A stretch of DNA of 64,000 nt from Chryseobacterium indicum (lineage in GTDB: Bacteria > Bacteroidota > Bacteroidia > Flavobacteriales > Weeksellaceae), in contig NZ_JACSGT010000002.1 in NCBI RefSeq assembly GCF_021504595.1, positions 558,001-622,000 of the forward strand, in the 5' to 3' direction. Each line of letters begins with the position of its first letter. Position 1 is the stretch's first letter. The notes beneath the pieces are model-generated. The model saw only the letters and a program-made list of their open reading frames with translations, did no database searches and was not told where the DNA came from. Position numbers and translations under genes: made by a program. Below are positions 1-64,000 of the stretch, in pieces.

Positions 1-696
1 TATTTTCGGATGATGATAAAACTCGCCTTTCTTTAATTTGTTAAACAGCCAAAACACAGGTTTTTCCTGATTTCTATCAAAGCAAAATACCTTGAAGTTT
101 TTCCTTAGCCGAATATAATACCTTATGTTGTTTTTGTTTAAAAACTCCAGCCAGTGATGCCCTACAAATTCTCTGTCCGCCAGTAAGCAATTAATACAAT
201 CCCTGCCAAACCAGGTGATGAACTGTCTTATTAATTCTATTCTTTCTGTGGTATCAGAATTACCTCTTTTATCTAATGTTCTGAACATGATTGGAATAGC
301 AATATTTTTATAGCAGATTCCAAGCATCAGGATATTGATATTGGAACTTCCAAACTTCCAGTTAGTACGATCCAGCACCAAAACCAGATTTTCCTTTTCA
401 GGCAAAATATTAAATATAAAACCGGAAATCAACTTCATGGGCAAATCAAAATTTGCCATAAACCTTTGTATTCTCCGGAAGGAACTTTCCGCTGTGGCAT
501 TACTGTCAAAAGCATTAGCCAAAGACAGATAATTAACTGTTTTTACTTTACATAAAGCTAAAATCAAAAGTGAAATAAATTTCAATCGGGCTTTATTGAT
601 TTTTGTTTCAAAATTATGCTCTAAAACTGAATCTAATTCTATAATTTTATAATCTTGACTGGTATTGGTATACTTAGTTGAATGCCTGAGAAACAT
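1..696 (-). CDS. IS4-family transposase, C-terminus outside the window
   Basis: DDE transposase that cuts and moves its own IS. The start codon is at 696-694 on the minus strand and the frame stays open to base 1, giving residues 1-232 of a 373-residue protein. The first two catalytic aspartates are visible in LVLDRTNW and LLADREFVG. The third catalytic residue, in the YREK-type motif seen in the complete copy at 28312..29433, is off the window. Protein and flanks match that copy. Confidence 0.9.
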   Translation of the reverse strand, partial: MFLRHSTKYTNTSQDYKIIELDSVLEHNFETKINKARLKFISLLILALCKVKTVNYLSLANAFDSNATAESSFRRIQRFMANFDLPMKLISGFIFNILPEKENLVLVLDRTNWKFGSSNINILMLGICYKNIAIPIMFRTLDKRGNSDTTERIELIRQFITWFGRDCINCLLADREFVGHHWLEFLNKNNIRYYIRLRKNFKVFCFDRNQEKPVFWLFNKLKKGEFYHHPKI

Positions 697-787
697 CTTC
701 TAATTTACTAAATATCAGTCATTTAAACAAATATTAAACATTTTATCTTGTTGATTTTCAATATTTTGAAACTTTTGTCATGTACTA
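1..787 (-). mobile_element. IS4-family insertion sequence, copy 1, cut by the window edge
   Basis: Positions 1-787 correspond without gaps to the reverse complement of 28221-29007, the first two thirds of a complete IS in this window. The terminal inverted repeat AGTACATGACAAAA can be read on the minus strand ending near 787. The element sits inside a STAND ATPase gene (723..1949): minus-strand codons run straight from the host gene into the IS end. The other IS end and the matching target duplication lie outside the window. Near identity with the second copy suggests recent transposition. Confidence 0.9.
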
Positions 788-1949
788 AACCTTTTTCATT
801 AAACCGATTGATGAGTTTAATAATACTGAGTTGTCTTTCCTGAGCCGTTTTTGCTAACAACTCGATGGTTAAAGTATGGTAATCAATAGCTGAAAGTAAG
901 TAGACTAAACGCTCATCGTATCTTTCTATTGTGTAAAATGTATAAAATAATTCTAATGCTTCCTTTTTAAAGTTGGGAGCGATAAAATTTTCAAAACCAA
1001 TCAAGTTTTGCTGTGAAGTTCCCAGAATATTCCAGTTTTCAGAAAGAAATTTGATTTCATCTTTATGGCTGTATATTTTTTCCTCTATATTATCCAGTAT
1101 CAATAAATTATTTCCTCTTATCTTTCCTAAATGCCTTACCACTAAATTTAAAAGACCCTTTTCATTTTCCGAATAAGAACGATATTCCTGTGCGAGTCCC
1201 AAACTCTCAAGAAGCTCGATTCCTTTTGCTTGAGTTAAAGCCTTTGGCAGACCTTCAGCACAATTTAGCCAAACTATATTAGAAAATTTATCAGCAAAAT
1301 GTTCAGCAAAATGTTTTGCTAAAAATGTCTTCCCGATACCCGAAATTCCAGTAATGGAAAGTTTTTTGTTTTTTTTGAAAAGATTGAAAATGTTTTCAAG
1401 AAGATCAATTCTTAATACAGATGTTTCGGTCTCAATAGAAGGGATAATGTTGAGTTTTTTATCAATAATATCAATTTCCAAACGTTCTGTTTCTTGACGC
1501 TTTACAGCGACTTTTTTTTCTTTTTTTTTATCGAAATCTTGAAGGGAAAAGTCTTTCCAACTTTTAAATTCTAATGCAATAGAATAAAAATCTCTCTTTT
1601 CATAGTCCGTACCTATTAATTCTATGGAATTAATAAAATCATTAACGGTTCTTTTTTGTGGAATTAATTCGCTTATAATATCATCCAATACGTGTTCCTC
1701 GTATTCAACCCCTGTAAATATTTCTTTAAAATCTTTTGAGTATTGTTTTTGTTTAGAAGACACATATTCTCCCTTTTGTTTTTGTTGGGTTTCCAGATTA
1801 TAGGCTTTACACTTTTCTATAAATGAATTATATAAAGCCAATACATTTGATTTAAAATCCTTTACAATAGAATGATAATTATCCTTTCCATAAGTTTTTT
1901 GGAGAGATTTCTTCAAATAAAGTAACGGAATATTGGGTTTAGAATTCAT
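723..1949 (-). pseudogene. STAND/NB-ARC-type ATPase, 3' part removed by IS4 insertion
   Basis: Native coding runs from 1949 down to about 788, roughly 387 codons. The last residues of the open frame are encoded by the IS end. A Walker A motif GISGIGKT lies near residues 200-207, followed by a Walker B-like LLILDNIEE and a sensor-type ILGTS, then an EALELF segment typical of NB-ARC proteins. The N-terminal 160 residues are Lys/Glu-rich and unrecognised. In this family the ATPase core is normally followed by a long sensor repeat region, which is what the insertion has cut off. Many bacterial STAND proteins are phage sensors, so a broken defence gene is a fair inference. It could also be a signalling ATPase. 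Confidence 0.75.
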
Positions 1950-2157
1950 AATTCACACAATAAAAGTAATTGCAAAATACAAAAAATAGAATTGTAATTC
2001 TAAATTTTCCGTGTATTCATTATTGGTTGGATGAATTACGATTTTGCAACGATTTCGATTTAATTACGCTTCGATTTTGCACCATGTTTTTTACCGATTT
2101 CTAATAGCTTAGCATCATAACAAAAGCAAAGAAGGTCTTAAAAAATCAAAAAAATTA

Positions 2158-2330
2158 ACAGTTCGAGAAAGGAACTCCAGTAAAAACTGAGAGTTCCAAT
2201 CGAAAAGAGTTACGCCAATAACTCTAATCGGTGTCGAGAACTGTCTCCCACCATAGACTAGACAATTCTGACGTTCCCTTATACCTATTTTCTACTGGAA
2301 TGCAAGACTTTATTATGTCGTGGTGGGAGT
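2158..2330. ncRNA. Strongly structured intergenic region, candidate structured RNA
   Basis: Four exact stems can be drawn. ACAGTTC (2158-2164) pairs with GAACTGT (2237-2243) and encloses two hairpins: GGAACTC/GAGTTCC (2171-2177/2191-2197) with an inner CAGT/ACTG, and AGAGTTA/TAACTCT (2206-2212/2219-2225). A longer-range stem CTCCCACCA/TGGTGGGAG joins 2245-2253 to 2321-2329. CCAGTA (2177-2182) could also pair with TACTGG (2293-2298). This much nested pairing in 170 bases of AT-rich DNA points to a folded RNA or a leader of the next gene. No known family was recognised, and the strand is unknown. Confidence 0.4.
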
Positions 2331-2355
2331 ATTTAACTCTTAAAATATTACCACC

Positions 2356-2700
2356 ATGCAAGATTACACTCTACAAAACAGATTACCCATATTAGAACTC
2401 CCAAGTACAACAATGCAGTGCAGAGATTTTTTTTCTAAATCTTATCTCTTACTGCGATATACTGCTGTACAAAAAGCCACTAAATCTCAGGAGTTATATT
2501 CTCTTGTTTTTAAACAGATATTATATTACGCAATACAATCATTGCTAGAGAAACAAGAAAAAAATTCAGTAGGCTATTTAGCCTGTGCAAAATATCAAAG
2601 TAAGAAACATAAGTTTTCTTTCAAGCTTCAACATTCTCACTACTCTTCTAAAGAAATTAAACCAACTCTCTATAGAAATAACAAACGCTCTCATAAATAA
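2356..2700 (+). CDS. Hypothetical protein, 114 aa
   Basis: An open frame directly downstream of the structured region. The protein is basic at its C-terminus and has a Leu/Tyr-rich middle (about residues 25-65). No signal peptide, cysteine motif or known domain could be seen. The start follows a short palindromic stretch with no clear ribosome site. It may be a small accessory gene, or the frame may be fortuitous. Confidence 0.35.
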   Translation: MQDYTLQNRLPILELPSTTMQCRDFFSKSYLLLRYTAVQKATKSQELYSLVFKQILYYAIQSLLEKQEKNSVGYLACAKYQSKKHKFSFKLQHSHYSSKEIKPTLYRNNKRSHK

Positions 2701-2780
2701 GAGATGCTACTATAATACAAGCCCATGTTTCTGTAATGTTCTTTCCTAGTTTCCATCCATTGCCATGTTGTGCTTTCACA

Positions 2781-2818
2781 AGTCCGTCTCCGACTCTCTC
2801 TGATAAAGAGACGGCTTG
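2781..2818. terminator. Hairpin between 2356..2700 and 2856..3242
   Basis: AAGTCCGTCTC and GAGACGGCTT form a stem with one bulged T, at 2781-2790 and 2808-2817. The run of T afterwards is weak, so this may be a terminator or a leader hairpin for the downstream module. Confidence 0.4.
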
Positions 2819-2855
2819 TTCTTAAAAATTCAATCTCACTCTAAAACCTAAATAT

Positions 2856-3242
2856 ATGAAAAAATTTATACAAAAACTCTTCGGTAAAAAGACAACATCT
2901 TTTACCAACTTTCCAATAACATTACTCTTTTTTTCAACGAGGGATGCAGAGGGCAAAGTGATCAATTCTGAGGTGTTTGCCCATTGGCTGTCCTATGTCA
3001 TCAACAGAATCCCTCCAACATTAGAGTGTCTTTCCGATATCGTAATGAACCACAAAATGTCGAAACATTACCAGATTATTCAGGAAGAGATCTTAATTAT
3101 TCGGATTCAAAGCTCGGAATACCCTATAAAAACAGATGAACTGGAAAATATCATTGCTTCACTCTTAAAGTTTGGGGAACATACCAACCAAAACCAAGTA
3201 AGCTACGAAGTGAATGGAACAACCTATCATTTACCTATATAG
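2856..3242 (+). CDS. Hypothetical protein, 128 aa, first gene of the vWA/membrane module
   Basis: Soluble protein with no recognisable domain. It starts with a short basic stretch (KKFIQKLFGKK) and is otherwise a mixed alpha/beta sequence ending in YHLPI. It precedes, on the same strand, two membrane proteins and a vWA lipoprotein (3389-6903), separated from them by a possible terminator. Its position suggests a role in the same module. No function can be assigned. Confidence 0.65.
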   Translation: MKKFIQKLFGKKTTSFTNFPITLLFFSTRDAEGKVINSEVFAHWLSYVINRIPPTLECLSDIVMNHKMSKHYQIIQEEILIIRIQSSEYPIKTDELENIIASLLKFGEHTNQNQVSYEVNGTTYHLPI

Positions 3243-3300
3243 TTCAATTATTCCGAACCGCAATTTCTGATCAACAGCTAAACTGTATGATCTGTTGCAA

Positions 3301-3352
3301 AAGTCTCTTCTCAGTTTCATGAGTTTACATTCTTCAACTCCGAAGGGACTTT
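3301..3352 (+). terminator. Imperfect hairpin downstream of 2856..3242
   Basis: AAGTCTCTTC (3301-3310) pairs with GAAGGGACTT (3342-3351) with one G-U pair, followed by TCTTCT. The 31-base loop makes this a weak terminator or attenuator candidate. Confidence 0.35.
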
Positions 3353-3388
3353 CTTCTAAAATCATTAACCAATTTAAAATATAAAATT

Positions 3389-4186
3389 ATGAACAAATCT
3401 AATCTACTTCAAGATGAAACAGAAGCACCATTCTCACTGTGGTATTACCTGTGCGGAAGACCTTCCGAAAACCGGTTAACTCAAAACGAACATACCGCTC
3501 TCACCACAACTGGTGTGGTGTGCCTCTTGGTTTCAATTTCTTACGGGGTTTTCAACTTCATGATGATGAATAAGATTGTTACGAGCTCCACTTTTCTAGG
3601 TTTCGTTACTTCGCTATTGGTCGTTGTGTTTTCGCTATTTTTCTTTAGAAGCCTGTTTGTGTATATCCAAAAAAGAAACCGCAACGGCAAGTGGATTGCC
3701 ATCGGTATTTACCTTGCAATGGGAATTCTAGGGGCTTTCATCATCAGCTACTGTATGCTGTTCTTCTTTTTAGAAACAGAAATTAATTCTCACGTAAGCC
3801 AGGATCAATTTTCATCCCTGCATCAGTCGGAAGCCTTACAGTTGGTAATGGAATCTCTTAACCAGCAACAACAGCACAGCGTTCAGAACTTCAGATGGAT
3901 TGTCGGAACGGCATTTCTCATCGTAAGTTGTCTTCCGCTGTTAAACATCCTACTGTTTATACGGAATGCCAACGTTAAAATCAACGACCAAAACCAAATG
4001 TTGTTGCTGGAACTCAAACAACGCCTTTTTGAACAAAAACAACTCTACGCCAATATCAGTCAAAGTACTAATGGCTCACAAGATGGCTTTTTTACCGAAG
4101 AATCGACTCCCGAACTGATACAGCAGAAGAAAAATGAAATTTTAGCGGAGATACAGAATATACAGGAAGCGATAGACCTTTTATAA
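3389..4186 (+). CDS. Multi-pass inner-membrane protein, 265 aa
   Basis: Four hydrophobic segments are visible: about residues 38-62, 66-88, 100-125 and 168-192. They are followed by a Gln/Lys-rich, probably coiled-coil cytoplasmic tail to the end. The gene is 29 bases ahead of another membrane/coiled-coil protein on the same strand, so the two probably act together. DUF4407-type membrane proteins with coiled tails are one possible comparison, but no family was firmly recognised. Confidence 0.75.
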   Translation: MNKSNLLQDETEAPFSLWYYLCGRPSENRLTQNEHTALTTTGVVCLLVSISYGVFNFMMMNKIVTSSTFLGFVTSLLVVVFSLFFFRSLFVYIQKRNRNGKWIAIGIYLAMGILGAFIISYCMLFFFLETEINSHVSQDQFSSLHQSEALQLVMESLNQQQQHSVQNFRWIVGTAFLIVSCLPLLNILLFIRNANVKINDQNQMLLLELKQRLFEQKQLYANISQSTNGSQDGFFTEESTPELIQQKKNEILAEIQNIQEAIDLL

Positions 4187-4215
4187 AAATCATTAACACA
4201 AAAAATTTCAATATC

Positions 4216-6048
4216 ATGCGAAAATTTACCCAATTCATATCCTCGCTTTTTGCTCCTTTCAGGAAAAGAGACGAGCTCTACAGAAGTAAGGATTTCATCC
4301 AACGATTAATCAATAGTGAAACAGACGATCTCCGTAAGATGGCATTAACGAAAATCAAAAACAATATTTCGGTATTTGATTTCAAAGATTCCAGCATGGC
4401 AGCATTTATTGCGGAACTCCACCGAATTCAGAACGAGCATCTACACGACTGCAACAGCTTTAAAATTCACTTGAAACGATACCTTGATTTTGTATTGCTG
4501 GAAGATAAAAGCACCGAAATCATGCAGATGGTGGAGAAAAAAGAACTTGCAGAGGAAAGGTTAAAATTGAATCAGCTATACTACGATCATCCTGAGCTTT
4601 TAAAAGACGACACTCACTCTGTACAGGCGGATATTATCGCAAAAAAACTTCAGGGGGAAGTGCTGAAAGCTGAAGACCATCTGAAAATGGTAGAAATGGC
4701 AGGAACGCCTATCCATATTGCTTATAAAGAAAATGTAAGACTTCGGGAACTGGCTTCGGAAAATCCAAAAAAAGCATTAAAAGAGCTGGAATCTTTACAG
4801 CAGGAAGTAAAAGCACCTACCTATCCTTCAGCTACTGAAATTAATTTAGAACCTCAAGGTAGTGCTGATCATACAATCGAGCCTGAAACTTCTAAAACAG
4901 AAGCGGTTGCTGTAGATAAGAAACTTGAAAGATCCGAAAAAGTGGTAAGTCCTGCGGAATCCGTTTCCAATTATGCCCGAAAAGTGATGTTCACCAAACC
5001 TATTGATGAATACACGCTCCTCTCTTCGCATTTAGAAAAACAGATGGCTTTCGGAATTCGTTTTGAGGAAATTTACAATGAAGAGGAAACAAAATCCGAA
5101 GACGATATCCAACTGGAACACGACACTTCTCAGGCGATCCATATTCCTACGGTTAAAGAAAGCTCCGTATTGGCTAATGTGAGTACAAAAACGACTTTTA
5201 TTGTCAATGCCATCAGTATTTTGGCGACCATACCAGAACTCGTTATTATGGCTAAAGCAGTGGCTTTCATATTCAGGATAGATGAAGAAACGGATTGGGA
5301 GTTCTGGTTTATGGGTCTGGCTTTCCCTCTCTTTGCCAAACTGAATTCTGTACTCCTGATACAGCCGATTCTGAATTATTTTAAACGTAATGGACAATTG
5401 TTCAGGATTAAAAATTTTGCTGTAAACAGGCTTGCTTTTGCAGTATTTCTGCTCTCGTTTGTGTATTGCATCGGCATCTCAAATCTCTTCTTACAACTGA
5501 GCAATAACGAGCAACTGACCAAAAAATTTGTTTTGCTGAAAAAAGAATATGTGAGCGTAAAAAAAGAAGCCGGTTCTGAAGATACTCCACCACCCGTTTC
5601 AGTACAGCAGGATTTAAAAGATAATGAAGAACAATTGAAACATTTAAAAGGTAAAGTATTTACCATAAATGAAGAACCATCGCTTTTACAGAAATTGGTC
5701 GTCAGTTGTACGATGGCAGTCACTCTTTTATGTTCTTCTTTATTGACAAGCATAGGGTTTGTGATGGGTCGTTCTTTATACCTGAGACGCAAATTAGAGA
5801 CAACAGCAGGTAAAATCACCCATTTACAGGAGCTTTTCGACACCCATAAAACCAATTTAGGACAATTCCGTTTAAAAACTCACCGTATCATACGCTATTA
5901 TTTTGAGCTTGAGTACCTGAATCGACTTTCAGACAATGGCTTAACTCCCGACAAGACGATTCACAAAACTCGAAATGAGGAAGAAAGCATTTTACCGCTT
6001 AACGGAAGCCGATTTTCTAATCACCATCATAACAACCCTACTTATTAA
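4216..6048 (+). CDS. Membrane protein with long coiled-coil N-terminal half, 610 aa
   Basis: The first 270 residues are charged and helical (coiled coil around residues 90-205). Four hydrophobic segments follow: about 320-345, 360-385, 405-430 and 493-520. A charged linker holding a PPPV turn separates the last two. The C-terminus is His/Asn-rich. It follows 3389..4186 closely and is followed 27 bases later by a vWA lipoprotein. Together they look like a membrane complex with an extracytoplasmic vWA partner. The function is unknown. Confidence 0.8.
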   Translation: MRKFTQFISSLFAPFRKRDELYRSKDFIQRLINSETDDLRKMALTKIKNNISVFDFKDSSMAAFIAELHRIQNEHLHDCNSFKIHLKRYLDFVLLEDKSTEIMQMVEKKELAEERLKLNQLYYDHPELLKDDTHSVQADIIAKKLQGEVLKAEDHLKMVEMAGTPIHIAYKENVRLRELASENPKKALKELESLQQEVKAPTYPSATEINLEPQGSADHTIEPETSKTEAVAVDKKLERSEKVVSPAESVSNYARKVMFTKPIDEYTLLSSHLEKQMAFGIRFEEIYNEEETKSEDDIQLEHDTSQAIHIPTVKESSVLANVSTKTTFIVNAISILATIPELVIMAKAVAFIFRIDEETDWEFWFMGLAFPLFAKLNSVLLIQPILNYFKRNGQLFRIKNFAVNRLAFAVFLLSFVYCIGISNLFLQLSNNEQLTKKFVLLKKEYVSVKKEAGSEDTPPPVSVQQDLKDNEEQLKHLKGKVFTINEEPSLLQKLVVSCTMAVTLLCSSLLTSIGFVMGRSLYLRRKLETTAGKITHLQELFDTHKTNLGQFRLKTHRIIRYYFELEYLNRLSDNGLTPDKTIHKTRNEEESILPLNGSRFSNHHHNNPTY

Positions 6049-6117
6049 TGTCTAATCTTTAAAATTATATTACAAATGAAAACAATTAACGGATTTTTAT
6101 CCAACACCCAAAACGTC

Positions 6118-6903
6118 ATGAACAAAACCTATTTTTTACTTGCAGTATGCGGTCTGCTTTTGATGTGTATTTCCTGTCATAAAAAGCAGGAAAACAATTC
6201 CCAACAGGAAAAGAAGGAGGCGATAATTGTCGTACAGGATCTTTCGATGTCTCTGAATCCTTCTTCTTCAGAAATTACTCAGGAGAGAAAATTCGTAACG
6301 AAGTTTTTAGAGGAAGGAATGTCACCTAATATGGACTTGATGGTCTTTTATGCTAATGCCACCTCCAATTCAGTCACCAATAATTTTAAGGTTGAATGGA
6401 AGGTTTCGGAAAAGGAATCAACAGGGTATCAAAGCAAAAGTGACAAAATGCTTGAAGAGTCTGCAATGGAATCTGAAAATGAGGAGCAAAAATCAGCAAT
6501 GATTGGTAAGCTGTGTAAAAAGCTGTTTGATGAAATGCCGAAGCAAAAGTCATCGCAGACCGAGATCATCGAGCTTATTGCAGAGTTTGAAAAACTCAAT
6601 GGTCAATATTCCAATATTAAAGTGCTTTTCATCAGCGACATGGTGCAATCCAGCAATCTGTCTAATTGGGATTCCGATTTTCCGAAAGATAAAAAAGATG
6701 CGGAAAGTAAGGCACAAAGGGATACTGAAAAGCTGAAAAAGGTGTTTGGTATTTCTGACTCGGCATTGAGTAAGGTTTCCAAAATCTCCGTTCTGATCCC
6801 TGCCTCGGTAGACAGACAGAAAACTATTACGCCTCAGTATTTTTACCATAAGTTATTTGGAAATCTTGGGTATTCTAAGCCTATTGAGTGGAAATCTTTA
6901 TAA
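6118..6903 (+). CDS. vWA-domain lipoprotein
   Basis: Start chosen at the ATG at 6118. From there the protein begins with a classical lipoprotein signal, with a hydrophobic stretch and a lipobox ending ISC. Translation could also begin at 6076, 14 codons earlier. The mature part opens with a MIDAS-type DLSMS motif (DxSxS) in a beta strand (IIVVQDLSMS), and later has LFISDMVQSS, the usual second metal-ligand strand of von Willebrand A domains. It is probably anchored on the periplasmic side of a membrane and binds a partner in a metal-dependent way. It is last in the run 3389-6903. Confidence 0.8.
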   Translation: MNKTYFLLAVCGLLLMCISCHKKQENNSQQEKKEAIIVVQDLSMSLNPSSSEITQERKFVTKFLEEGMSPNMDLMVFYANATSNSVTNNFKVEWKVSEKESTGYQSKSDKMLEESAMESENEEQKSAMIGKLCKKLFDEMPKQKSSQTEIIELIAEFEKLNGQYSNIKVLFISDMVQSSNLSNWDSDFPKDKKDAESKAQRDTEKLKKVFGISDSALSKVSKISVLIPASVDRQKTITPQYFYHKLFGNLGYSKPIEWKSL

Positions 6904-6920
6904 CTCAATTCAACTATCAC

Positions 6921-6953
6921 AGAGGTGGTTGAAATAGCACCGCCTCTTTTTTC
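6921..6953 (+). terminator. Rho-independent terminator after the vWA lipoprotein gene
   Basis: AGAGGTGGT (6921-6929) pairs with ACCGCCTCT (6939-6947) with one G-U pair, followed directly by a run of T. Confidence 0.85.
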
Positions 6954-6982
6954 TAAATCTATAATTATAAAATAAAAACATC

Positions 6983-7570
6983 ATGGAAAATTTATCTAAA
7001 AAAAATTATATGGATATCCTAAAGGATCTTGATGCTGTGGAACAGAATTTTCACAGAAGGGAATATTTAATTTCCAACTTCTCAAGATTAAAATCTTCTG
7101 TCCCTTTTAGCCCTCGTTTAAATTTGTGGATTGAAAAATGGTTCAAACTGCACCAATCTCTGTTTGTTTTTACTGACAAAGACGATTTTTTTGACGCAAA
7201 AAGCATACAGGAGACTTTGCAACTTTATGTTGAACATTTTAACTCCACCAACACCATCCTTATATGGAACGGAGCGAGTTCCGACAATATTTATGGCTCA
7301 GAAAAAGGAAATTTGATGTTTCGATGCTGGCATGACTACATCCATATTACCCACCGCTCAGGATTTTCTTTCGCAGGCGAGTCCATTGTTGCTTCGATTC
7401 AATGTTCTATGCTCCCATCAGACTGGATTTTCGAGAAAGAACTTGTGATGATCGAAATTTTGGGGCAAAACCAATACTACAGCGTACACAAAGAATTTTT
7501 GAAGAGCCAACGTCAGTTCACCATTGAATATTTAAAATCTGCGAAAGCAATCTTTACCAAACAGGTTTAA
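6983..7570 (+). CDS. Hypothetical protein, 195 aa
   Basis: Soluble protein with aromatic-rich strands (LIWNGASS, WHDYIHITHRSGFSF) and no signal peptide. A HDYIH/HITH cluster could bind metal, but no family was recognised. Genes of this size and character are common in Bacteroidetes mobile elements. It sits between the vWA module and the serine recombinase, after a strong terminator, so it is likely transcribed alone. Confidence 0.7.
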   Translation: MENLSKKNYMDILKDLDAVEQNFHRREYLISNFSRLKSSVPFSPRLNLWIEKWFKLHQSLFVFTDKDDFFDAKSIQETLQLYVEHFNSTNTILIWNGASSDNIYGSEKGNLMFRCWHDYIHITHRSGFSFAGESIVASIQCSMLPSDWIFEKELVMIEILGQNQYYSVHKEFLKSQRQFTIEYLKSAKAIFTKQV

Positions 7571-7783
7571 TTTTTTTCTAAACCTTATTCGGAACTAATT
7601 TCTAATTTCCTGCTTTCTCACTCCTCTGCTGTACTATTTCTAAAAACAGCCTCAAAATTTCAAATTTTCCCGCAGGAATCTCACAACTCTTTTATTTTGC
7701 TAAAAACTGCATAAAATCAGCGGTTTACAACCCATATTCTGCCCTCTTTCTTTTGATTTTCAACTTAATACCATTATGTTCGC

Positions 7784-7933
7784 ATGAAATCAATATCGAA
7801 CCCAAAAGCCCCTAAAAGTCAAGATAATACGCCAAAATACTCCGAAATGGAATGGGCAAGGATTGCCCAAAAACTAAGGGTTTGGGCGTTGATTGAATAT
7901 GAATGTTACCAAATAAAAATGAAGAAAAAGTGA
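7784..7933 (+). CDS. Small protein, 49 aa, overlapping the recombinase start
   Basis: A short frame from ATG 7784 to TGA 7931-7933. Its middle (EMEWARIAQKLRVWALIEYE) looks like a real amphipathic helix and its tail is basic. It overlaps the first codons of the recombinase gene in another frame. Such overlap suggests translational coupling, possibly by a small regulator or partner of the recombinase. No homologue could be named. Confidence 0.45.
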   Translation: MKSISNPKAPKSQDNTPKYSEMEWARIAQKLRVWALIEYECYQIKMKKK

Positions 7934-9420
7934 ATGTTTTATTATATACACGAGTAAGTTCCGATGAACAGGCACTCGGATTTTCGTTGAATCATCAAAA
8001 AGAAGCATTAGAAAAGTATTGTGCCATAAAAGGATATAATGTGCTTAAATGCTTTATAGAAGATCACTCTGCTAAAAATTTTGAACGCCCGGAATGGAAA
8101 AAAGTTTTAGCCTATGTTAAAGCCAATAAAAAAAATATAGATTCTATTCTTATAACCCGTTGGGATCGATTTAGCAGAAGCACAGAACTAGCTTATACTG
8201 TGATTCGGGAATTTAAACAATGGGGTATAGAAATCAATGCCATTGAACAACCATTAGACTTAACTCAGCCCGATTCTAAGGTTATGCTTGGTATTTATCT
8301 CATTCTTCCAGAGGTGGAAAATGATAAAATTTCAATCCGTACACGGGAAGGTCTCCGCCGTGCCATGAAAGAAGGCTGCTGTGTCGGAAGCGTTCCTTTC
8401 GGATATGTAAGAATGCGGAATGAACAAGGAAAAGCAACCATCACTCCCCATCCTGAATTATCCCTATTGGTTAAAAAAGCATTTGCTGAATACGCCAAAG
8501 GCATTTATTCCAGTGAGGATATCAGAAAAAAATATTATAAAAAAGGATTGAAGGTCACTAAAAACGGTTTTCTGCACATGCTTAAAAACGTAGCGTATAT
8601 TGGAAAGATTTATATTCCAGCTTGGAAGAAAGAAGACGAGCAGACGGTAGAGGCGATTCACGATGCTATTATAGACTCTGCTACCTTTTCAAAAGTACAA
8701 AAGCTCCTCGAAGGAAAATACAGAAAACCGAAACGTACCAACGATACCATTGTAGAGCAACTTCCCTTACGTGGATTTCTACAATGTCCTGATTGTGGCA
8801 GGATTCTTACAGGAAGTGCCTCCAAAGGCAGAAACGCTGTAAACAGCTATTGGTATTATCATTGCCAGCCCCCTTGCAAAGCTCGTTTTAAGATTAGTGA
8901 AGTTCACGAATTGTTTAATAAACTGCTGGATGAATTATCTATAAAGGAAGAAGAAGTCGCCCAATATTACAAAAAGATTTTAGCAGAAACATTCAAAGAA
9001 GAAGGCGGATCAAGGGAAGTACAAACCCAATCGCTTAAAAGGGAACTGGGAAAACTGCAAACCCGACTTGAATCTGTCGAACAGAAATTCTTTGACGACA
9101 TTATAGATGTAAGAACTTATAACGAAATGAAAAATAAGACCGATATTCAGATAGGAGAGATTAAGATGGAGTTGGAAGAACTAAAAACGAAAGGGAAGGA
9201 CTTTGAAGCCCATTTGAAAAAGGGAGCTTCATTTTTATCTGGAGTCAATACGGTGTACGGCAATGCCCCTATCCATCTCAAACGAGAAATTATCCAGTCA
9301 ATATTTACCGAAAAACTAATCTACACTCCAAAATATTTTGAAACTTCTGTTTTAGATGAAATTGTGAGTCTTATTCTTACACAAAAGAAAAAACTGAAGT
9401 TTTTGAAGGTGAAATATTGA
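7903..9420 (+). CDS. Large serine recombinase (site-specific integrase)
   Basis: The N-terminal resolvase domain begins with YTRVSSDEQ, which carries the nucleophilic serine, and continues through TRWDRFSRS. A Recombinase domain with HTH character (about residues 150-270) follows. A zinc ribbon has CPDCGR and a later C-x-x-x-C pair (about 295-335), then a coiled coil (about 360-440). At 505 residues it is full length for the family. Such enzymes integrate and excise elements at short att sites. The gene marks 2-19 kb as mobile or once mobile. Its att site was not identified. Confidence 0.95.
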   Translation: MLPNKNEEKVNVLLYTRVSSDEQALGFSLNHQKEALEKYCAIKGYNVLKCFIEDHSAKNFERPEWKKVLAYVKANKKNIDSILITRWDRFSRSTELAYTVIREFKQWGIEINAIEQPLDLTQPDSKVMLGIYLILPEVENDKISIRTREGLRRAMKEGCCVGSVPFGYVRMRNEQGKATITPHPELSLLVKKAFAEYAKGIYSSEDIRKKYYKKGLKVTKNGFLHMLKNVAYIGKIYIPAWKKEDEQTVEAIHDAIIDSATFSKVQKLLEGKYRKPKRTNDTIVEQLPLRGFLQCPDCGRILTGSASKGRNAVNSYWYYHCQPPCKARFKISEVHELFNKLLDELSIKEEEVAQYYKKILAETFKEEGGSREVQTQSLKRELGKLQTRLESVEQKFFDDIIDVRTYNEMKNKTDIQIGEIKMELEELKTKGKDFEAHLKKGASFLSGVNTVYGNAPIHLKREIIQSIFTEKLIYTPKYFETSVLDEIVSLILTQKKKLKFLKVKY

Positions 9421-9422
9421 TC

Positions 9423-10106
9423 CTATTTTTTAAAATTATCTTCCTTTTTGATATCCGTATAATCGGAACTATTATCTCCATGGAATAATACTAAAAGACC
9501 TAACAAATCGAATGTTATTACAAGCCCTATAACTAACTTTTTTATAGTAGCAAAGTCGTTAAAATTCTTAAATAAATATCTAAGGATACTATTTTCTAAA
9601 AACAAACTTAAAATCAGCAATAAAACTACTGTAAAACTAAGGTACTTTTGATTTAAGTCTGATTTTAATTCATCCTTATGATCTTTGAAATGGTTATACA
9701 TCGTTTGATTATTTGTTTTTACTGCCGTGTCAAGTAATTCAGAAGAAGTGTAATAATCTCTGTTTATCTTGTAATCGGTATTATTTTTCATATTTGTTTT
9801 GGGAAGAAGTATCCAAATGAATTGAATAAAACGATAAATGACCATTGAAGTGAGAATAAATATAGTCTGAACCATAAAAATCAACAAAATTTCGCTAATT
9901 TTTAGATCAGAAAATATATCGCTAAATGTCTTATTCAAAAAAAATAATCCTACTATATCCGCTGTTAATAACCAACTTGTCAGTATTAGTAACCAATAAA
10001 AAAGTTTACTAAAATCTTCAAAATATTTGTACAAAGAGTTCATATAATTTTGTATTGCAAAAGATGAATTAAAGATATCGTATTTTTGGGGATTAAAAAA
10101 AGGCAC
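9423..10106 (-). CDS. Four-helix membrane protein, 227 aa
   Basis: It converges on the recombinase gene with a 2-base gap. Two pairs of hydrophobic segments are visible: about residues 35-58 and 72-98, and after a charged stretch 155-175 and 188-210. The central loop and both ends are polar. No domain was recognised. It is probably cargo of the recombinase element. Confidence 0.75.
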   Translation of the reverse strand: MPFFNPQKYDIFNSSFAIQNYMNSLYKYFEDFSKLFYWLLILTSWLLTADIVGLFFLNKTFSDIFSDLKISEILLIFMVQTIFILTSMVIYRFIQFIWILLPKTNMKNNTDYKINRDYYTSSELLDTAVKTNNQTMYNHFKDHKDELKSDLNQKYLSFTVVLLLILSLFLENSILRYLFKNFNDFATIKKLVIGLVITFDLLGLLVLFHGDNSSDYTDIKKEDNFKK

Positions 10107-10185
10107 TATCCCATTAAGCGTATAAGTTAAAAAGTCAGGGCTTGGATTTTATAATCTGAGCCTTTTTTCAAAAACATTCCTCATT

Positions 10186-11109
10186 TTAATTTATGGAAAC
10201 ACCTTTTGAATCAGAAGCTGATATTTCTAATTTACCATCTTTATCAATAGAAAACTTTGCTGAATCCCCATTATTTACATTCAAACCAAATTCAATTTTT
10301 CCTTCCGTTGAGATATTTATTGAAACGCTATGACCATTGGAACTACAGTTAAATTGTAAACTTCCATGTTTTACTTTTTTCTCTAAACAAATTTGATCAA
10401 CTGAACAAGAAAGGTTTGATAGTTTATCAAATAATTCTTTTTGTGTAAGTATTTCATTTGAAATTCCTTCTTCATCTCTTATTTCAAGATTATATTTAAT
10501 TTCTTCTTCACTTTTTTTTGCAACAGGTTTATATGTAAGTTTTCCTATTTCTTCAATAATTTGTTTTTCAGTCATTTTTTCACACTCGATACCAAACACT
10601 ACTTGTATAGCTTTTTTTGTTTCTATTCCCATAACGCCATCCTCCTTAATAGACCTTCCATTCTTACTTTTATAACCTAATAACAAAAGTGCCCTTTGAA
10701 TATTTTTGATTTTGACAATGTTGGAATCTTTTGGTTTTTTGGGAACTAATTGTATACCCGAAGAAAGAGAAAGATCCTTTTCATAGCCTATTGGCTTTAA
10801 CGTAGCTAATATTTTATCTGTTTCTAATCTTAATTTTTTTATATTAAGGCGATCAAATAAGGGCATAAAATAATAATCTTTTTGGATCTTAAAGATTGCT
10901 CCCGATTTATAGACATACGCTTCATTAGTATTTATTATTGCTTCCGCTCCTAAATATTTTTTTACAGCCGTTTTATCCATTATGGTAATGGATTTGCTTG
11001 GATATTTTGAAATTAATTTTGTTGCATATAAAATTATTGGTTCGGGAGACTGGGCAAATATAGTATGAGTACTTAACAGAAGTAAGATTATAATTATAGA
11101 TTGTTTCAT
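10186..11109 (-). CDS. Secreted protein with peptidoglycan-binding-like domain, 307 aa
   Basis: A clear signal peptide (MKQSIIIILLLLSTHTIFAQ) directs export. Residues about 130-170 hold a helical repeat of the PG_binding_1 kind, with RALLLLGYKS, then EDGVMGIETKKAIQ, where the Gly-x-x-Gly-x-x-T pattern is typical. The C-terminal 60 residues are beta-rich and Ser/Asp-rich. It may bind the cell wall, but no catalytic motif is visible. Confidence 0.75.
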   Translation of the reverse strand: MKQSIIIILLLLSTHTIFAQSPEPIILYATKLISKYPSKSITIMDKTAVKKYLGAEAIINTNEAYVYKSGAIFKIQKDYYFMPLFDRLNIKKLRLETDKILATLKPIGYEKDLSLSSGIQLVPKKPKDSNIVKIKNIQRALLLLGYKSKNGRSIKEDGVMGIETKKAIQVVFGIECEKMTEKQIIEEIGKLTYKPVAKKSEEEIKYNLEIRDEEGISNEILTQKELFDKLSNLSCSVDQICLEKKVKHGSLQFNCSSNGHSVSINISTEGKIEFGLNVNNGDSAKFSIDKDGKLEISASDSKGVSIN

Positions 11110-11311
11110 GGCAATGTTCTTAAAGTTATTTCTATTAAATGAAATATATTAATCAGTATATTTTTTAATACTGATTATATTATGATTTTTTTGATAAAAA
11201 TCTCTGCTATTCAAAAGTAATAAAAAAAGGAAAAAATATATACTACCCTTTTAGGGTAATTTTATCGTTAGAAAAATAGGTTAAAGCTTTTGAAAATGAA
11301 GTAAAAGCCAT

Positions 11312-11554
11312 AACCGTTAGCTGTGCTCGAACCATGCTTTTTCAAAATTTTTTATTCCTTTCAATCCCTTTTAAGGTTTTTTTTCATTTTTATAAGGGAA
11401 AATTATATTAATCATTAGATAAATTATAGTAAAAATACCTATTGTTCTTTAGTTAACTTTAGTACAGTCACTTTAGAAAATTACACAAAAGAGTAATTGA
11501 CAGCGTATAATAAAAAAAATAATTTTGATTAAATATAAAAATACAATTATGTAT
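11312..11554. repeat. Direct repeat A, copy 1
   Basis: About 240 bases that recur at 12435-12692 with scattered differences and small indels. Both begin AACCGTTAGCTGTG and end in AAAATACAATTATGTAT. A third, shortened copy is at 19157-19257. The head carries GCTCGAACCATGC (11325-11337), close to the tRNA T-arm complement GCTCGAACCAGCG at 29757. The 528-base gap 11110-11637 holds this repeat and otherwise nothing recognisable. Confidence 0.85.
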
Positions 11555-11637
11555 GTAAAACGACACTTGTATATTGCGTATATTTAGATACTTACTTTAA
11601 TTTTAGTAAGATTACTTAATCTTTAAATTCATTTATT

Positions 11638-12420
11638 ATGAAAATATTTTGTTTTATTTTGTTTTTATCACTAATGACAAATGGGCAAACTTACACATAC
11701 AGAATCAAAAGTGCCTACAATGACAAGTACCTCAATCTGGAAAATGAAAATAGAGAAATTAGGTGTACAACTATCAAACCTGATTGGGCAAGTGCTATTT
11801 GGTATTTGACAGTATATAAGGGATTTTGGATAGTAAAAAATTATCATACGGGGTATTATCTTTTTTTAAACGAAAAGCAACAACTTGAATGTAAATTAGG
11901 AACACCAAGTGATATGGCTGTATGGAGTACACCTATGATTGAAAAAGGATCAAAAGATATGCGAATACAAAGTGTTTATAATAAGAATTTGTATATAAAT
12001 CTTGAAAACAAGGAACAAAAATTACAATGCACAGAAATAAAAAATGATTGGGTAAGTGCAAGATGGATTTTTGAACCTGTTACTTTAGTATCACCCAATC
12101 TGCCTGTAAAAAACAATAAAGTTGATTGTAGTGGCAATATGACCATAAACTTCAACAATATGACTTCTCAATCATTATTTTTTTACTACTGGTATGCGGA
12201 GGATCTCCAAAATGGTAATACTTATATTGAATGTGATGTGAGAAAATTTTGGAATGTACTTGTTCCTGGAAAAAATGAATTTACAATGCCTAAAAATAAA
12301 TCTCTCATTTATCGAGTCTATAAAATTAAAGAAAATAACTGTTTCTTAGATTATTTGAAAGCAGGAGGAACCATATATAATAACTGCAATACAAATTATA
12401 CGATAGAAAATATTTGGTAA
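11638..12420 (+). CDS. Secreted beta-trefoil (ricin-type lectin-like) protein, 260 aa
   Basis: The signal peptide is about residues 1-17 (MKIFCFILFLSLMTNGQ). Residues 20-155 contain three related blocks: YRIKSAYNDKYLNL, then WIVKNYHTGYYLFL, then MRIQSVYNKNLYINL. Each is followed by a Trp-containing strand (AIWYL, AVWST, ARWIF), the layout of a RICIN/beta-trefoil fold that binds sugars. A second beta domain with cysteines follows (C164, C228, C245, C250 approximately). It is flanked by repeat A copies, as a self-contained module. Confidence 0.75.
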   Translation: MKIFCFILFLSLMTNGQTYTYRIKSAYNDKYLNLENENREIRCTTIKPDWASAIWYLTVYKGFWIVKNYHTGYYLFLNEKQQLECKLGTPSDMAVWSTPMIEKGSKDMRIQSVYNKNLYINLENKEQKLQCTEIKNDWVSARWIFEPVTLVSPNLPVKNNKVDCSGNMTINFNNMTSQSLFFYYWYAEDLQNGNTYIECDVRKFWNVLVPGKNEFTMPKNKSLIYRVYKIKENNCFLDYLKAGGTIYNNCNTNYTIENIW

Positions 12421-12434
12421 ATTTGAAAAACAAC

Positions 12435-12692
12435 AACCGTTAGCTGTGTTCGAACTAAGCATTTTCTAAAATTTCTTATTCTTCTCAATCCCTTTCTAAC
12501 AAAGGGATTTTTTTATTTGTATGAATGAAAATTATATTAATCATTTAGATAAATTATAGTGAAAATATCTATTGTTCTTTAGTTAACCTTAGTACAGTCA
12601 CTTTAGAAAATGAAAAAATTACACAAAAGAGTAATTTAAAACGTATAATAAAAAAAATAATTTTGATTAGATATAAAAATACAATTATGTAT
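12435..12692. repeat. Direct repeat A, copy 2
   Basis: Matches 11312-11554 over almost its whole length. It carries the motif GTTCGAACTAAGC (12448-12460), the degenerate counterpart of the tRNA T-arm motif in the other copies. It lies between the lectin-like gene and the gene interrupted by IS1. Confidence 0.85.
12487..12513 (+). terminator. Terminator inside repeat A copy 2
   Basis: ATCCCTTT and AAAGGGAT form an 8-bp stem with a short loop, followed by a run of T. It lies downstream of the lectin-like gene. The same hairpin recurs in copy 3 near 19209-19236. Confidence 0.8.
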
Positions 12693-13333
12693 AACTATTA
12701 AATATAAACAAAAATGAAAGTATCAGAAGCACATTTAGCATTGTCTAGTTTCAGTAACCAAAATGCTGGGATAGGGATCTCAATTGATTTAATCAAACGC
12801 TTAATATTTGACCAATTAAAACGCTTGGCAAGTAGATTTGAATCCTTAGAGTCAAATCAGACATTTAAAAATTCTTATAACGTCTTTTTTTCGGGAGACT
12901 TCGATACTTCCAATTTAACATTCAACTTTGTAAATGTTGTCAATCCAATAAATGCAAACGAGTTTTTTCCACAGATTGAAATTAAAAATTTAAAACTTAA
13001 CATAAAAGGAGAGTTAGAAGTAGATGAGAGTGGGAATAAAATCAAAAAAACTCTGGCATTAATTTCTGTTGATTATCCTGTTATTGCAGGTATAATACAA
13101 CTTATTGAAAAGAAGCTAAAAATTACACTGTTCAATGAAAGACATTTCGAAAGTGGATTCATAAAACAATGGGAAATTGATCAGACTTTAAAAACATATT
13201 TTGAGTTACCGCCTCATAATTTTCTTGATACTGACTGGCAACAACTTGAAGTATACTTCAAAGCAACTTCTCTTTTTTCTGGAAGAGATATAGCAGACGC
13301 ATTTATCGACTCACTTAATCTTCCCGACATTTT

Positions 13334-13341
13334 TAAAATTT
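13334..13341. repeat. IS1 target-site duplication, left copy
   Basis: TAAAATTT, repeated exactly at 14071-14078. Eight bases is the usual duplication for IS1-family elements. Confidence 0.85.
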
Positions 13342-14070
13342 GGCATTGTTAAATTAAAATATATTTCATAAATTAGTATTATGAAATGTTATAAATGTCA
13401 ATCATTAGATAAAGTAAAAGCGGGTTTTACAAGAGGTTTACAAAGGTATAAATGCAAAAACTGTGGATGTTTTTATAGTGTTGAAAGTAAATCGGATGTA
13501 AAAAGTCCTGAGCAAAGGCGGCTTGCATTAGAAATGTATTTGGAAGGAATGGGATTTCGAGCTATTGGGAGAGTGTTGAATATCAGTTACGGAACGGTAT
13601 ATCAATGGGTGAAAAAGTGGGGAGAATCGGTTTCTTTGCCAAAATCTCAAGAACCTATAGAAATAGTAGAATTAGATGAAATTCACAGCTACATCCTAAA
13701 TAAAAAAACTACTGTTGGAGCTGGATTGCTGTTGATAGATTTGGAAAGCGCTACATCGATTTTGTTTGTGGGAAAAGAAATACTTCCACTTTCAAAAAGC
13801 TCTGGAACACTTTAAAAGACAGGGAAATTAATGGTTTTTGCAGTGACTATTGGAAAAGTTATTCAGAATTAATTCCTACAGAGAAACATTGCGAATCAAA
13901 AGCGGAAACATTCACAGTTGAGAGCTATAATTCCAGAATAAGGCATTATTTAGCGAGATTCAAAAGGAAAACAAAATGTTACTCTAAAAAGCAGTTTATG
14001 CTGGAAAACTCTTTAAAGTTGCTTTTTCTAAAACTAAATAAACAATTATATATTTTAAAATAACAAATAC
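13342..14070 (+). mobile_element. IS1-family insertion sequence, 729 bp, complete
   Basis: The ends are imperfect inverted repeats: left GGCATTGTTAAATTAAAATA, right (complement) GTATTTGTTATTTTAAAATA. Both are flanked by TAAAATTT. The length fits the IS1 family. It has split the 508-residue gene exactly within one codon. Confidence 0.9.
13381..14063 (+). CDS. IS1-family transposase, made by -1 frameshift
   Basis: The first frame (to 13815) has a zinc ribbon (CYKCQS, then CKNCGC) and an HTH (RAIGRVLNISYGTVYQWVKKWG). It then reaches ELDEIHSYI with the first catalytic Asp. At a run of seven A followed by C (13692-13699) a -1 shift gives a sensible continuation (YCWSWIAVDRFGKRYIDFV), with the second Asp in AVDRFG. 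The frame then runs on through ESYNSRIRHYLARFKRKT, with the catalytic Glu, to TAA at 14061-14063. E. coli IS1 uses frameshifting at an A-rich heptamer in the same way. A mutational indel is the alternative. Confidence 0.85.
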
Positions 14071-14078
14071 TAAAATTT
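14071..14078. repeat. IS1 target-site duplication, right copy
   Basis: TAAAATTT, the partner of 13334-13341. Confidence 0.85.
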
Positions 14079-15110
14079 TTAATGGTGTAAAATTTGGCGA
14101 CAATTCTAAGTTAGGTGCTGACACTTCTGGAAATTTATTGATGTTTACAGCTGATACTACATTAAACTTTCTACAATGTCCTACTCATAATGCAACTGGA
14201 CAAACAAGAATACAATCAGTAGCTACAGTAAAGGGAAGTCAGTATTCTATTGGTGAAACTCCTACAAATAACGGAAATATTTCTGTCGAGACTGTAATAA
14301 GCGCAGACTCACCTTCATCACATTATCCTAGCGAACACGATACAGAAAAGATTTCAACAGGAGATGTATTTTTATTTACACCAATCGAATTGTTAAAAAT
14401 AAATTTCAATGTGGTAAAACCCTCCATTACTGCATCTGACTCAGATAACTATGGTCCAATTTATTGGAGATATTCTGTTAATGCTGCGGTAAAAAGTGTA
14501 GATTTGAAATTAATTCAAAACTGGCCAATTGAATTTAGATTAAGTATACCAACAGAAGTAACTGGACAAGCGGGAGCAGGGATTAAAATCGGATGTATCA
14601 GATATGAAGCCACAGGAGCAATGTTTGATGGTGAAGTTGAGCCATTTGATATAGATTTTAAGATTGACCTAGATTGGGAAATTATGCAAATCGTGTTTGT
14701 TTCAAAGATTAAAAATATTAAAGGTAAAAATTTCAATTTCAGAACTTTCCCCCAACTAGATTTTCCAGTAAGTGAAATCATTGACTTTATTTTAGCAAGA
14801 GCTTCAGAGTTTATAATCACAGAGCAAGCTGACAAGATGTTAAATGTAACAAGAATACCAATCGCCAATCTGAATATTCTAAATAGATTTGCTCAAATCA
14901 GACAAAAGCATTTGGCTGGAGAAACTGATCAAGACGGAAACGTAACGATTGGCGTTGAACTCTTACAGCATCTATAAAAACAGCCATTATCCTCGAAAAT
15001 AAATCGTAATAAAAAGTCTTCGAAAAACAAAAAAGCCTAATCCAAATAGTGGGGATCAAACCATATTCTTTATTGATTTTCTAGCAAAATCTTAAAATCA
15101 CTATTATTAG

Positions 15111-15150
15111 TTCATTAAATGCTGATTGTCAGTATTTAATGAATTTTTGT
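15111..15150 (+). terminator. Terminator between the 508-residue gene and the YobI-type gene
   Basis: TTCATTAAATGCTGA (15111-15125) and TCAGTATTTAATGAA (15129-15143) form a 15-bp stem with one G-U pair and a 3-base loop, followed by T-rich sequence. It could work in both directions. Confidence 0.8.
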
Positions 15151-15257
15151 TTTATGCCAAAAAGTCATTACCTTTTCAAGATAATAGAGACAATATAACA
15201 ATTTTATAATACAGGTAAGATTTTTGAGTTGAAAAAAAACCAATAACTGATTAAAAT

Positions 15258-18200
15258 ATGAAAAATAGAGATACCGAATATCAACAATCTCATTACACCA
15301 CTTCTGAAGACAATCCTGCTGTTCCAGCTCTATCTCAAAGTGATTTAACTACTATCAATCCCAATGAGGAAAAAAATGATATTCATATCAAATTAGAAAT
15401 TTTATCTCCTTTGGATAAAAAAGATGATGTCAGGGTTGAAAAATATCTTAATCATATAAAAGACGCTGTAGATAATGAAGATGTAAAAAACCTCGCTTTA
15501 TCAGGAGTGTATGGTTCAGGAAAAAGTACCATTATTAAATCATTTAAATCAAAATATCCAAGTTTAAAAGTATTACAAATATCTCTAGCCTCTTTTAATG
15601 AAGAAATAAAATATGAAGATTTCAAAGAACAAATCCAATTAAATATTCTACAGCAAATTATTTACAGTCAAAAAGCAGACAAATTACCCGAATCAAGAAT
15701 AAATAGAATTAGTGAAATAGATACTTGGAGTGAGGGTAATCGGAAAAAGGTTTTATCTTTCTTGGGATTATTGATTTCGCTTTATACACTATTAAGTTAC
15801 TACAAATTCCAACTGAATCCAAACAATTGGTATATATCAAAAAATATCGAAAATATTATTTCAGATAGTAGCTGGGGGTTTTTAATATTTGTTACTATTT
15901 TTTTTATATCTGTATTTTATGCCGGACAATTGTTAATAAAGACATTTGTAAATTCTAAAATAAATAAAATCAGTCTAAGCGGAGAAGCAGAACTAGAAAA
16001 CAAAAATGACAATAAGGATATTTTGAATAAATATATTGATGAAATAATTTATTTTTTTGAAAAAGTTCCTATTGATATTGTAGTGATTGAGGATTTAGAC
16101 CGATTCAATACTACAGAAATCTATAGAACATTAAGAGAAGTAAATTTTATACTTAATAATTATATAGAGAACTTGAAAAGTGAACATTTAAAAAAAATCA
16201 CCTTCCTATATGCCATCAAAGATGATTTGTTTTTGAACGAATTGGATAGAACTAAATTTTTTGATCTTATTATCCCTGCTATCCCATTTGTTAATTACAG
16301 CAACTCTAAAAATGTTTTAAATAGTAAATTGGATGAAATATTTAAAAATGATAAGATTTTTGAGAAACCAAGCAAAGAATTTATTAATACAGCTTCAACT
16401 TTTATTACAGATAACAGAACATTATTAAATATTATTAATGAGTTTATAATTTATAAAGAACAGCAAAAACTTGAAACAGAAGAGCTAAATCCTGAAAAAT
16501 TATTGGCGTTAATTATCTATAAAAACCTTCGACCAAAAGATTTTTCAAGATTACATAATTGTAAAAGTAATATTGATGTAATAATGAATAACAAGCGTGA
16601 ACTAATAAAAAAAAATACTACAGAACTTAACGAGAAAATTAAAGAAAAGGAAAAAGAAATTACAAAAATAAAGAATAGTAATATCAAAAGTATTAAGGAA
16701 TTGAATACAATATTTTTGTTTTATATAAAAGAAAAAATTTCAAATACAAGTGCACAAGGTTTAATCATGGATTCAGAAAGTGAAACCAAGATAACTTTTA
16801 AGAATATTTTAGAAAAACCCTATGATTTAAACCAATTGTATGATGAGAATATTATTTACTTTTTTAATAATTACCCTTATCAGCAGTCACTAAATATTAC
16901 ACTTGATGAGATTGATGAATCTGTAGGATATTGTTATTCTGATAAATATGATTTAATTATTAATAAAGATTCAAAAATACTTGAAATAGAAAATGAGATA
17001 AAGAAAATAAGACAAGAATTAAGTATTTTTGAAAACAAAGCTTTGGCTGAAATATTAAAGTCTAAAGATGATTTGTCAAAAGATAAACTAAAAGAAGATT
17101 TTGCCAGCTTTTATTCGCAAAGCGATATACAAGAAAACGAACGGGCTTATAATGATTCGTTACTCATATTTTTACTAGAAAATGGTTATATAGACGAGCA
17201 TTACAGAGAATACATTTCCACGTTTCAAAAAGGAGGTTTAAATGAAACTGATCACGAATTTAAAATAAATATAATCTCTAAAATTCATGATCCAAAACCA
17301 ATTGATTATAAATTAAACGATATTGATGACATTGTTAATGAGTTACCAATCAATTATTTTCAAGACAGCAGGATATTAAACATACAAATGCTTGATTTTT
17401 TAATTGCTAATAGAAATGAATATAAGGAAAAACTAAATTTTATTTTCAATGTAATTTCTGTATGGAATAATAGAAGGATAAAAGAATTTTTAATCTTATA
17501 CTTGAAAAATAGTGAAAATAAAAAATTATTTATTAATGAAATATCACAAAATTGGCAAGACCTATGGGTAAAAACAAGCTCTGATTCTCAGCTAATTGAT
17601 GAAGATAAAAAATTGATAATCTTTACCCTATTTATATATGGCAATGATAAAAGCATTTCTACATTAAATAAAAACAATTCAATAAACGATTATCTGCGTA
17701 ATTATTTAGACGTTTTATTAAGTTTTGAAAAAACTGAATTTATTGATAGAATAAAAGAGATTTTTGACAAAAAAATTCTGCATACAAAATATGAGTCAAT
17801 AGTTACATTAAAGCAATTATACCCAAATGTATATGAAATTTTATATTACAATAATATGTATGAAAAGAATATTAATTGTATTACTGACATTCTAAATAAT
17901 GAAGTGGAAAATTTTGATTTTTCAGAATTCGCAAACCGAAACTTTTCATATATACTCGAAAGCAATATAGAGCCTCTTATTAAGTATATAGTGGAAGATG
18001 ATTATGACAGTTATATAAAAAACATTTATTCTGATTTGGAGAATGAAAGTCAAAGAGAAAATGAAGAATTCATATTAAAAATATTAAATAACGAAAAATT
18101 GAGCTTAGATAATAAAGCAATTTTCATTGAAAAGCAAAGTAATAGGGTTAGTAATATTACTGAACTTAAGACCACTGCACTTTATGATTTAGCATTATCA

Positions 18201-19103
18201 AAGAATAAGATTGAGGCAAACTGGGATAATGTATACCAATATTATTATGAAAAAGATTGTGTTTTTAATGATGAGTTAAATTTGTTTCTAAATATTGAAG
18301 AAAATTATTTAGTACTAGCTGAAGAAAAAATAACTGATTCAGGTATAGAAAGTGATGTCCAAAATCAATTTATTTTTGCTTTGATAAGCAATGATTCATT
18401 AACAAATATTTCTTATGAAAATATTGTAACACATTCTATCTCTAAAGATTTTAGTCTTTCAGAAGATTTTGATTATAGTACAATTAGTAAAGATAAAGTA
18501 GAAATACTAATTAAAACTAATGCTATGGTGACTCTTACGGAACCTAATTTTGAGCAAATTAAAGCCGTCCACCCAAATCTACATATAAAACTGTTATTAC
18601 GTTCATGGAATGAATATCTAAGTTATTGTGAAGAATATGAAATTGATGTTGAAGATAAAATTCTAATATTAGGAGAAGGTAATTTAAATGATGATTTAAA
18701 ATTAACGGTTATTAAAAATCAAATTTCAATAAATGATTTAAAAAATAGAAATTTAGTTATAGATATTGTTCATTTAATATTAAATTCTCGATCTCCTCTT
18801 AATAAAAGTGAAATAATTAATCCTGAAAAGTTAAAAGTGATATTAGCACATGCTTTAGTAACTGAAAACAAAATAAAACTGATCAATCTTTTAAGTGATA
18901 AAATATCTAAAGATGATATCTTAGAAGTTCAAGGCTTTTTACCAGAATATTATCAAGTGTATCCAAAATCTCAGTTAATGTTAAGTAACAACGATGTAAA
19001 TAAGCAATATATTAAATTATTACAAAATATAAAAATTGCAGGGGAAGCAAAAACTACCAAGAACAATGAGATTAGAGTGTGGTTAAATGATTATACAAAA
19101 TAG
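15258..19103 (+). CDS. Giant YobI/KAP-like P-loop NTPase, 1281 aa
   Basis: Walker A GVYGSGKST lies at residues 83-91 and Walker B in IVVIEDLDRF near 273-282. Between them are two hydrophobic segments (about 165-185 and 208-230), so the ATPase is tethered to the membrane. Nested membrane segments between Walker A and B, together with the EDLDRF motif, are typical of KAP-type and YobI-type NTPases. The long C-terminal part (from about 450) is Asn/Lys/Glu-rich, with coiled coil around 455-485 and 580-620, and is probably a helical repeat sensor. Members of this group are often found in defence islands, and the Gabija-like genes begin just downstream. Base composition is very AT-rich compared with 2-9 kb. 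Confidence 0.8.
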   Translation: MKNRDTEYQQSHYTTSEDNPAVPALSQSDLTTINPNEEKNDIHIKLEILSPLDKKDDVRVEKYLNHIKDAVDNEDVKNLALSGVYGSGKSTIIKSFKSKYPSLKVLQISLASFNEEIKYEDFKEQIQLNILQQIIYSQKADKLPESRINRISEIDTWSEGNRKKVLSFLGLLISLYTLLSYYKFQLNPNNWYISKNIENIISDSSWGFLIFVTIFFISVFYAGQLLIKTFVNSKINKISLSGEAELENKNDNKDILNKYIDEIIYFFEKVPIDIVVIEDLDRFNTTEIYRTLREVNFILNNYIENLKSEHLKKITFLYAIKDDLFLNELDRTKFFDLIIPAIPFVNYSNSKNVLNSKLDEIFKNDKIFEKPSKEFINTASTFITDNRTLLNIINEFIIYKEQQKLETEELNPEKLLALIIYKNLRPKDFSRLHNCKSNIDVIMNNKRELIKKNTTELNEKIKEKEKEITKIKNSNIKSIKELNTIFLFYIKEKISNTSAQGLIMDSESETKITFKNILEKPYDLNQLYDENIIYFFNNYPYQQSLNITLDEIDESVGYCYSDKYDLIINKDSKILEIENEIKKIRQELSIFENKALAEILKSKDDLSKDKLKEDFASFYSQSDIQENERAYNDSLLIFLLENGYIDEHYREYISTFQKGGLNETDHEFKINIISKIHDPKPIDYKLNDIDDIVNELPINYFQDSRILNIQMLDFLIANRNEYKEKLNFIFNVISVWNNRRIKEFLILYLKNSENKKLFINEISQNWQDLWVKTSSDSQLIDEDKKLIIFTLFIYGNDKSISTLNKNNSINDYLRNYLDVLLSFEKTEFIDRIKEIFDKKILHTKYESIVTLKQLYPNVYEILYYNNMYEKNINCITDILNNEVENFDFSEFANRNFSYILESNIEPLIKYIVEDDYDSYIKNIYSDLENESQRENEEFILKILNNEKLSLDNKAIFIEKQSNRVSNITELKTTALYDLALSKNKIEANWDNVYQYYYEKDCVFNDELNLFLNIEENYLVLAEEKITDSGIESDVQNQFIFALISNDSLTNISYENIVTHSISKDFSLSEDFDYSTISKDKVEILIKTNAMVTLTEPNFEQIKAVHPNLHIKLLLRSWNEYLSYCEEYEIDVEDKILILGEGNLNDDLKLTVIKNQISINDLKNRNLVIDIVHLILNSRSPLNKSEIINPEKLKVILAHALVTENKIKLINLLSDKISKDDILEVQGFLPEYYQVYPKSQLMLSNNDVNKQYIKLLQNIKIAGEAKTTKNNEIRVWLNDYTK

Positions 19104-19156
19104 TTTCTTCACGATCCTTTAAACACTATGTTGCAATAACAAACAAAAGAAACGAC

Positions 19157-19257
19157 AACTGATAGTTTGCTCGAACCAAGCATTTTCTAAAATTTCTTAT
19201 TCTTCTCAATCCCTTTCTAACAAAGGGATTTTTTTATTTTTATGAGTGAAATTTTAT
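19157..19257. repeat. Direct repeat A, copy 3 (partial), with terminator
   Basis: Matches the first 100 bases of copy 2 almost exactly, including the T-arm-like motif GCTCGAACCAAGC (19169-19181) and the hairpin ATCCCTTT/AAAGGGAT with T run near 19209-19236, which should terminate the YobI-type gene. Confidence 0.85.
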
Positions 19258-19261
19258 GCAA

Positions 19262-19412
19262 TTTTTGATCTGCGGTTCGATATGATTCTCCAAAAAGGCT
19301 TAAAAATAATCTCCGATATCGAACCGCTTTTTTTGTTTTGTATCTGTTTGATAAACAAGCCGTTATAAATGAAAAAAACCGCCAATTTGGCGGTTTTGTA
19401 AGTTGGGCTCCC
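19262..19412. repeat. Direct repeat B, copy 1
   Basis: About 150 bases that recur at 29605-29752 with a few differences. Both contain GGTTCGATATGAT, then TATCGAACCGCTTTTTT, and a hairpin AAAACCGCCAA/TTGGCGGTTTT. The matching stops where copy 2 enters the tRNA-Asn fragment. The pair brackets the whole Gabija-like module and the IS4 copy. Confidence 0.85.
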
Positions 19413-19448
19413 CTAATCTTTCATATTAAAAACATATATCACATTCTG

Positions 19449-19739
19449 ATGGACGAGCTATCAGAGGTTAAGTATTGCATCTGGTCTACACAATGGATAA
19501 AACCATACTTTCCAGAAATAGGAGATCAATATTTTACTATTGTAGAAGTTGAAGGTTCAGAATGGGTTCATGCTTGGTTTAAACTTTGGAAAGAGGAAAC
19601 CGGACTTACTTATTTTAGATCATTTATAAATGCATTCAAAGAATACAAAAAGAAGAATATCATTGTTATAAGAAAAATAAGGAGTGAGTCTCCAATATTT
19701 GAGTCAAATGGAATTTATTTTCCTTATCTGGAAAAATGA
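19449..19739 (+). CDS. Small hypothetical protein upstream of the Gabija-like genes, 96 aa
   Basis: The frame is open from 19338, but that part is inside repeat B. The ATG at 19449 (MDELSEVKYCIW) is the more likely start. The protein is rich in aromatics (VHAWFKLW, TYFRSF) and has no recognised domain. It overlaps the next small gene by ATGA, so the two are probably co-translated. They may be accessory to the defence genes that follow. Confidence 0.6.
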   Translation: MDELSEVKYCIWSTQWIKPYFPEIGDQYFTIVEVEGSEWVHAWFKLWKEETGLTYFRSFINAFKEYKKKNIIVIRKIRSESPIFESNGIYFPYLEK

Positions 19740-19918
19740 TCGTTGATTTATACTGCGACTGGGATAAAATTTACTCAAAGAAAAAACCCACTTTCTACAT
19801 TTTGTTTAGAAGGCTATATAAAAACTTTTCTGTAAACGAAAGCAGGCTTTTACGCTATACCAATAGACGAAAGAAAAAGAAAGTCTTTGAAAAGTTCTTA
19901 AAAAGAATGAAAAAGTAA
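19736..19918 (+). CDS. Small basic protein, 60 aa
   Basis: Its ATG overlaps the TGA of the preceding gene (ATGA). The C-terminal half is very Lys/Arg-rich (TNRRKKKKVFEKFLKRMKK), as in nucleic-acid-binding peptides. No family was recognised. Confidence 0.55.
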   Translation: MIVDLYCDWDKIYSKKKPTFYILFRRLYKNFSVNESRLLRYTNRRKKKKVFEKFLKRMKK

Positions 19919-19951
19919 ATTTTGCCATACCATAGACTGACTGATTAGTAT

Positions 19952-19959
19952 TATCTTTG
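19952..19959 (+). promoter_or_regulatory. Bacteroidetes-type -7 element ahead of gajA
   Basis: TATCTTTG fits the TAnnTTTG consensus of Bacteroidetes promoters and lies 18 bases before the ATG at 19978. No convincing -33 TTTG at the usual spacing was found. Confidence 0.5.
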
Positions 19960-19977
19960 AAAATACACTAATCACTT

Positions 19978-22017
19978 ATGAAAATAAAGCAAATACAAAT
20001 TAAGAATTTCAGATTACTAGATAATGCTACCGTCAATATAGAAGATGATTTAACTCTAATAGTAGGTAAGAATAATACCGGTAAAACTTCATTATTTGAA
20101 ATTATAAATATCTTCACCCAACAAACCCACGACATTTCGTTTGAAGATTTTTCTCAAAGCTCATACAAGACATTTAAAAGGCTTTATAAATTCTATAAAG
20201 AATACTATTTGACTGACATTAATGAGACAAGAAAGGAAAAGTCCGAAATATTAATATTAAAACGCATACCAAAAATAAAATTGATTATTCAATTTGAATA
20301 TGATATTGAAAAAGACTCTCTTATTAATCTAAGTGAATTTATTACGGATTTGGATGAAAGCAGAAATGATGCTACTGTTTTAATCAGTTATGAACCAAAA
20401 GAAAGCCTTAATTTATTTAAGTCATTTAATGGCGAAGATGGACTAATTCCTTGGTTAAAAGAAAATTTGAGATCATTTTATCAATTAAAATGCTATGCAA
20501 TTGATAAAGATTCTGAGTTCAGAAAAGAAATTGATATAAGTTTTAAAAACAAAATTAAGCAGATTGTTTCTTTTGAATCTATAAAAGCCTCGAGGAATTT
20601 AGATGATGTTGGAAAAGATAAAAGTAAAACATTGCAAACCGGATTTTCTGATTTTTATAAAGAAAGTAATAAAGAGGATAATTCTAATGTAGAAGATTTA
20701 GAGACTGTTCTAACTGATTTCTCAAGTAAATTAGATACAAAATATAAAGTAGTTTTAGATGATATTTTAAAAGAGATAAAAAATTTCGGTATAGAGCCTC
20801 ATGTTACGATCCCTCCAATTCTACTTAAATCGGAATTTAACTCTGAAACCATTTTAAAAAATAATATCAAATATTATTATGAAAACGGAGAAATACCATT
20901 GCCTGAAAATTATAATGGATTAGGCTATAGTAATTTAATTTTTTTAGTTCTTAAGGTGGTAAGCTTTATAGAAAAATTCAAGAAAACAAAGGCAGAAGAT
21001 AAAGCTGAGTTTCTAACCATTTTAATTGAAGAACCCGAAGCCCATTTACATCCACAAATGCAACAGGTCTTTATTAAACAAATTACAAAACTTATAAAAG
21101 AAACAAATATATCCGTTCAATTGATAATCAGTTCTCATTCTTCTCATATAATTGCTGAAGCAGGTATAGACATAGATAAAGGATTTGATAGAATAAGATA
21201 TTTCAATAAAATAGATAATGAAATTGAGATCAATGATTTTAACAACTTCAAACATAAAGATAACGATAAAGAAACCTTCAGGTTCTTAAAACAATATTTG
21301 AATTTGCACAAATGTGACATCTTTTTTGCAGATAAGGTAATAATGGTAGAAGGGGTTACAGAAAAGATGCTTTTGCCATTAATGATAGATAAAGTAGCAC
21401 CAAGTTTAAAGAATGAATACATTTCTATATTAGAAGTTGGTGGAGCATATACTCAAAAATTTAAAGAAATATTACATTTTATAAAAATAAAAACATTAGT
21501 CATCACAGATATTGATTCAGTTGATGTAACCAATAACGAAGAATGTAAAACTGACACAGATAATGCTGTCACTTGTAATTCAACATTGAAAGATTGGATT
21601 CCCAAAAAGACCACAATCTCAGAATTAAATGAATGTCTTAAAGAAGAAAAATTTGATGGTAGCTTGATTAGGGCTACCTATCAAATTAAAGAAAGTAATG
21701 AGAATCCTTATGTTGCAAGAAGTTTAGAAGAGGCAATAATCAATAAAAATTTAATTTTTTTCAAATCTGAATTTACAAAAGAGCAGATAACAAAGAAAAT
21801 CAAATCTTATTTCACTTTGATAAATCAACACTCTTCGGAAAATCTAGAAAATAAAACGTGTTGGGAACTAAGACCAAAAAGTTCTTCTGCAAAAACCAAC
21901 TTTACTTTTGATTTAATGACTTTTAGTGAAGAAGAAACAGGCTTAAAATGGGAAGTTCCTTTATACATAAAAGAAGGATTAGAATGGTTAGCAAACAATA
22001 ATACCCCTGAAATATGA
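19978..22017 (+). CDS. gajA: GajA-like OLD-family ATPase/TOPRIM endonuclease (Gabija)
   Basis: The N-terminal ABC-type ATPase has Walker A GKNNTGKT (residues 30-37), a signature-like NGLGYSNLIF near 308-317, and Walker B with the D-loop in LIEEPEAHLHPQ near 346-357. A TOPRIM nuclease follows: VIMVEGVTEK near 452-461 with the catalytic Glu, and VITDIDSVD near 507-515 with the acidic pair. In Gabija, GajA nicks DNA when nucleotide pools fall during phage infection and acts with GajB. It is somewhat longer (679 aa) than the B. cereus protein. The stop overlaps the start of the helicase gene by 4 bases, the standard gajA-gajB layout. Confidence 0.88.
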   Translation: MKIKQIQIKNFRLLDNATVNIEDDLTLIVGKNNTGKTSLFEIINIFTQQTHDISFEDFSQSSYKTFKRLYKFYKEYYLTDINETRKEKSEILILKRIPKIKLIIQFEYDIEKDSLINLSEFITDLDESRNDATVLISYEPKESLNLFKSFNGEDGLIPWLKENLRSFYQLKCYAIDKDSEFRKEIDISFKNKIKQIVSFESIKASRNLDDVGKDKSKTLQTGFSDFYKESNKEDNSNVEDLETVLTDFSSKLDTKYKVVLDDILKEIKNFGIEPHVTIPPILLKSEFNSETILKNNIKYYYENGEIPLPENYNGLGYSNLIFLVLKVVSFIEKFKKTKAEDKAEFLTILIEEPEAHLHPQMQQVFIKQITKLIKETNISVQLIISSHSSHIIAEAGIDIDKGFDRIRYFNKIDNEIEINDFNNFKHKDNDKETFRFLKQYLNLHKCDIFFADKVIMVEGVTEKMLLPLMIDKVAPSLKNEYISILEVGGAYTQKFKEILHFIKIKTLVITDIDSVDVTNNEECKTDTDNAVTCNSTLKDWIPKKTTISELNECLKEEKFDGSLIRATYQIKESNENPYVARSLEEAIINKNLIFFKSEFTKEQITKKIKSYFTLINQHSSENLENKTCWELRPKSSSAKTNFTFDLMTFSEEETGLKWEVPLYIKEGLEWLANNNTPEI

Positions 22018-23894
22018 GTGCGTTTGAACAAATAAAACAGCATATAGAAAACAAACAAAGTTTTGTTTTAGAAGCTGGTGCAGGCTCAGGTAAAACTTAC
22101 ACACTCATAGAAACACTTAATCACTTAATTGAGACAAAAGGAAACGAAATACAGAATAATAATCAAAAAATTATTTGTATTACCTATACCAATGTAGCGA
22201 AAAATGAAATTATAGAAAGATTAGAGCATAACCCAATCGTATTGGTTTCTACTATACACGAGTTTCTATGGGATTGTATAAAATCTTATCAGAAACAGTT
22301 AAAAATAGAACTCTGCAAATTGAATGAAGATAGATATGATGACGACATTGTAAACGGAAAGGATTCTAAATATTTGCCCAACTTAGCAGAAAGAATAGAT
22401 AAGGTAATTTCAGTATACTATAATGATACAGCATTTAGAGATTTTGAAACAGGGCAATTACATCATGATGATGTGATTACTCTATCAGAAATGATGTTTA
22501 AAAATAATACTCTGCTTACTACTATTTTAACTCAAAAGTATCCTTATATACTGGTAGATGAATATCAGGACACCGCAACAGAAACAGCATCTGCTCTTGT
22601 TGATTTTTTATTAGTGCGAAATCAAAATAAAATTGTTTTAGGGTTTTATGGAGACTCTTACCAAAAAATATATGATGCAGGAGTTGGTGATTTAGAAAAA
22701 TATTATACCGATGAAAATTCTAAAATACTACAATTAGTAAAAAAAGAAGAAAATTATCGTTCCTCAAAAGAAGTAGTAAGATTATTAAATAATTTTAGAA
22801 CTAACATAGAACAAACCCCACAAAAAGAAATAGAAGGAAGTGTGAAATTTGTTTATTGTAAATATAGAAAAATCAAAACCAAGATAAACAATAGAGGTAG
22901 AGAAGTAGAGGATGAAAAAAAATCTGAATATAATAGAGAGATTGACCAACAAAAAACTATCAACTATGATGCTGTAAAATCAAAATTAGAATCCACTGGT
23001 TGGAGTTTTGATGAAAATGTAAAAGATAAAATTCTACTATTGGTAAATAGTAGAGTTGCAAAAAATGCTGGATTTGGTAATTTGTATACGATTTTTAGTA
23101 AAAGATTTGGATTAAGCGTTAAGGAAAAATTCACAGACAGGAATCATCCCCTTATAAAAATTTTTACCGGGTATATTGATAAAAAAACTTCTCAAGAAAG
23201 AGAAGACGGTATAGAACATTTGATTAATTTTTGGAATCAAAAAAACTATAATCAAGCAATTCGTTTTTTGAAAAAGAATAGTAATTTAATTGATTGGAAA
23301 GATTTTAGTCATAAAGATAAACAACGTATTTCAATTATTTTAGACGAGCTAAGATCTTTACGATTAACCCAAACCATTGGTGAAATATTTGAGTTTATCA
23401 ATCGACATAAATTGATAAATATATCTGACAGCTTGAATAAGTTTTTAGAAAAAGCAACTAAAGATGTAAACACTCTTGAAATAGATGAGAAAGAAAAAAT
23501 CAAAAAGGAAATTGATTTATTTTCATCTTTTAAAGATATAAAATATGAAGAATTAATTAATTTCTTCAAGCATGTACAGAATAATTCTGTTTTTTCTACT
23601 AAACATGGCACTAAAGGAGCAGAGTATAGAAATGTTTTAACAGTAATTGATGACGACAGAGATTACAAAAATGAACCTGATAAATATAATTTCAAACTAT
23701 TTTTCGATGGAACAGACGATAATGAAGATAGAAAATTAAGAACGAGAAATCTTTTTTATGTGGAATGTTCAAGAGCAAAAGAAAACTTGGTTGTTTTAGC
23801 TTTGTCTGAAACGAATGATAATGCTTTAGCCAATCTTAAGGGATGGTTTGGACAAGGAAATGTTTTATCTATTGAAGAATTTATAAACTCATAA
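22014..23894 (+). CDS. gajB: GajB-like UvrD-family helicase (Gabija)
   Basis: SF1A helicase motifs appear in order: motif I GAGSGKT (residues 22-28), Ia ITYTNVAK, motif II VDEYQDT near 182-188, motif III GDSYQKIYD, motif IV NYRSSKEV near 246, motif V THGTKGAEY-like KHGTKGAEY near 532, and motif VI LFYVECSRAKE near 580. It is translationally coupled to gajA (ATGA overlap). In Gabija, GajB senses DNA ends or termini and stimulates the GajA nuclease. The central insertion between motifs IV and V is larger than in short GajB proteins. Confidence 0.88.
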   Translation: MSAFEQIKQHIENKQSFVLEAGAGSGKTYTLIETLNHLIETKGNEIQNNNQKIICITYTNVAKNEIIERLEHNPIVLVSTIHEFLWDCIKSYQKQLKIELCKLNEDRYDDDIVNGKDSKYLPNLAERIDKVISVYYNDTAFRDFETGQLHHDDVITLSEMMFKNNTLLTTILTQKYPYILVDEYQDTATETASALVDFLLVRNQNKIVLGFYGDSYQKIYDAGVGDLEKYYTDENSKILQLVKKEENYRSSKEVVRLLNNFRTNIEQTPQKEIEGSVKFVYCKYRKIKTKINNRGREVEDEKKSEYNREIDQQKTINYDAVKSKLESTGWSFDENVKDKILLLVNSRVAKNAGFGNLYTIFSKRFGLSVKEKFTDRNHPLIKIFTGYIDKKTSQEREDGIEHLINFWNQKNYNQAIRFLKKNSNLIDWKDFSHKDKQRISIILDELRSLRLTQTIGEIFEFINRHKLINISDSLNKFLEKATKDVNTLEIDEKEKIKKEIDLFSSFKDIKYEELINFFKHVQNNSVFSTKHGTKGAEYRNVLTVIDDDRDYKNEPDKYNFKLFFDGTDDNEDRKLRTRNLFYVECSRAKENLVVLALSETNDNALANLKGWFGQGNVLSIEEFINS

Positions 23895-23969
23895 TATTTG
23901 GTCAGCCATTATTCAACATACGCTTAAATCCCAATAATCATTCAATAATATATTTCAATAAAACAAATA

Positions 23970-26900
23970 ATGACCACATATAGAGATAAGCAGAAAAGAG
24001 CTCACTTTGAATCATTTGCAAATAAAATTTACACTGGCATACGTGAAATCAAACCCGAATATGCTGAAAAAAGAGCTATTTGGGAATTGTTTCAAAATGC
24101 TTTAGATACTGTTGAAAAGGATGGTAAAATAGAAATAATAAAATCAGATCGAGGTTTTATTTTTAAACATAATGGCAGACCATTTTCAGATTTAGAATTC
24201 GGAGGATTAATAAAACAGTTTAGTGTTGGTAAAGCTTATGGTGATAATAAAGATAAAATAGGACAATACGGTACTGGTTTCATTAGTACACACGTATATG
24301 GAAAAACAATTGAAGTTAATACTTCTATTCAATTGGATGATAATAGGTATAAAATTCTTAAAGATTTTCAATTAGATAGGGATGCGTCTACTCCAGAAAT
24401 CCTAACGGACAAATTAATAGAACAGGATGACTTTTTGGAAGAGTTAATTGACTTAAACCAAGAATCAGTTGAAACACCATTACCTTTTACATCATTTGAA
24501 TACATAGCAAATAAAAGGAATCAAATTCGTATTGCAAATATGATTGGTTATATAGAGTCTATAATACCATATATATTTTGTTTTAATAATAAGCTCAAAA
24601 GTGTTCTAATAATTGATGAAAAAAGAAAGGATTTTTTTGAAAGAGGAGAAACCAAGCAAGACCATATTGAAATATCTAAAAACAACGAATCTTTTTATAT
24701 CCCATTTCTTCAAAATGATCAAAAAGACATCAAAATTATATTAGGATCAAAAAAGATAGATTTAACCCATGCTCCTAAGTTATTTTTACATTACCCATTA
24801 ATGGAAACAACAGATAATGGTCATAATTTTATAATTCACGCTAATGATTTTAAACCGAATAAAGAAAGAGATTTTTTGCATAAAGCAAAAGATAATATTG
24901 AAATTCTATCAGATGTAGAAACTAATGAAATGCTTTTAAAAACAGCTTTCGAATTAGTTAGCCTTAAGGTAAAAAGTGATGAAGAATTAGATTTTTGGGA
25001 AATATGTAAAATTAAATTTACAGAAGAAGACTCTAATTTTGAGAAAGAACTAAAAGAATCTTTCATAAATGAAATAAAAATTCTTAATCGCCTTTTGATA
25101 GAAGATCAGTTTTATTCCATAGATTCATTTCAGTATTTTGACCTATCTCTTTTAGAAAAAGACAATGAAATTGTAAAATCAATTTACTCTTTAGTCAGCC
25201 AGTTTAGGATATTACCACACTTCGATTTGTATTGTGAAATAAGTAAATATATAAATAATTGGAATATTCATATTGGTGAAAATTTTAAATTATTAACATT
25301 AGAAGACATTGGCAAAATAGTAGCAGAAGAAAGCGGACTAAATTATTTTTATATTCAAGATAAAAAAGCTTACAAACAATTTATAAAAGAAATATCATCT
25401 AATATTTCATTATTAAACAGCTTGGCTTTGATTCCTAATATTCATGGCTGTTTCATGAACCTTGAACAATTAGTGAAATGGAATAAAATAGAAAATGAAT
25501 TAATTGATGTTATAAAAAATATCAATTATTCTATAAGTAAAAAATACCTGCATCAAGATTTCTATTTTATAGAAAATATCACTGATTATAATCGTGAAAA
25601 ATTCAAAGACGACTTTTCTAAATTCTGTAATCAACTTAATGATGATTTTGCAAAAAATGAAGAAAAATCATCACTGACTTGGACAAGAATTCTAATGTTA
25701 AATCAATATCTCTACAATTTTATTTCTTTAAATAAGAACACAAATATTAATATCCAATTAGCCGATTTTTATTTAAGGGTTTTTGACCTCAAACCTCAAA
25801 TGCAAAAAATTGAAAACCCAACTATAGACACTAATTTTCAACCTGTTTTTAAACTTTTAGCTAATTTATATTTCAATAGTATAAAAAATAAAAGTATTGT
25901 AGATAATTTAAAAGATATTCAATCTGTAATTTCTATAATGTTTGAAAATACAAACTTAAAAGATGAACTCCTCCATAAATTACCTTGTATACCCAATCAA
26001 AATTTGAAATTAAGAGTCCAGTCAGAATTAAAAAGAGATGATGTAAAAGATTTAGAATTTAAACAAAAATATGTTGAAATAACAACTAAAAACATCTTTG
26101 AAGGGCTCGCATACAAAGGCTTCGAGAAATTCCTACAACATAGTGGAAATGTAACCGGAATAGAATTAGGAGAATTTATTGAACTTGCATTACATCCTGA
26201 AAAACGTTTTATCCCAGTAAAGGATCTCAATAATGGAGTCATTGACAAAATAATTTTATTAATTGAAAAAATATCCGAAAGACCAAATACTTGGGGGCAA
26301 TGGTTACAAAACATAAACAGGGTAAAAGAAGAAATTTTAATGCATAAATTTCAAAACGAGAAAACACGTTCTAGTTTGTTTTCGATCTTAACTAAGGATG
26401 AAGCTACAATTGAGTTATTAGGCGATTTAGCTAAAATTGACAATTTAAAAGATTTAGTTGAAAAAGGTAAAGAAAAACAAAGAGAGGATAATCGCAAAAA
26501 CAGTCATTTGAATTATATTAACTTTATAGGTCTGACGATTCAAGACTTAATTCAAAAACAGCTAGATAAAGAATTGGCAGATACTATTGCTATCAAAAAA
26601 TCAGAAGATACTGACTTAATAAATAAGGAAGAACAAAATGGACAAGACTTCATAATCTATAAAAACAATAAACCAATTTACTTTATAGAAGTAAAATCAA
26701 AATGGGATGAAAATGGACGTTTTGCATTAAGTAAAAATCAAACTGAAAAATGTGCGATTGAAAAAAACAGATACGCTGTTATATCCGTAAATGTTGACAG
26801 ATATAAGAGAAAACATCAGATAAATAATGAATTTAATATACAATTCAACGATTTAAATGAATTCATTAATGTAAATGATAATCTTGGGAGTTATTTTGAG

Positions 26901-27053
26901 AATTTGGTTAAAGAAAACCTTATAAAATCAGAGACTAATGACCCAAAGTTAATAGAATATAGAGGTAGTATTCCTCAAACTATAATTGACACTGAAGGAA
27001 AAAAATTCAACGAGTTTGTTTTAAAGTTGATTGAGTTAATGAAAATAATTTAA
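23970..27053 (+). CDS. GHKL (Hsp90-like) ATPase fused to DUF3883/PD-(D/E)XK-type nuclease domain, 1027 aa
   Basis: The N-terminus has the Bergerat fold: N-box WELFQNALD (E39, N43, D46), a G1-like KHNGRPFSD near 70-78, and G2 GQYGTGF near 96-102. These match sacsin/Hsp90-like ATP-binding domains of defence genes. The middle 600 residues are helical and unrecognised. Near 890-912 an ordered QDFIIYKNNKPIYFIEVKSK gives D, E and K spaced as in PD-(D/E)XK nucleases and DUF3883 domains. It begins 75 bases after gajB on the same strand, with similar composition. It may be a third component of an extended Gabija locus or a separate defence gene. Confidence 0.75.
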   Translation: MTTYRDKQKRAHFESFANKIYTGIREIKPEYAEKRAIWELFQNALDTVEKDGKIEIIKSDRGFIFKHNGRPFSDLEFGGLIKQFSVGKAYGDNKDKIGQYGTGFISTHVYGKTIEVNTSIQLDDNRYKILKDFQLDRDASTPEILTDKLIEQDDFLEELIDLNQESVETPLPFTSFEYIANKRNQIRIANMIGYIESIIPYIFCFNNKLKSVLIIDEKRKDFFERGETKQDHIEISKNNESFYIPFLQNDQKDIKIILGSKKIDLTHAPKLFLHYPLMETTDNGHNFIIHANDFKPNKERDFLHKAKDNIEILSDVETNEMLLKTAFELVSLKVKSDEELDFWEICKIKFTEEDSNFEKELKESFINEIKILNRLLIEDQFYSIDSFQYFDLSLLEKDNEIVKSIYSLVSQFRILPHFDLYCEISKYINNWNIHIGENFKLLTLEDIGKIVAEESGLNYFYIQDKKAYKQFIKEISSNISLLNSLALIPNIHGCFMNLEQLVKWNKIENELIDVIKNINYSISKKYLHQDFYFIENITDYNREKFKDDFSKFCNQLNDDFAKNEEKSSLTWTRILMLNQYLYNFISLNKNTNINIQLADFYLRVFDLKPQMQKIENPTIDTNFQPVFKLLANLYFNSIKNKSIVDNLKDIQSVISIMFENTNLKDELLHKLPCIPNQNLKLRVQSELKRDDVKDLEFKQKYVEITTKNIFEGLAYKGFEKFLQHSGNVTGIELGEFIELALHPEKRFIPVKDLNNGVIDKIILLIEKISERPNTWGQWLQNINRVKEEILMHKFQNEKTRSSLFSILTKDEATIELLGDLAKIDNLKDLVEKGKEKQREDNRKNSHLNYINFIGLTIQDLIQKQLDKELADTIAIKKSEDTDLINKEEQNGQDFIIYKNNKPIYFIEVKSKWDENGRFALSKNQTEKCAIEKNRYAVISVNVDRYKRKHQINNEFNIQFNDLNEFINVNDNLGSYFENLVKENLIKSETNDPKLIEYRGSIPQTIIDTEGKKFNEFVLKLIELMKII

Positions 27054-27191
27054 TCAAATTCTTCCGAAAATAACAAGCATAGTCACTAATAAGTTTTATA
27101 GAAAAGCAAGTTAAGTGTTAAACTAAACATTTGTACTTAGATTTTCACTCCTTTACAAAAACCCATCAAAGCATCGCATAATATCCTATTT

Positions 27192-28145
27192 ATGAAAAAA
27201 ATCGACCCTAAAAATAAAACCTGTATTTATCTTGATCAGTTTGTAATTAGTGATATTATTGAAGGTGTTAATCCTATTTGGACGGAAATAAAAAACTTAC
27301 TTGAATCCAATTATAATTTAGGGAAAATTTATTGTCCATTATGTCCCGAACATATATTAGAAACCGTTAGAAAAGACTTTAAATCTGCAGAAATTCATGA
27401 TAATTATTTAAGAAGCATTTCCGATGGTTATCTTTTAAAGTCTGAACCATTTCTAACTGCCCAATTAATATCATCTTTAATAAGAAAGAATAAAAAAACA
27501 ATTAATACATTTTTGACAAAAGCAAAATTTAATGACTTGAAAGACTTTTATGAAGATATTAATAAACATCATGATAAATTCAGTGATGGAATAACGACAA
27601 ATCTTTCTGATCAAAATAATTTCAGAAAAATAGTATCAAATAAAATAGACAAGAAAACTGAAATCCAATTTATCGAAGTAATAAAGCAAAATGAAATTAA
27701 TAATTTCAAGAACAGATTAAAAGAATATCTGGACATTAAAGCAATTAGAATTAGAGCTGATAAATTTGGGGAGATGGAGGTTCCGAATTGGATTGATCAA
27801 CTTCTATATCAGCTAACTTACAAGCACAAGTTTAAAAAAAAGGAACTAGAATTACTCCTGTTAGAATTAGAAAAAAATGGATTTTCAAGAATACCAACAC
27901 TAAACACAAAATTTTCAATTGGTGCTCACTTAGCAGTAAAAGGTAAGCAAGAAAAATCAGGTGACCATATTGATATAATGAGAATCTCAAGTTATTTATT
28001 CTCTACTGATATTTTCTTTACTGATAAGAAGAGAAAACATGAAATTTGCGAACTAAGAATTGATAAAAAATATAATACAATAGTATTTTCAGGTGTTCAA
28101 AATGATTTAGAAGAATTTATTAATATTTTAAAAAAAATGCAATAA
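27192..28145 (+). CDS. PIN-like domain protein, 317 aa
   Basis: It starts with CIYLDQFVISDI, the first acidic strand of PIN-like nucleases. It ends with DHIDIMRISSYL and DIFFTDKKRK, the DHxD and TDK strands seen in the long PIN-like proteins of defence islands. The middle is helical and charged. It lies 138 bases after the GHKL protein on the same strand and before the IS4 copy. An RNase role in abortive infection is possible. Confidence 0.65.
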   Translation: MKKIDPKNKTCIYLDQFVISDIIEGVNPIWTEIKNLLESNYNLGKIYCPLCPEHILETVRKDFKSAEIHDNYLRSISDGYLLKSEPFLTAQLISSLIRKNKKTINTFLTKAKFNDLKDFYEDINKHHDKFSDGITTNLSDQNNFRKIVSNKIDKKTEIQFIEVIKQNEINNFKNRLKEYLDIKAIRIRADKFGEMEVPNWIDQLLYQLTYKHKFKKKELELLLLELEKNGFSRIPTLNTKFSIGAHLAVKGKQEKSGDHIDIMRISSYLFSTDIFFTDKKRKHEICELRIDKKYNTIVFSGVQNDLEEFINILKKMQ

Positions 28146-28209
28146 AAAACCTTATACAAGCTCTATAAAATTATGTCGGATTATTCATTAACACAACACT
28201 ATATTCTAT

Positions 28210-28220
28210 AAAAGGTAGTT
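28210..28220. repeat. IS4 target-site duplication, left copy
   Basis: AAAAGGTAGTT, repeated exactly at 29434-29444. Eleven bases is within the usual range for IS4-family elements. Confidence 0.85.
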
Positions 28221-29433
28221 TAGTACATGACAAAAGTTTCAAAATATTGAAAATCAACAAGATAAAATGTTTAATATTTGTTTAAATGACTGATATTTAG
28301 TAAATTAGAAGATGTTTCTCAGGCATTCAACTAAGTATACCAATACCAGTCAAGATTATAAAATTATAGAATTAGATTCAGTTTTAGAGCATAATTTTGA
28401 AACAAAAATCAATAAAGCCCGATTGAAATTTATTTCACTTTTGATTTTAGCTTTATGTAAAGTAAAAACAGTTAATTATCTGTCTTTGGCTAATGCTTTT
28501 GACAGTAATGCCACAGCGGAAAGTTCCTTCCGGAGAATACAAAGGTTTATGGCAAATTTTGATTTGCCCATGAAGTTGATTTCCGGTTTTATATTTAATA
28601 TTTTGCCTGAAAAGGAAAATCTGGTTTTGGTGCTGGATCGTACTAACTGGAAGTTTGGAAGTTCCAATATCAATATCCTGATGCTTGGAATCTGCTATAA
28701 AAATATTGCTATTCCAATCATGTTCAGAACATTAGATAAAAGAGGTAATTCTGATACCACAGAAAGAATAGAATTAATAAGACAGTTCATCACCTGGTTT
28801 GGCAGGGATTGTATTAATTGCTTACTGGCGGACAGAGAATTTGTAGGGCATCACTGGCTGGAGTTTTTAAACAAAAACAACATAAGGTATTATATTCGGC
28901 TAAGGAAAAACTTCAAGGTATTTTGCTTTGATAGAAATCAGGAAAAACCTGTGTTTTGGCTGTTTAACAAATTAAAGAAAGGCGAGTTTTATCATCATCC
29001 GAAAATAGTGAAAATCAACGATGTTCTATGCTATGTATCTGGTGTGAAGGGGTTTGACAAAGAGGGTAAATTAGATACTTTAATTCTGGTTTCCTTTAAT
29101 AAACCAGAAGAATCTTGGGAGTATTATAAAAAAAGATGGCAGATAGAAACTCTTTTTAAAGCTTTTAAAAGCAGCGGATTTAATATTGAAAGCACACATG
29201 TGACTGACCAGAAGAGATTAGAAAAATTATTTATGATCGTAATGATAGCCTTAGTTTGGTGTTACAAGATTGGTGATTTTGTAGATCAGAATATTAAAGC
29301 CATAAAAATAAAAAAACACCAAAGAAAAGCCTTAAGTGTTTTTAAATATGGGTTAAATCATCTCAACAACATACTTATGAATAGGTTAAATAAAATGAAT
29401 ATCAATGTATTACAATTTTTGTCATGTACTTAG
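28221..29433 (+). mobile_element. IS4-family insertion sequence, copy 2, complete (about 1213 bp)
   Basis: The terminal inverted repeats AGTACATGACAAAA are read at 28222 and, complemented, near 29417-29430. The 11-bp direct repeat AAAAGGTAGTT flanks both ends. Bases 28221-29007 are the same as the partial copy at 1-787. It lies just downstream of the PIN-like gene and breaks no recognisable gene. Confidence 0.92.
28312..29433 (+). CDS. IS4-family transposase, 373 aa
   Basis: Catalytic Asp residues are in LVLDRTNW and LLADREFVG. The IS4 signature Y-x2-R-x3-E-x6-K appears as YKKRWQIETLFKAFK near residues 273-287. The first 110 residues hold an IS4 N-terminal region (SLANAFDSNATAESSFRRIQ). The stop codon lies at the IS right end. 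Confidence 0.93.
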   Translation: MFLRHSTKYTNTSQDYKIIELDSVLEHNFETKINKARLKFISLLILALCKVKTVNYLSLANAFDSNATAESSFRRIQRFMANFDLPMKLISGFIFNILPEKENLVLVLDRTNWKFGSSNINILMLGICYKNIAIPIMFRTLDKRGNSDTTERIELIRQFITWFGRDCINCLLADREFVGHHWLEFLNKNNIRYYIRLRKNFKVFCFDRNQEKPVFWLFNKLKKGEFYHHPKIVKINDVLCYVSGVKGFDKEGKLDTLILVSFNKPEESWEYYKKRWQIETLFKAFKSSGFNIESTHVTDQKRLEKLFMIVMIALVWCYKIGDFVDQNIKAIKIKKHQRKALSVFKYGLNHLNNILMNRLNKMNINVLQFLSCT

Positions 29434-29444
29434 AAAAGGTAGTT
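29434..29444. repeat. IS4 target-site duplication, right copy
   Basis: AAAAGGTAGTT, the partner of 28210-28220. Confidence 0.85.
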
Positions 29445-29604
29445 AAATAGAAAAACATGTCCCACTTGTGGATACTTCCGATTGTTGAACCAAATAAAAA
29501 TCTTGACCCCTTGCTGGGCTCAAAACAGGCTTTTATTTAATGATGTCATTCCTCTGTAATTCTTTCATAGAAAAACTTTCCGTTTTTATTTACCCCAATT
29601 TGGC

Positions 29605-29752
29605 ACGTCATGGTTCGATATGATATCCAAAAAAGGCTCAAAAATAATCACCAATATCGAACCGCTTTTTTATTTTGTATCTGTTTGAAAAACAAGCTAT
29701 TACAAACGAAAAAACCGCCAAATTGACGGTTTTGTAAGTTGTGCTCCTCCTG
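29605..29752. repeat. Direct repeat B, copy 2, next to the tRNA fragment
   Basis: Same 150-base unit as 19262-19412. Read on the minus strand it follows the tRNA-Asn 3' end with a stem AAAACCGTCAA/TTGGCGGTTTT and T run, so it looks like the natural terminator and 3' flank of a tRNA-Asn gene. The 704-base gap 29445-30148 holds this repeat, the tRNA fragment and an AT-rich leader of the integrase, and nothing else recognisable. Confidence 0.85.
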
Positions 29753-29787
29753 CTGGGCTCGAACCAGCGACCCTCTGATTAACAGGC
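29743..29787 (-). other. 3' half of a tRNA-Asn(GTT) gene, probable attachment site
   Basis: Read on the minus strand it has the anticodon loop CTGTTAATC, then the variable region and T-arm GCTGGTTCGAGCCCAGC, then an acceptor strand AGGAGGA and discriminator G. The D-arm and 5' acceptor half are missing upstream (29788 onwards is unrelated). A tRNA 3' fragment 360 bases from a tyrosine integrase is the classical mark of an integrated element's end (attL or attR). With this orientation the element should extend to the right. Confidence 0.8.
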
Positions 29788-30148
29788 GTAACCAGATTGG
29801 TTTTTAATGGCTTAAAATGTATTTATTTATTTGATTTTCAAAGAGATGAAAAATCATGATACACCATTAGAAACCACCTTAAACCAGTATTTACTTGCAA
29901 ATTATGTGCAAATTTATTTTTTGTAAGGGCTGAAATCTCTCGATTTTTTCCATTTACTTTTCCTAAATTTTCTTGAAAAATAAAGTTGTTTTTCCTTCTT
30001 TATGTGAGGTTTATTATCTAATTTAGACTTGATAATGTTAGGAAAATGGCATCAAATTTGCCCATATTATACGGTATATTTTAGCCTTAATAACTGATTG
30101 TTTTTCCTAACGATCTCCATCGCTAATCTTTAAATTTCTTCATTCATT

Positions 30149-31462
30149 ATGAATACTTCTCTTGTTCTTACGCTTGATATGCGAAGAACTAAAAAAGACG
30201 GCACCTATCCGGTTATTATCAGAATCAGTCATTACAATCGTTCAACTTCCTTTACCACAGGAGTTTCAGTTTTGGAAAAGGATTGGGATTTCGACAAAAA
30301 AATAATCCGTAAAACATATACAGGAACTTCATCTGTAACCAGACTTAATAATTTTCTGAATAAGCAGAGAATTAAAGCAATGGATATTGTCAACCGACTC
30401 AAAGAAGAAGATAAACTTCGATTTATGAGTATTACCCAACTCAAAGAACAATTAACCCAGTCCGATAAAGTTCATTCCTTTTTCAGTTTTGCTGAAAAGC
30501 TTATAGCAGAAATGAAAAAACAGGAACGTTTTGGAAATGCTACCTCTTACCAAACCACGATCAATTCCCTTAAAGAATTTACAGGAAATAAAGATTTGTA
30601 CTTTGAGGAGCTCAACTATGACTTTTTGATGAAATATCATACCGATTTTCTCGGTAAAGAAAAACGTACAGGAAAAAAGCAGATTCAAAAATTGCAAAAT
30701 AAAAAAGCAAAGAGAATAGGAGAGAAGGTAGTGAAGGAAGAAGAAATTTCTAAAAAGAATAGTCTTAACGGACTGGCTGTTTATATGAGAACGATTCGGG
30801 CTATTTTTAACCAAGCCATCAAGTCAGGCATTGCAGATAAAAATCTTTATCCTTTTGACAAATATAAGATCAAATCCGAACCTACCAAAAAAAGAGCTTT
30901 AGAAATGGATGACATTAGAAAAATTCTTCAGATGAATATTTCTCCTGACGATAAACTGTTTCATACCCGGAATTATTTCATTGCTTCTTATCTAATGTGT
31001 GGGATGTCGTTTATAGATATGGCTTTTCTTACCATTGAAAAATTAGAAAAAAGCAGAGTGCATTATAGAAGAAAGAAAACCTCCAAACTCTATGATTTTG
31101 TAATTTCTAAACAGTTAAAGCAAATTCTTGACTACTATATCAAAGGTAAAGGCAAGATGGATTTTGTATTTCCTATGATAAAGCCTGGTGGACTGGAGAA
31201 ACAGTACAAGGATGTGGGAGAGGCAAGAAAGAAGTATAATATCAATCTGAAAATTCTTGCCGAACAATGCGGGATAGATTTTAATCTTACCTCATATGTT
31301 TCGAGACATAGTTTTGCTACACAGGCAGTATTGAAAAATGTTCCCCTACAAGCGGTATCACAAATGCTCGGACACAGCAGCATTACTACCACCCAAATCT
31401 ATCTGAAGTCCCTTCCCAACAATATTATGGATGAATATTTGCAAAGGATGGAGATTAAATAG
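30149..31462 (+). CDS. Tyrosine recombinase/integrase, Bacteroidetes type, 437 aa
   Basis: The N-terminal arm-binding domain begins MNTSLVLTLDMRRTKKDG. A SAM-like core-binding domain (about 110-225) follows, then the catalytic domain. The first catalytic Arg position reads LMCGMSFIDMAFL, without the usual Arg, as known for some Bacteroidetes recombinases such as IntDOT. A YVSRHSFATQAV box, with Tyr where His is common, and LGHSS follow. The nucleophile is in TTTQIYLKSL near 415-420. It sits beside the tRNA-Asn fragment that it probably targets. Confidence 0.92.
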   Translation: MNTSLVLTLDMRRTKKDGTYPVIIRISHYNRSTSFTTGVSVLEKDWDFDKKIIRKTYTGTSSVTRLNNFLNKQRIKAMDIVNRLKEEDKLRFMSITQLKEQLTQSDKVHSFFSFAEKLIAEMKKQERFGNATSYQTTINSLKEFTGNKDLYFEELNYDFLMKYHTDFLGKEKRTGKKQIQKLQNKKAKRIGEKVVKEEEISKKNSLNGLAVYMRTIRAIFNQAIKSGIADKNLYPFDKYKIKSEPTKKRALEMDDIRKILQMNISPDDKLFHTRNYFIASYLMCGMSFIDMAFLTIEKLEKSRVHYRRKKTSKLYDFVISKQLKQILDYYIKGKGKMDFVFPMIKPGGLEKQYKDVGEARKKYNINLKILAEQCGIDFNLTSYVSRHSFATQAVLKNVPLQAVSQMLGHSSITTTQIYLKSLPNNIMDEYLQRMEIK

Positions 31463-31534
31463 AAATCCCTGCCAAAAAATGGACAGGGACTTAAATTTAA
31501 CTTTTACCTCGATATTGAAATTCATAAATAACAC

Positions 31535-31560
31535 AAAAGCCTGCTATTACAGGCTTTTGG
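31535..31560. terminator. Bidirectional terminator between integrase and immunity gene
   Basis: AAAAGCCTG and CAGGCTTTT form a 9-bp stem around CTATTA, with T on one side and A on the other, serving both convergent genes. Confidence 0.85.
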
Positions 31561-31567
31561 TAGTTTA

Positions 31568-32071
31568 CTATTTGTTTTTCAGCCATTTATCATAAACCTC
31601 TAAATAGCTTAAAATAGCTTTGGCAACAGTTTCATAAGTGCCATCTTTCAAGATAGGAATGTATTGGTCATAACCTAAATCGTCATACCATATATCATCA
31701 CCTTCTTCACGATTTGATACTTTTTCAATCACTTCTTTTTTACCTATTATCGATGTTCCAGCTCTAAAAAAAAGTGCCCAATTCGTTAACCCAGCTGGCT
31801 TACATTCTTCTAATATTCTTGGGATATTGGAATTAATAACACTTAACAAAAAAACTTTGTCATTAATGTTTTCTTTCACAACTCCATTCCCACTCTCTGG
31901 AATTGTAAAACCCATTGGCAGTAGATAATACCCATCAAAATTGGAATCAGCTCTATTTACGGTCTCTACTGTATAACTTAAAACATTGTTTAGTCCCTGA
32001 ATAAATTTATCCAAATTATCTACTCCTACAGGCTCAACATTTTCTATTTTTAATAACTTTACTTGTATCAT
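31568..32071 (-). CDS. Probable immunity protein, 167 aa
   Basis: Small acidic soluble protein encoded 5 bases after the large toxin-like gene on the same strand, the usual place of the immunity gene in polymorphic toxin loci. It has FDGYYLLPMGF and GDDIWYDDLGYDQYIPIL, aromatic/acidic loops of the kind that bind toxin active sites. No family was recognised. The role is inferred from position. Confidence 0.6.
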   Translation of the reverse strand: MIQVKLLKIENVEPVGVDNLDKFIQGLNNVLSYTVETVNRADSNFDGYYLLPMGFTIPESGNGVVKENINDKVFLLSVINSNIPRILEECKPAGLTNWALFFRAGTSIIGKKEVIEKVSNREEGDDIWYDDLGYDQYIPILKDGTYETVAKAILSYLEVYDKWLKNK

Positions 32072-32076
32072 ATTCT

Positions 32077-34899
32077 TTATTTTACATATTTAACTTTTAC
32101 TTCAATATTGTAATTTAAGTACAACATGTCACTCAGGGATAACCCATATTCTTTCATAAATGCTTCATATGAACCATTAAACTTTGGGTTAAGTGGAAAA
32201 TCATTATTTTTAAGTTGTTTCACCGAAAAAAACTGACCTTTTCCTGTGATTCTTCCACTCATGGTTTCATAGCCTGCCTGTGTCATTACCGTTTTCATAT
32301 ATTCATTACTTGGTGCAGCCAAAATATCCACAGAATCAAAATTACGAACAATTTTTCCTCCAGTTACCTGATGGATAAAAGCCGCGGTATCCAAATTCTG
32401 TATCTGAGACATTTTTACCATTTGTATTTCCCCTTCAGTGATATTTAATAATTTCATCTGCCGCAGGGTAAAATAAGCCTGAGTAGGAATTCCTTTTCCT
32501 TGTACCAACGGAACTTTTACATCTTCAACCCATTTTGGTAAATCATTTGCAAATCCATGATTAAAAGTAAATATCTTTTTCTTAGCATCAAAATTTCGAT
32601 AAAAATATCCTTCATAATCCTCAAATCTCGTTACAATTCCTCTACCGTATTTAGGGTCAAAATCATCAATATCTTTAAGACTTTCAAATCCTTTTGGCTT
32701 ATGGCTTACATCAATTCCATCATACAATCCTTCCACATATCCCATTCTTCCGTTTTCGTACTTTATGGTTTGGGACGTTTCTTCAAGAACCTCTTCTAAT
32801 TTTTCAGATTTGCCAGAAATTTTCTTCTTCAGTTTTCGGTAAAATTCTAAAACCTTTTTGTCATTGGAAGTTCCCTGTATCAGCTTTTCACCTTTATATA
32901 CCAAAGCATATTCCTGTTCTCCAATTTCTACTATTACAGCTCCTTTTTCATACAAAGGCAGAAGATTTCTTTCATACTTTCCAAAAGCAAACGCCGTGGC
33001 TTTGGGGATTTTATCACTGTTATAGGCTAAAATCTTTAGGCTTATTTCCGTATTGGGTTTTAGCGTGTTGCCAGCAAAGGTAAGAATTTCCCTTTCCAAC
33101 AGAATTTTACCCAGACTTTTTTCATAGGCTTGTAATAGAGGACTTCCACTTTTAAGTGCTTCAAGATAGCAAAATACACTTTTGGCGAATACCTGCTCTA
33201 CCATGGCAGCAGAAGCCAGAGTCAAACCTCCCACCAGATAGATTTTGTCCCAGGTTTCCAGAAATTCTTTTCCACCGGGTTCCAGCAAAATATCTTCTCT
33301 ATTGGCTGTAATGCCAATGTCTGCCAAAGCAAGACCAATGCCTATACTTTCTGCAGCAATTCCTACTGCTCCTCCTGCGGGGAAAAACACCACGCCCAAA
33401 ACAATAGCAAGTACATCAAAACCTATGCGTATCGCATCTGCTCTTAACTGCTGGTCTCTTTCTTCTGCAAAGGCTTTAATCGTCATAGCAGATACAAAAG
33501 GAAAAGGTGTTTCTTTAATATCAGAATATTTTATACGCACTATATCCATCGGGTGGTATAGATTTCCTTTTTCTGCATCTTCTAATGAGGTTGTTGTGAT
33601 ATCATAAGGACCATCATATTGATATGTTGTTTCGGTTTTGGTTACTTTATGCATTTGCTGCAGGAAAAACTCATTGTCTTTTTCACCCTGAAAAGCACTC
33701 CCGGAAGAAACGGCATAATCATTTCCTATGGTAAATTCTTTATCCAGAATTCGGAGTCCTTCGAAAGCGTTATCAATGCAAAGAGCAGTAATAAAATTAG
33801 CAAATAAAGTTTTATTGTTCCATTCTCTACCGTCTGCTATAGAAGTTTTATTCATATTTCCAAAAATACGCTTTACCATAGCCTGATTTGCTTTAAAGCT
33901 TTCAAAAAGAAATTGACTGTTTTTGAAAACTTTCAATAGGTTGAGCAGTGCCCCACTGGAGTCTCTAGTCCAACTAAAAGCACCCTGATCGTCATAATTT
34001 ACCAGTTTTTCTAAATGCTCCCAAATAAATTTTTGAGCTGCACTTACTACCCTTGATTTTCCTGTTTTTTTATCCTTGGTAAGAATGATTTCATTATTAA
34101 ACTTTCCATCTAGTTTTGAGAGTAAGTTTTCTATTACAAAATCCGGCATATTTTCATACAAAAATTTCAAAGCTGCAGGATTCTGAGTTTCTTTTACTTT
34201 TTCTGTAAAAATCGTAATGATTTCGTTTCTGGCATCATTTCTCAGTCCCAGTTTTTCAGATAAAGCCACATATCCATTAGCATCGGAAGTACTTATAATA
34301 ACAGCATTGTATTCTTTTTCTAGTTCATATTTACCCGTCGCGTCATTGAAATCTCTTTTGTCCAAGTAATCAGTATAAACAAAGTTTAGTTTGAAATATA
34401 TTTCTTCTTTTTCAGGATTGAGATGAAATACGCTTCCATAGTCTTTTAGGCTGATAAAGCAGGCTCTTTCGTTAAGTTCCACAGATATTAGAGCGGATTT
34501 CTTCTCATTTCCTTTGGTGTATTCAAAATACTTTGGAGGTGTGTAAGTTGTGGTTACAGGAGCCATAGTTGTTGGACTGCTTCCTAAATATACGGTAGGA
34601 TTATCCAAAGCATATCTTTGATAATAGAAAAAGAATTTTTCATTGGTCTGATCATCCAGATCATTCAAAAGATCATTCATTTTCATATTTTCGGAATAAA
34701 AACGACCTTTGGTTGGTAAACATTTGTCATCTCCTCCTGCTTCTCCAAATTTTTTATCATAAGAAATTTCCTCAAAAGACCGATTTGTATCTGTTGTATT
34801 AAAAGGATTTTTATTTCCTGTAAAACCTTTAGTTACTTCTTCAAAAGACAATATCTTGTATCCGGATAAGTCTCCGAATTCGTCATTAAAATTTTCCAT
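32077..34899 (-). CDS. Large polymorphic-toxin-like protein, 940 aa
   Basis: It has no signal peptide. Residues about 480-550 hold two long Ala/Gly-rich hydrophobic segments (LAIVLGVVFFPAGGAVGIAA and LVGGLTLASAAM), as in pore or translocation parts of secreted toxins. The last 200 residues (from about FTFNHGFANDL) differ in character and are likely the effector domain, matched by the small gene after it. The start overlaps the nucleotidyltransferase gene by 14 bases, so the four genes 39412-31568 look like one operon. The toxic activity could not be identified. Confidence 0.65.
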   Translation of the reverse strand: MENFNDEFGDLSGYKILSFEEVTKGFTGNKNPFNTTDTNRSFEEISYDKKFGEAGGDDKCLPTKGRFYSENMKMNDLLNDLDDQTNEKFFFYYQRYALDNPTVYLGSSPTTMAPVTTTYTPPKYFEYTKGNEKKSALISVELNERACFISLKDYGSVFHLNPEKEEIYFKLNFVYTDYLDKRDFNDATGKYELEKEYNAVIISTSDANGYVALSEKLGLRNDARNEIITIFTEKVKETQNPAALKFLYENMPDFVIENLLSKLDGKFNNEIILTKDKKTGKSRVVSAAQKFIWEHLEKLVNYDDQGAFSWTRDSSGALLNLLKVFKNSQFLFESFKANQAMVKRIFGNMNKTSIADGREWNNKTLFANFITALCIDNAFEGLRILDKEFTIGNDYAVSSGSAFQGEKDNEFFLQQMHKVTKTETTYQYDGPYDITTTSLEDAEKGNLYHPMDIVRIKYSDIKETPFPFVSAMTIKAFAEERDQQLRADAIRIGFDVLAIVLGVVFFPAGGAVGIAAESIGIGLALADIGITANREDILLEPGGKEFLETWDKIYLVGGLTLASAAMVEQVFAKSVFCYLEALKSGSPLLQAYEKSLGKILLEREILTFAGNTLKPNTEISLKILAYNSDKIPKATAFAFGKYERNLLPLYEKGAVIVEIGEQEYALVYKGEKLIQGTSNDKKVLEFYRKLKKKISGKSEKLEEVLEETSQTIKYENGRMGYVEGLYDGIDVSHKPKGFESLKDIDDFDPKYGRGIVTRFEDYEGYFYRNFDAKKKIFTFNHGFANDLPKWVEDVKVPLVQGKGIPTQAYFTLRQMKLLNITEGEIQMVKMSQIQNLDTAAFIHQVTGGKIVRNFDSVDILAAPSNEYMKTVMTQAGYETMSGRITGKGQFFSVKQLKNNDFPLNPKFNGSYEAFMKEYGLSLSDMLYLNYNIEVKVKYVK

Positions 34900-35254
34900 T
34901 TTCTTCGTTTTTAGTCAGTAAACATTCTAATTCGTTGATGGGGAAAAGTTGCTTGGTAATTATCTTCTCTGTAAATTTTTCGGTTTGTTCTTCATTTAAA
35001 ACCAAAAGATCAAGATGATAATTCTCTTCAACCAAAACATGGGCATTTTTCAGTTTGCATTTCGCCTGTACCAAAACGTCCCAGTCTTTTCCTTCCAGTT
35101 CTTTCCAGCGTTCCAAAGGAAGCCTTCCTCTGCTTCCGAAAAGTAGAATCTTTTCTACGGCAGTAATCTCACTAATCTTGTCTTTAAGACGCGTGAGGAT
35201 ATAAGGCAGCACTTGTTCGTGCTGCCAAATAGCCTCGGTTTTTACCCGGCTCAT
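34886..35254 (-). CDS. Nucleotidyltransferase-domain protein, 122 aa
   Basis: LLFGSRGRLPLERWKEL followed by KDWDVLVQ gives the GS...DxD motif of minimal nucleotidyltransferases (MNT-like). HLDLLVL supplies a third acidic strand. It is embedded between the 1377-aa protein and the toxin-like gene and overlaps the latter. In toxin systems such enzymes modify proteins or nucleotides. Here it may act on, or with, its operon partners. Confidence 0.75.
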   Translation of the reverse strand: MSRVKTEAIWQHEQVLPYILTRLKDKISEITAVEKILLFGSRGRLPLERWKELEGKDWDVLVQAKCKLKNAHVLVEENYHLDLLVLNEEQTEKFTEKIITKQLFPINELECLLTKNEENGKF

Positions 35255-35278
35255 TTCTAAAAATTTTAAAGATTCAGA

Positions 35279-38200
35279 TTACACCAAGAATTTACTCAAA
35301 GGAACTTTGTCCATATATTCAGCGGAAGGGATGGCTTGTCCGTCTTTATCCAGAATTCTTTCGTAGCCGTATTTGTTGTAATCAGGAGAGGCAATCTTCA
35401 GATATTTATTTTCCAGATCCACAGAGAATTTTAATAATTCGTGTTCGTCATCTGTTCCCGGTTTACGGAATGAGAATGTTTTAATTTTACTCACATTGAT
35501 TTTGAAAGTAATCCCGTTGTTTCCTGTAGAACGCGCTTCCACTCCTTCAATTTGGGAAATTTCATCTGCCAATGTTTTAATAATTATTTCCGGTGATTGG
35601 GTGCCCGACCAAGAGGCATCTCTGTCAATATCAATTACATTTCCTAAGCATTCATACTTTCTTGGGAACAGCCCGTTCATTTGTTGGATTGTATCAAAAC
35701 CGTTATTCAATCCTCCCTGAAAACTAATTTCCATCCATTTATCTCCGGATTGCCCGATTTGATTTTGGTTCAATTCAAAATTTGTAGCACACATTTCGCC
35801 TAAATTATCATCAAACTTCACTCCCGGCTCACAATTGCACGGCAATGCTTTTTCTACTCTCAAACCGATAGAATCTGCCTGAAGAATCGTAAGCGACGTT
35901 GGAATTCTTTCTCTCCACGGTTCTCCTTCTTTGGTTGCTTTTGGAGATCTCATTTCATCCACGATGGATAAGAATAGCGGATCATCAATTACCGGAACTT
36001 CTCCTCCGTTCCAGATCTGTCCTGTCGCAAGGAAGTGTCGTACCGCCTCTTCGAATCCCGGACGTACCGTCACGATAACTCTTGCCATACCGGACTGCAT
36101 AAATGCTCTGAAAACAGGATCATTATCGTCAAACTGATACAGGTCTGCCCATGATTTTCTTTCGCCCCAGTAGTAAGGATAGAAATAGTAGCTCATGATT
36201 TCCCATTCGAATGCCTGCTCCATGAATTTTGCAAATGCGGCGTACTGATCCAGTTTCCCGTCTACTTTTATATCTGTATTCAGGAAGGTTTCATCTCCGG
36301 AAGAATAGCCGTTGTTGTAATATTTCCCTCTACCGAACGTGAGGTCTACGTTAGGATTCTGCTCCAGCATATAAGAAATACAGTTTCTTCTTAAAATGGT
36401 ATTCTCAATTTTTCTGTAGAACCCAGGATTAGAACCCTTAATTTCTACACCCATTGCTTTTGCATCTGCCAAAGCCTGTTCATATTTAGCTAATTCAGTT
36501 TGGTAAGCCTCAATAATTTTATTGAAGGTTTTTTGCAGCCAAGCGTTTTTAGCTTCTTGAGTAAGCACTATATCCGCAACTAAAGAACCACTAATCCCTC
36601 TGATATCCCAAAATAAAGAAGAAATAGTAATGGCTTTTTCAACATTATTTAATGGCATATTAACATTTCCACCTGTTTCTACTCCGCAAATATAGACATG
36701 ACTTACCGGGTTCATGCGTGTTCCTGCTCCAACCCCAACGTTTACAGCTCCTGTAACTTTTGTAGCACAATAACCATCATCTATTTTAAAATCATTGTTA
36801 TTATATACTCCTGTCCATCTTCCATAAACACCATCTACATCTTGTCCAATATTTTTATCCGCAAATGAAAAGCTTATTTTTTTACTGTATGCGGGTTTAT
36901 CGTCTATCTCGACATTATACTTATTTAACCAGAATTTCAATTTAGTTTCATCTTCTAATGAAGAGAAATTTTCTAACTTTTGTACATTAGATTCTCTTGG
37001 ATCAACAGGTTTTACCAATTGGTTTTCTGCATTATTAGAAATTTTCATTCCCAGATTATGCAATTTGGCAGGCTCAGGAACCATGAATTCAAACATCATA
37101 CGTTTCCCGTAATTATAGATTTGATTTTTCACCACCTTATCTACCCATCGGTAAACGCCAACTACATGGCTGCTTCCTTTGGTATTGTCAAAACCATGTT
37201 TATTGTTTTCTTCAAACTCTTCGATGATCTTATCAATACGTTCTTCTTTTACTTTGGTAACAATTCTGTCGAGTGCTCTTGCTGTTATATCTTTGGCTTC
37301 CGTGACCGCCTGTCTGTTGCTTTCCTCTTTGGAATTATGAGTGGCATAGTTAGCACTTACATTTACGCCATATTCTACAGGAGATTTCCCCCACTTTGCA
37401 TAGAATCCGGCTTGTGCTGCAAAATCTTTAGATTCCTGAAGGATTTTGGAAATTTCACTCTGCATTTCGTGCCTGTCGGTAGAAGTCGTATCGGTCAGCT
37501 TTTCTTTCTCAGATTCAGTCGATTTTGTTGTTTGATTTTCACTTCTTCTGAGTTTTCTTGTAGCTCTTTCCTTATATTCCCTTGCCATGATGTTTTCGAT
37601 GTGTGCCACATCTCCTTCCACATAACAATAAGTGGATTGTTCGACTTTCTTATAATCGGTAACTCCGATGTTTTTCATCCCAAACCCTGAAGGGATGAAT
37701 GAGCCTACCGGAGTGGTTGTCGTTGTTCCGGAGGTTCCAGTCCCTGTTCCTGTTCCAGATCCGGTATCTGGTTTTATCTCTTTTGGAGTGAAGGCTGCAC
37801 TTCCTTTGAATACTCCTTGTTTCAGAGGATTGTTGAAATCCGAAGGATCCTGTACCAATGTAACACTCATCAGATACGTTTTTCCGTCCTCTAAAACCAC
37901 TTCACCCTCGAGGATGAATCCATTTTGTCTTAGCGTGAGTGAAGCAGGAATTCCCGGGCTGTTGTAGAACAGAAAACTTACTCCCATTGATGGTTCAAAC
38001 ACTACATTGGAGCTAATCTCTGTCCCATTGATCGTTACTTTATAATTTCCTGATATAATTCTGTGCGCAAAATTTTCAACAATAATCTGTATAAACCATT
38101 CAGAATTATTTTTGACGCATGTTTTTACACTATAAGGAATCCATCCGTTTGCAGCGGCAGAATTTGTTACCGGAACAACAACTCCTCCGACTGTTGTGGA

Positions 38201-39412
38201 AACCTGCTGATTAATAACTGTATTGTTTACAACCTGCTGCTGAAGAGACTGATTATTCTGTGCAATGGTTTGAAGGATATTTGCAAAAGAAGGCAGGGAA
38301 GACAATGCTTGTGCAACTGACGGCATCCCGAATATTCTGCATACAGAAGAGGCATCATCTTTGTCTAAAGCACTTTCGATGGCAGCTGCATCAATTTCAG
38401 GACGGAACTCAAAGTTAAATTCAGGTAACTGCGGCGCAGGAATTGTCCTTACCATTTCCTCATTTAGTTTTCTAAGCTCTTCCTGAGAGTTTTCATCCTT
38501 CATAAATAATTCAGGATGTGCAATACTCATTTTTGAAAGATAAGCAATCCTGCTTTCCGCCATCTTTTTACGGCTGGCTAATTCTTCCAATTGATTCTGA
38601 TATTCTTTTCTTGCAGGAGCCACTTCTCTTTCATAACCAGCCAAAGCTTCTTTATAAGCATCCTGATACTCTTTTTGGTAGGCTTTTTCCAATTTTTCTA
38701 AAGAATCCTGTAGCTTTTCATTCGCCTGAAGATTAAATTTAGCTTCTGCAAACTTCATATTCTTATCATTATAGGCTACTTTTGGAGCCGCAACAACAGG
38801 CTGATCTGCCATTCTTGAAGTTCCTGAAGCAGCTGCTGCAGCAGAATTATTTACTTTGAAGAGTTCTTTAGGAAGGACTACTTTTGCTTTGATGACATCA
38901 TTATATACATCTTCAGCTCCATCGGTGTAAACAGAGAGAATATGATTAAGATGCAAAAACTGCATGAGTGTTTCTTTTGCATAGAAATCTTTCTGGGTCA
39001 CTATCTGATAAACCAAATTATCCCAAAGACCTGAATCTATTGCAGGCATTGCTTTTTTAGTTGTTACCAAATAGTCTTTGTATTCCTTGATTTTAGCATC
39101 AAATTCCGCCTTGGACGCTGTTGCTTTATTTCTCGCTACCCATACTGCCAGATCATAAAATACAGAATCCTTTGCTTTTAAGGTTTGTTCTGTTTCTACA
39201 GTTAACGGAAGGGAAGATGGAGACTCACAAAGTTTTTGCAAGGAAGTCGATGCGTTCAGCTTTTGGTCAAATACTCCTTTCTGGGTATCTTTTCTAAAGA
39301 TAAATCTTCTTTCCAAATTTTTAGGATCAGATAACTCCGCATTTCTGCTGGTCGCGAATCTAAAAAGCGTCTGCGATGCGTTATTATTAGTATTTAAATT
39401 GTTTGTTGACAT
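35279..39412 (-). CDS. Very large cytoplasmic-type protein, 1377 aa, first gene of the toxin operon
   Basis: It has no signal peptide. The start is Asn/Thr-rich (MSTNNLNTNNNASQTLFRF). Long coiled coils lie around residues 225-300 and 620-660, a Gly/Thr linker (GSGTGTGTGTSG) near 553-564, and a beta-rich segment near 430-550. Cysteines are few. Size, lack of export signal and an operon with a toxin-like protein suggest a structural or delivery component, but no family was recognised. Confidence 0.6.
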   Translation of the reverse strand: MSTNNLNTNNNASQTLFRFATSRNAELSDPKNLERRFIFRKDTQKGVFDQKLNASTSLQKLCESPSSLPLTVETEQTLKAKDSVFYDLAVWVARNKATASKAEFDAKIKEYKDYLVTTKKAMPAIDSGLWDNLVYQIVTQKDFYAKETLMQFLHLNHILSVYTDGAEDVYNDVIKAKVVLPKELFKVNNSAAAAASGTSRMADQPVVAAPKVAYNDKNMKFAEAKFNLQANEKLQDSLEKLEKAYQKEYQDAYKEALAGYEREVAPARKEYQNQLEELASRKKMAESRIAYLSKMSIAHPELFMKDENSQEELRKLNEEMVRTIPAPQLPEFNFEFRPEIDAAAIESALDKDDASSVCRIFGMPSVAQALSSLPSFANILQTIAQNNQSLQQQVVNNTVINQQVSTTVGGVVVPVTNSAAANGWIPYSVKTCVKNNSEWFIQIIVENFAHRIISGNYKVTINGTEISSNVVFEPSMGVSFLFYNSPGIPASLTLRQNGFILEGEVVLEDGKTYLMSVTLVQDPSDFNNPLKQGVFKGSAAFTPKEIKPDTGSGTGTGTGTSGTTTTTPVGSFIPSGFGMKNIGVTDYKKVEQSTYCYVEGDVAHIENIMAREYKERATRKLRRSENQTTKSTESEKEKLTDTTSTDRHEMQSEISKILQESKDFAAQAGFYAKWGKSPVEYGVNVSANYATHNSKEESNRQAVTEAKDITARALDRIVTKVKEERIDKIIEEFEENNKHGFDNTKGSSHVVGVYRWVDKVVKNQIYNYGKRMMFEFMVPEPAKLHNLGMKISNNAENQLVKPVDPRESNVQKLENFSSLEDETKLKFWLNKYNVEIDDKPAYSKKISFSFADKNIGQDVDGVYGRWTGVYNNNDFKIDDGYCATKVTGAVNVGVGAGTRMNPVSHVYICGVETGGNVNMPLNNVEKAITISSLFWDIRGISGSLVADIVLTQEAKNAWLQKTFNKIIEAYQTELAKYEQALADAKAMGVEIKGSNPGFYRKIENTILRRNCISYMLEQNPNVDLTFGRGKYYNNGYSSGDETFLNTDIKVDGKLDQYAAFAKFMEQAFEWEIMSYYFYPYYWGERKSWADLYQFDDNDPVFRAFMQSGMARVIVTVRPGFEEAVRHFLATGQIWNGGEVPVIDDPLFLSIVDEMRSPKATKEGEPWRERIPTSLTILQADSIGLRVEKALPCNCEPGVKFDDNLGEMCATNFELNQNQIGQSGDKWMEISFQGGLNNGFDTIQQMNGLFPRKYECLGNVIDIDRDASWSGTQSPEIIIKTLADEISQIEGVEARSTGNNGITFKINVSKIKTFSFRKPGTDDEHELLKFSVDLENKYLKIASPDYNKYGYERILDKDGQAIPSAEYMDKVPLSKFLV

Positions 39413-40057
39413 TTTTTTGTAAATTTGTTTTGTTTTTATAAAGGTTAAGATTTGAAGCCTCTTTTTATTAGAGTTACTTCAGGTTTTAGCCTTATTTTTT
39501 TAGGTGGTCTTCAGACTAAATTATGTCCACCATGAGTTTTAAAGTCTCTTTTCATTTTTGTGTTGTTTCTATGATGCAAATATCCATCTGGGAAGCGACA
39601 AAACTTGACGTATTAAATTCATTTTCAGATATTTTTGTTATTTTTTTACAGTTTTCTGATAATCAGTAAGAAAGATTTACAGACTGTTTTTTTAGCTTAT
39701 ATGTAACAGATAAGCATACACAGAATAAAGAAAATAATATTTAATCCAGCTGATTTTATGATGCTGTAAATTTCAAAAGGTTTTAAGTGGACGATGGATT
39801 GGCAGGTTAGAGAATGAACCCGGACAATAGAAGCTTGATAGGGAAGGATTTCTGTATGTAGACTTTTAAGAATTAGCAGGTAGTAATAAATAAAAAAAGA
39901 GGCTGTCTCAAAAGGCAGTCTCTTTAAAAAACACAAATGATGAAAAAAAATTAATTATCGATGCAGTCCTGCATCTGAAAACACTAAACTACTAATTTTT
40001 TTGTAAAGTTTACAATTTTTGAAAAGAATATAATGAGTAGAACAAAGATTCCCGTTT
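39413..40057. other. 645-base intergenic region
   Basis: It holds the AT-rich leader and promoter region of the minus-strand toxin operon (39413-39620) and a hairpin at 39893-39926. No convincing gene was found: frames here are short and of improbable composition. Confidence 0.6.
39893..39926. terminator. Hairpin AAAGAGGCTGTCT/GGCAGTCTCTTT
   Basis: A 12-bp imperfect stem around TCAAAA, with A before and A/T after. It is probably a bidirectional terminator for the minus-strand RiPP genes. Confidence 0.7.
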
Positions 40058-40378
40058 TTATAAAATTTCACCCTCTTCCGTATGGTTGTCTTGAAATAGA
40101 AACTCTATTCTTTCTGAAATCTTATCCAGTAACGGAAAAAGGAGTTTTTCCTTTTGTGACCTATTGGGATCATTATTACCCGCATGGATTTCACATACAA
40201 AAATACTTTCCCGGTTAAGGTCTTTTTTTCGAAGGGATATTCTTCCTATTGTTCCCAATTCTTCGTGTTCGAAAATAAAAAACCACCGCTTATAGATAAA
40301 CTCATGTCTGATCTTAATTTCATTGGGAGCAATTAAAAGAAGTTCTTTACTCAGCTTGTCAAAATCTTCCTGTTTCAT
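40058..40378 (-). CDS. Hypothetical protein, 106 aa
   Basis: A small soluble protein with good coding character (RWFFIFEHEELGTIGRISL; Glu/Lys-rich helices). It follows the RiPP genes on the same strand after 240 bases, ahead of the terminator at 39893-39926. No domain was recognised, and it may or may not belong to the RiPP cluster. Confidence 0.6.
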   Translation of the reverse strand: MKQEDFDKLSKELLLIAPNEIKIRHEFIYKRWFFIFEHEELGTIGRISLRKKDLNRESIFVCEIHAGNNDPNRSQKEKLLFPLLDKISERIEFLFQDNHTEEGEIL

Positions 40379-40618
40379 TTGTGATATTTAACCAAAAATA
40401 ACAAGTTGTATAATGATAAACAATAGGTAAGTGGTTGAAAATGTGGTTTTTGTATTTTTTAAAACATCACAACGAATTTAGTTTTTATTTAGACCCTAAA
40501 TTGCAGAATTTTATTTGATCAGATTAAGCTTTATAGTCATAATGTTTTAAGCATGGTATAATTTGAGCCACATTTTTGTAAAATCCTTTTACCAACTGTA
40601 TTTATATATTCGAATCTA

Positions 40619-41476
40619 TTATGATGTTTGATGAAGATTGTAAAAGGTTTCTGATTTATAATATCTCACCAAATAATCATAAATTATCATCTCAAACAAT
40701 CGTTGATTGGAAACAAAAAGCCTGTTGATATTCATGTGGAATATGCTTTGAAAGAAGTTCCTCAAAGAAATTCTCAAAGATTGATTTTCATTGTGACAAA
40801 GTACATTTTGTAAAGCCGCATTGTTTTCTTCAATATGAGATAAAAAAGCACTCCTCTCTTCCGAAAATTCGTCTGAACTCAAGAAATCCAAATATTTGGG
40901 TTTAAACTCCCTGTACTTTTTATCCAATTGAGAATTAAGTTTTTTATCGGCATTGAATTCTCTTTTAAAAGCATCATTGAAATCTTTTATCCATTTTAAC
41001 TTTTCCTGAACTGAAAGATTTAATTTATTAAGCATCTGATCAATCAAAAAAAGGCTGACAATAATCTTTTCCTCATCGTCATAGGGTAGACATTGAATGG
41101 TAAGCTCACTGTTTTTGTAAAAGAAAGTTTCAGTATCATCTATCATATTTTCTCCATAACGTTCAATTTCACGGTTATACGTATCTATTATAATATTTGA
41201 AATTTCACCACTATCTGTAAAATTTTGAAGAGAAGCGTTAATGCTTTTTAAAACTTCAGTGTAGTTTTGGATATCAGTCAGCATAAACCTTACTCTCAGG
41301 TGAGGTTTGGGATCATTGTAACGGATGAAAAACCATTTGGAAATACAATTTTCTTTCTGAAAATACTTTACCAAGGGCGCTATTGACTCTTCTAAAACAT
41401 GATCTGCCGTTTTTATTCCGGTATAAATTTTAAGATATAACCATTCGCTTCCCGGAGCAAATTTTCTTTTCATCAT
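40619..41476 (-). CDS. LanB C-terminal-type elimination protein (thiopeptide-type/SpaB_C), 285 aa
   Basis: It begins with the family pattern SEWLYLKIYTG..., then KWFFIRYNDPKPHLRVRF near residues 44-62, a hallmark of SpaB_C proteins. These remove glutamate from glutamylated Ser/Thr to give dehydroamino acids. It is a separate protein from the glutamylation half (41491..43731), the split LanB arrangement known from thiopeptides and Bacteroidetes lanthipeptides. The genes are 14 bases apart. Confidence 0.88.
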   Translation of the reverse strand: MMKRKFAPGSEWLYLKIYTGIKTADHVLEESIAPLVKYFQKENCISKWFFIRYNDPKPHLRVRFMLTDIQNYTEVLKSINASLQNFTDSGEISNIIIDTYNREIERYGENMIDDTETFFYKNSELTIQCLPYDDEEKIIVSLFLIDQMLNKLNLSVQEKLKWIKDFNDAFKREFNADKKLNSQLDKKYREFKPKYLDFLSSDEFSEERSAFLSHIEENNAALQNVLCHNENQSLRISLRNFFQSIFHMNINRLFVSNQRLFEMIIYDYLVRYYKSETFYNLHQTS

Positions 41477-41490
41477 TTATGTAGTGCTTT

Positions 41491-43731
41491 TTATTTTACT
41501 TTATACATGGGAAAGATGAATTCCCGCCTGTAATCATCATACTGATTATATAAAAATTCTTCAATAACAACCGTCTTTTCTGTTTTTACCGTTTGTAAAA
41601 AAACAGTTACCATATCATCGTTTTCCAAATTAATAGATAAGGTATTGTCAGATTTTACCAATTGAATCCATAGTGGAATTTTTCGTTTTAATCTCCAGTC
41701 TTTCAATTTCGAAATAATCTGATCGTTGCTTAGGTGTTTTTCAGATAAAAAAGCAAGATCTTTTTCTGTGATTTTCCATTGTGCTTTTGAAAGAATGATA
41801 TTGTTGTATTCAACTCGTGGGAGAAATTTATAGATATGTTCCAATCCACCCCAATTAAAGTACAGTCCGGATCTAATGTCCTGAGACTGGAGATCAGATA
41901 AAAAATGATATACCGGTAAAGTATTGTTATAGTAATTGTGGGCATTAGTGAGATAGGGTTTAACCTCTTTATTCAATTTCCCTGAACGTAAAACGATCCT
42001 GTTATTTTTTACAGAAATAAAAAGATCTTCTACCGAAATCTGATGGTCAGCAGATAAAACCGATTGTGCAAGAAAAGGAATTTCATATTCCCTTAAAGTG
42101 GGTCTTCTTACAATATTTCCTATTCTTGCTTCCGGAAGATGAATAATTTCTGCAGGAATATAATCTTTATACAACGCTTCTTCTTTCTTAGCAATATTTT
42201 TTGTTAAATCTCTTACTTCCGATTTTTCTGTACAGAATCTTCCTAAAAGGTTGGCTGCACTTTTTCCAGTACTGCCGTTCAGTATCATTTTTTCCTGATC
42301 TCCTTCTGAAAAAATTTCAGCCATAAAAGAAATTGTTGCCGGAAGATCATCCAAGTTTTCCTCTTCGAGGTCTTTGAAATCGTTATCTGAAAGTTCAATT
42401 TTATATTGTTGTTCTAATAAAGCTTCCTGCAGTTTTTCATTTAGAATTCTGTGAATAGAATTAAGTGTCAACTGTAAATCCTGTTTTTTTCCGGAACCCT
42501 GAAACTTCAAGTCTTCCAGATAAGGATGAATTCCCTTTGCCGAATTATTTTGAACGTATCCGACTCCAATCTCAGTATCAAGAGCATTTAACAAAGGGAC
42601 TTCCTGAGTTTCAAACCTTTCAAAAAATGCTTTTTTAAATTGCTCAAGATGAGTTTCTTTTTGTGGTAACGTTATTTTATTCAGAAAGCAGATCCCTTTT
42701 TTTAATTCTTTTTTCCAGATTGGTGGTAATGTAAACTCAGCTCCATGATAGAGATCTGCCTGAAACAAATATTTCTGCTCATAGTCTATTGTAAAAGAAC
42801 GGATCAGTTCTTCAATTTCTGTATAAATAGAAATGGGATTTCCTATAGTACGATCCAGCTCTTCAAGCTTTTTTTTAATTGATGTTAAAATCTGTACTTC
42901 ATGTTCTGCATTTATTTTATGCAGAACAGAAAGGATAGTGTCGAAGAAATCATCTCCGGAAACATTCGGCTCTAATTCACTTACAAGAACCTGATTATCG
43001 ATAAGTTCTTCAATAAATTCTTCAGCTTCTTCTTTTGTTATTTGCTTCTGAGAGGTCGGCGAATTCTTGATCTCTTCGCCAATTAATATTTCTGCAATCT
43101 GCTGTATCGTTTTTCCCTGTCTGGAAAAATTTATTATTTGCCCCAGTTCTTCAGAAAGCGGAGCAGAGGAAGTGATATATTCTCTTTTTCCCGACGTGTA
43201 CTGATATTCTATATAGCGGATTTTATTGCCTACCTTATAAACACTGTTGTTAGGATAAAACGAAAGCCTGTTTCTTATCTCCGGGCTTTTTTCAAAATAT
43301 TGAGCAAGCGAAACAAGGAAATGCATATCCAGCTTGGTATCGCGGATCAGGGCATCTGCTGATTCATTATCATCATCTTTATTAAAAGACATTAATTCTT
43401 CTGAAAACTTTCCTAAGCCTACTGAGGAAAACAAACCGAACGGCGTACAGCGTGTACTCATCCGGCTGTAATATTTTAGTATTGTGTTTTTTAATTTTTC
43501 AAAGTCTTTTGATACAGGTTCTCTTTCAGAATTGAGCCATTTTATGACTTCAAGATGAAGATGGGGTGAAGCCAGATAAAGTGCTTCCTTAAATATGGGA
43601 TCAGAACAAATTTCTCTGATCTTATTTTCTGAAATTTGATATTTACTGATTGTTTCCTGAAAATTTCTGCATGAAAATAAAGGAGTACGAACAACGAACT
43701 CGTCAAAAAAGTGATAAGGGAACCGGGACAT
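41491..43731 (-). CDS. LanB N-terminal-type lantibiotic dehydratase (glutamylation), 746 aa
   Basis: RMSTRCTPFGLFSSVGLG near residues 93-110 is the signature R-x-T-P-F-G-L-F motif of lantibiotic dehydratases. The family activates Ser/Thr of a precursor peptide with glutamyl-tRNA. The length fits the N-terminal domain alone, and the elimination half is the next gene. It shares an operon with an S15-type hydrolase and precursor upstream. Confidence 0.9.
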   Translation of the reverse strand: MSRFPYHFFDEFVVRTPLFSCRNFQETISKYQISENKIREICSDPIFKEALYLASPHLHLEVIKWLNSEREPVSKDFEKLKNTILKYYSRMSTRCTPFGLFSSVGLGKFSEELMSFNKDDDNESADALIRDTKLDMHFLVSLAQYFEKSPEIRNRLSFYPNNSVYKVGNKIRYIEYQYTSGKREYITSSAPLSEELGQIINFSRQGKTIQQIAEILIGEEIKNSPTSQKQITKEEAEEFIEELIDNQVLVSELEPNVSGDDFFDTILSVLHKINAEHEVQILTSIKKKLEELDRTIGNPISIYTEIEELIRSFTIDYEQKYLFQADLYHGAEFTLPPIWKKELKKGICFLNKITLPQKETHLEQFKKAFFERFETQEVPLLNALDTEIGVGYVQNNSAKGIHPYLEDLKFQGSGKKQDLQLTLNSIHRILNEKLQEALLEQQYKIELSDNDFKDLEEENLDDLPATISFMAEIFSEGDQEKMILNGSTGKSAANLLGRFCTEKSEVRDLTKNIAKKEEALYKDYIPAEIIHLPEARIGNIVRRPTLREYEIPFLAQSVLSADHQISVEDLFISVKNNRIVLRSGKLNKEVKPYLTNAHNYYNNTLPVYHFLSDLQSQDIRSGLYFNWGGLEHIYKFLPRVEYNNIILSKAQWKITEKDLAFLSEKHLSNDQIISKLKDWRLKRKIPLWIQLVKSDNTLSINLENDDMVTVFLQTVKTEKTVVIEEFLYNQYDDYRREFIFPMYKVK

Positions 43732-43770
43732 TTTTAATCTTTTGTGTTTTTAGTTTGTATGGTAATCGTA

Positions 43771-46026
43771 CTAATTACTATTCTCCGAACTCTGCTCCAT
43801 AACAGGTATTTCTATATAACTGTCATTATACCATTTTATTTCCAAAGGCTCTTTGGCGTCGGCTATGGTTTCTTCACTAACGTCTTTTCCTGTTCCGTAG
43901 TTGACTTGCCATAAAGGACTTTTGTTAATCCCTAAGACCAGAACTAATTTACTCCCTTTTTCTATTTTTCTACTTACAAACTCATTATTATATATTGAAA
44001 CTGTTTCCTTTTTATTAGGAGTAAGTAAATTTCTTTTTTCACTGTTTTTTGTATAGCTGGCTCTTCCTAAATAAGTTGATAATAGAAAATATTTACCATT
44101 AGGCATTAATTCGTATAAATTAGCATAAATATCACAATCCTTTTTATTTACGGTGAATTTAAGCAGCCCGGAAAAATTTCCAGAAAATTCAACTGCTTTC
44201 TCAAAAGTGTCAGTAGAAAATATTAAATTGTTTTTGTTATATAGAGACTTTTCAATTACGTCGTATTTTAATGCAAGCAATTCATCTGCATCTGTTCTGT
44301 CCGTAAAGTCTACTTTCAGCGATGAGAAATTTGTGTCTTTATTTTTTGAAGTCGATAAATTTAATTTATGATCTACATTTTCTAAATAGAATTTTATTTT
44401 AAAGTTATTAAAATTATCTATACTATTTGTGCTTTTCCAAAGATCAGCCCCCATGACTTGGTAATTAATTTTATCTTTTAATATTGATGGCTTTTCTTTT
44501 TCTTTTAAAATATGATCAAACCATTCAATACATATTTTACTTAAATCTATATTTGCAGCCTCATCTATGTTATATCCTCTTAATTCGTTTTTTATATTTC
44601 CTTGGGCTCCGGAATGGTCATAAGGACCAATGATTAAATAATGCTCCGCATTTTTATTATATTTATAATGCTCTTTTAGATAGTATAGAGCACCTAATTG
44701 GTCTGAATCATAATAGCCTGTTATTGTTAAAATAGGGATATTAATTTTAGAAAACTCCTTTTTATAAGGAATCATATTTTGCCAATACTTATCACTATTT
44801 GGATGAGTCAACCATCGCTGAAAAATAGTATTTTCCTTACCACTTAAAGAGTCTAATTTATTAAATGATAGTCCACTTTGATACCATTTTTTATAAAGAG
44901 GATTCCACTTTTTCTCATTAAAGCCGGAATAATCTGTCATTTTATTGTTTGTGACATAATTCAGCCATCTAAGCGCGTACGAAGTAAAAATATTATTATT
45001 CATAGGAAAATCCATGGCTCCTATTCCTACAGGAGCTTGGGGAATAATTGTTTTTAAGGAAGGGTGGATGTTTTTTGTCGCAGCCCACTGGCTAAACCCA
45101 AGATAGCTACCACCAATCATTCCAACTTTTTTATTGCTCCAAGGCTGCTTTATGATCCAGTCAATAGCATCATTAATATCATTTACTTCATGCTCAAAAG
45201 GTTCTATACTATTACTGCTCAAGTATTTTCCGCGAGTATTTAAAATAACACATGCATAACCTTCAGATGCATATTGTCTTGCTAAATTAAGGTTTGTTTT
45301 GTCAGAATAAATAGTGTTTATAAGTATTGTATTTTCAGGCTTTAGATTTTTATTAAATAAAATCACGCTTAATGTAAGATCTCCATTGGTCTTAGTACTA
45401 ATTTTTACACTATCATATATGGTGAAATTTTCTTTGTCTAGTTTTTTAAGTAAGGAAGCCGCTATTTCAAATGATTTATTTGCAACATTACGTGTATTAT
45501 ATTTTCTACAAAACTGTATAGCATCTTCTATTTCAATACTATCATTTTTTATTTTTTTTGTAAGAATTTCTTTAATATCTTTTTCTGTGACTTCAGCATT
45601 GAAATTAAAATATTGAGGAAGAATAATTTGAGATTTTACAGGTAAGGTTATATATTTTTTTCTAAACTCTTCTTCATATATTTTGTTGAATTCATTGTTA
45701 TTATTCAGCCTTTTAATGGTGTTAACATAAATTTCAAACTGGCTTCCCATTGCTGTTGCTATTGTAGGATCACTAGATTTATACACATTTCTAACAGATT
45801 CTAGTTGTGAAAGAGACAAATCATAATTTTCATTAATCATACTTATTCTGAAAAGATTGTCATAATAAGTCGCAACATCCTTTTCGTTGTATGTAGTGTT
45901 AATCTTATTTGCCAAGTATTTTGCAAGAGCTTCCGTATTTGAAATATTGATTCCTTTTAAATATATTTTCTGACTGAAAATAAAATTAAAAAAAAACAAA
46001 AGATATATGATGAAGAGTTTTTTCAT
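43771..46026 (-). CDS. Secreted CocE/NonD-type (S15-like) hydrolase, 751 aa
   Basis: Signal peptide about 1-19 (MKKLFIIYLLFFFNFIFSQ). A 190-residue N-terminal helical part precedes an alpha/beta-hydrolase with nucleophile GGSYLGF near residues 303-309, Asp in TGYYDSDQLGAL and His in GPYDHSGAQ. A C-terminal jelly-roll (EVPVM... end) follows. The family includes X-Pro dipeptidyl peptidases. Its position between precursor and dehydratase suggests it trims the leader or matures the peptide after export. Confidence 0.85.
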   Translation of the reverse strand: MKKLFIIYLLFFFNFIFSQKIYLKGINISNTEALAKYLANKINTTYNEKDVATYYDNLFRISMINENYDLSLSQLESVRNVYKSSDPTIATAMGSQFEIYVNTIKRLNNNNEFNKIYEEEFRKKYITLPVKSQIILPQYFNFNAEVTEKDIKEILTKKIKNDSIEIEDAIQFCRKYNTRNVANKSFEIAASLLKKLDKENFTIYDSVKISTKTNGDLTLSVILFNKNLKPENTILINTIYSDKTNLNLARQYASEGYACVILNTRGKYLSSNSIEPFEHEVNDINDAIDWIIKQPWSNKKVGMIGGSYLGFSQWAATKNIHPSLKTIIPQAPVGIGAMDFPMNNNIFTSYALRWLNYVTNNKMTDYSGFNEKKWNPLYKKWYQSGLSFNKLDSLSGKENTIFQRWLTHPNSDKYWQNMIPYKKEFSKINIPILTITGYYDSDQLGALYYLKEHYKYNKNAEHYLIIGPYDHSGAQGNIKNELRGYNIDEAANIDLSKICIEWFDHILKEKEKPSILKDKINYQVMGADLWKSTNSIDNFNNFKIKFYLENVDHKLNLSTSKNKDTNFSSLKVDFTDRTDADELLALKYDVIEKSLYNKNNLIFSTDTFEKAVEFSGNFSGLLKFTVNKKDCDIYANLYELMPNGKYFLLSTYLGRASYTKNSEKRNLLTPNKKETVSIYNNEFVSRKIEKGSKLVLVLGINKSPLWQVNYGTGKDVSEETIADAKEPLEIKWYNDSYIEIPVMEQSSENSN

Positions 46027-46042
46027 TTAGTTTCTTTAAAAT

Positions 46043-46243
46043 TTAATTAAAGCCTAAGCTAGTCTTAAATTTAATGCCACTGACATTCCCATCACCTTGA
46101 TCAGTATTATCAAGAATAGTATCATTACCCCCATTACCACCAACAGCACTACCTCCGTAAATGGAATTTAACCCAGTTGTAATTTTAGCCATTTGCAGTT
46201 TCTTTAGTGATAATTTTTTTTCTGTTTGTTTTTGTTTTTTCAT
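46043..46243 (-). CDS. Class I lanthipeptide-type precursor without cysteine, 66 aa
   Basis: The leader KKLSLKKLQMAKITTGLN follows the Bacteroidetes class I lanthipeptide leader pattern (LxLxKxxxAKL). The core is Gly/Asn/Ser/Thr-rich (SIYGGSAVGGNGGND, then NVSGIKFKTSLGF) and has no Cys at all, so lanthionine rings cannot form within it. No LanC cyclase is encoded nearby. The product may be a peptide carrying dehydroalanine or dehydrobutyrine, or be crosslinked to another partner. It lies directly upstream of the hydrolase and LanB genes. Confidence 0.8.
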   Translation of the reverse strand: MKKQKQTEKKLSLKKLQMAKITTGLNSIYGGSAVGGNGGNDTILDNTDQGDGNVSGIKFKTSLGFN

Positions 46244-46311
46244 CTGATTTAAAATTTAAATTAATATGACAAAGTAAATCTCTTTGTCTACATTATCAAA
46301 AATAAGATTGT

Positions 46312-46329
46312 CGAAATTGATCAATTTCG
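46312..46329. promoter_or_regulatory. Palindrome CGAAATTGATCAATTTCG, upstream of the RiPP operon
   Basis: A perfect 18-bp palindrome between the precursor gene start (46243) and the regulator gene end (46336). Two near copies lie at 48206-48254, upstream of the regulator and of the divergent 48424 gene. Repeated placement suggests an operator for the cluster. Confidence 0.75.
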
Positions 46330-46335
46330 TATAAT

Positions 46336-48129
46336 TTATATTGTAGTTTGTTGATTATCAATATTGTGTTTTTTTGCGCTTTCCTGTAATGATTTAATGT
46401 AATAAGAAGGTAGAGTTCCTGTAATTTTTTTAAAAGCATTAGCAAAAGACTCCGAACTATTATATCCTATATCATTTGCAATAGAGGAAATGGTATATTT
46501 TCTTAGTTTTTCATTATATTTCAATTCTTCTATAATATAATTAATTCTTAGCTCATTGAGGTACTGGGAGAAATTCTTTCCTTTCAGTTCATTAACTGAT
46601 TTTGACAAATAATCCCGATTAGTTCCTAAATCTTTAGCCAGACTATCGGAAGTAATATTTTTGCGTAAAAATTCCTTGTTATTTTCAAATTGCTCTAACT
46701 TTATCTTAAGATCCTGTAGTTTAGAATCTGGTAAGATATTTTTAGCTTTTTCTTCTAAAGAAATATTTTGCTCTTTAACAACATTTTCTGGAGTTGGTGG
46801 GATTATTAGTACTTTTGATTTTTCCAGTAATAAATCTGCCTGTTGTTGATATTGCTTTATTCTTCGCCTATACATATAGATTAATAAAAGAATAACCAAA
46901 AAGCCTATGCATAAAAACCAATATAGTAGAATATTTCTGGTATTTAAATTATGGATAACCTCTTCTTTTTTCTCTAATAATATGGGCGTATCATATTTTT
47001 TATAAATTTCCTTAGATAGATACTGCTTACTGTTATTAATGATACTGTCCGCATAAAAGAGTTTATCTATAAATTTCAGCTGATTTTCATTATCCCCTTT
47101 TTTCTTATAATAATCTATCAAAATTTCATAGCCATCCCTTGTTATTGGGATAAAATCGTTAGAAGCAAATGATAGCGAGTCTGATTTTATAAAGTAATAT
47201 ACAGCATTATTTTCTTTCTTAGTTTCATAATTAATTTTTCCTAAATAATAATATAAAATTGATAAATTGGCGTAATTTTTATTTTCTAAAAGATTTTTTT
47301 CAATACTCTTTAAATTTAAAATTGCAGCAGGATAATTTTTAAGATAATACTCAGCAATTCCTTCTGACATTATAAAGTATGCATGATGGGTGTAATCATT
47401 ATATTTTTTACATTCAGTAAGACCAATTTTATTATATAATTTGCTTTGTTGGTATTGTTTATTCTTACTGTAGGAATTTGATAAAGAAAAAATTGAGCCT
47501 ATGTAGCTTTTAACATCTTTGTTATCAGTTTCCATTTTCTTTTTCTCATACTGATAATATTCTAAAAAAAGAGATAGGGCTTCTTTATTTTCATCAGTTG
47601 CCGTTTTTAAGATTCCCATTAATTTCTTTAAATAAAAAAATTGGTCAGGATTTTTATTTTTTGATAAATTTTGTGCTAAAATATAATGATCTAGTGCCTC
47701 CTTATATTTAAACTCGTTATTCAAGAGAATTCCTTTTACAATATGTGCTTTTGCAGGATACTCTTTAGTGTTTACGTATTGTGTTATCTTTAGCAAGCTA
47801 TCTGCAAATGGATGTCCATTTTCAGAATTCAATCCCTTTGCATAAGCCAGTTTGTAATATCCATCATAGATAAAGTCATTGCTCTTTTCCTTTTTTCCCT
47901 TATAAAGAATAGTATTGGCATAAAGCTCTGCTTTTTTATTGTCTATCTTAAATACCTTATCATAAGACTTTTTTAGCTGTTCAAAATTTTTGTTTTTTAA
48001 AGAGTCGGGAATATGAAAGTTTTTTACACTTTGCGAAAAGTACAAGCTCTGGAAAAAAAACAATAAAAGAATGAGGGATAACCTTTTCAGTGGTTTCATA
48101 ATTTGTGTGTAATTTTTTTTCAAATACAA
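46336..48129 (-). CDS. Membrane-anchored TPR/AraC-family regulator
   Basis: The likely start is the ATG at 48099 (MKPLKRLSLILLLFFF, a signal or anchor segment); 48129 is ten codons earlier. TPR-like helical pairs fill residues about 30-390 and a transmembrane segment WFLCIGFLVILLLIYMY lies near 405-421. A C-terminal AraC HTH pair follows (LAKDLGTNRDYLSKSVNEL, then IANDIGYNSSESFANAFKK, about 495-580). The TPR part faces the periplasm and the HTH the cytoplasm, so it can pass an outside signal to the cluster, presumably through the palindromes at its two ends. Confidence 0.85.
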   Translation of the reverse strand: MYLKKNYTQIMKPLKRLSLILLLFFFQSLYFSQSVKNFHIPDSLKNKNFEQLKKSYDKVFKIDNKKAELYANTILYKGKKEKSNDFIYDGYYKLAYAKGLNSENGHPFADSLLKITQYVNTKEYPAKAHIVKGILLNNEFKYKEALDHYILAQNLSKNKNPDQFFYLKKLMGILKTATDENKEALSLFLEYYQYEKKKMETDNKDVKSYIGSIFSLSNSYSKNKQYQQSKLYNKIGLTECKKYNDYTHHAYFIMSEGIAEYYLKNYPAAILNLKSIEKNLLENKNYANLSILYYYLGKINYETKKENNAVYYFIKSDSLSFASNDFIPITRDGYEILIDYYKKKGDNENQLKFIDKLFYADSIINNSKQYLSKEIYKKYDTPILLEKKEEVIHNLNTRNILLYWFLCIGFLVILLLIYMYRRRIKQYQQQADLLLEKSKVLIIPPTPENVVKEQNISLEEKAKNILPDSKLQDLKIKLEQFENNKEFLRKNITSDSLAKDLGTNRDYLSKSVNELKGKNFSQYLNELRINYIIEELKYNEKLRKYTISSIANDIGYNSSESFANAFKKITGTLPSYYIKSLQESAKKHNIDNQQTTI

Positions 48130-48205
48130 AAATACACATTTTGGGCTTTATAGTTATCAAATATGAAAAATAGTATTAGATTTTGATTTTCAATAATTTA
48201 AATTC

Positions 48206-48254
48206 GTGAATTGATCAATTTCGAATTGTCTTTATACGAAATTGACCAATTTCG
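48206..48254. promoter_or_regulatory. Two palindromes between the regulator and the divergent genes
   Basis: 48206-48223 (GTGAATTGATCAATTTCG) and 48237-48254 (CGAAATTGACCAATTTCG) repeat the 46312-46329 palindrome with one to three changes. Their centres are 31 bases apart, three helical turns, so two dimers could sit on the same face of the DNA. Confidence 0.75.
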
Positions 48255-48423
48255 AGATGCTTCATTTGCAAAACATTATTAACCATGCCATCTTTGCTTC
48301 AACAAAAAACACAAGTATTTATTTTTTGTAGTGCGCAATATGAAAATATAAATATGAAATGTTGGTTGTTGGAACTCCCATGTCGGGGATTGTAAAATTC
48401 ACTTAAATAAAAAAATTAACATT

Positions 48424-48792
48424 ATGAAAAAATTATTCGTAGGAGCTGCTATTGTAGTAGCTGGGTTAGCAAGTGCTAAGGGAACTGTTGTAAGCAATTC
48501 TAAAGTTACTACTGAAATAAATGCAAATGCGGCATTGGTAAATACGCTAATGCAAAATGAGAAAATTGTAAAATTAAATAATAATACGCTTTCTCAAGAG
48601 CAGTTAAGAACAGTAGTAGAGTATACAGTAACACAGGTGAAAAGCAATCAAATGGCTGTTCAAGTTGATTGTGCTGCAGTTGGAAAAATTGTAAAAGCTG
48701 TTGTTTCAATGTTGTTTCCTAATACCGATCAACAAACTTTAGACTTAGTTGTTGCAATTGTCACTGTGATTTGTGAAGTTATGCAACCTTAA
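48424..48792 (+). CDS. Small secreted protein, 122 aa
   Basis: Signal peptide MKKLFVGAAIVVAGLASA. The mature part has a Thr/Asn-rich middle and ends in a hydrophobic region with two Cys (VDCAAVGKIVKAVVSML, later VVAIVTVICEVMQP). It is transcribed away from the lanthipeptide genes, with the palindromes upstream. It may be a bacteriocin-like product, an immunity protein or a second substrate. No family was recognised. Confidence 0.7.
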   Translation: MKKLFVGAAIVVAGLASAKGTVVSNSKVTTEINANAALVNTLMQNEKIVKLNNNTLSQEQLRTVVEYTVTQVKSNQMAVQVDCAAVGKIVKAVVSMLFPNTDQQTLDLVVAIVTVICEVMQP

Positions 48793-48803
48793 GAAAGAAT
48801 TAA

Positions 48804-48845
48804 AAGTTGTCCTTTCATAATGAAGGGACAACTTATTCTTTTAAG
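48804..48845 (+). terminator. Terminator after 48424..48792
   Basis: AAGTTGTCCTTTCA (48804-48817) pairs with TGAAGGGACAACTT (48821-48834) with one G-U pair, followed by ATTCTTTT. Confidence 0.85.
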
Positions 48846-48911
48846 AAGTTAATAGAATTACAGGGTATTTATGTATTTTTATTCAGATTTTAATTACTTT
48901 ATTATATTATT

Positions 48912-49646
48912 ATGAAAAAATGGTGTTTCTTATTATTCGCTTTTTTTGCTTTAAGTTTTTCATTTCAGAAAGCACAAAAAAATAACTTCAGTTATGAAGT
49001 CGTATATAAATTTGAAATGAAAGCTAATGAACAAAAGCTAAAGGAGAATCAAAAGAAGTTAGATTCTACATTTGCAAAAATAGGTGTCTCTAATGAAGAA
49101 GGAAATAAAATAGCACAAAATCTTATAAAAATGTTTAATGATACAAGTTCTACTTTTACTTTAATTTGTAGTCCATCTAATTCATCATTTGTCTCCAATG
49201 CTAAAATTTCAGAGAATTCAATTGATCTCATTGGGCGACTTGCTAAGGCAACAGGGGAATATTATCAAAATTATTCAGATAATAAAGTGACTATTATCAG
49301 AGATTACAAAGGTTTGGACTTTACTATTAGCGATAGAGTAGAAAAGAACTGGGAGATTACGACAGAAAAGAAGACTATTTTGGGAAAAGAATGTATAAAA
49401 GCTATTTTTACCAAAAAACCGAATACTTACGCATGGTATACTCCTGAAATAAAGGCTCCAACAGGTCCTGCTGAATATGGAGGACTAGATGGACTTATAT
49501 TGGAACTGAATCAAGGAGAAGCTCATTATACCGCCATAGAAATAAAAAAATTAGACTCAGAACCTAAAATAAAAATTCCTAAAAAAGGTAAAATAGTTAC
49601 AATGGATGAGTATAATAAAATTGTAAAAGAATCAGAGAAAGAATAA
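48912..49646 (+). CDS. GLPGLI-family secreted protein, 244 aa
   Basis: Signal peptide about 1-20. The family core is present: CIKAIFTKKPNTYAWYTPEI, and GPAEYGGLDGLILEL, which matches the GLPGLI signature with Asp for Pro. The family is found in Bacteroidetes beside TonB-receptor-like barrels and often near RiPP genes. The next gene's GTG start follows its TAA directly, so the pair is co-expressed. Confidence 0.88.
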   Translation: MKKWCFLLFAFFALSFSFQKAQKNNFSYEVVYKFEMKANEQKLKENQKKLDSTFAKIGVSNEEGNKIAQNLIKMFNDTSSTFTLICSPSNSSFVSNAKISENSIDLIGRLAKATGEYYQNYSDNKVTIIRDYKGLDFTISDRVEKNWEITTEKKTILGKECIKAIFTKKPNTYAWYTPEIKAPTGPAEYGGLDGLILELNQGEAHYTAIEIKKLDSEPKIKIPKKGKIVTMDEYNKIVKESEKE

Positions 49647-52259
49647 GTGAGGACAATATTAATTTTTATTTTCCTGTTACCTTTCAGTTTGTTTTGTGCG
49701 CAAAACAAACTTTCTGTTTCAGGATATATATTTGACGAAAATAACTCAACAGTTGAAAAAGCTGAAATAAAAAATTCCCAAAATCAAACTATCTCTTCAA
49801 CTAATACTAAAGGCTTTTTTAATTTTGAAGCTGATAAAAATGAAATTTTTACTATTCAAAAAAAGGGATACACTTCAAAGAGTTTTAAAGCTTCTTCTGA
49901 TATTATAAAAATAGTATTGGAAAAAGTACAGGAGATACAGGAAGTAAAAATAGAAAAAAATATTACCTATAAAAAAGATACTACCGTTTATAATCTGAAC
50001 CAATTTTCAGATAAAACAGAAAGAAAAGTTGGAGAACTTATTAAAAAATTGCCGGGTGTAGAGGTTACTAAGGATGGAATAAAAGTAAACGGACAAAAAA
50101 TAGAAAAAATAACGGTTAACAATCAGGATATTTTTGCCGGAAATCAGAAAGCAAGTCTGGAGAATCTTCCTGCTGAAGCATTTGAAAAATTAGAAGTAAT
50201 AGGCAATTTTTCTGAATCTAAACTTTTAAAAGGCTTTGGCGAAACCAACAATCGGAATATTATTAACCTGAAATTGAAAAAAGAATATGAAGGAAGAATT
50301 TTTGGTGAAATATCCGCTGGAAAAGGGAATAAGAATTACTACTCTGCTCATGCAAATTTGGTGAAAATAGTAAAAAAGGGAGCATTGTCAGGAATTTTTG
50401 ATTCAAATAATAGCAATGAAGAAGCAATAAGTTCGCAGGAACTCATGATGAAAACAATGGATATTGGATTGCTTTTCGAGGATACTGAAAAGTTTTTCCA
50501 AGGTGATGTGTTAAAGAATTTTGATATTTTCAGCAACCCCAATGTATTTAAATCCAATGACCACAGTTTTCTGGTAGATCATTCCCGAAATATTAATAAG
50601 TGGAGTATGAAGGCATTTTTAATTGGAAAATATAATGAATTGGAAAAAGAAAGCGGTATGTTTAGAAAATACTACCAAAATGGAAATCTGCTTTTTGAAG
50701 AAAATTCAGATAATAGTATTCATCAATATAACACCCATCTGATCTCACAAATAAAGCTCAATAAAAGTGAAGCTAATTCGGAAGACAGATTTACTGTTTT
50801 CTTCAAATACAGTAATAGTAATACTGATAATCAGAATAACTTCAGTTTCTTCAATCTGAATCGTTCCATTAATAAGCAGACTGAATCAGGCTATAAAAAC
50901 CTTTCTGTAAACTACGAAAAAGTATATCGCCACAACCCCAAGCAGCTTTCAACATTATTGTTAAAAGTAAATATGGAAGACAATGAAAATAACCAAGACT
51001 TTCTATCTCCCGATAATGTTTTTCCTATAGGCATTGCACAGAACAGCAATAATGGATATAGATTTTTCCAAAATCAAAGCTATAAAAAATTGGATCTTAA
51101 TTTTGATTACAAATTTCAATATAAAATATCTTCGTTAGACATTCTGAAATTTAATGCAAAAAGTAATTCCAGCACAGGAAGTAATAAATTTAATCTTGCA
51201 CAGAATACGGATCAGGAAAATATTGATACTTCTTTCGGAGATTTGGGATATTTTTTCTCAGATAACTCTGTTGCTTTGGAATATCAAAGGCTCATCAATA
51301 AAGTTACCATTAAAGCCAGATTAACCTACGAAAATATTTACAAAGAAAATCAGCAGTCCCAAATTTATAAAAGTTCGAAAAATTATATTCTTCCAAGATT
51401 GGATTTAGATTGGACCATAAAACCTTCTTATTTCATTAAAGGGAGTTATTCGATAAGTACTTCCATTCCTACGGCAGAAAATTATTTTGAAAACTATCTT
51501 CTGAGAGATTACAATATTCTTTTTAAAGGAAATCCCGATTTAGAAAATACATTATTTCAAAATGCTTATTTATTGTTGTACAGGAGAATAGAATTTTATA
51601 AGCTGAATTACTCACTTTCTATGAACTATTCTAAGCAGATTAACGGGTTTACCATGATAAATTTGCAGACTTTAAACCTTTATCAGATGTATCCGATTTT
51701 ACTGAACAATCTATCTGAAATGTATAAATTTTCTGCAAATGTAGAAAAACAAATTAAGAAAGTAAATTTCAAATTGGGGGCAGATTTTTCTGATAATACA
51801 TTAAAATCTATTAACAATGAGATAGTCCAAGATAATAAAACCACTAATCTCAATATTAATTTTAAAATCAACAGCCTTTTTAAAGAAAATCCAAATTTCA
51901 CATTAGAAACTCAATATGATAATAGAAAAAATATTCAGGGAAATGGAGAATCCAATATTTTTAGAACGTTTAATCTTAATTTTGATACTAAATTAAAAGT
52001 TTTCAAATATTTTTTCATCAGTCCGGTTATTGAATACAAACATTTTTTTGATTATAGCAATTACAAAAACTATACAATAGCCAATCTTAATTTATCATTT
52101 GTAAACCCTGATAAAAACTATTCTTTTGACTTAATATTTAAAAATATTTTTAATCAAAAATATTTATATAATAGCAGTTTTAATAATCAGGCTTTTATGG
52201 TAACTCAATATCGTATTTTTCCTTTTACAGCAATGCTAAAAATGAATTATAATTTTTAA
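49647..52259 (+). CDS. Outer-membrane TonB-receptor-like barrel protein, 870 aa
   Basis: It starts with GTG immediately after the preceding stop. The signal peptide ends at FCAQ. A carboxypeptidase-like beta-sandwich (about 20-95) precedes a plug-like domain (KLPGVEVTKDGIKVNG, then NNQDIFAGNQKASLENLPAEAFEKLEVI, about 130-190). A long aromatic/Asn-rich beta-barrel with terminal Phe (MNYNF) follows. Proteins of this type lie next to GLPGLI genes. A role in export or uptake of the cluster's peptide is an inference. Confidence 0.88.
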   Translation: MRTILIFIFLLPFSLFCAQNKLSVSGYIFDENNSTVEKAEIKNSQNQTISSTNTKGFFNFEADKNEIFTIQKKGYTSKSFKASSDIIKIVLEKVQEIQEVKIEKNITYKKDTTVYNLNQFSDKTERKVGELIKKLPGVEVTKDGIKVNGQKIEKITVNNQDIFAGNQKASLENLPAEAFEKLEVIGNFSESKLLKGFGETNNRNIINLKLKKEYEGRIFGEISAGKGNKNYYSAHANLVKIVKKGALSGIFDSNNSNEEAISSQELMMKTMDIGLLFEDTEKFFQGDVLKNFDIFSNPNVFKSNDHSFLVDHSRNINKWSMKAFLIGKYNELEKESGMFRKYYQNGNLLFEENSDNSIHQYNTHLISQIKLNKSEANSEDRFTVFFKYSNSNTDNQNNFSFFNLNRSINKQTESGYKNLSVNYEKVYRHNPKQLSTLLLKVNMEDNENNQDFLSPDNVFPIGIAQNSNNGYRFFQNQSYKKLDLNFDYKFQYKISSLDILKFNAKSNSSTGSNKFNLAQNTDQENIDTSFGDLGYFFSDNSVALEYQRLINKVTIKARLTYENIYKENQQSQIYKSSKNYILPRLDLDWTIKPSYFIKGSYSISTSIPTAENYFENYLLRDYNILFKGNPDLENTLFQNAYLLLYRRIEFYKLNYSLSMNYSKQINGFTMINLQTLNLYQMYPILLNNLSEMYKFSANVEKQIKKVNFKLGADFSDNTLKSINNEIVQDNKTTNLNINFKINSLFKENPNFTLETQYDNRKNIQGNGESNIFRTFNLNFDTKLKVFKYFFISPVIEYKHFFDYSNYKNYTIANLNLSFVNPDKNYSFDLIFKNIFNQKYLYNSSFNNQAFMVTQYRIFPFTAMLKMNYNF

Positions 52260-52417
52260 ATTATATATTAACGACAAAATACCTCTTAGCGACCCAAGCG
52301 GAAATTTTTCTCAGATAAGCTATGATTTATAAAGTGTTGAGTTACTTTTGGAAGATATAAATACTTTGTTATAAATTATGATTTTAGTATGTTTTAAATC
52401 AAAAGTATGAGATGAAC

Positions 52418-52453
52418 TAAAAAAAGCAGGCATGAGATACCTGCTTTTTTTAT
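52418..52453 (+). terminator. Terminator AAAAAGCAGG/CCTGCTTTTTT
   Basis: A strong stem with loop CATGAGATA and T run, downstream of the receptor-like gene. Confidence 0.85.
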
Positions 52454-52682
52454 ATCACAAAAACACAATATACCGTATATCTTGTAGGTTTAATGGTGAT
52501 GAAACATTACAAATCATTACTTTCGTTTTCTTCCCATTGAAAGCAATACATTTATATACAGCAGGGATGAACTTATCTATCTGCCTTTGGAAAGCAAGTT
52601 CGATTTTCAGAATAAGATTGATAATACTGAGTAATTTTGTATTGCTCGATATAGACCATTAAAGAAATTTAATCTTTTTAAA

Positions 52683-52711
52683 AACTCCACTTGGAAACCC
52701 AAGTGAAGTTT
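52683..52711 (-). terminator. Terminator of 52716..53147
   Basis: On the minus strand AACTTCACTTGG pairs with CCAAGTGGAGTT, followed by T. It starts right after the TGA stop of 52716..53147, supporting TGA as a real stop for that gene. Confidence 0.8.
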
Positions 52712-52715
52712 GTTT

Positions 52716-53147
52716 TCATTCTTTTTTGCAGAATTCATGGAGGTAATAAGAAACCGTGTCCCAGTTGATACCTTCTTCACGGTTATGTTCTGCAATCATT
52801 CGGTATAGGGCTTTCATAAATTCACTCCTTTCAAACAAAGGCTGTCCGGCAATTTTTTCCAGTTCTTTTGCCTTCTCTTCAAAATGCTCCTCTTTCCAGA
52901 TGACAACAGTTTCCAGATGGGAGAGTCTTTCTACAATCTCCTGATGTCCCATATTCGGAAATACAGGGGTTCCCACCTTTTCAGAAACAATAATCAAGAC
53001 CTCGCTTTTTTTGGGAGCTAAAGGATGAGCCGCCATCTGGGCTGCAACCTGTCCGTTTTCTGCTTCTACCGCTCCGAATTCATACTTTACAAAATAGAAT
53101 GTTTTGTCTTTACTCATAATACTGTAATTTTTTACCTGAACTTCCAT
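52716..53147 (-). CDS. Hypothetical protein, 143 aa
   Basis: A soluble Glu-rich protein (KAKELEKIAGQPLFERSEFMKAL). Trp is coded by UGG, and the gene ends with UGA followed at once by a terminator, so it uses the standard code. This is the last clearly standard gene before the recoded block. No domain was recognised. Confidence 0.7.
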   Translation of the reverse strand: MEVQVKNYSIMSKDKTFYFVKYEFGAVEAENGQVAAQMAAHPLAPKKSEVLIIVSEKVGTPVFPNMGHQEIVERLSHLETVVIWKEEHFEEKAKELEKIAGQPLFERSEFMKALYRMIAEHNREEGINWDTVSYYLHEFCKKE

Positions 53148-53345
53148 CTTATATTTTGCCGGGTGATTTTCAAGGACAAAACGTTAGTATTGTATGGACT
53201 TATTTTTATCAAATGATGATCATGAAGAATTCTGAGAAGAAAAACTTGAATTCATGAATTTAATCAATATCATGAATTAATTATAGAGAAGCAGCTGAAT
53301 TCCTATACATTAATTTTTTTATCCATCATCATTTATTACCAAAAG

Positions 53346-53822
53346 ATGCTTCACAGTCTTAAAATGTTCAATACGGGACAGATCACCCTCCCAAAAGCGT
53401 GGAGATCAAAATACAATACCCAGAATTTCATTGCCCGGGAAACTTCGGAAGGATTACTCATCACCCCGCTGGTTGCTAAAGAAACAACATCGGGATACTA
53501 TGAAAACGGGGAGGAATCCGGCATTTATTTTCCGGACTGAAGCAGTCCCGAAGTCCTCACTGCAAATATCAAAAAGCCTCAAAATGATCATGTAATTTCG
53601 GGTTTTGTGCAAAAAATTCCCCTTAAAGAAACGCAAAAGCTTCTTACACTCTTATATGCAATCAGCAATAAAGAGCGAAAAAAATATCCGTATACTCCTC
53701 TCTCTGAACTTCCCCAACACTTTAAACTCTCACATTGAAACCGGCGTGTTGTTTTTTATCAGAAAGAAAACTATACCAGAATCCAGAATATAAGCTGTCT
53801 AAAGACTGAATCTGATGCTTAA
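53346..53822 (+). CDS. AbrB/SpoVT-fold protein with two in-frame UGA codons, 158 aa if read through
   Basis: The N-terminal swapped-hairpin motif reads FNTGQITLPKAWRSKY (about 8-24). A standard reading stops at UGA 53538-53540 after 64 residues (YFPD). The same frame then runs on as SSPEVLTANIKK and is coherent through a second UGA (53736-53738) to UAA at 53820-53822. With UGA as Gly and CGG (53742-53744) as Trp the end reads FKLSHGNWRVVFYQKENYT. The first stop could be genuine, leaving a 64-aa MazE-like protein. The coherent extension argues against that. It is probably a DNA-binding regulator of the plasmid-like block. Confidence 0.6.
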
Positions 53823-53972
53823 GGATAATAAATCATACCAATGTATGGCACTTATTATATCCCTTTTTGGGAAAATGTACATTAAAAATTAATGAATTTA
53901 ATGAATTGCTCTTGATTTAATGAAATTAATGAATAGTATGATGCTGTTCATTTATTTTGTAATCAACATCTT

Positions 53973-54320
53973 ATGAAAACAAACACAATAGAGTTCGACA
54001 GGATCAGGATGAAACTAAACAAAATGGCTTCTCTGAAACCTGAAAAGAAATTAAAAGCATTGGTAGCATATCATGCTGTACATGATGACAACCCTATGGA
54101 TTTCTTTAGCTATATCAGGGAAGGAGGTTCAGAAGTACTGTTCTACTACAATGAAGAAGAAAATGCGTGAGAAGAATTATACAGCATGTACCAAAAGGAT
54201 ATTGAAAAACTCATTGCTACCCATCAGATACAGGTTCAGCCATGAGAAAGCAAAGGAAGTATGTACCGAAAAGCCTTTGACAAAACTGCTGAATTGCTGG
54301 AACAGGAACTCAATAATTAA
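53973..54320 (+). CDS. Conserved-type hypothetical protein with two in-frame UGA codons, 115 aa if read through
   Basis: Starts MKTNTIEFDRIRMKLNK. UGA occurs at 54168-54170 and 54243-54245. Between and after them the frame gives sensible helices (EELYSMYQKDIEKLIATHQI and SMYRKAFDKTAELLEQEL) and ends at UAA 54318-54320, followed by a terminator. A standard reading would stop after 65 residues. No function can be assigned. Confidence 0.6.
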
Positions 54321-54334
54321 TACCCTTATGCTAT

Positions 54335-54363
54335 AAGACCGGAAGAAAATATTCCGGTCTTTT
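54335..54363 (+). terminator. Terminator AAGACCGGAA/TTCCGGTCTT
   Basis: A perfect 10-bp stem with a 7-base loop and T run, 15 bases after the UAA at 54318. It supports that UAA, not the internal UGAs, ends the preceding gene. Confidence 0.85.
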
Positions 54364-54558
54364 GGATGTAAGGAATCTTTAAGATTATCCATTAAGAATT
54401 TCAGCGCGTTTATCACATTGCTCAAACGACTTATACACAGGAGTCGTGCATAAGCCTTCTTGTTTCGTTTTGTGTGTTTTGTCATGTCTATCGGGGATTT
54501 TTCTCCCGAAGGAATTTCTACCTTATAATTTTACAGGAGAATTTTAAACCAAATTATT

Positions 54559-54810
54559 ATGACAAAAAAACCAATGACCGCAGCAGATGTGGCAAGAATC
54601 CAGAGAGCAACAGCAAAAGCCAATGGAGGAATTATCCCCAAAGGGAGTTTCGCAGCAAGAGCACAGCGAATACTGGCAAAAAAGCCAATAACCGCAGCAG
54701 ATGTGGCAAGAATCAAAAGTGCTACCGCAAAAGCTAATGGAGGAATTATCCCCAAAGGGAGTTTTGCAGCAAGAGCAGAAAGTGAACTGGCAAAAAAAGC
54801 TAAAAAGTAG
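54559..54810 (+). CDS. Small protein made of a tandem repeat, 83 aa
   Basis: Two copies of a unit of about 42 residues (ADVARI...ATAKANGGIIPKGSFAARA), nearly identical in DNA as well, so a recent duplication. It is Ala/Lys-rich and basic, ending AKKAKK. Small proteins with the KANGG-IPKGSFAA motif occur in flavobacterial mobile DNA; the function is unknown. It ends with UAG and has no in-frame UGA. Confidence 0.7.
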   Translation: MTKKPMTAADVARIQRATAKANGGIIPKGSFAARAQRILAKKPITAADVARIKSATAKANGGIIPKGSFAARAESELAKKAKK

Positions 54811-54814
54811 ATGG

Positions 54815-54846
54815 AAAGGGTTTATCTTTAAGGTTAACCCTTTTTT
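54815..54846 (+). terminator. Terminator after the repeat protein
   Basis: AAAGGGTT (54815-54822) pairs with AACCCTTT (54836-54843), followed by T. Confidence 0.75.
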
Positions 54847-54865
54847 CTGTTTAAACTCATTTATT

Positions 54866-55720
54866 ATGGCCATTACCCTTACTGAAAAACTGAACCTTAT
54901 GGTTTATGATACCCAAGCTCCGAAATATATCCGGTATTCCGAAAAAATATTTAATCATACAAAGAATAATGAAGCGCGTTTTACCGGATTTATAAAAGAA
55001 CCTGACTTTAAAACCTTTCTAACTTCTTTGCAGTCTCAATTTTCAGAATTTGAAGACGTATTGGTGGTTGATCCTAAAATGAAGCCTGATCTTGCCATGT
55101 TCAATACCCTTTCAGATATTATTTTATATTATCCTCTTCTCATTGACCTTATTATAAAGAACAACCAACCTGAAATTCTGCAATTATTCATTCGCATTTT
55201 TATTCTTCTGGAGATACATCTAAAAACCGTTACATCCATTAAAGGCAGGAAATTACTCCTTTATAATGATGAGCTCTCCCGGTATATGGAGAATAAGATT
55301 CTTTTCAGCCAAAGCGAAATTGCCCGGGAATGGGAAATTGATAACAATACCCTTTCCAAATGGCTGATCATGATTTATGGGAAGAACCCCTACAGAGGAA
55401 GAAAGAAGCTTTCTTTTTCTGAATACATCAGCATCTATAAAGATCTTTTCAAAGGAAAGTCTGATCATGAAAACCCGCAAGACTATTTTCTGACCGAAGA
55501 AAATATTGATGCTTACAGTTCTATCGTATTTAAAGGTAAAACCTATACAAAACAAGAGATTATTGAATTTGGGTTTTCTCTGGATGATGAACCTTCGCCG
55601 CGGCAGTATTCCGAGGCAAGAAAAATTCTCCTGAAAAAATTCCCGGATTATGATACCGTTAATAAGTATCCCGTTTCCATTGCCAATATAATGATCAGCG
55701 TGCTGCAAGAAAATTCCTGA
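54866..55720 (+). CDS. Hypothetical protein with HTH-like segment, 284 aa
   Basis: The start chosen is ATG 54866 (MAITLTEKLNLM), after the terminator of the previous gene; the frame is open further upstream. About residues 150-185 look like an HTH (SQSEIAREWEIDNNTLSKWL). It uses UGG for Trp. It ends at UGA 55718-55720, with UAA only three codons on (55727-55729), so code usage cannot be judged from its end. CGG codons here fit Arg as well as Trp. Confidence 0.65.
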   Translation: MAITLTEKLNLMVYDTQAPKYIRYSEKIFNHTKNNEARFTGFIKEPDFKTFLTSLQSQFSEFEDVLVVDPKMKPDLAMFNTLSDIILYYPLLIDLIIKNNQPEILQLFIRIFILLEIHLKTVTSIKGRKLLLYNDELSRYMENKILFSQSEIAREWEIDNNTLSKWLIMIYGKNPYRGRKKLSFSEYISIYKDLFKGKSDHENPQDYFLTEENIDAYSSIVFKGKTYTKQEIIEFGFSLDDEPSPRQYSEARKILLKKFPDYDTVNKYPVSIANIMISVLQENS

Positions 55721-55725
55721 AACAA

Positions 55726-56949
55726 TTAATTCTGTATGGTGTCCATTTCCAGGAGTTTTTTATCGATAAACGCCTGCAAAAATTTATTAACCTTTGCATT
55801 TTCGTAATCTTTTTTCATCAGGGCATAAAGAAAATGGTTCTGATAGGATTCCAGAACTTCAAGAATAAATTCCTCACTCATATACTCTTCTCTTAATTTC
55901 TGAAGCTTTTGCTCACGTTGAGAAGCTTCATTTTGCTTTGTCGACTCCTCTGCTTCTTGGTTCTTGCTTCTTGTCTCTTGGTTCTTTTCTCTCAACTTTT
56001 CGTTTTCAATCTCCTGCTGATAGAATCCTTTCTCGAGTGCTTTTAAGAAAAATCAGGCTTTACTGTCCACTTTATTCTTTTTAAAGTAGGATCTGCAATG
56101 TTCCAAAGTCTTAAGCGTATAGCTTTCTTCATATTTTCCTAAGATTTCATTTTTTATTACCGATTCAGAGAGCCCGAAATCCTGCATTTCACCGTAGGCA
56201 ATTTTTCAGGGAGCATTGTCCGGTCTCTCTTCTCCGGTCTCTTCCCCTTTACTGCTGATTATTTTTCATGTTGGCGTATTGGGATGAATAGAGAACTGTA
56301 TCTTCTCCACACGTCTTGAGTTTTCAGAAATTTCTTTAAATGTAAAACGGATATCGGTGAACATTTCCAGATCTTTCTGGCTTTTGAGCAAAATTTTATT
56401 TTTAAAGTTGGAGTACTTTGAATAGCTGTTTTCGACTCCTAAGATTTCTTTCAGTTCCTGCAGGGAGAATGTCTTCTGTTTCACTCCCTCAAAGGTTTTG
56501 AGAAGCTCAAAAATACGAATGGATGTGGCGGAACTGATTTGAAGAATATTGGACAGATTGTACAAAAGGAATTTTGATTTGAGCTGGAGAAGATAGGGCT
56601 TGAGGATAGGATTAAAAGTAGCTTCTATGACTCCTCTGCCTGAAACCTCATACTTAAAGCTGGACATGAGCGTACTTTTTATTTCTTTCTGGACTCCTTC
56701 TTCCTGAACGGGAATCACAATTATTTTTTTAAGCATGGAAGTGGTCACCTGCTGGATTTCTGCATAAATCGTTTTGGATTTAAGGTTAAAGGTTTTCATC
56801 ATATCCTTAACGGCAATCCTGTAGGTTTTGAAATCCTCGTCACGGTCATCGATCATACTGACGATGAGCGAAAAAAGACGCAGTTCCAAAAGACTGAAAG
56901 AGAATTTTCCCATGACCAGTTCATGACTTTTTTTTACGAGTTGATTCAT
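55726..56949 (-). CDS. Plasmid replication initiator (Rep_3/RepB type) with three in-frame UGA codons, 407 aa if read through
   Basis: The first 227 residues carry the winged-helix initiator pattern (LVMGKFSFSLLELRLFSLIVSMID at the start, split here as two helices; later LLYNLSNILQIS and IRIFELLKTFE). A standard reading ends at UGA 56266-56268. The same frame continues through UGA at 56206-56208 and 56053-56055 to UAA at 55726. The extension contains KIAYGEMQDFGLSESVIKN and KA-UGA-FFLKALEKGFY, typical of initiator C-termini, where Gly is the common residue (NPAGYLIKA-like). It is upstream of iteron-like repeats and defines a plasmid-like replicon. Confidence 0.7.
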
Positions 56950-57139
56950 TATTTTTGTTTAGAAAGTAAAATAAGAGGCTAGATTTTAGCAGATATGAGA
57001 TAGAAGACATAAGACATAAGATTCGAGTAACAGGATCCCAGGATTTAAGACAAGAGATTTCGAATTCATTGTAAAACTAAATATTGGAGCAATCATTCAT
57101 CGGCTACCACTAATAGCTACCAGTACCCCCGATCAGTAG

Positions 57140-57300
57140 CCGTAATTGGAACATTTTTGTCCCACTTTGGCAGCACTCCCCCAAATTTGTAATATTGATG
57201 CCCGGTTTTGGTTATAGATCAGTCTGTTTTGGTATCCTGAATCCCCCACAGGAGTATCTTTTTGCCCCGCTTTAGAAGCTTTTCGCCCCGTTGTGGATGC
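57140..57300. repeat. Iteron-like repeats upstream of the initiator gene
   Basis: Three similar motifs: TTTTTGTCCCACTTTGG, TTTTTGCCCCGCTTTAG and CTTTTCGCCCCGTTGTGG, in the 627-base gap between the initiator (start 56949) and 57577. Such repeats are the usual binding sites of Rep_3 initiators. The rest of the gap holds no believable gene. Confidence 0.5.
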
Positions 57301-57576
57301 TGAGTCCTTTCAGATAAGGCTTTGCAACTATGGTTTGTGGCACGGTAAGAAATATAATACTTTCAATAATAAGACAACATATTATAATAGAAGTGGTAAA
57401 GTTGTTGTTATTTTTTTCTGTTTAAAAAGGGTTTAAACACGTATAAACAGGATACTTTAACCGATTTTCGTTTATTTTGTTCTGTATCAGTTATTTGTAG
57501 GGCTACTTTTTCGGGGCAGGAACTTCTGACCTTCGTCCGCCCTTATTTCGGGGGTGTTACTCCTCTGTTTATTGTT

Positions 57577-58152
57577 TTAGAATTGCAGTTTACCAAAGAT
57601 AACCAGCAGTACAAATCCAGTGAATAAAATCAGCAATGCTATAGAAATAATTCAAAAAGCTGTGGCACGGATGGAGATTTTCACATATTTTTCAGATAGT
57701 TCTGAATGTCTGGTCTCAATATGCTCCCTCTGTAATCTTAGCTCCTGATTCTGTTCCTTCATCACATTGATTGCCCATTGGCTGGTTTTAAGTTCTGCTT
57801 CTTTTTCTTTGAGTCTGATTTGTAAATCATATTTTTCCTGCAGTATTTCCTGATGAGACTCCAGTTGGGATTCCGACTCCTCTGCTTCGGAGACTTTATC
57901 ATTCTGAGATGGATTGTGACCAAAGTTGAGCTTGTCTTTTCATAAGGCTTTTGCCATTTTCTGCAGATCCTCTTCTGTGATATAGACACTTTTTCCTCTC
58001 TCATTAATTTTGCTGACCAGTTGAATTCCTAAATTTTTTGATCGTTTGTAAAAGGTCGTCTGGCTGATCTCCAGCATTCTTTCTGCATCTGCTTTTGGAT
58101 AATCCATAATACTAGATAACGAATTAAATATCTGATAACCATCGGTTATCAT
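57577..58152 (-). CDS. HTH/coiled-coil/membrane-anchor protein with two in-frame UGA codons, 191 aa if read through
   Basis: The N-terminal part (residues 18-60) has MerR-like HTH features (PKADAERMLEISQTTFYKRS, then YITEEDLQKMAKAL). A standard reading stops at UGA 57940-57942. Reading on gives a long coiled coil (LQEKYDLQIRLKEKEAELK), a UGG Trp, a second UGA at 57652-57654 within a hydrophobic segment (ISIALLILFTGFVLLVIFG), and UAA at 57577-57579. The completed protein would be a DNA-binding coiled coil with a membrane anchor, a plausible partition or replication accessory next to the initiator. Confidence 0.6.
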
Positions 58153-58797
58153 TGTGTATAGATCACAGTCTGCACCTGTACTTTCCGAGCCTCTTTCTCC
58201 CCTTATTGCAGGATGTTGCAGGGAAGTTTTGGGGGCATTACGAACTTGTAGTGAGTACGTTACGGGGTTGTAGCCCCCTTTGCAGGAGCTCGTAATAGGG
58301 GAGTAACAGGTAAGCTGCTTACTCCTCCATTATAGTGATAAAAAGCCATAAATCAAGGTGTTTTTTGTTTTCGGACTTTGTACGTCCCTGATAAAAGGTG
58401 TATCAACTTATACTAACCCTTGTTAAAACCCGTAATGGGCTTGTAATAAGGAAGAAATAAGATTGAATAGGGGCGTAAGAAGGTAATAATAAGGTGTCCC
58501 ATGATAAAATCAATAGATAAGCAGGGGAGCGTAATATTCATTGCCTGTGCGTTTTTTCAATCCCGTAATAAGGGTATTGCACCCTTTGAATAGGGCAGTA
58601 TATGAATTACCTGATAGAAACAGAGGAGCGGAGTGACCTGTTTTTTTTCAAAGGAATCCAAAATGGGACACTCAAGGGTGCCAATTTTCTTTTTTTAGCT
58701 TTTTAAATTTCTTCTCTATGTATTTTTATTGTTTTACTTCCTGCTTCTTGCTTCCCATCAATCTTCCAACTTCCTACTCCCTGCTTCCTGCCTTTCA
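58153..58797. other. Origin-like non-coding region with GTAATAAGG-type repeats
   Basis: 645 bases with no believable gene. Repeated motifs include CGTAATAGGGG (58292), CGTAATGGGC and TGTAATAAGG (58431-58451), GGTAATAATAAGG (58481) and CGTAATAAGGG (58563), plus a GGGG-TTGTAG-CCCC hairpin (58265-58278). Spacing and variation fit protein-binding iterons of a plasmid origin. It could equally be a regulatory region for the genes on either side. Confidence 0.45.
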
Positions 58798-59832
58798 CTA
58801 TGGGAACCGTTGTTTTTTTATTTCTGTGGTAATTCCTGCAATCATCAGGGGAGGCACGCTCATTCAACAGACATAGCGGGGAGAGATTCCGCAGAAGTCA
58901 AAATCAGAAGGAAAGCTGCTCATACGGAGATATTCGGTATCGTTGAGATTGCGGGCTTCGTTATAATAGAGTGTTGTGCCGCTTGAAGTAAGTGTTGGAG
59001 CAACAATGTTATCATAGAGAATATAGGTGCTAAAGAATGCATTATAGGTATTAAGTTTTCTGTATTTTGCATCAGCAAATTTTAAATTCTGATCACCATA
59101 TTCTACAAAAGGCCGTCTTTTTTGAATAGAAGGCCGGAGCGGAGGATGGGTAGTGGAGCCTTTATCGGCAATTTCACCAAAGTACACTGGGGAGCCGGCA
59201 AAATCCAACACCAGATCCGGAAGTTCCAAACTCCTTTTTCTACCAATAAAAAAGATACGTTCACGAGCCTGGGGAACTCCTGTTGTCGCAGCGTTGATCC
59301 TAAAGATCTGAACATTATACTCCATCTCGCTGAGTCTGTTGTATACTTCAATGGCATAGCGCTTTGCTTTTCATGCAATGATTCAGGGGACGTTTTCCAT
59401 TAAAACTACTTTGGGACTGAGCTTTTTCACCGTATCGCAGAATACAAATACCAGTTCGTCCAAAACCTGTTTCTTTTGTCCTTCTTTGAATACTTTTTCT
59501 TTTCACCGGTTCTGCTCACGTTTTCAGGACATGGAGAAGGCGCTGCACGGAGGAGAACCGTCCAGAATATCAAGGTGGTACAATTCCGGGGGCAGACCAT
59601 CTCTTTCATTAAAATCTCTCAGGTCTTCCAAATAAAAATATTCGGGGGAGTGATTCTTTTGGTAGATTTTTGCCATTTTCCTGTCGATCTCAACACCTCC
59701 AAGGTGACGGAATCCTGCGAGCTTGTAGCCCATGGTGGATCAGCCTCACCCGACAAAAGTTCAGAATACGGTAAGCCCGTTAGTTTTTGGATACCCTTCT
59801 TTTAGCGTTCGTCGATAGTGTAAATTTGTCAT
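58798..59832 (-). CDS. C5-cytosine DNA methyltransferase with eight in-frame UGA codons, 344 aa if read through
   Basis: Starting at ATG 59832 the single frame runs to UAG 58798-58800 and passes UGA at 59761, 59746, 59740, 59524, 59503, 59383, 59371 and 58864. With UGA as Gly it has motif I FVGGGGSTMGY, motif IV GSPPCSAFSMSG with the catalytic Cys, motif VI VLMENVPG (MENV), motif VIII TTGVPQARERIFFIGR, and a C-terminal CGMSVPPLMIA. Several of these Gly are nearly invariant in the family. UGG is absent. CGG (59506-59508) sits where RxxWGKEK is usual, and QCGGFP at the end fits QWFP. Read with the standard code it is a heavily broken gene. Confidence 0.75.
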
Positions 59833-59962
59833 AATCTTTTTTTAGTTTAACAATTGAAATCTGTTCATTTTTAAAGGCCTTTTGCCTGAGTCTCTGCCTG
59901 ATCCTGCGCTGGGTTCTGTGCTGCATCATGCGGATGGTTTTTTCTTTGGTTAGATGATTCAT
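59780..59962 (-). CDS. Small very basic protein, 60 aa, overlapping the methyltransferase start
   Basis: The frame from ATG 59962 to UAA 59780 overlaps the first 53 bases of the methyltransferase gene in another frame. It is rich in Arg/Lys/Gln (RTQRRIRQRLRQKAFK), as in nucleic-acid-binding peptides, and would be translationally coupled to the methyltransferase. No family was recognised. Confidence 0.45.
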   Translation of the reverse strand: MNHLTKEKTIRMMQHRTQRRIRQRLRQKAFKNEQISIVKLKKDYDKFTLSTNAKRRVSKN

Positions 59963-60129
59963 GTGTTTTTTGTTGAGAGGTAAAAATTTGTACAATGTAT
60001 AAAGTAGAATGTAAAATGTATGGAGTACAAAGTGTGGTGTATAAAGTATGAAGCTCAGTTAAACAATCACAATACATTGTACACCCGACATTCCACACCT
60101 GACAAAGTACAATATACATTCTACAGAGA

Positions 60130-60963
60130 TTAAATCGGATAATTAGCCACCAAAACCTCTGTCTTTCTTTTGGTACTGTTAGGATTCTTGCTTTTATGGG
60201 CGGCAGAGAGGGACTTGTCAAAAGTCTTTACATACCGGTTATGCTTTTGGGCAAAATCCATCAAAAGCTCAGAGGGGTAATTGGAGAGTAAAAACTTTCC
60301 TTTGATCTGGGAGAGTACGGTAAGATCACGCTCTAAATGCTGGTGGGTGTAGCCTTCATAATGTCCCTGATGGACTTTTATCCCGAGATCACTCGTATAA
60401 GGGGGATCGCAGTAGAAGAAGCTGTTTTCAGAATCCCTGCTCTGGATTATTTTGTGGGCCTGACTGCATTCGATCTGGGTACTACGCAGACGCAGCGAAA
60501 ATTCTTCCCCGAAACGTTCGACTTTGTTTTTAAAAACGGTTGCTGTTTTCTCTTTATCGAAACCCCGGCTTCAAGCGCGGTGAAGATAACCCATGTTGCA
60601 GGAAACATAGAAGGCCCGGGCTCTGATGACCGGCTGATCGTCAAATAACCGTGGGGAATTATAAATGATCATCGCTTTCTTGTATTCTTCCCTTGAATGC
60701 AGAGTCATATCTATTTTCTTTTTAAGTTCCGGAAAGTTTGTTTTGAGGACTTTATAAAAATTGATGACATTTCCGTTCACATCGTTGATGATTTCGCAGG
60801 GTGCTGTTTCCGGTTTCATCCGGAAAATCGCTCATCATCCGAAATACGGTTCGCAGTAGACTTTAATGTCTTTGGGAATAAGTGGGATGATTTCTTTCGC
60901 CATCATGATCTTTCATCAGAAGTAAGAGATAGGCGGTTTGAATATAAGCTTGCTTTGTAACAT
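60130..60963 (-). CDS. Dam-like N6-adenine DNA methyltransferase with five in-frame UGA codons, 277 aa if read through
   Basis: From ATG 60963 the frame continues to UAA 60130-60132 through UGA at 60916, 60913, 60835, 60832 and 60571. With UGA as Gly it reads PPISYFGGK and CEPYFGGGAIF, the family's SAM motif, in which two and two consecutive UGAs replace invariant Gly-Gly. HRAG-S then matches the IGSWGF motif. The catalytic DPPY appears in FFYCDPPYTSD. CGG occupies conserved Trp places (AIF-W, RA-W-AF, S-W-GFDK, HN-W). No UGG is used. The C-terminus KTEVLVANYPI is typical of this family. Confidence 0.8.
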
Positions 60964-61070
60964 TTTTGTTTTTGTTTAAGGATAAAGTAACAGATTGCAG
61001 GAAGTAAATGGAAGGAAACAGTTTGTAAAACAATTACCTGCAACCTAGTGCCTGAAACCTATATACACAA

Positions 61071-61096
61071 ACAGCCCGGCAAAAATCCGAGCTGTA
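61071..61096 (-). terminator. Terminator after 61173..62030
   Basis: ACAGCCCGG and CCGAGCTGT form a 9-bp stem with one G-U pair; on the minus strand it is followed by T-rich sequence. Another small hairpin (GCCGGAA/TTCCGGC) lies at about 61112-61130. The 209-base gap holds nothing else. Confidence 0.55.
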
Positions 61097-61172
61097 GAGT
61101 AAATAAATAGATTGCCGGAAGATTCCGGCGGCCACTGCATGAGTGGTTTGTGATACTGCTTACGGAAAACCG

Positions 61173-62030
61173 TCAGCGGTGTTTCTTGTTTTTATTTTTG
61201 GGTCTGGAAGAAGAGAAAGAGGAGCCTGCCTGTTGACCGGACTCTTCATTCTCTGTTTCCGGATTATTTACATCTTCATCAAATACCTCAGATGCTGTTT
61301 CATTTTCTTCTTCAGGGGAGTGCTGCTCCCTACCGGAAAGTTCACCGGAAAACGCGGTATTTTCTTCTCCTAATGGTTCTTGAGAGTTTTCATTCTCCAG
61401 GTTTTCATTGTCCGGATCTTCAGAACTTCCGCTTTCCGGCAGTGCTTCAGAGGGTACAGATGACTTATTTTTCAGACTTTCCGTTGCGGGAATATGTTCT
61501 GTATCAGCATCCGTAGATTCTAATACTTCCCCAGAGGTTTCAGTCACTTCTGATAAAGACTCCGTTTCCGGTGAATCACCGGAAGAGAACGGAACTTCAT
61601 CATGAAATTCGGTATCCGATGAAGAATTTTCTTTTGCATTTTCTTCTGAACTTTCTTCTGTATTTTCAGAAATTAAAGATTCAGTGGATTGATTTTCACC
61701 TGCGGAGGAGTCGTTATTCTCCAACGCCGGAGCCGGGTTTTGCTTTTGCTGTTGTTCTTCTTTGAGCCATTTTTCACACATATAGATGATAATCTGGAAA
61801 TCGGACTCAATAAGATTCAGGATTTCTTCATTCTCCAGTTCCAGCAGGTTTTTCCCTTCAGGAAGCTGTTCCCCATACGTCTGGGAAACCATCTCCACCA
61901 GTTCTTTCCTTGAAAAATATTTAATCAGGACAGGACTGATGGTTTTGGCTGAAGAAGGTTCTTTTTCGGCGGCTTTCTTTTTCAAAAGCACCGAAAAGAT
62001 TTTCAGTAAGGATTGTTTGTTTGTATCCAT
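61173..62030 (-). CDS. Acidic low-complexity protein, 285 aa
   Basis: The first 110 residues are an ordered, Leu-rich domain (YFSRKELVEMVSQTYGEQ, then IIIYMCEKWLKEEQQQ). The rest is a Ser/Glu/Thr/Asn-rich acidic tail with irregular repeats and a basic end (RPKNKNKKHR). Trp is UGG. It ends at UGA, with no sensible protein beyond, so the standard code applies. Its function is unknown. Confidence 0.65.
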   Translation of the reverse strand: MDTNKQSLLKIFSVLLKKKAAEKEPSSAKTISPVLIKYFSRKELVEMVSQTYGEQLPEGKNLLELENEEILNLIESDFQIIIYMCEKWLKEEQQQKQNPAPALENNDSSAGENQSTESLISENTEESSEENAKENSSSDTEFHDEVPFSSGDSPETESLSEVTETSGEVLESTDADTEHIPATESLKNKSSVPSEALPESGSSEDPDNENLENENSQEPLGEENTAFSGELSGREQHSPEEENETASEVFDEDVNNPETENEESGQQAGSSFSSSRPKNKNKKHR

Positions 62031-62080
62031 TGTATACTTGTTGTTGGTTTTTTACTTCGTTTTGTTTGATTTCTTTTAGT

Positions 62081-62377
62081 TTATTCATTCAGATCATTAA
62101 ACCGGATTTCTTCAAAATAGCAGTCTCTTTCGATGGTAAGCCCGAACGGTAGTTTCAGGGTTTCCAGCTCATCGATGGAGAAGCTGCCCCATTCATCAAA
62201 GCCCATTCCGGTAACATATCCGAAGCAGATCCGCGTTTCAGGATCATATTCGGTGGCGTACCAGGTCTGCGGTCCGCAGGGATTGAAGAATCTGGCAATG
62301 ATCAGCGGGTTTTCTTCTTCACCCTGACTGCCGATTTCGGCAAATCTTACTTTCAGGGTTTCGGTCATTAATTTCAT
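62081..62377 (-). CDS. DUF2958-like protein, 98 aa
   Basis: The pattern QTWYATEYDPETRICFGYV, then EWGSFSIDELETLKLPFGLTIERDCYF, matches the small DUF2958-type proteins of Bacteroidetes and proteobacterial mobile elements. Trp is UGG and the stop is UAA. The function is unknown. Confidence 0.7.
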   Translation of the reverse strand: MKLMTETLKVRFAEIGSQGEEENPLIIARFFNPCGPQTWYATEYDPETRICFGYVTGMGFDEWGSFSIDELETLKLPFGLTIERDCYFEEIRFNDLNE

Positions 62378-62405
62378 TTTCTTTTTTTTATTTTTTCCAA
62401 TTATT

Positions 62406-62660
62406 CTATTTTATCAGATCATCCAGTCCTAATCTGCGGTAGATTTCGAGGTTATGTTCAAAAGCTCCTTTGCAGCGGAAACGAGGTTCTCTGTTTTCGC
62501 CTTCTGTTCCGTGGCAGATCTGATGGCTTTTAAACAAAGTCCTTACAATGACTTCATTCGCCAGCTTAGGATCCTGCCATCTTCCTTTCCCGTCCGGTTT
62601 GAACGGACAGGTGGAACAGAAGCTTTTCATCACGGGTACTTTTTCAGGATCGATTTTCAT
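62406..62660 (-). CDS. Small Cys-rich protein, 84 aa
   Basis: A CSTCPF motif, HQICHG and RCKG give four Cys and two His, arranged like a metal-binding site (residues 15-18, 46-50, 62). It lies 28 bases before the DUF2958-like gene. It is likely a zinc or iron-sulphur binding accessory protein. Confidence 0.65.
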   Translation of the reverse strand: MKIDPEKVPVMKSFCSTCPFKPDGKGRWQDPKLANEVIVRTLFKSHQICHGTEGENREPRFRCKGAFEHNLEIYRRLGLDDLIK

Positions 62661-62741
62661 GATCGTTCTTTCAGAATTTTTACGGTTCTTTATCCTTTTA
62701 TATTGTTTCAGATTTCAGGTCACATCCATGACAGGAACCGA

Positions 62742-62957
62742 TTATTTCAGGGGAATCCTGTAGACCACAATAAATGCACTGCCGTCCCGGACAGGAATAA
62801 CTTCTTCGATAATTCGTCTGTTGTCATAAAGTGAACCCAGCATAAAGTTCACAAACTCCTCAAAGTTCAATGGTTCTTCTTTATAGACTTCGAGATAGTT
62901 GGTATGCTGATCACGATCAAGGATCATGATCTGTTTCAGTCCGGGTGTGTTCATCAT
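62742..62957 (-). CDS. Small hypothetical protein, 71 aa
   Basis: Starts MMNTPGLKQIMIL. Alpha/beta composition, ending SAFIVVYRIPLK. No domain was recognised. It belongs to the run of small minus-strand genes typical of plasmid or ICE DNA. Confidence 0.6.
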   Translation of the reverse strand: MMNTPGLKQIMILDRDQHTNYLEVYKEEPLNFEEFVNFMLGSLYDNRRIIEEVIPVRDGSAFIVVYRIPLK

Positions 62958-63004
62958 GATTGATTGGTTTGGGGAAGCTCAGGCAGATAACCGCAGGCTT
63001 CGGA

Positions 63005-63445
63005 TTATTTCATCCATATTTCTTTGGCTTTTTCAAAACCTACCCACTCGTGATTTTCATCAAATCCTCTTGAAGCCAGCTCATACCGGATGATTTTCTT
63101 AAGCGGTATTCTGTAATGAAGAATGAATCTGAGGATTTCTCCGTTCATGACGGAAAAAGCTCCCATCAATTCCTCCCAGTGAGGGAGGGGATCTTCATCA
63201 GTGCGGATAAGAGATATTTTGGCATAATTTATCCACTTATAATTCTCAGGAATAACAAACTGGAATTCCGTCTCCAGATCTTCAAGCATCGTCTGGTTGA
63301 CCACCGCATAATTGTTTTTGGGGCCTTCCAGAATTCCGAACTGTTCTTTCGCTTTTCTATGCTTAAAGTTCTGCCAGAGGGCAAAGTCTATAGCCTTATG
63401 GATGTCGTCAAAGTACTCAAGGAAAGGTTCTTTTTTCATATTCAT
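63005..63445 (-). CDS. Hypothetical protein, about 146 aa
   Basis: The likely start is the ATG at 63445 (MNMKKEPFLEYFDD); an earlier ATG at 63484 would overlap the upstream gene. The C-terminal IIRYELASRGFDENHEWVGF resembles a motif of flavobacterial mobile-element proteins in which the CGG codon stands for Arg, so the standard code applies here. The function is unknown. Confidence 0.65.
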   Translation of the reverse strand: MNMKKEPFLEYFDDIHKAIDFALWQNFKHRKAKEQFGILEGPKNNYAVVNQTMLEDLETEFQFVIPENYKWINYAKISLIRTDEDPLPHWEELMGAFSVMNGEILRFILHYRIPLKKIIRYELASRGFDENHEWVGFEKAKEIWMK

Positions 63446-63459
63446 TGTTTTTAACAATT

Positions 63460-63963
63460 TTATTTTTCCCTGATTTCTTTGCATTTATGTCTGCAGATGG
63501 TAATGAATTCATCATCATCCGGCAGTTCATTCAAAGGAAAGGCTGCCAGAAGTTTCACAGGATAATATTCCGAACCTTTTTTGTATATATCGAAGAAACG
63601 GTCCTCAGGAGTAATTCCTTCTCTGTTAAATCCTATATAGACTTCAAAGGTGTTTTTATCAAGATCAATCACATAGGCCCATTCACAGAAAAGACTGTCT
63701 GCAGCAAATGGGTAGGCATTGGCAAGGACAATTTCAGCATCTCCTTTATGATTGATGATCATTCTCAGAATATCTCCGCCTATATCACGATCAAGGAAAG
63801 GGTACCGCTTTTTAAAAAGTTTTGCCTGATCTAAAGTCATCCATCCTTCTTTTGAACCTATGCTTTCCAGAAAATCTTTAATTTCCTGTACATCCCGTTC
63901 ATTCTGGAATCTGACTTTGGGAAGTATTTTCTTTAATTTCTCGACATATGAAGGATTATCCAT
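63460..63963 (-). CDS. Hypothetical protein, 167 aa
   Basis: Soluble alpha/beta protein, with an N-terminal helical region and strands AYVIDLDKNTFEVYIG. Trp is UGG. It is the first gene of the minus-strand run at the window end; only 37 bases lie upstream of it in the window. Confidence 0.65.
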   Translation of the reverse strand: MDNPSYVEKLKKILPKVRFQNERDVQEIKDFLESIGSKEGWMTLDQAKLFKKRYPFLDRDIGGDILRMIINHKGDAEIVLANAYPFAADSLFCEWAYVIDLDKNTFEVYIGFNREGITPEDRFFDIYKKGSEYYPVKLLAAFPLNELPDDDEFITICRHKCKEIREK

Positions 63964-64000
63964 AAAGACAAGCAGGGTAAGTCCCTGTGCTTCCGGATAA

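Follow-up and report, generated by a model that had tools for sequence, protein, structure and literature searches.

A plasmid-like element of Chryseobacterium indicum carries genes that appear to be written in two genetic codes

Introduction

A difference in genetic code is commonly regarded as a barrier to gene exchange. A stretch of DNA from Chryseobacterium indicum (contig NZ_JACSGT010000002.1, positions 558,001 to 622,000; the whole stretch of 64,000 nucleotides is called the window below) raises the question of how six genes that are interrupted by in-frame UGA codons are to be read, and by which cell. A sequence-only reading of the window had proposed that UGA falls on Gly positions in all six genes, as in NCBI code 25, and that UGA ends genes elsewhere in the same window. 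Here we examined codon meanings in these genes, in their homologues and in the surrounding DNA.

Results

The six genes belong to an integrated, plasmid-like element of 17-20 kb, part of which lies in the window, and whose gene content includes a Rep3 initiator, a VirD4-like ATPase and two methyltransferases. The features in the window are as follows.

52410..52580, minus strand: left border of the element; 150 bp of conserved non-coding DNA that includes a terminator-like hairpin
52716..53147, minus strand: fam20, 143 aa, standard code, UGA stop, adjoining a terminator-like hairpin
53346..53822, plus strand: recoded gene, 2 UGA, N-terminal MazE/AbrB-like antitoxin region (weak PF04014)
53973..54320, plus strand: fam4, recoded, 2 UGA and 1 CGA, the latter aligned by eye with Trp of sister copies
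55726..56949, minus strand: Rep3-type plasmid replication initiator (Rep), 407 aa, 3 UGA (PF01051, 5.7e-32; PF21205, 7.2e-12)
57300..57600, minus strand: conserved AT-rich stretch upstream of rep, candidate iteron origin (alignments of four and two elements)
57577..58152, minus strand: fam12, recoded, 2 UGA; HTH, coiled coil and membrane segment by eye
58798..59832, minus strand: C5 cytosine DNA methyltransferase (C5), 344 aa (PF00145, 1e-42)
60130..60963, minus strand: Dam-like D12 adenine DNA methyltransferase (Dam), 277 aa (PF02086, 4.7e-27)
61173..62030, minus strand: fam17, 285 aa, standard code, UGA stop
62081..62377, minus strand: fam7, 98 aa, UGA-free
62406..62660, minus strand: fam19, 84 aa, Cys-rich, UGA-free (phrog_5443)
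63005..63484, minus strand: fam6, 159 aa, standard code; most Trp codons are TGG, and CGA/CGG usually align with Arg
63460..64000, minus strand: fam9, 204 aa, standard code, continuing beyond the window to C2:622074

The left-border segment was 93% identical to that of a second copy in the same genome, and 91%, 89% and 83% identical to those of G143, C2:204313 and G072, respectively. No convincing att direct repeats were found at the ends of the four copies examined; a tyrosine integrase/recombinase adjoins the G110 copy, and none was recognised in the window copy. Both winged-helix domains of the Rep3 initiator were matched, and its homologues are found on plasmids. Short repeats of type CCCTGAAAATGTAGC lie upstream of rep in sister copies, and this stretch is a likely iteron origin. 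The VirD4-like ATPase has a TrwB-like domain above cut-off, and a weak Replic_Relax match in the element stayed below threshold (23.1 bits; cut-off, 25.3), as did that of PF04014 to residues 9-41 of the gene at 53346 (21.1 bits; cut-off, 24.7). fam12 had no match in Pfam. Relatives of fam9, found with the second copy (C2:622969-623604), occur in large phages; its structure model was too poor for use (mean pLDDT, 41.6). No virion structural families were found among the element proteins scanned against Pfam and PHROGs, beyond a terminase-like PHROG match (1.8e-7) of the VirD4-like ATPase.

When UGA was read as sense, all six frames were open, with 2, 2, 3, 2, 8 and 5 internal UGAs (22 altogether) and without internal UAA or UAG, while the standard code gave fragments only, as described before. 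The read-through proteins of Dam, C5, Rep, fam12 and fam4 were aligned with homologues and scored at each UGA column; the gene at 53346 was left out. For the two methyltransferases, the earlier placement of UGA on Gly was borne out at every site: 5/5 UGAs of Dam and 8/8 of C5 lay in columns that were at least 96% Gly among 84-104 non-recoded homologues. Such uniformity did not extend to the other genes scored. One of the three Rep UGAs was in a Gly/Ala column (50 Gly and 45 Ala of 102) and the other two were in variable columns (Gly 0/95 and 2/96); of the two fam12 UGAs, one fell on a Gly column and one on a Phe/Tyr column; and neither fam4 UGA was in a Gly column of an alignment with six divergent rows. 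When the 16 sites scored in Dam, C5 and Rep were taken together, Gly was the best residue (log-odds +31.7; next, -38.4), and control codons in the same scoring carried their normal residue in 54 of 55 cases. The Gly columns rule out Trp, the meaning of UGA in code 4, and the homologue columns and the per-codon test described below both support Gly.

A second recoding, overlooked in the sequence-only reading, was found in the same genes, where CGA and CGG stand on Trp columns. Specifically, a per-codon test on the recoded Dam, C5 and Rep copies assigned UGA to Gly (42 columns, +54.4; next, -65.5), CGA to Trp (11 columns, +38.2 vs -8.4 for Arg) and CGG to Trp (10 columns, +39.1 vs -6.3 for Arg). 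The standard table was matched by 59 of the 61 sense codons tested, CGA and CGG being the exceptions. Within the window's Dam and C5, 10 of 11 CGA/CGG codons were on Trp columns: all five CGG of Dam, which also has five UGA (Gly), and five of the six CGA/CGG of C5, which has eight. Neither gene contains TGG, which occupies 0/10 Trp columns in the window's methyltransferases, and CGA/CGG never fell on their conserved Arg columns. Rep of the window lacks TGG, CGA and CGG altogether. In the nearest non-recoded C5 relatives (L121-L123 and L115), on the other hand, TGG was found in 16 of 18 readable cells of these columns, and all 20 CGA/CGG codons were at positions where others have Arg or Lys. 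Note that the C5 gene of Cloacibacterium, whose frame breaks near residue 61, was dropped as a control; the Bergeyella C5 frame is open.

TGG was about 4-5 fold rarer in recoded genes than in homologues and remains at some of their Trp columns; in Dam and C5, Trp is encoded mainly by CGG and CGA. In a YafQ-like toxin gene, seen in two sister copies, one CGA/CGG stands where the family presumably has Arg, so that the Trp meaning may fail in some recoded genes. By the aligned columns, CGA and CGG mean Trp in the recoded copies of Dam, C5 and Rep. In NCBI table 25, UGA means Gly and CGA/CGG stay Arg; the recoded genes do not follow this pattern of UGA alone being changed. Code 25 as proposed earlier is therefore right for UGA and incomplete, since CGA/CGG are read as Trp in the same genes.

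UGA accounted for 111 of 427 Gly-type codons in recoded families vs 6 of 343 in seven other families (Fisher 2e-24; counts made on trimmed frames), all six of the latter being in fam18, near its end. In fam6 of the same elements, CGA/CGG were paired with Arg in 19 of 28 cells, and TGG stood on Trp columns. This standard-code control is partly unclean: the residues facing CGA/CGG were mixed in fam1, fam2 and fam17 and Glu in fam20, and one fam1 CGA was on a Trp column. The UGA of fam20 marks the family end in both copies of the Chryseobacterium genome, and UGA is absent from the columns common to eight copies. Six copies have the transfer genes fam1 and fam2 in the standard code; in two more (G130b and G072) these genes are recoded, and there Gly is the majority residue of the other copies at 10 of 16 UGA sites of fam2 and 5 of 6 of fam1. 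The second code is limited to part of one mobile element, whose other genes are standard. GC3 was near 0.40 in recoded and standard element genes alike vs 0.32 in the host; being common to both gene sets, it does not identify a second host.

Relatives of the recoded genes were found in six genomes, and all genomes seen with recoded genes are flavobacterial; C. limigenitum SUR2 is one carrier strain. A near-identical piece of Dam also comes from metagenome contigs, of which the longest (P0001) measures 54.5 kb. The C5 gene, found in eight copies (one partial) across five genomes, contains 3-8 UGAs per copy and no other stop, indicating that these UGAs are not due to chance. Furthermore, dN/dS downstream of the first UGA was 0.05-0.18 in recoded genes, fam12 included, and recoded C5 copies were free of UAA and UAG over pairs whose dS ranged from ~0.3 to saturation, which argues for selection on full-length proteins over long times. 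By these substitution counts, the read-through proteins are under purifying selection. Among the matches listed, 56 of 360 database homologues also look recoded.

In the 162 kb around the window, UGA ends 7 of 61 host ORFs of at least 200 aa (two islands were excluded, and one of these UGA stops overlaps the next start codon), in agreement with the earlier remark on UGA stops. RF2 was above cut-off in 8/8 genomes; host UGA stops and RF2 together rule out code 25 for the whole Bacteroidetes host. The host has tRNA-Arg(UCG) and tRNA-Arg(ACG). In the element and host sequence searched, no tRNA-Gly(UCA) was found by ARAGORN (default, low-threshold and intron settings), Rfam, patterns or a home-made tRNA finder, and an element-borne or host suppressor tRNA was rejected on these searches. 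The tRNA arrays of G130, of G110 and of C3:136-157 kb contained no UCA tRNA, with genes around the last of these following the standard code, and a UCA-like pattern match in G110 is not a tRNA. Because no UCA tRNA was found and both tRNA-Arg are present, the carrier falls outside the Absconditabacteria code group. Neither a suppressor tRNA of its own nor a same-code host, one of which a recoded phage has, was seen for the element. The genome has a third UGA-rich locus at C2:652.9-657.9 kb, with a sigma factor and toxin-antitoxin-like genes, suggesting that recoding extends beyond one element family.

Discussion

Alignments and substitution counts establish, at the level of sequence, the codon meanings, the split into recoded and standard genes and the purifying selection. 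PMC8629427 gives UGA as Gly and CGA/CGG as Trp as the predicted code of Absconditabacteria. Since the recoded genes match this prediction, the element probably travels between two unrelated bacteria with different codes. We give a probability of roughly 60% to the reading that this is a plasmid-like element in two codes, the second gene set serving a cell of the Absconditabacteria (SR1) or one closely related to them. With somewhat better than even odds, the element would be bilingual, with each of two hosts from different phyla reading its own gene set; the same odds cover, jointly, a code barrier that would act as a switch between residence in the flavobacterial chromosome and plasmid replication in Absconditabacteria.

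In the flavobacterium, where UGA is a stop and CGR is Arg, the transfer genes, fam20, the fam16-9-17-6-19-18 run and, where present, the integrase would be made, and Rep, both methyltransferases and the toxin-like genes would be cut short, which would confine the element to the chromosome. A cell equipped with tRNA-Gly(UCA) and a CGR-reading tRNA-Trp would make full-length Rep and methyltransferases, and there the element would replicate from its iterons and methylate its own DNA. The code of fam1/fam2 differs by copy, as if the cell launching the transfer varied. The Absconditabacteria step is inferred, no Absconditabacteria copy having been found: a C5 scan of 84,980 GTDB species gave eight loci, none named Absconditabacteria, with six peptide patterns of which three contain Gly and would overlook a UGA at that place. 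The Absconditicoccaceae hosts in PMC13059738 are gammaproteobacteria, not Bacteroidota.

The main rival of this two-host reading is a helper that carries the tRNAs. An infecting phage or plasmid would supply tRNA-Gly(UCA) and a CGR-reading tRNA-Trp, and the element would be its satellite, with replication and modification genes on only in helper-taken cells. Recoded phages with suppressor tRNAs are described in PMC10746230 and PMC13059738, the coexistence of standard and recoded genes in one element resembles early and late phage genes, and the fam9 relatives in large phages fit as well. However, three pattern scans of viral contigs for UCA tRNAs (at least 102 loci examined) gave no evidently recoded flavobacterial phage among 13 UCA tRNAs in the matches listed, and scans of viral contigs for relatives of the ATPase, Rep, Dam and the sigma factor were negative. 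The helper must also have reached the Absconditabacteria code, CGR as Trp included. We regard such a helper as unlikely, though worth keeping in mind.

A decoder of a missed form (a split, intron-bearing or edited tRNA) in the flavobacterium or the element would amount to a conditional second code inside one cell. The third UGA-rich locus would suit it, but the tRNA searches described above and RF2 in all eight genomes speak against it, and CGR read as Trp would clash with the host tRNA-Arg(UCG); we consider it improbable. It is quite improbable, too, that the genes entered flavobacteria from an Absconditabacteria plasmid and are now silent baggage. Carriers without a detected decoder and the second, partial C5 copy in G110 would be expected of a relic, but the low dN/dS past the first UGA and the freedom of the C5 copies from UAA and UAG would not. 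Sequencing or assembly artefacts and pseudogenes, suggested by the fragments of the standard reading, are ruled out for practical purposes by selection and by recurrence in eight C5 copies and many database homologues, with a shift limited to UGA, CGA and CGG, each to one residue.

If the two-host reading is true, DNA regularly crosses the code barrier, with genes under selection in two codes, and the genetic code can act as a host-sensing switch. Hosts of Absconditabacteria-type cells are hard to find, and the element would suggest, in a form open to testing, that Chryseobacterium-group bacteria have an unseen partner of this type. For annotation, database proteins of such elements show Trp for Gly and Arg for Trp. 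No prior report of such an element was found in the literature searched, a scope that excluded most subscription papers and bioRxiv.

Compared with the Absconditabacteria code (PMC8629427), the three reassigned codons are the same and so are their meanings, and no other tested codon differs. Theirs is genome-wide with its own tRNAs, whereas the element uses it in only some of its genes and sits in a standard-code bacterium; moreover, CGG and CGA are rare in most Absconditabacteria (PMC8629427), whereas the Dam and C5 genes of the element use mainly these two for Trp. NCBI table 25 shares UGA as Gly but keeps CGA/CGG as Arg. Stop-recoded phages, among them a UGA=Gly phage of Absconditicoccaceae (PMC13059738 and PMC10746230), are likewise mobile DNA off the standard code, in some cases in only part of the genes. 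Those described there carry a tRNA or infect a same-code host, whereas the element shows neither and is integrated in a host of another code. With integrative mobilizable elements and Rep3 iteron plasmids, the element shares Rep3, iteron-like repeats, the VirD4-like ATPase, a candidate Replic_Relax-like protein, toxin-antitoxin-like genes and, beside one copy, a tyrosine integrase; unlike in those systems, its replication and modification genes would be unreadable by the carrier, judged by the carrier's tRNAs.

The recoded genes and their element

The window (C2:558001-622000) lies within a 4.84 Mb genome of five contigs. As the sequence-only reading had claimed, six frames at 53346..60963 were open when UGA was read through, with 2, 2, 3, 2, 8 and 5 internal UGAs. 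Clear families were found for three of the six, namely a Rep3 plasmid initiator (Rep), a C5 cytosine methyltransferase (C5) and a D12/Dam adenine methyltransferase (Dam). A search of 148 genomes of the genus yielded C5 relatives with 74-78% identity, 3-7 internal UGAs and no UAA or UAG, located in the relative genomes G143, G130 (two) and G110 (two, of which one is partial); the C. indicum genome (G000) has one as its second copy. In the family search, 9 of 320 genomes had C5 matches at 1e-40, and the only additional recoded C5 was on MAG contig JAFDZI010000031.1 (G149). The matches in G076, G249 (Bergeyella) and a fragment in G244 had no internal UGA, and that in G246 (Cloacibacterium) had one TAG. 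A sixth genome, G072, carries such an element, in which no C5 was found.

Element homology extends 17-20 kb. Three of the copies are listed below, followed by a separate UGA-rich locus (C2 is contig NZ_JACSGT010000002.1 of G000):

C2:610419-629755 (window 52419 to past the window end), element, window copy, homology extent
525462-541462, element, second copy in G000, homology extent
1657297-1674606, element, G143 copy, homology extent
G000 C2:652909-657868 (L007:12909-17868), beyond the window, third UGA-rich locus, 19 in-frame UGAs in nine frames

The main gene run of G143 is fam9-17-6-19-18-17-Dam-C5-fam25-fam12-fam21-Rep (fam, gene family), with details varying between copies, and Rep has short repeats upstream. 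Two transfer-type genes, fam2 for a TrwB/VirD4-like ATPase and fam1 for a Replic_Relax-like protein (match below cut-off), are oriented opposite to this run, and a tyrosine integrase, whose stop is UGA, adjoins the G110 element. Toxin-antitoxin-like genes are present in some copies only: a ParE-like toxin (two UGAs) lies next to a RelB-like antitoxin without UGA, the Pfam matches of both being weak; a gene that matches the YafQ toxin (two UGAs) is paired with a weak Phd-like antitoxin match (one UGA). In the RelB-like gene, TGG of the G000 copy corresponds to CGA/CGG in G143.

The third UGA-rich locus contains a sigma-70 factor (480 aa, seven UGAs), not found in the other 147 genomes searched (1e-15), and small toxin-antitoxin-like genes. 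One of these matches the ParE toxin family, and a neighbouring gene looks similar on inspection; each has a UGA within a GL-G stretch. Elsewhere in G000, C2:204313-204470 (L144) holds another 150-bp border segment (89%) next to a fam20 remnant; the two are the trace of a third element. An 83-aa frame at window 54559-54810, consisting of two direct repeats of 114 bp (86% alike), matches a seed maturation protein family.

UGA on glycine columns

Homologue sets were taken from the best 120 of 905 (Dam), 7603 (C5) and 221 (Rep). From each 120, rows with Trp at a Gly column were left out (27, 16 and 13, respectively); these are most likely relatives that are themselves recoded and were translated with code 4. 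Against these sets, the claim that UGA falls on Gly positions held for the methyltransferases, where 13 of 13 sites lie in columns with 96-100% Gly, and did not fully extend to Rep, where one column is Gly/Ala and two are variable. Among sister copies, a column that reads UGA in one copy can read Gly in another, as synonymous codons behave; at a few UGA columns the other copies have Asn, Pro, Thr or Ser. Across all recoded copies, 25 of 29 conserved UGA columns are Gly, and a codon test on 42 UGA columns scored Gly at +54.4 and the next best residue at -65.5. Judged from these alignments, UGA means glycine in the recoded genes.

Among the matches listed (P0001-P0360), 56 of 360 homologues have Trp at Gly columns and look recoded and translated with the wrong code; such elements therefore seem to be frequent in metagenomes and wrongly translated in databases.

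CGA and CGG on tryptophan columns

TGG is rare in recoded copies of Dam (10/2127 codons vs 440 Trp in 24,110 homologue residues), C5 (7/2536 vs 473 in 35,545) and Rep (4/2265 vs 322 in 37,902). At Trp columns of Dam and C5 homologues, recoded copies mostly have CGA or CGG; for example, columns with Trp in 93/96 and 103/104 homologues hold CGA in 7/7 copies, and CGG in six and CGA in one, respectively. One C5 Trp column retains TGG in 6/8 copies, and the sole Rep Trp column is Leu. In the codon test, CGA (Trp +38.2, Arg -8.4) and CGG (Trp +39.1, Arg -6.3) were the exceptions among 61 sense codons, the other 59 fitting the standard table, with CGT, CGC, AGA and AGG as Arg. In the window Dam and C5, neither of which contains TGG, 10 of 11 CGA/CGG codons lie on Trp columns and the eleventh on an Asp column, and conserved Arg columns have AGA, AGG, CGT or CGC, apart from one Thr codon and one Lys codon. 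Among C5 relatives that are not recoded, the nearest (loci L121-L123 and L115) have TGG at the same Trp columns in 16 of the 18 cells that could be read, and their 20 CGA/CGG codons all stand where other rows have Arg or Lys. This codon usage indicates that CGA and CGG mean tryptophan in the recoded genes. The sequence-only reading, which had proposed NCBI code 25, was right on UGA and missed this second reassignment, absent from NCBI table 25. The YafQ gene has CGA/CGG at a position that we take to be Arg in its family, and the Trp meaning may therefore be non-uniform across recoded genes.

Standard-code genes of the same element

Outside the recoded families, the element is written in standard code. 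On families trimmed to shared columns, UGA made up 111 of 427 Gly-type codons in recoded families vs 6 of 343 in fam6, 9, 17, 19, 20, 7 and 18 (Fisher 2e-24), all six being in fam18 near its end. UGA is the stop in 10 of 63 standard-family members (fam16 counted in), and TGG is the commonest codon at their Trp columns (at least two TGG). CGA/CGG is paired with Arg in 19 of 28 fam6 cells, and Arg is its most frequent partner in fam9 (43 cells) and fam2 (6); partners are mixed in fam17 and fam1, with one fam1 CGA at a Trp column, and Glu in fam20. Six copies of fam1 and fam2 are without UGA, save one ahead of the conserved start, and both families are recoded in G130b and G072, where fam2 has CGG 2, CGA 1, TGG 1, other codons 4 and gaps 4 at Trp columns of standard fam2.

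Selection and decoding capacity of the carrier

Since dN/dS past the first UGA was 0.05-0.18 (pairs with unsaturated dS) and no recoded C5 copy contains UAA or UAG, the recoded proteins appear to be made somewhere. As far as seen, the carrier does not make them. The Rfam tRNA model gave at least 86 matches in G000 (150 of 382 candidates scored); ARAGORN with default settings assigned a type to all except three weak matches, with no UCA anticodon among them. In near-complete G143, 52 of 55 tRNA matches were typed, UCA in none. UCA anticodon-loop patterns had no match in G000, G143, G130 or G072 (one pattern only in G072); in G110 no UCA tRNA was found among the matches listed for one pattern, and the single match of another is no tRNA. 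RF2 is present in 8/8 genomes, and tRNA-Arg(UCG) and tRNA-Arg(ACG) are present, so that CGA/CGG is Arg in the carrier. A helper supplying both tRNAs is possible; a decoder hidden in the carrier itself is less likely.

Two G000 tRNAs have a four-base CUUC anticodon (ARAGORN), forming a tandem pair with 8-nt anticodon loops at C1:316909-317059 (L060:908-1060). ARAGORN also found tRNA arrays of 23 genes (G000 C3:136166-157432; L039, L040), 13 (G130 C18:14659-16940) and 11 (G110 C11:355685-357330); weak tRNA-like matches close to the first (C3:125920-126059, 156817) look degenerate. A short release-factor-like protein additional to RF1 and RF2, perhaps PrfH, is encoded at G000 C2:92174-92776, with equivalents in five other genomes, that of G072 being interrupted by stops.

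A proposed two-host account

On the simplest account, the recoded genes evolved while being translated in a cell with the Absconditabacteria code, and the standard genes are for residence in the flavobacterium. An Absconditabacterium would be the second host, the element would pass between hosts in some manner, and Rep would drive plasmid replication in the second host. Scanning GTDB with C5 gave no locus from Absconditabacteria. One study points to gammaproteobacteria as hosts of Absconditabacteria (PMC13059738). The Absconditabacteria code, as reported, combines UGA as Gly with CGA/CGG as Trp (PMC8629427), and the recoded genes share both assignments with it.
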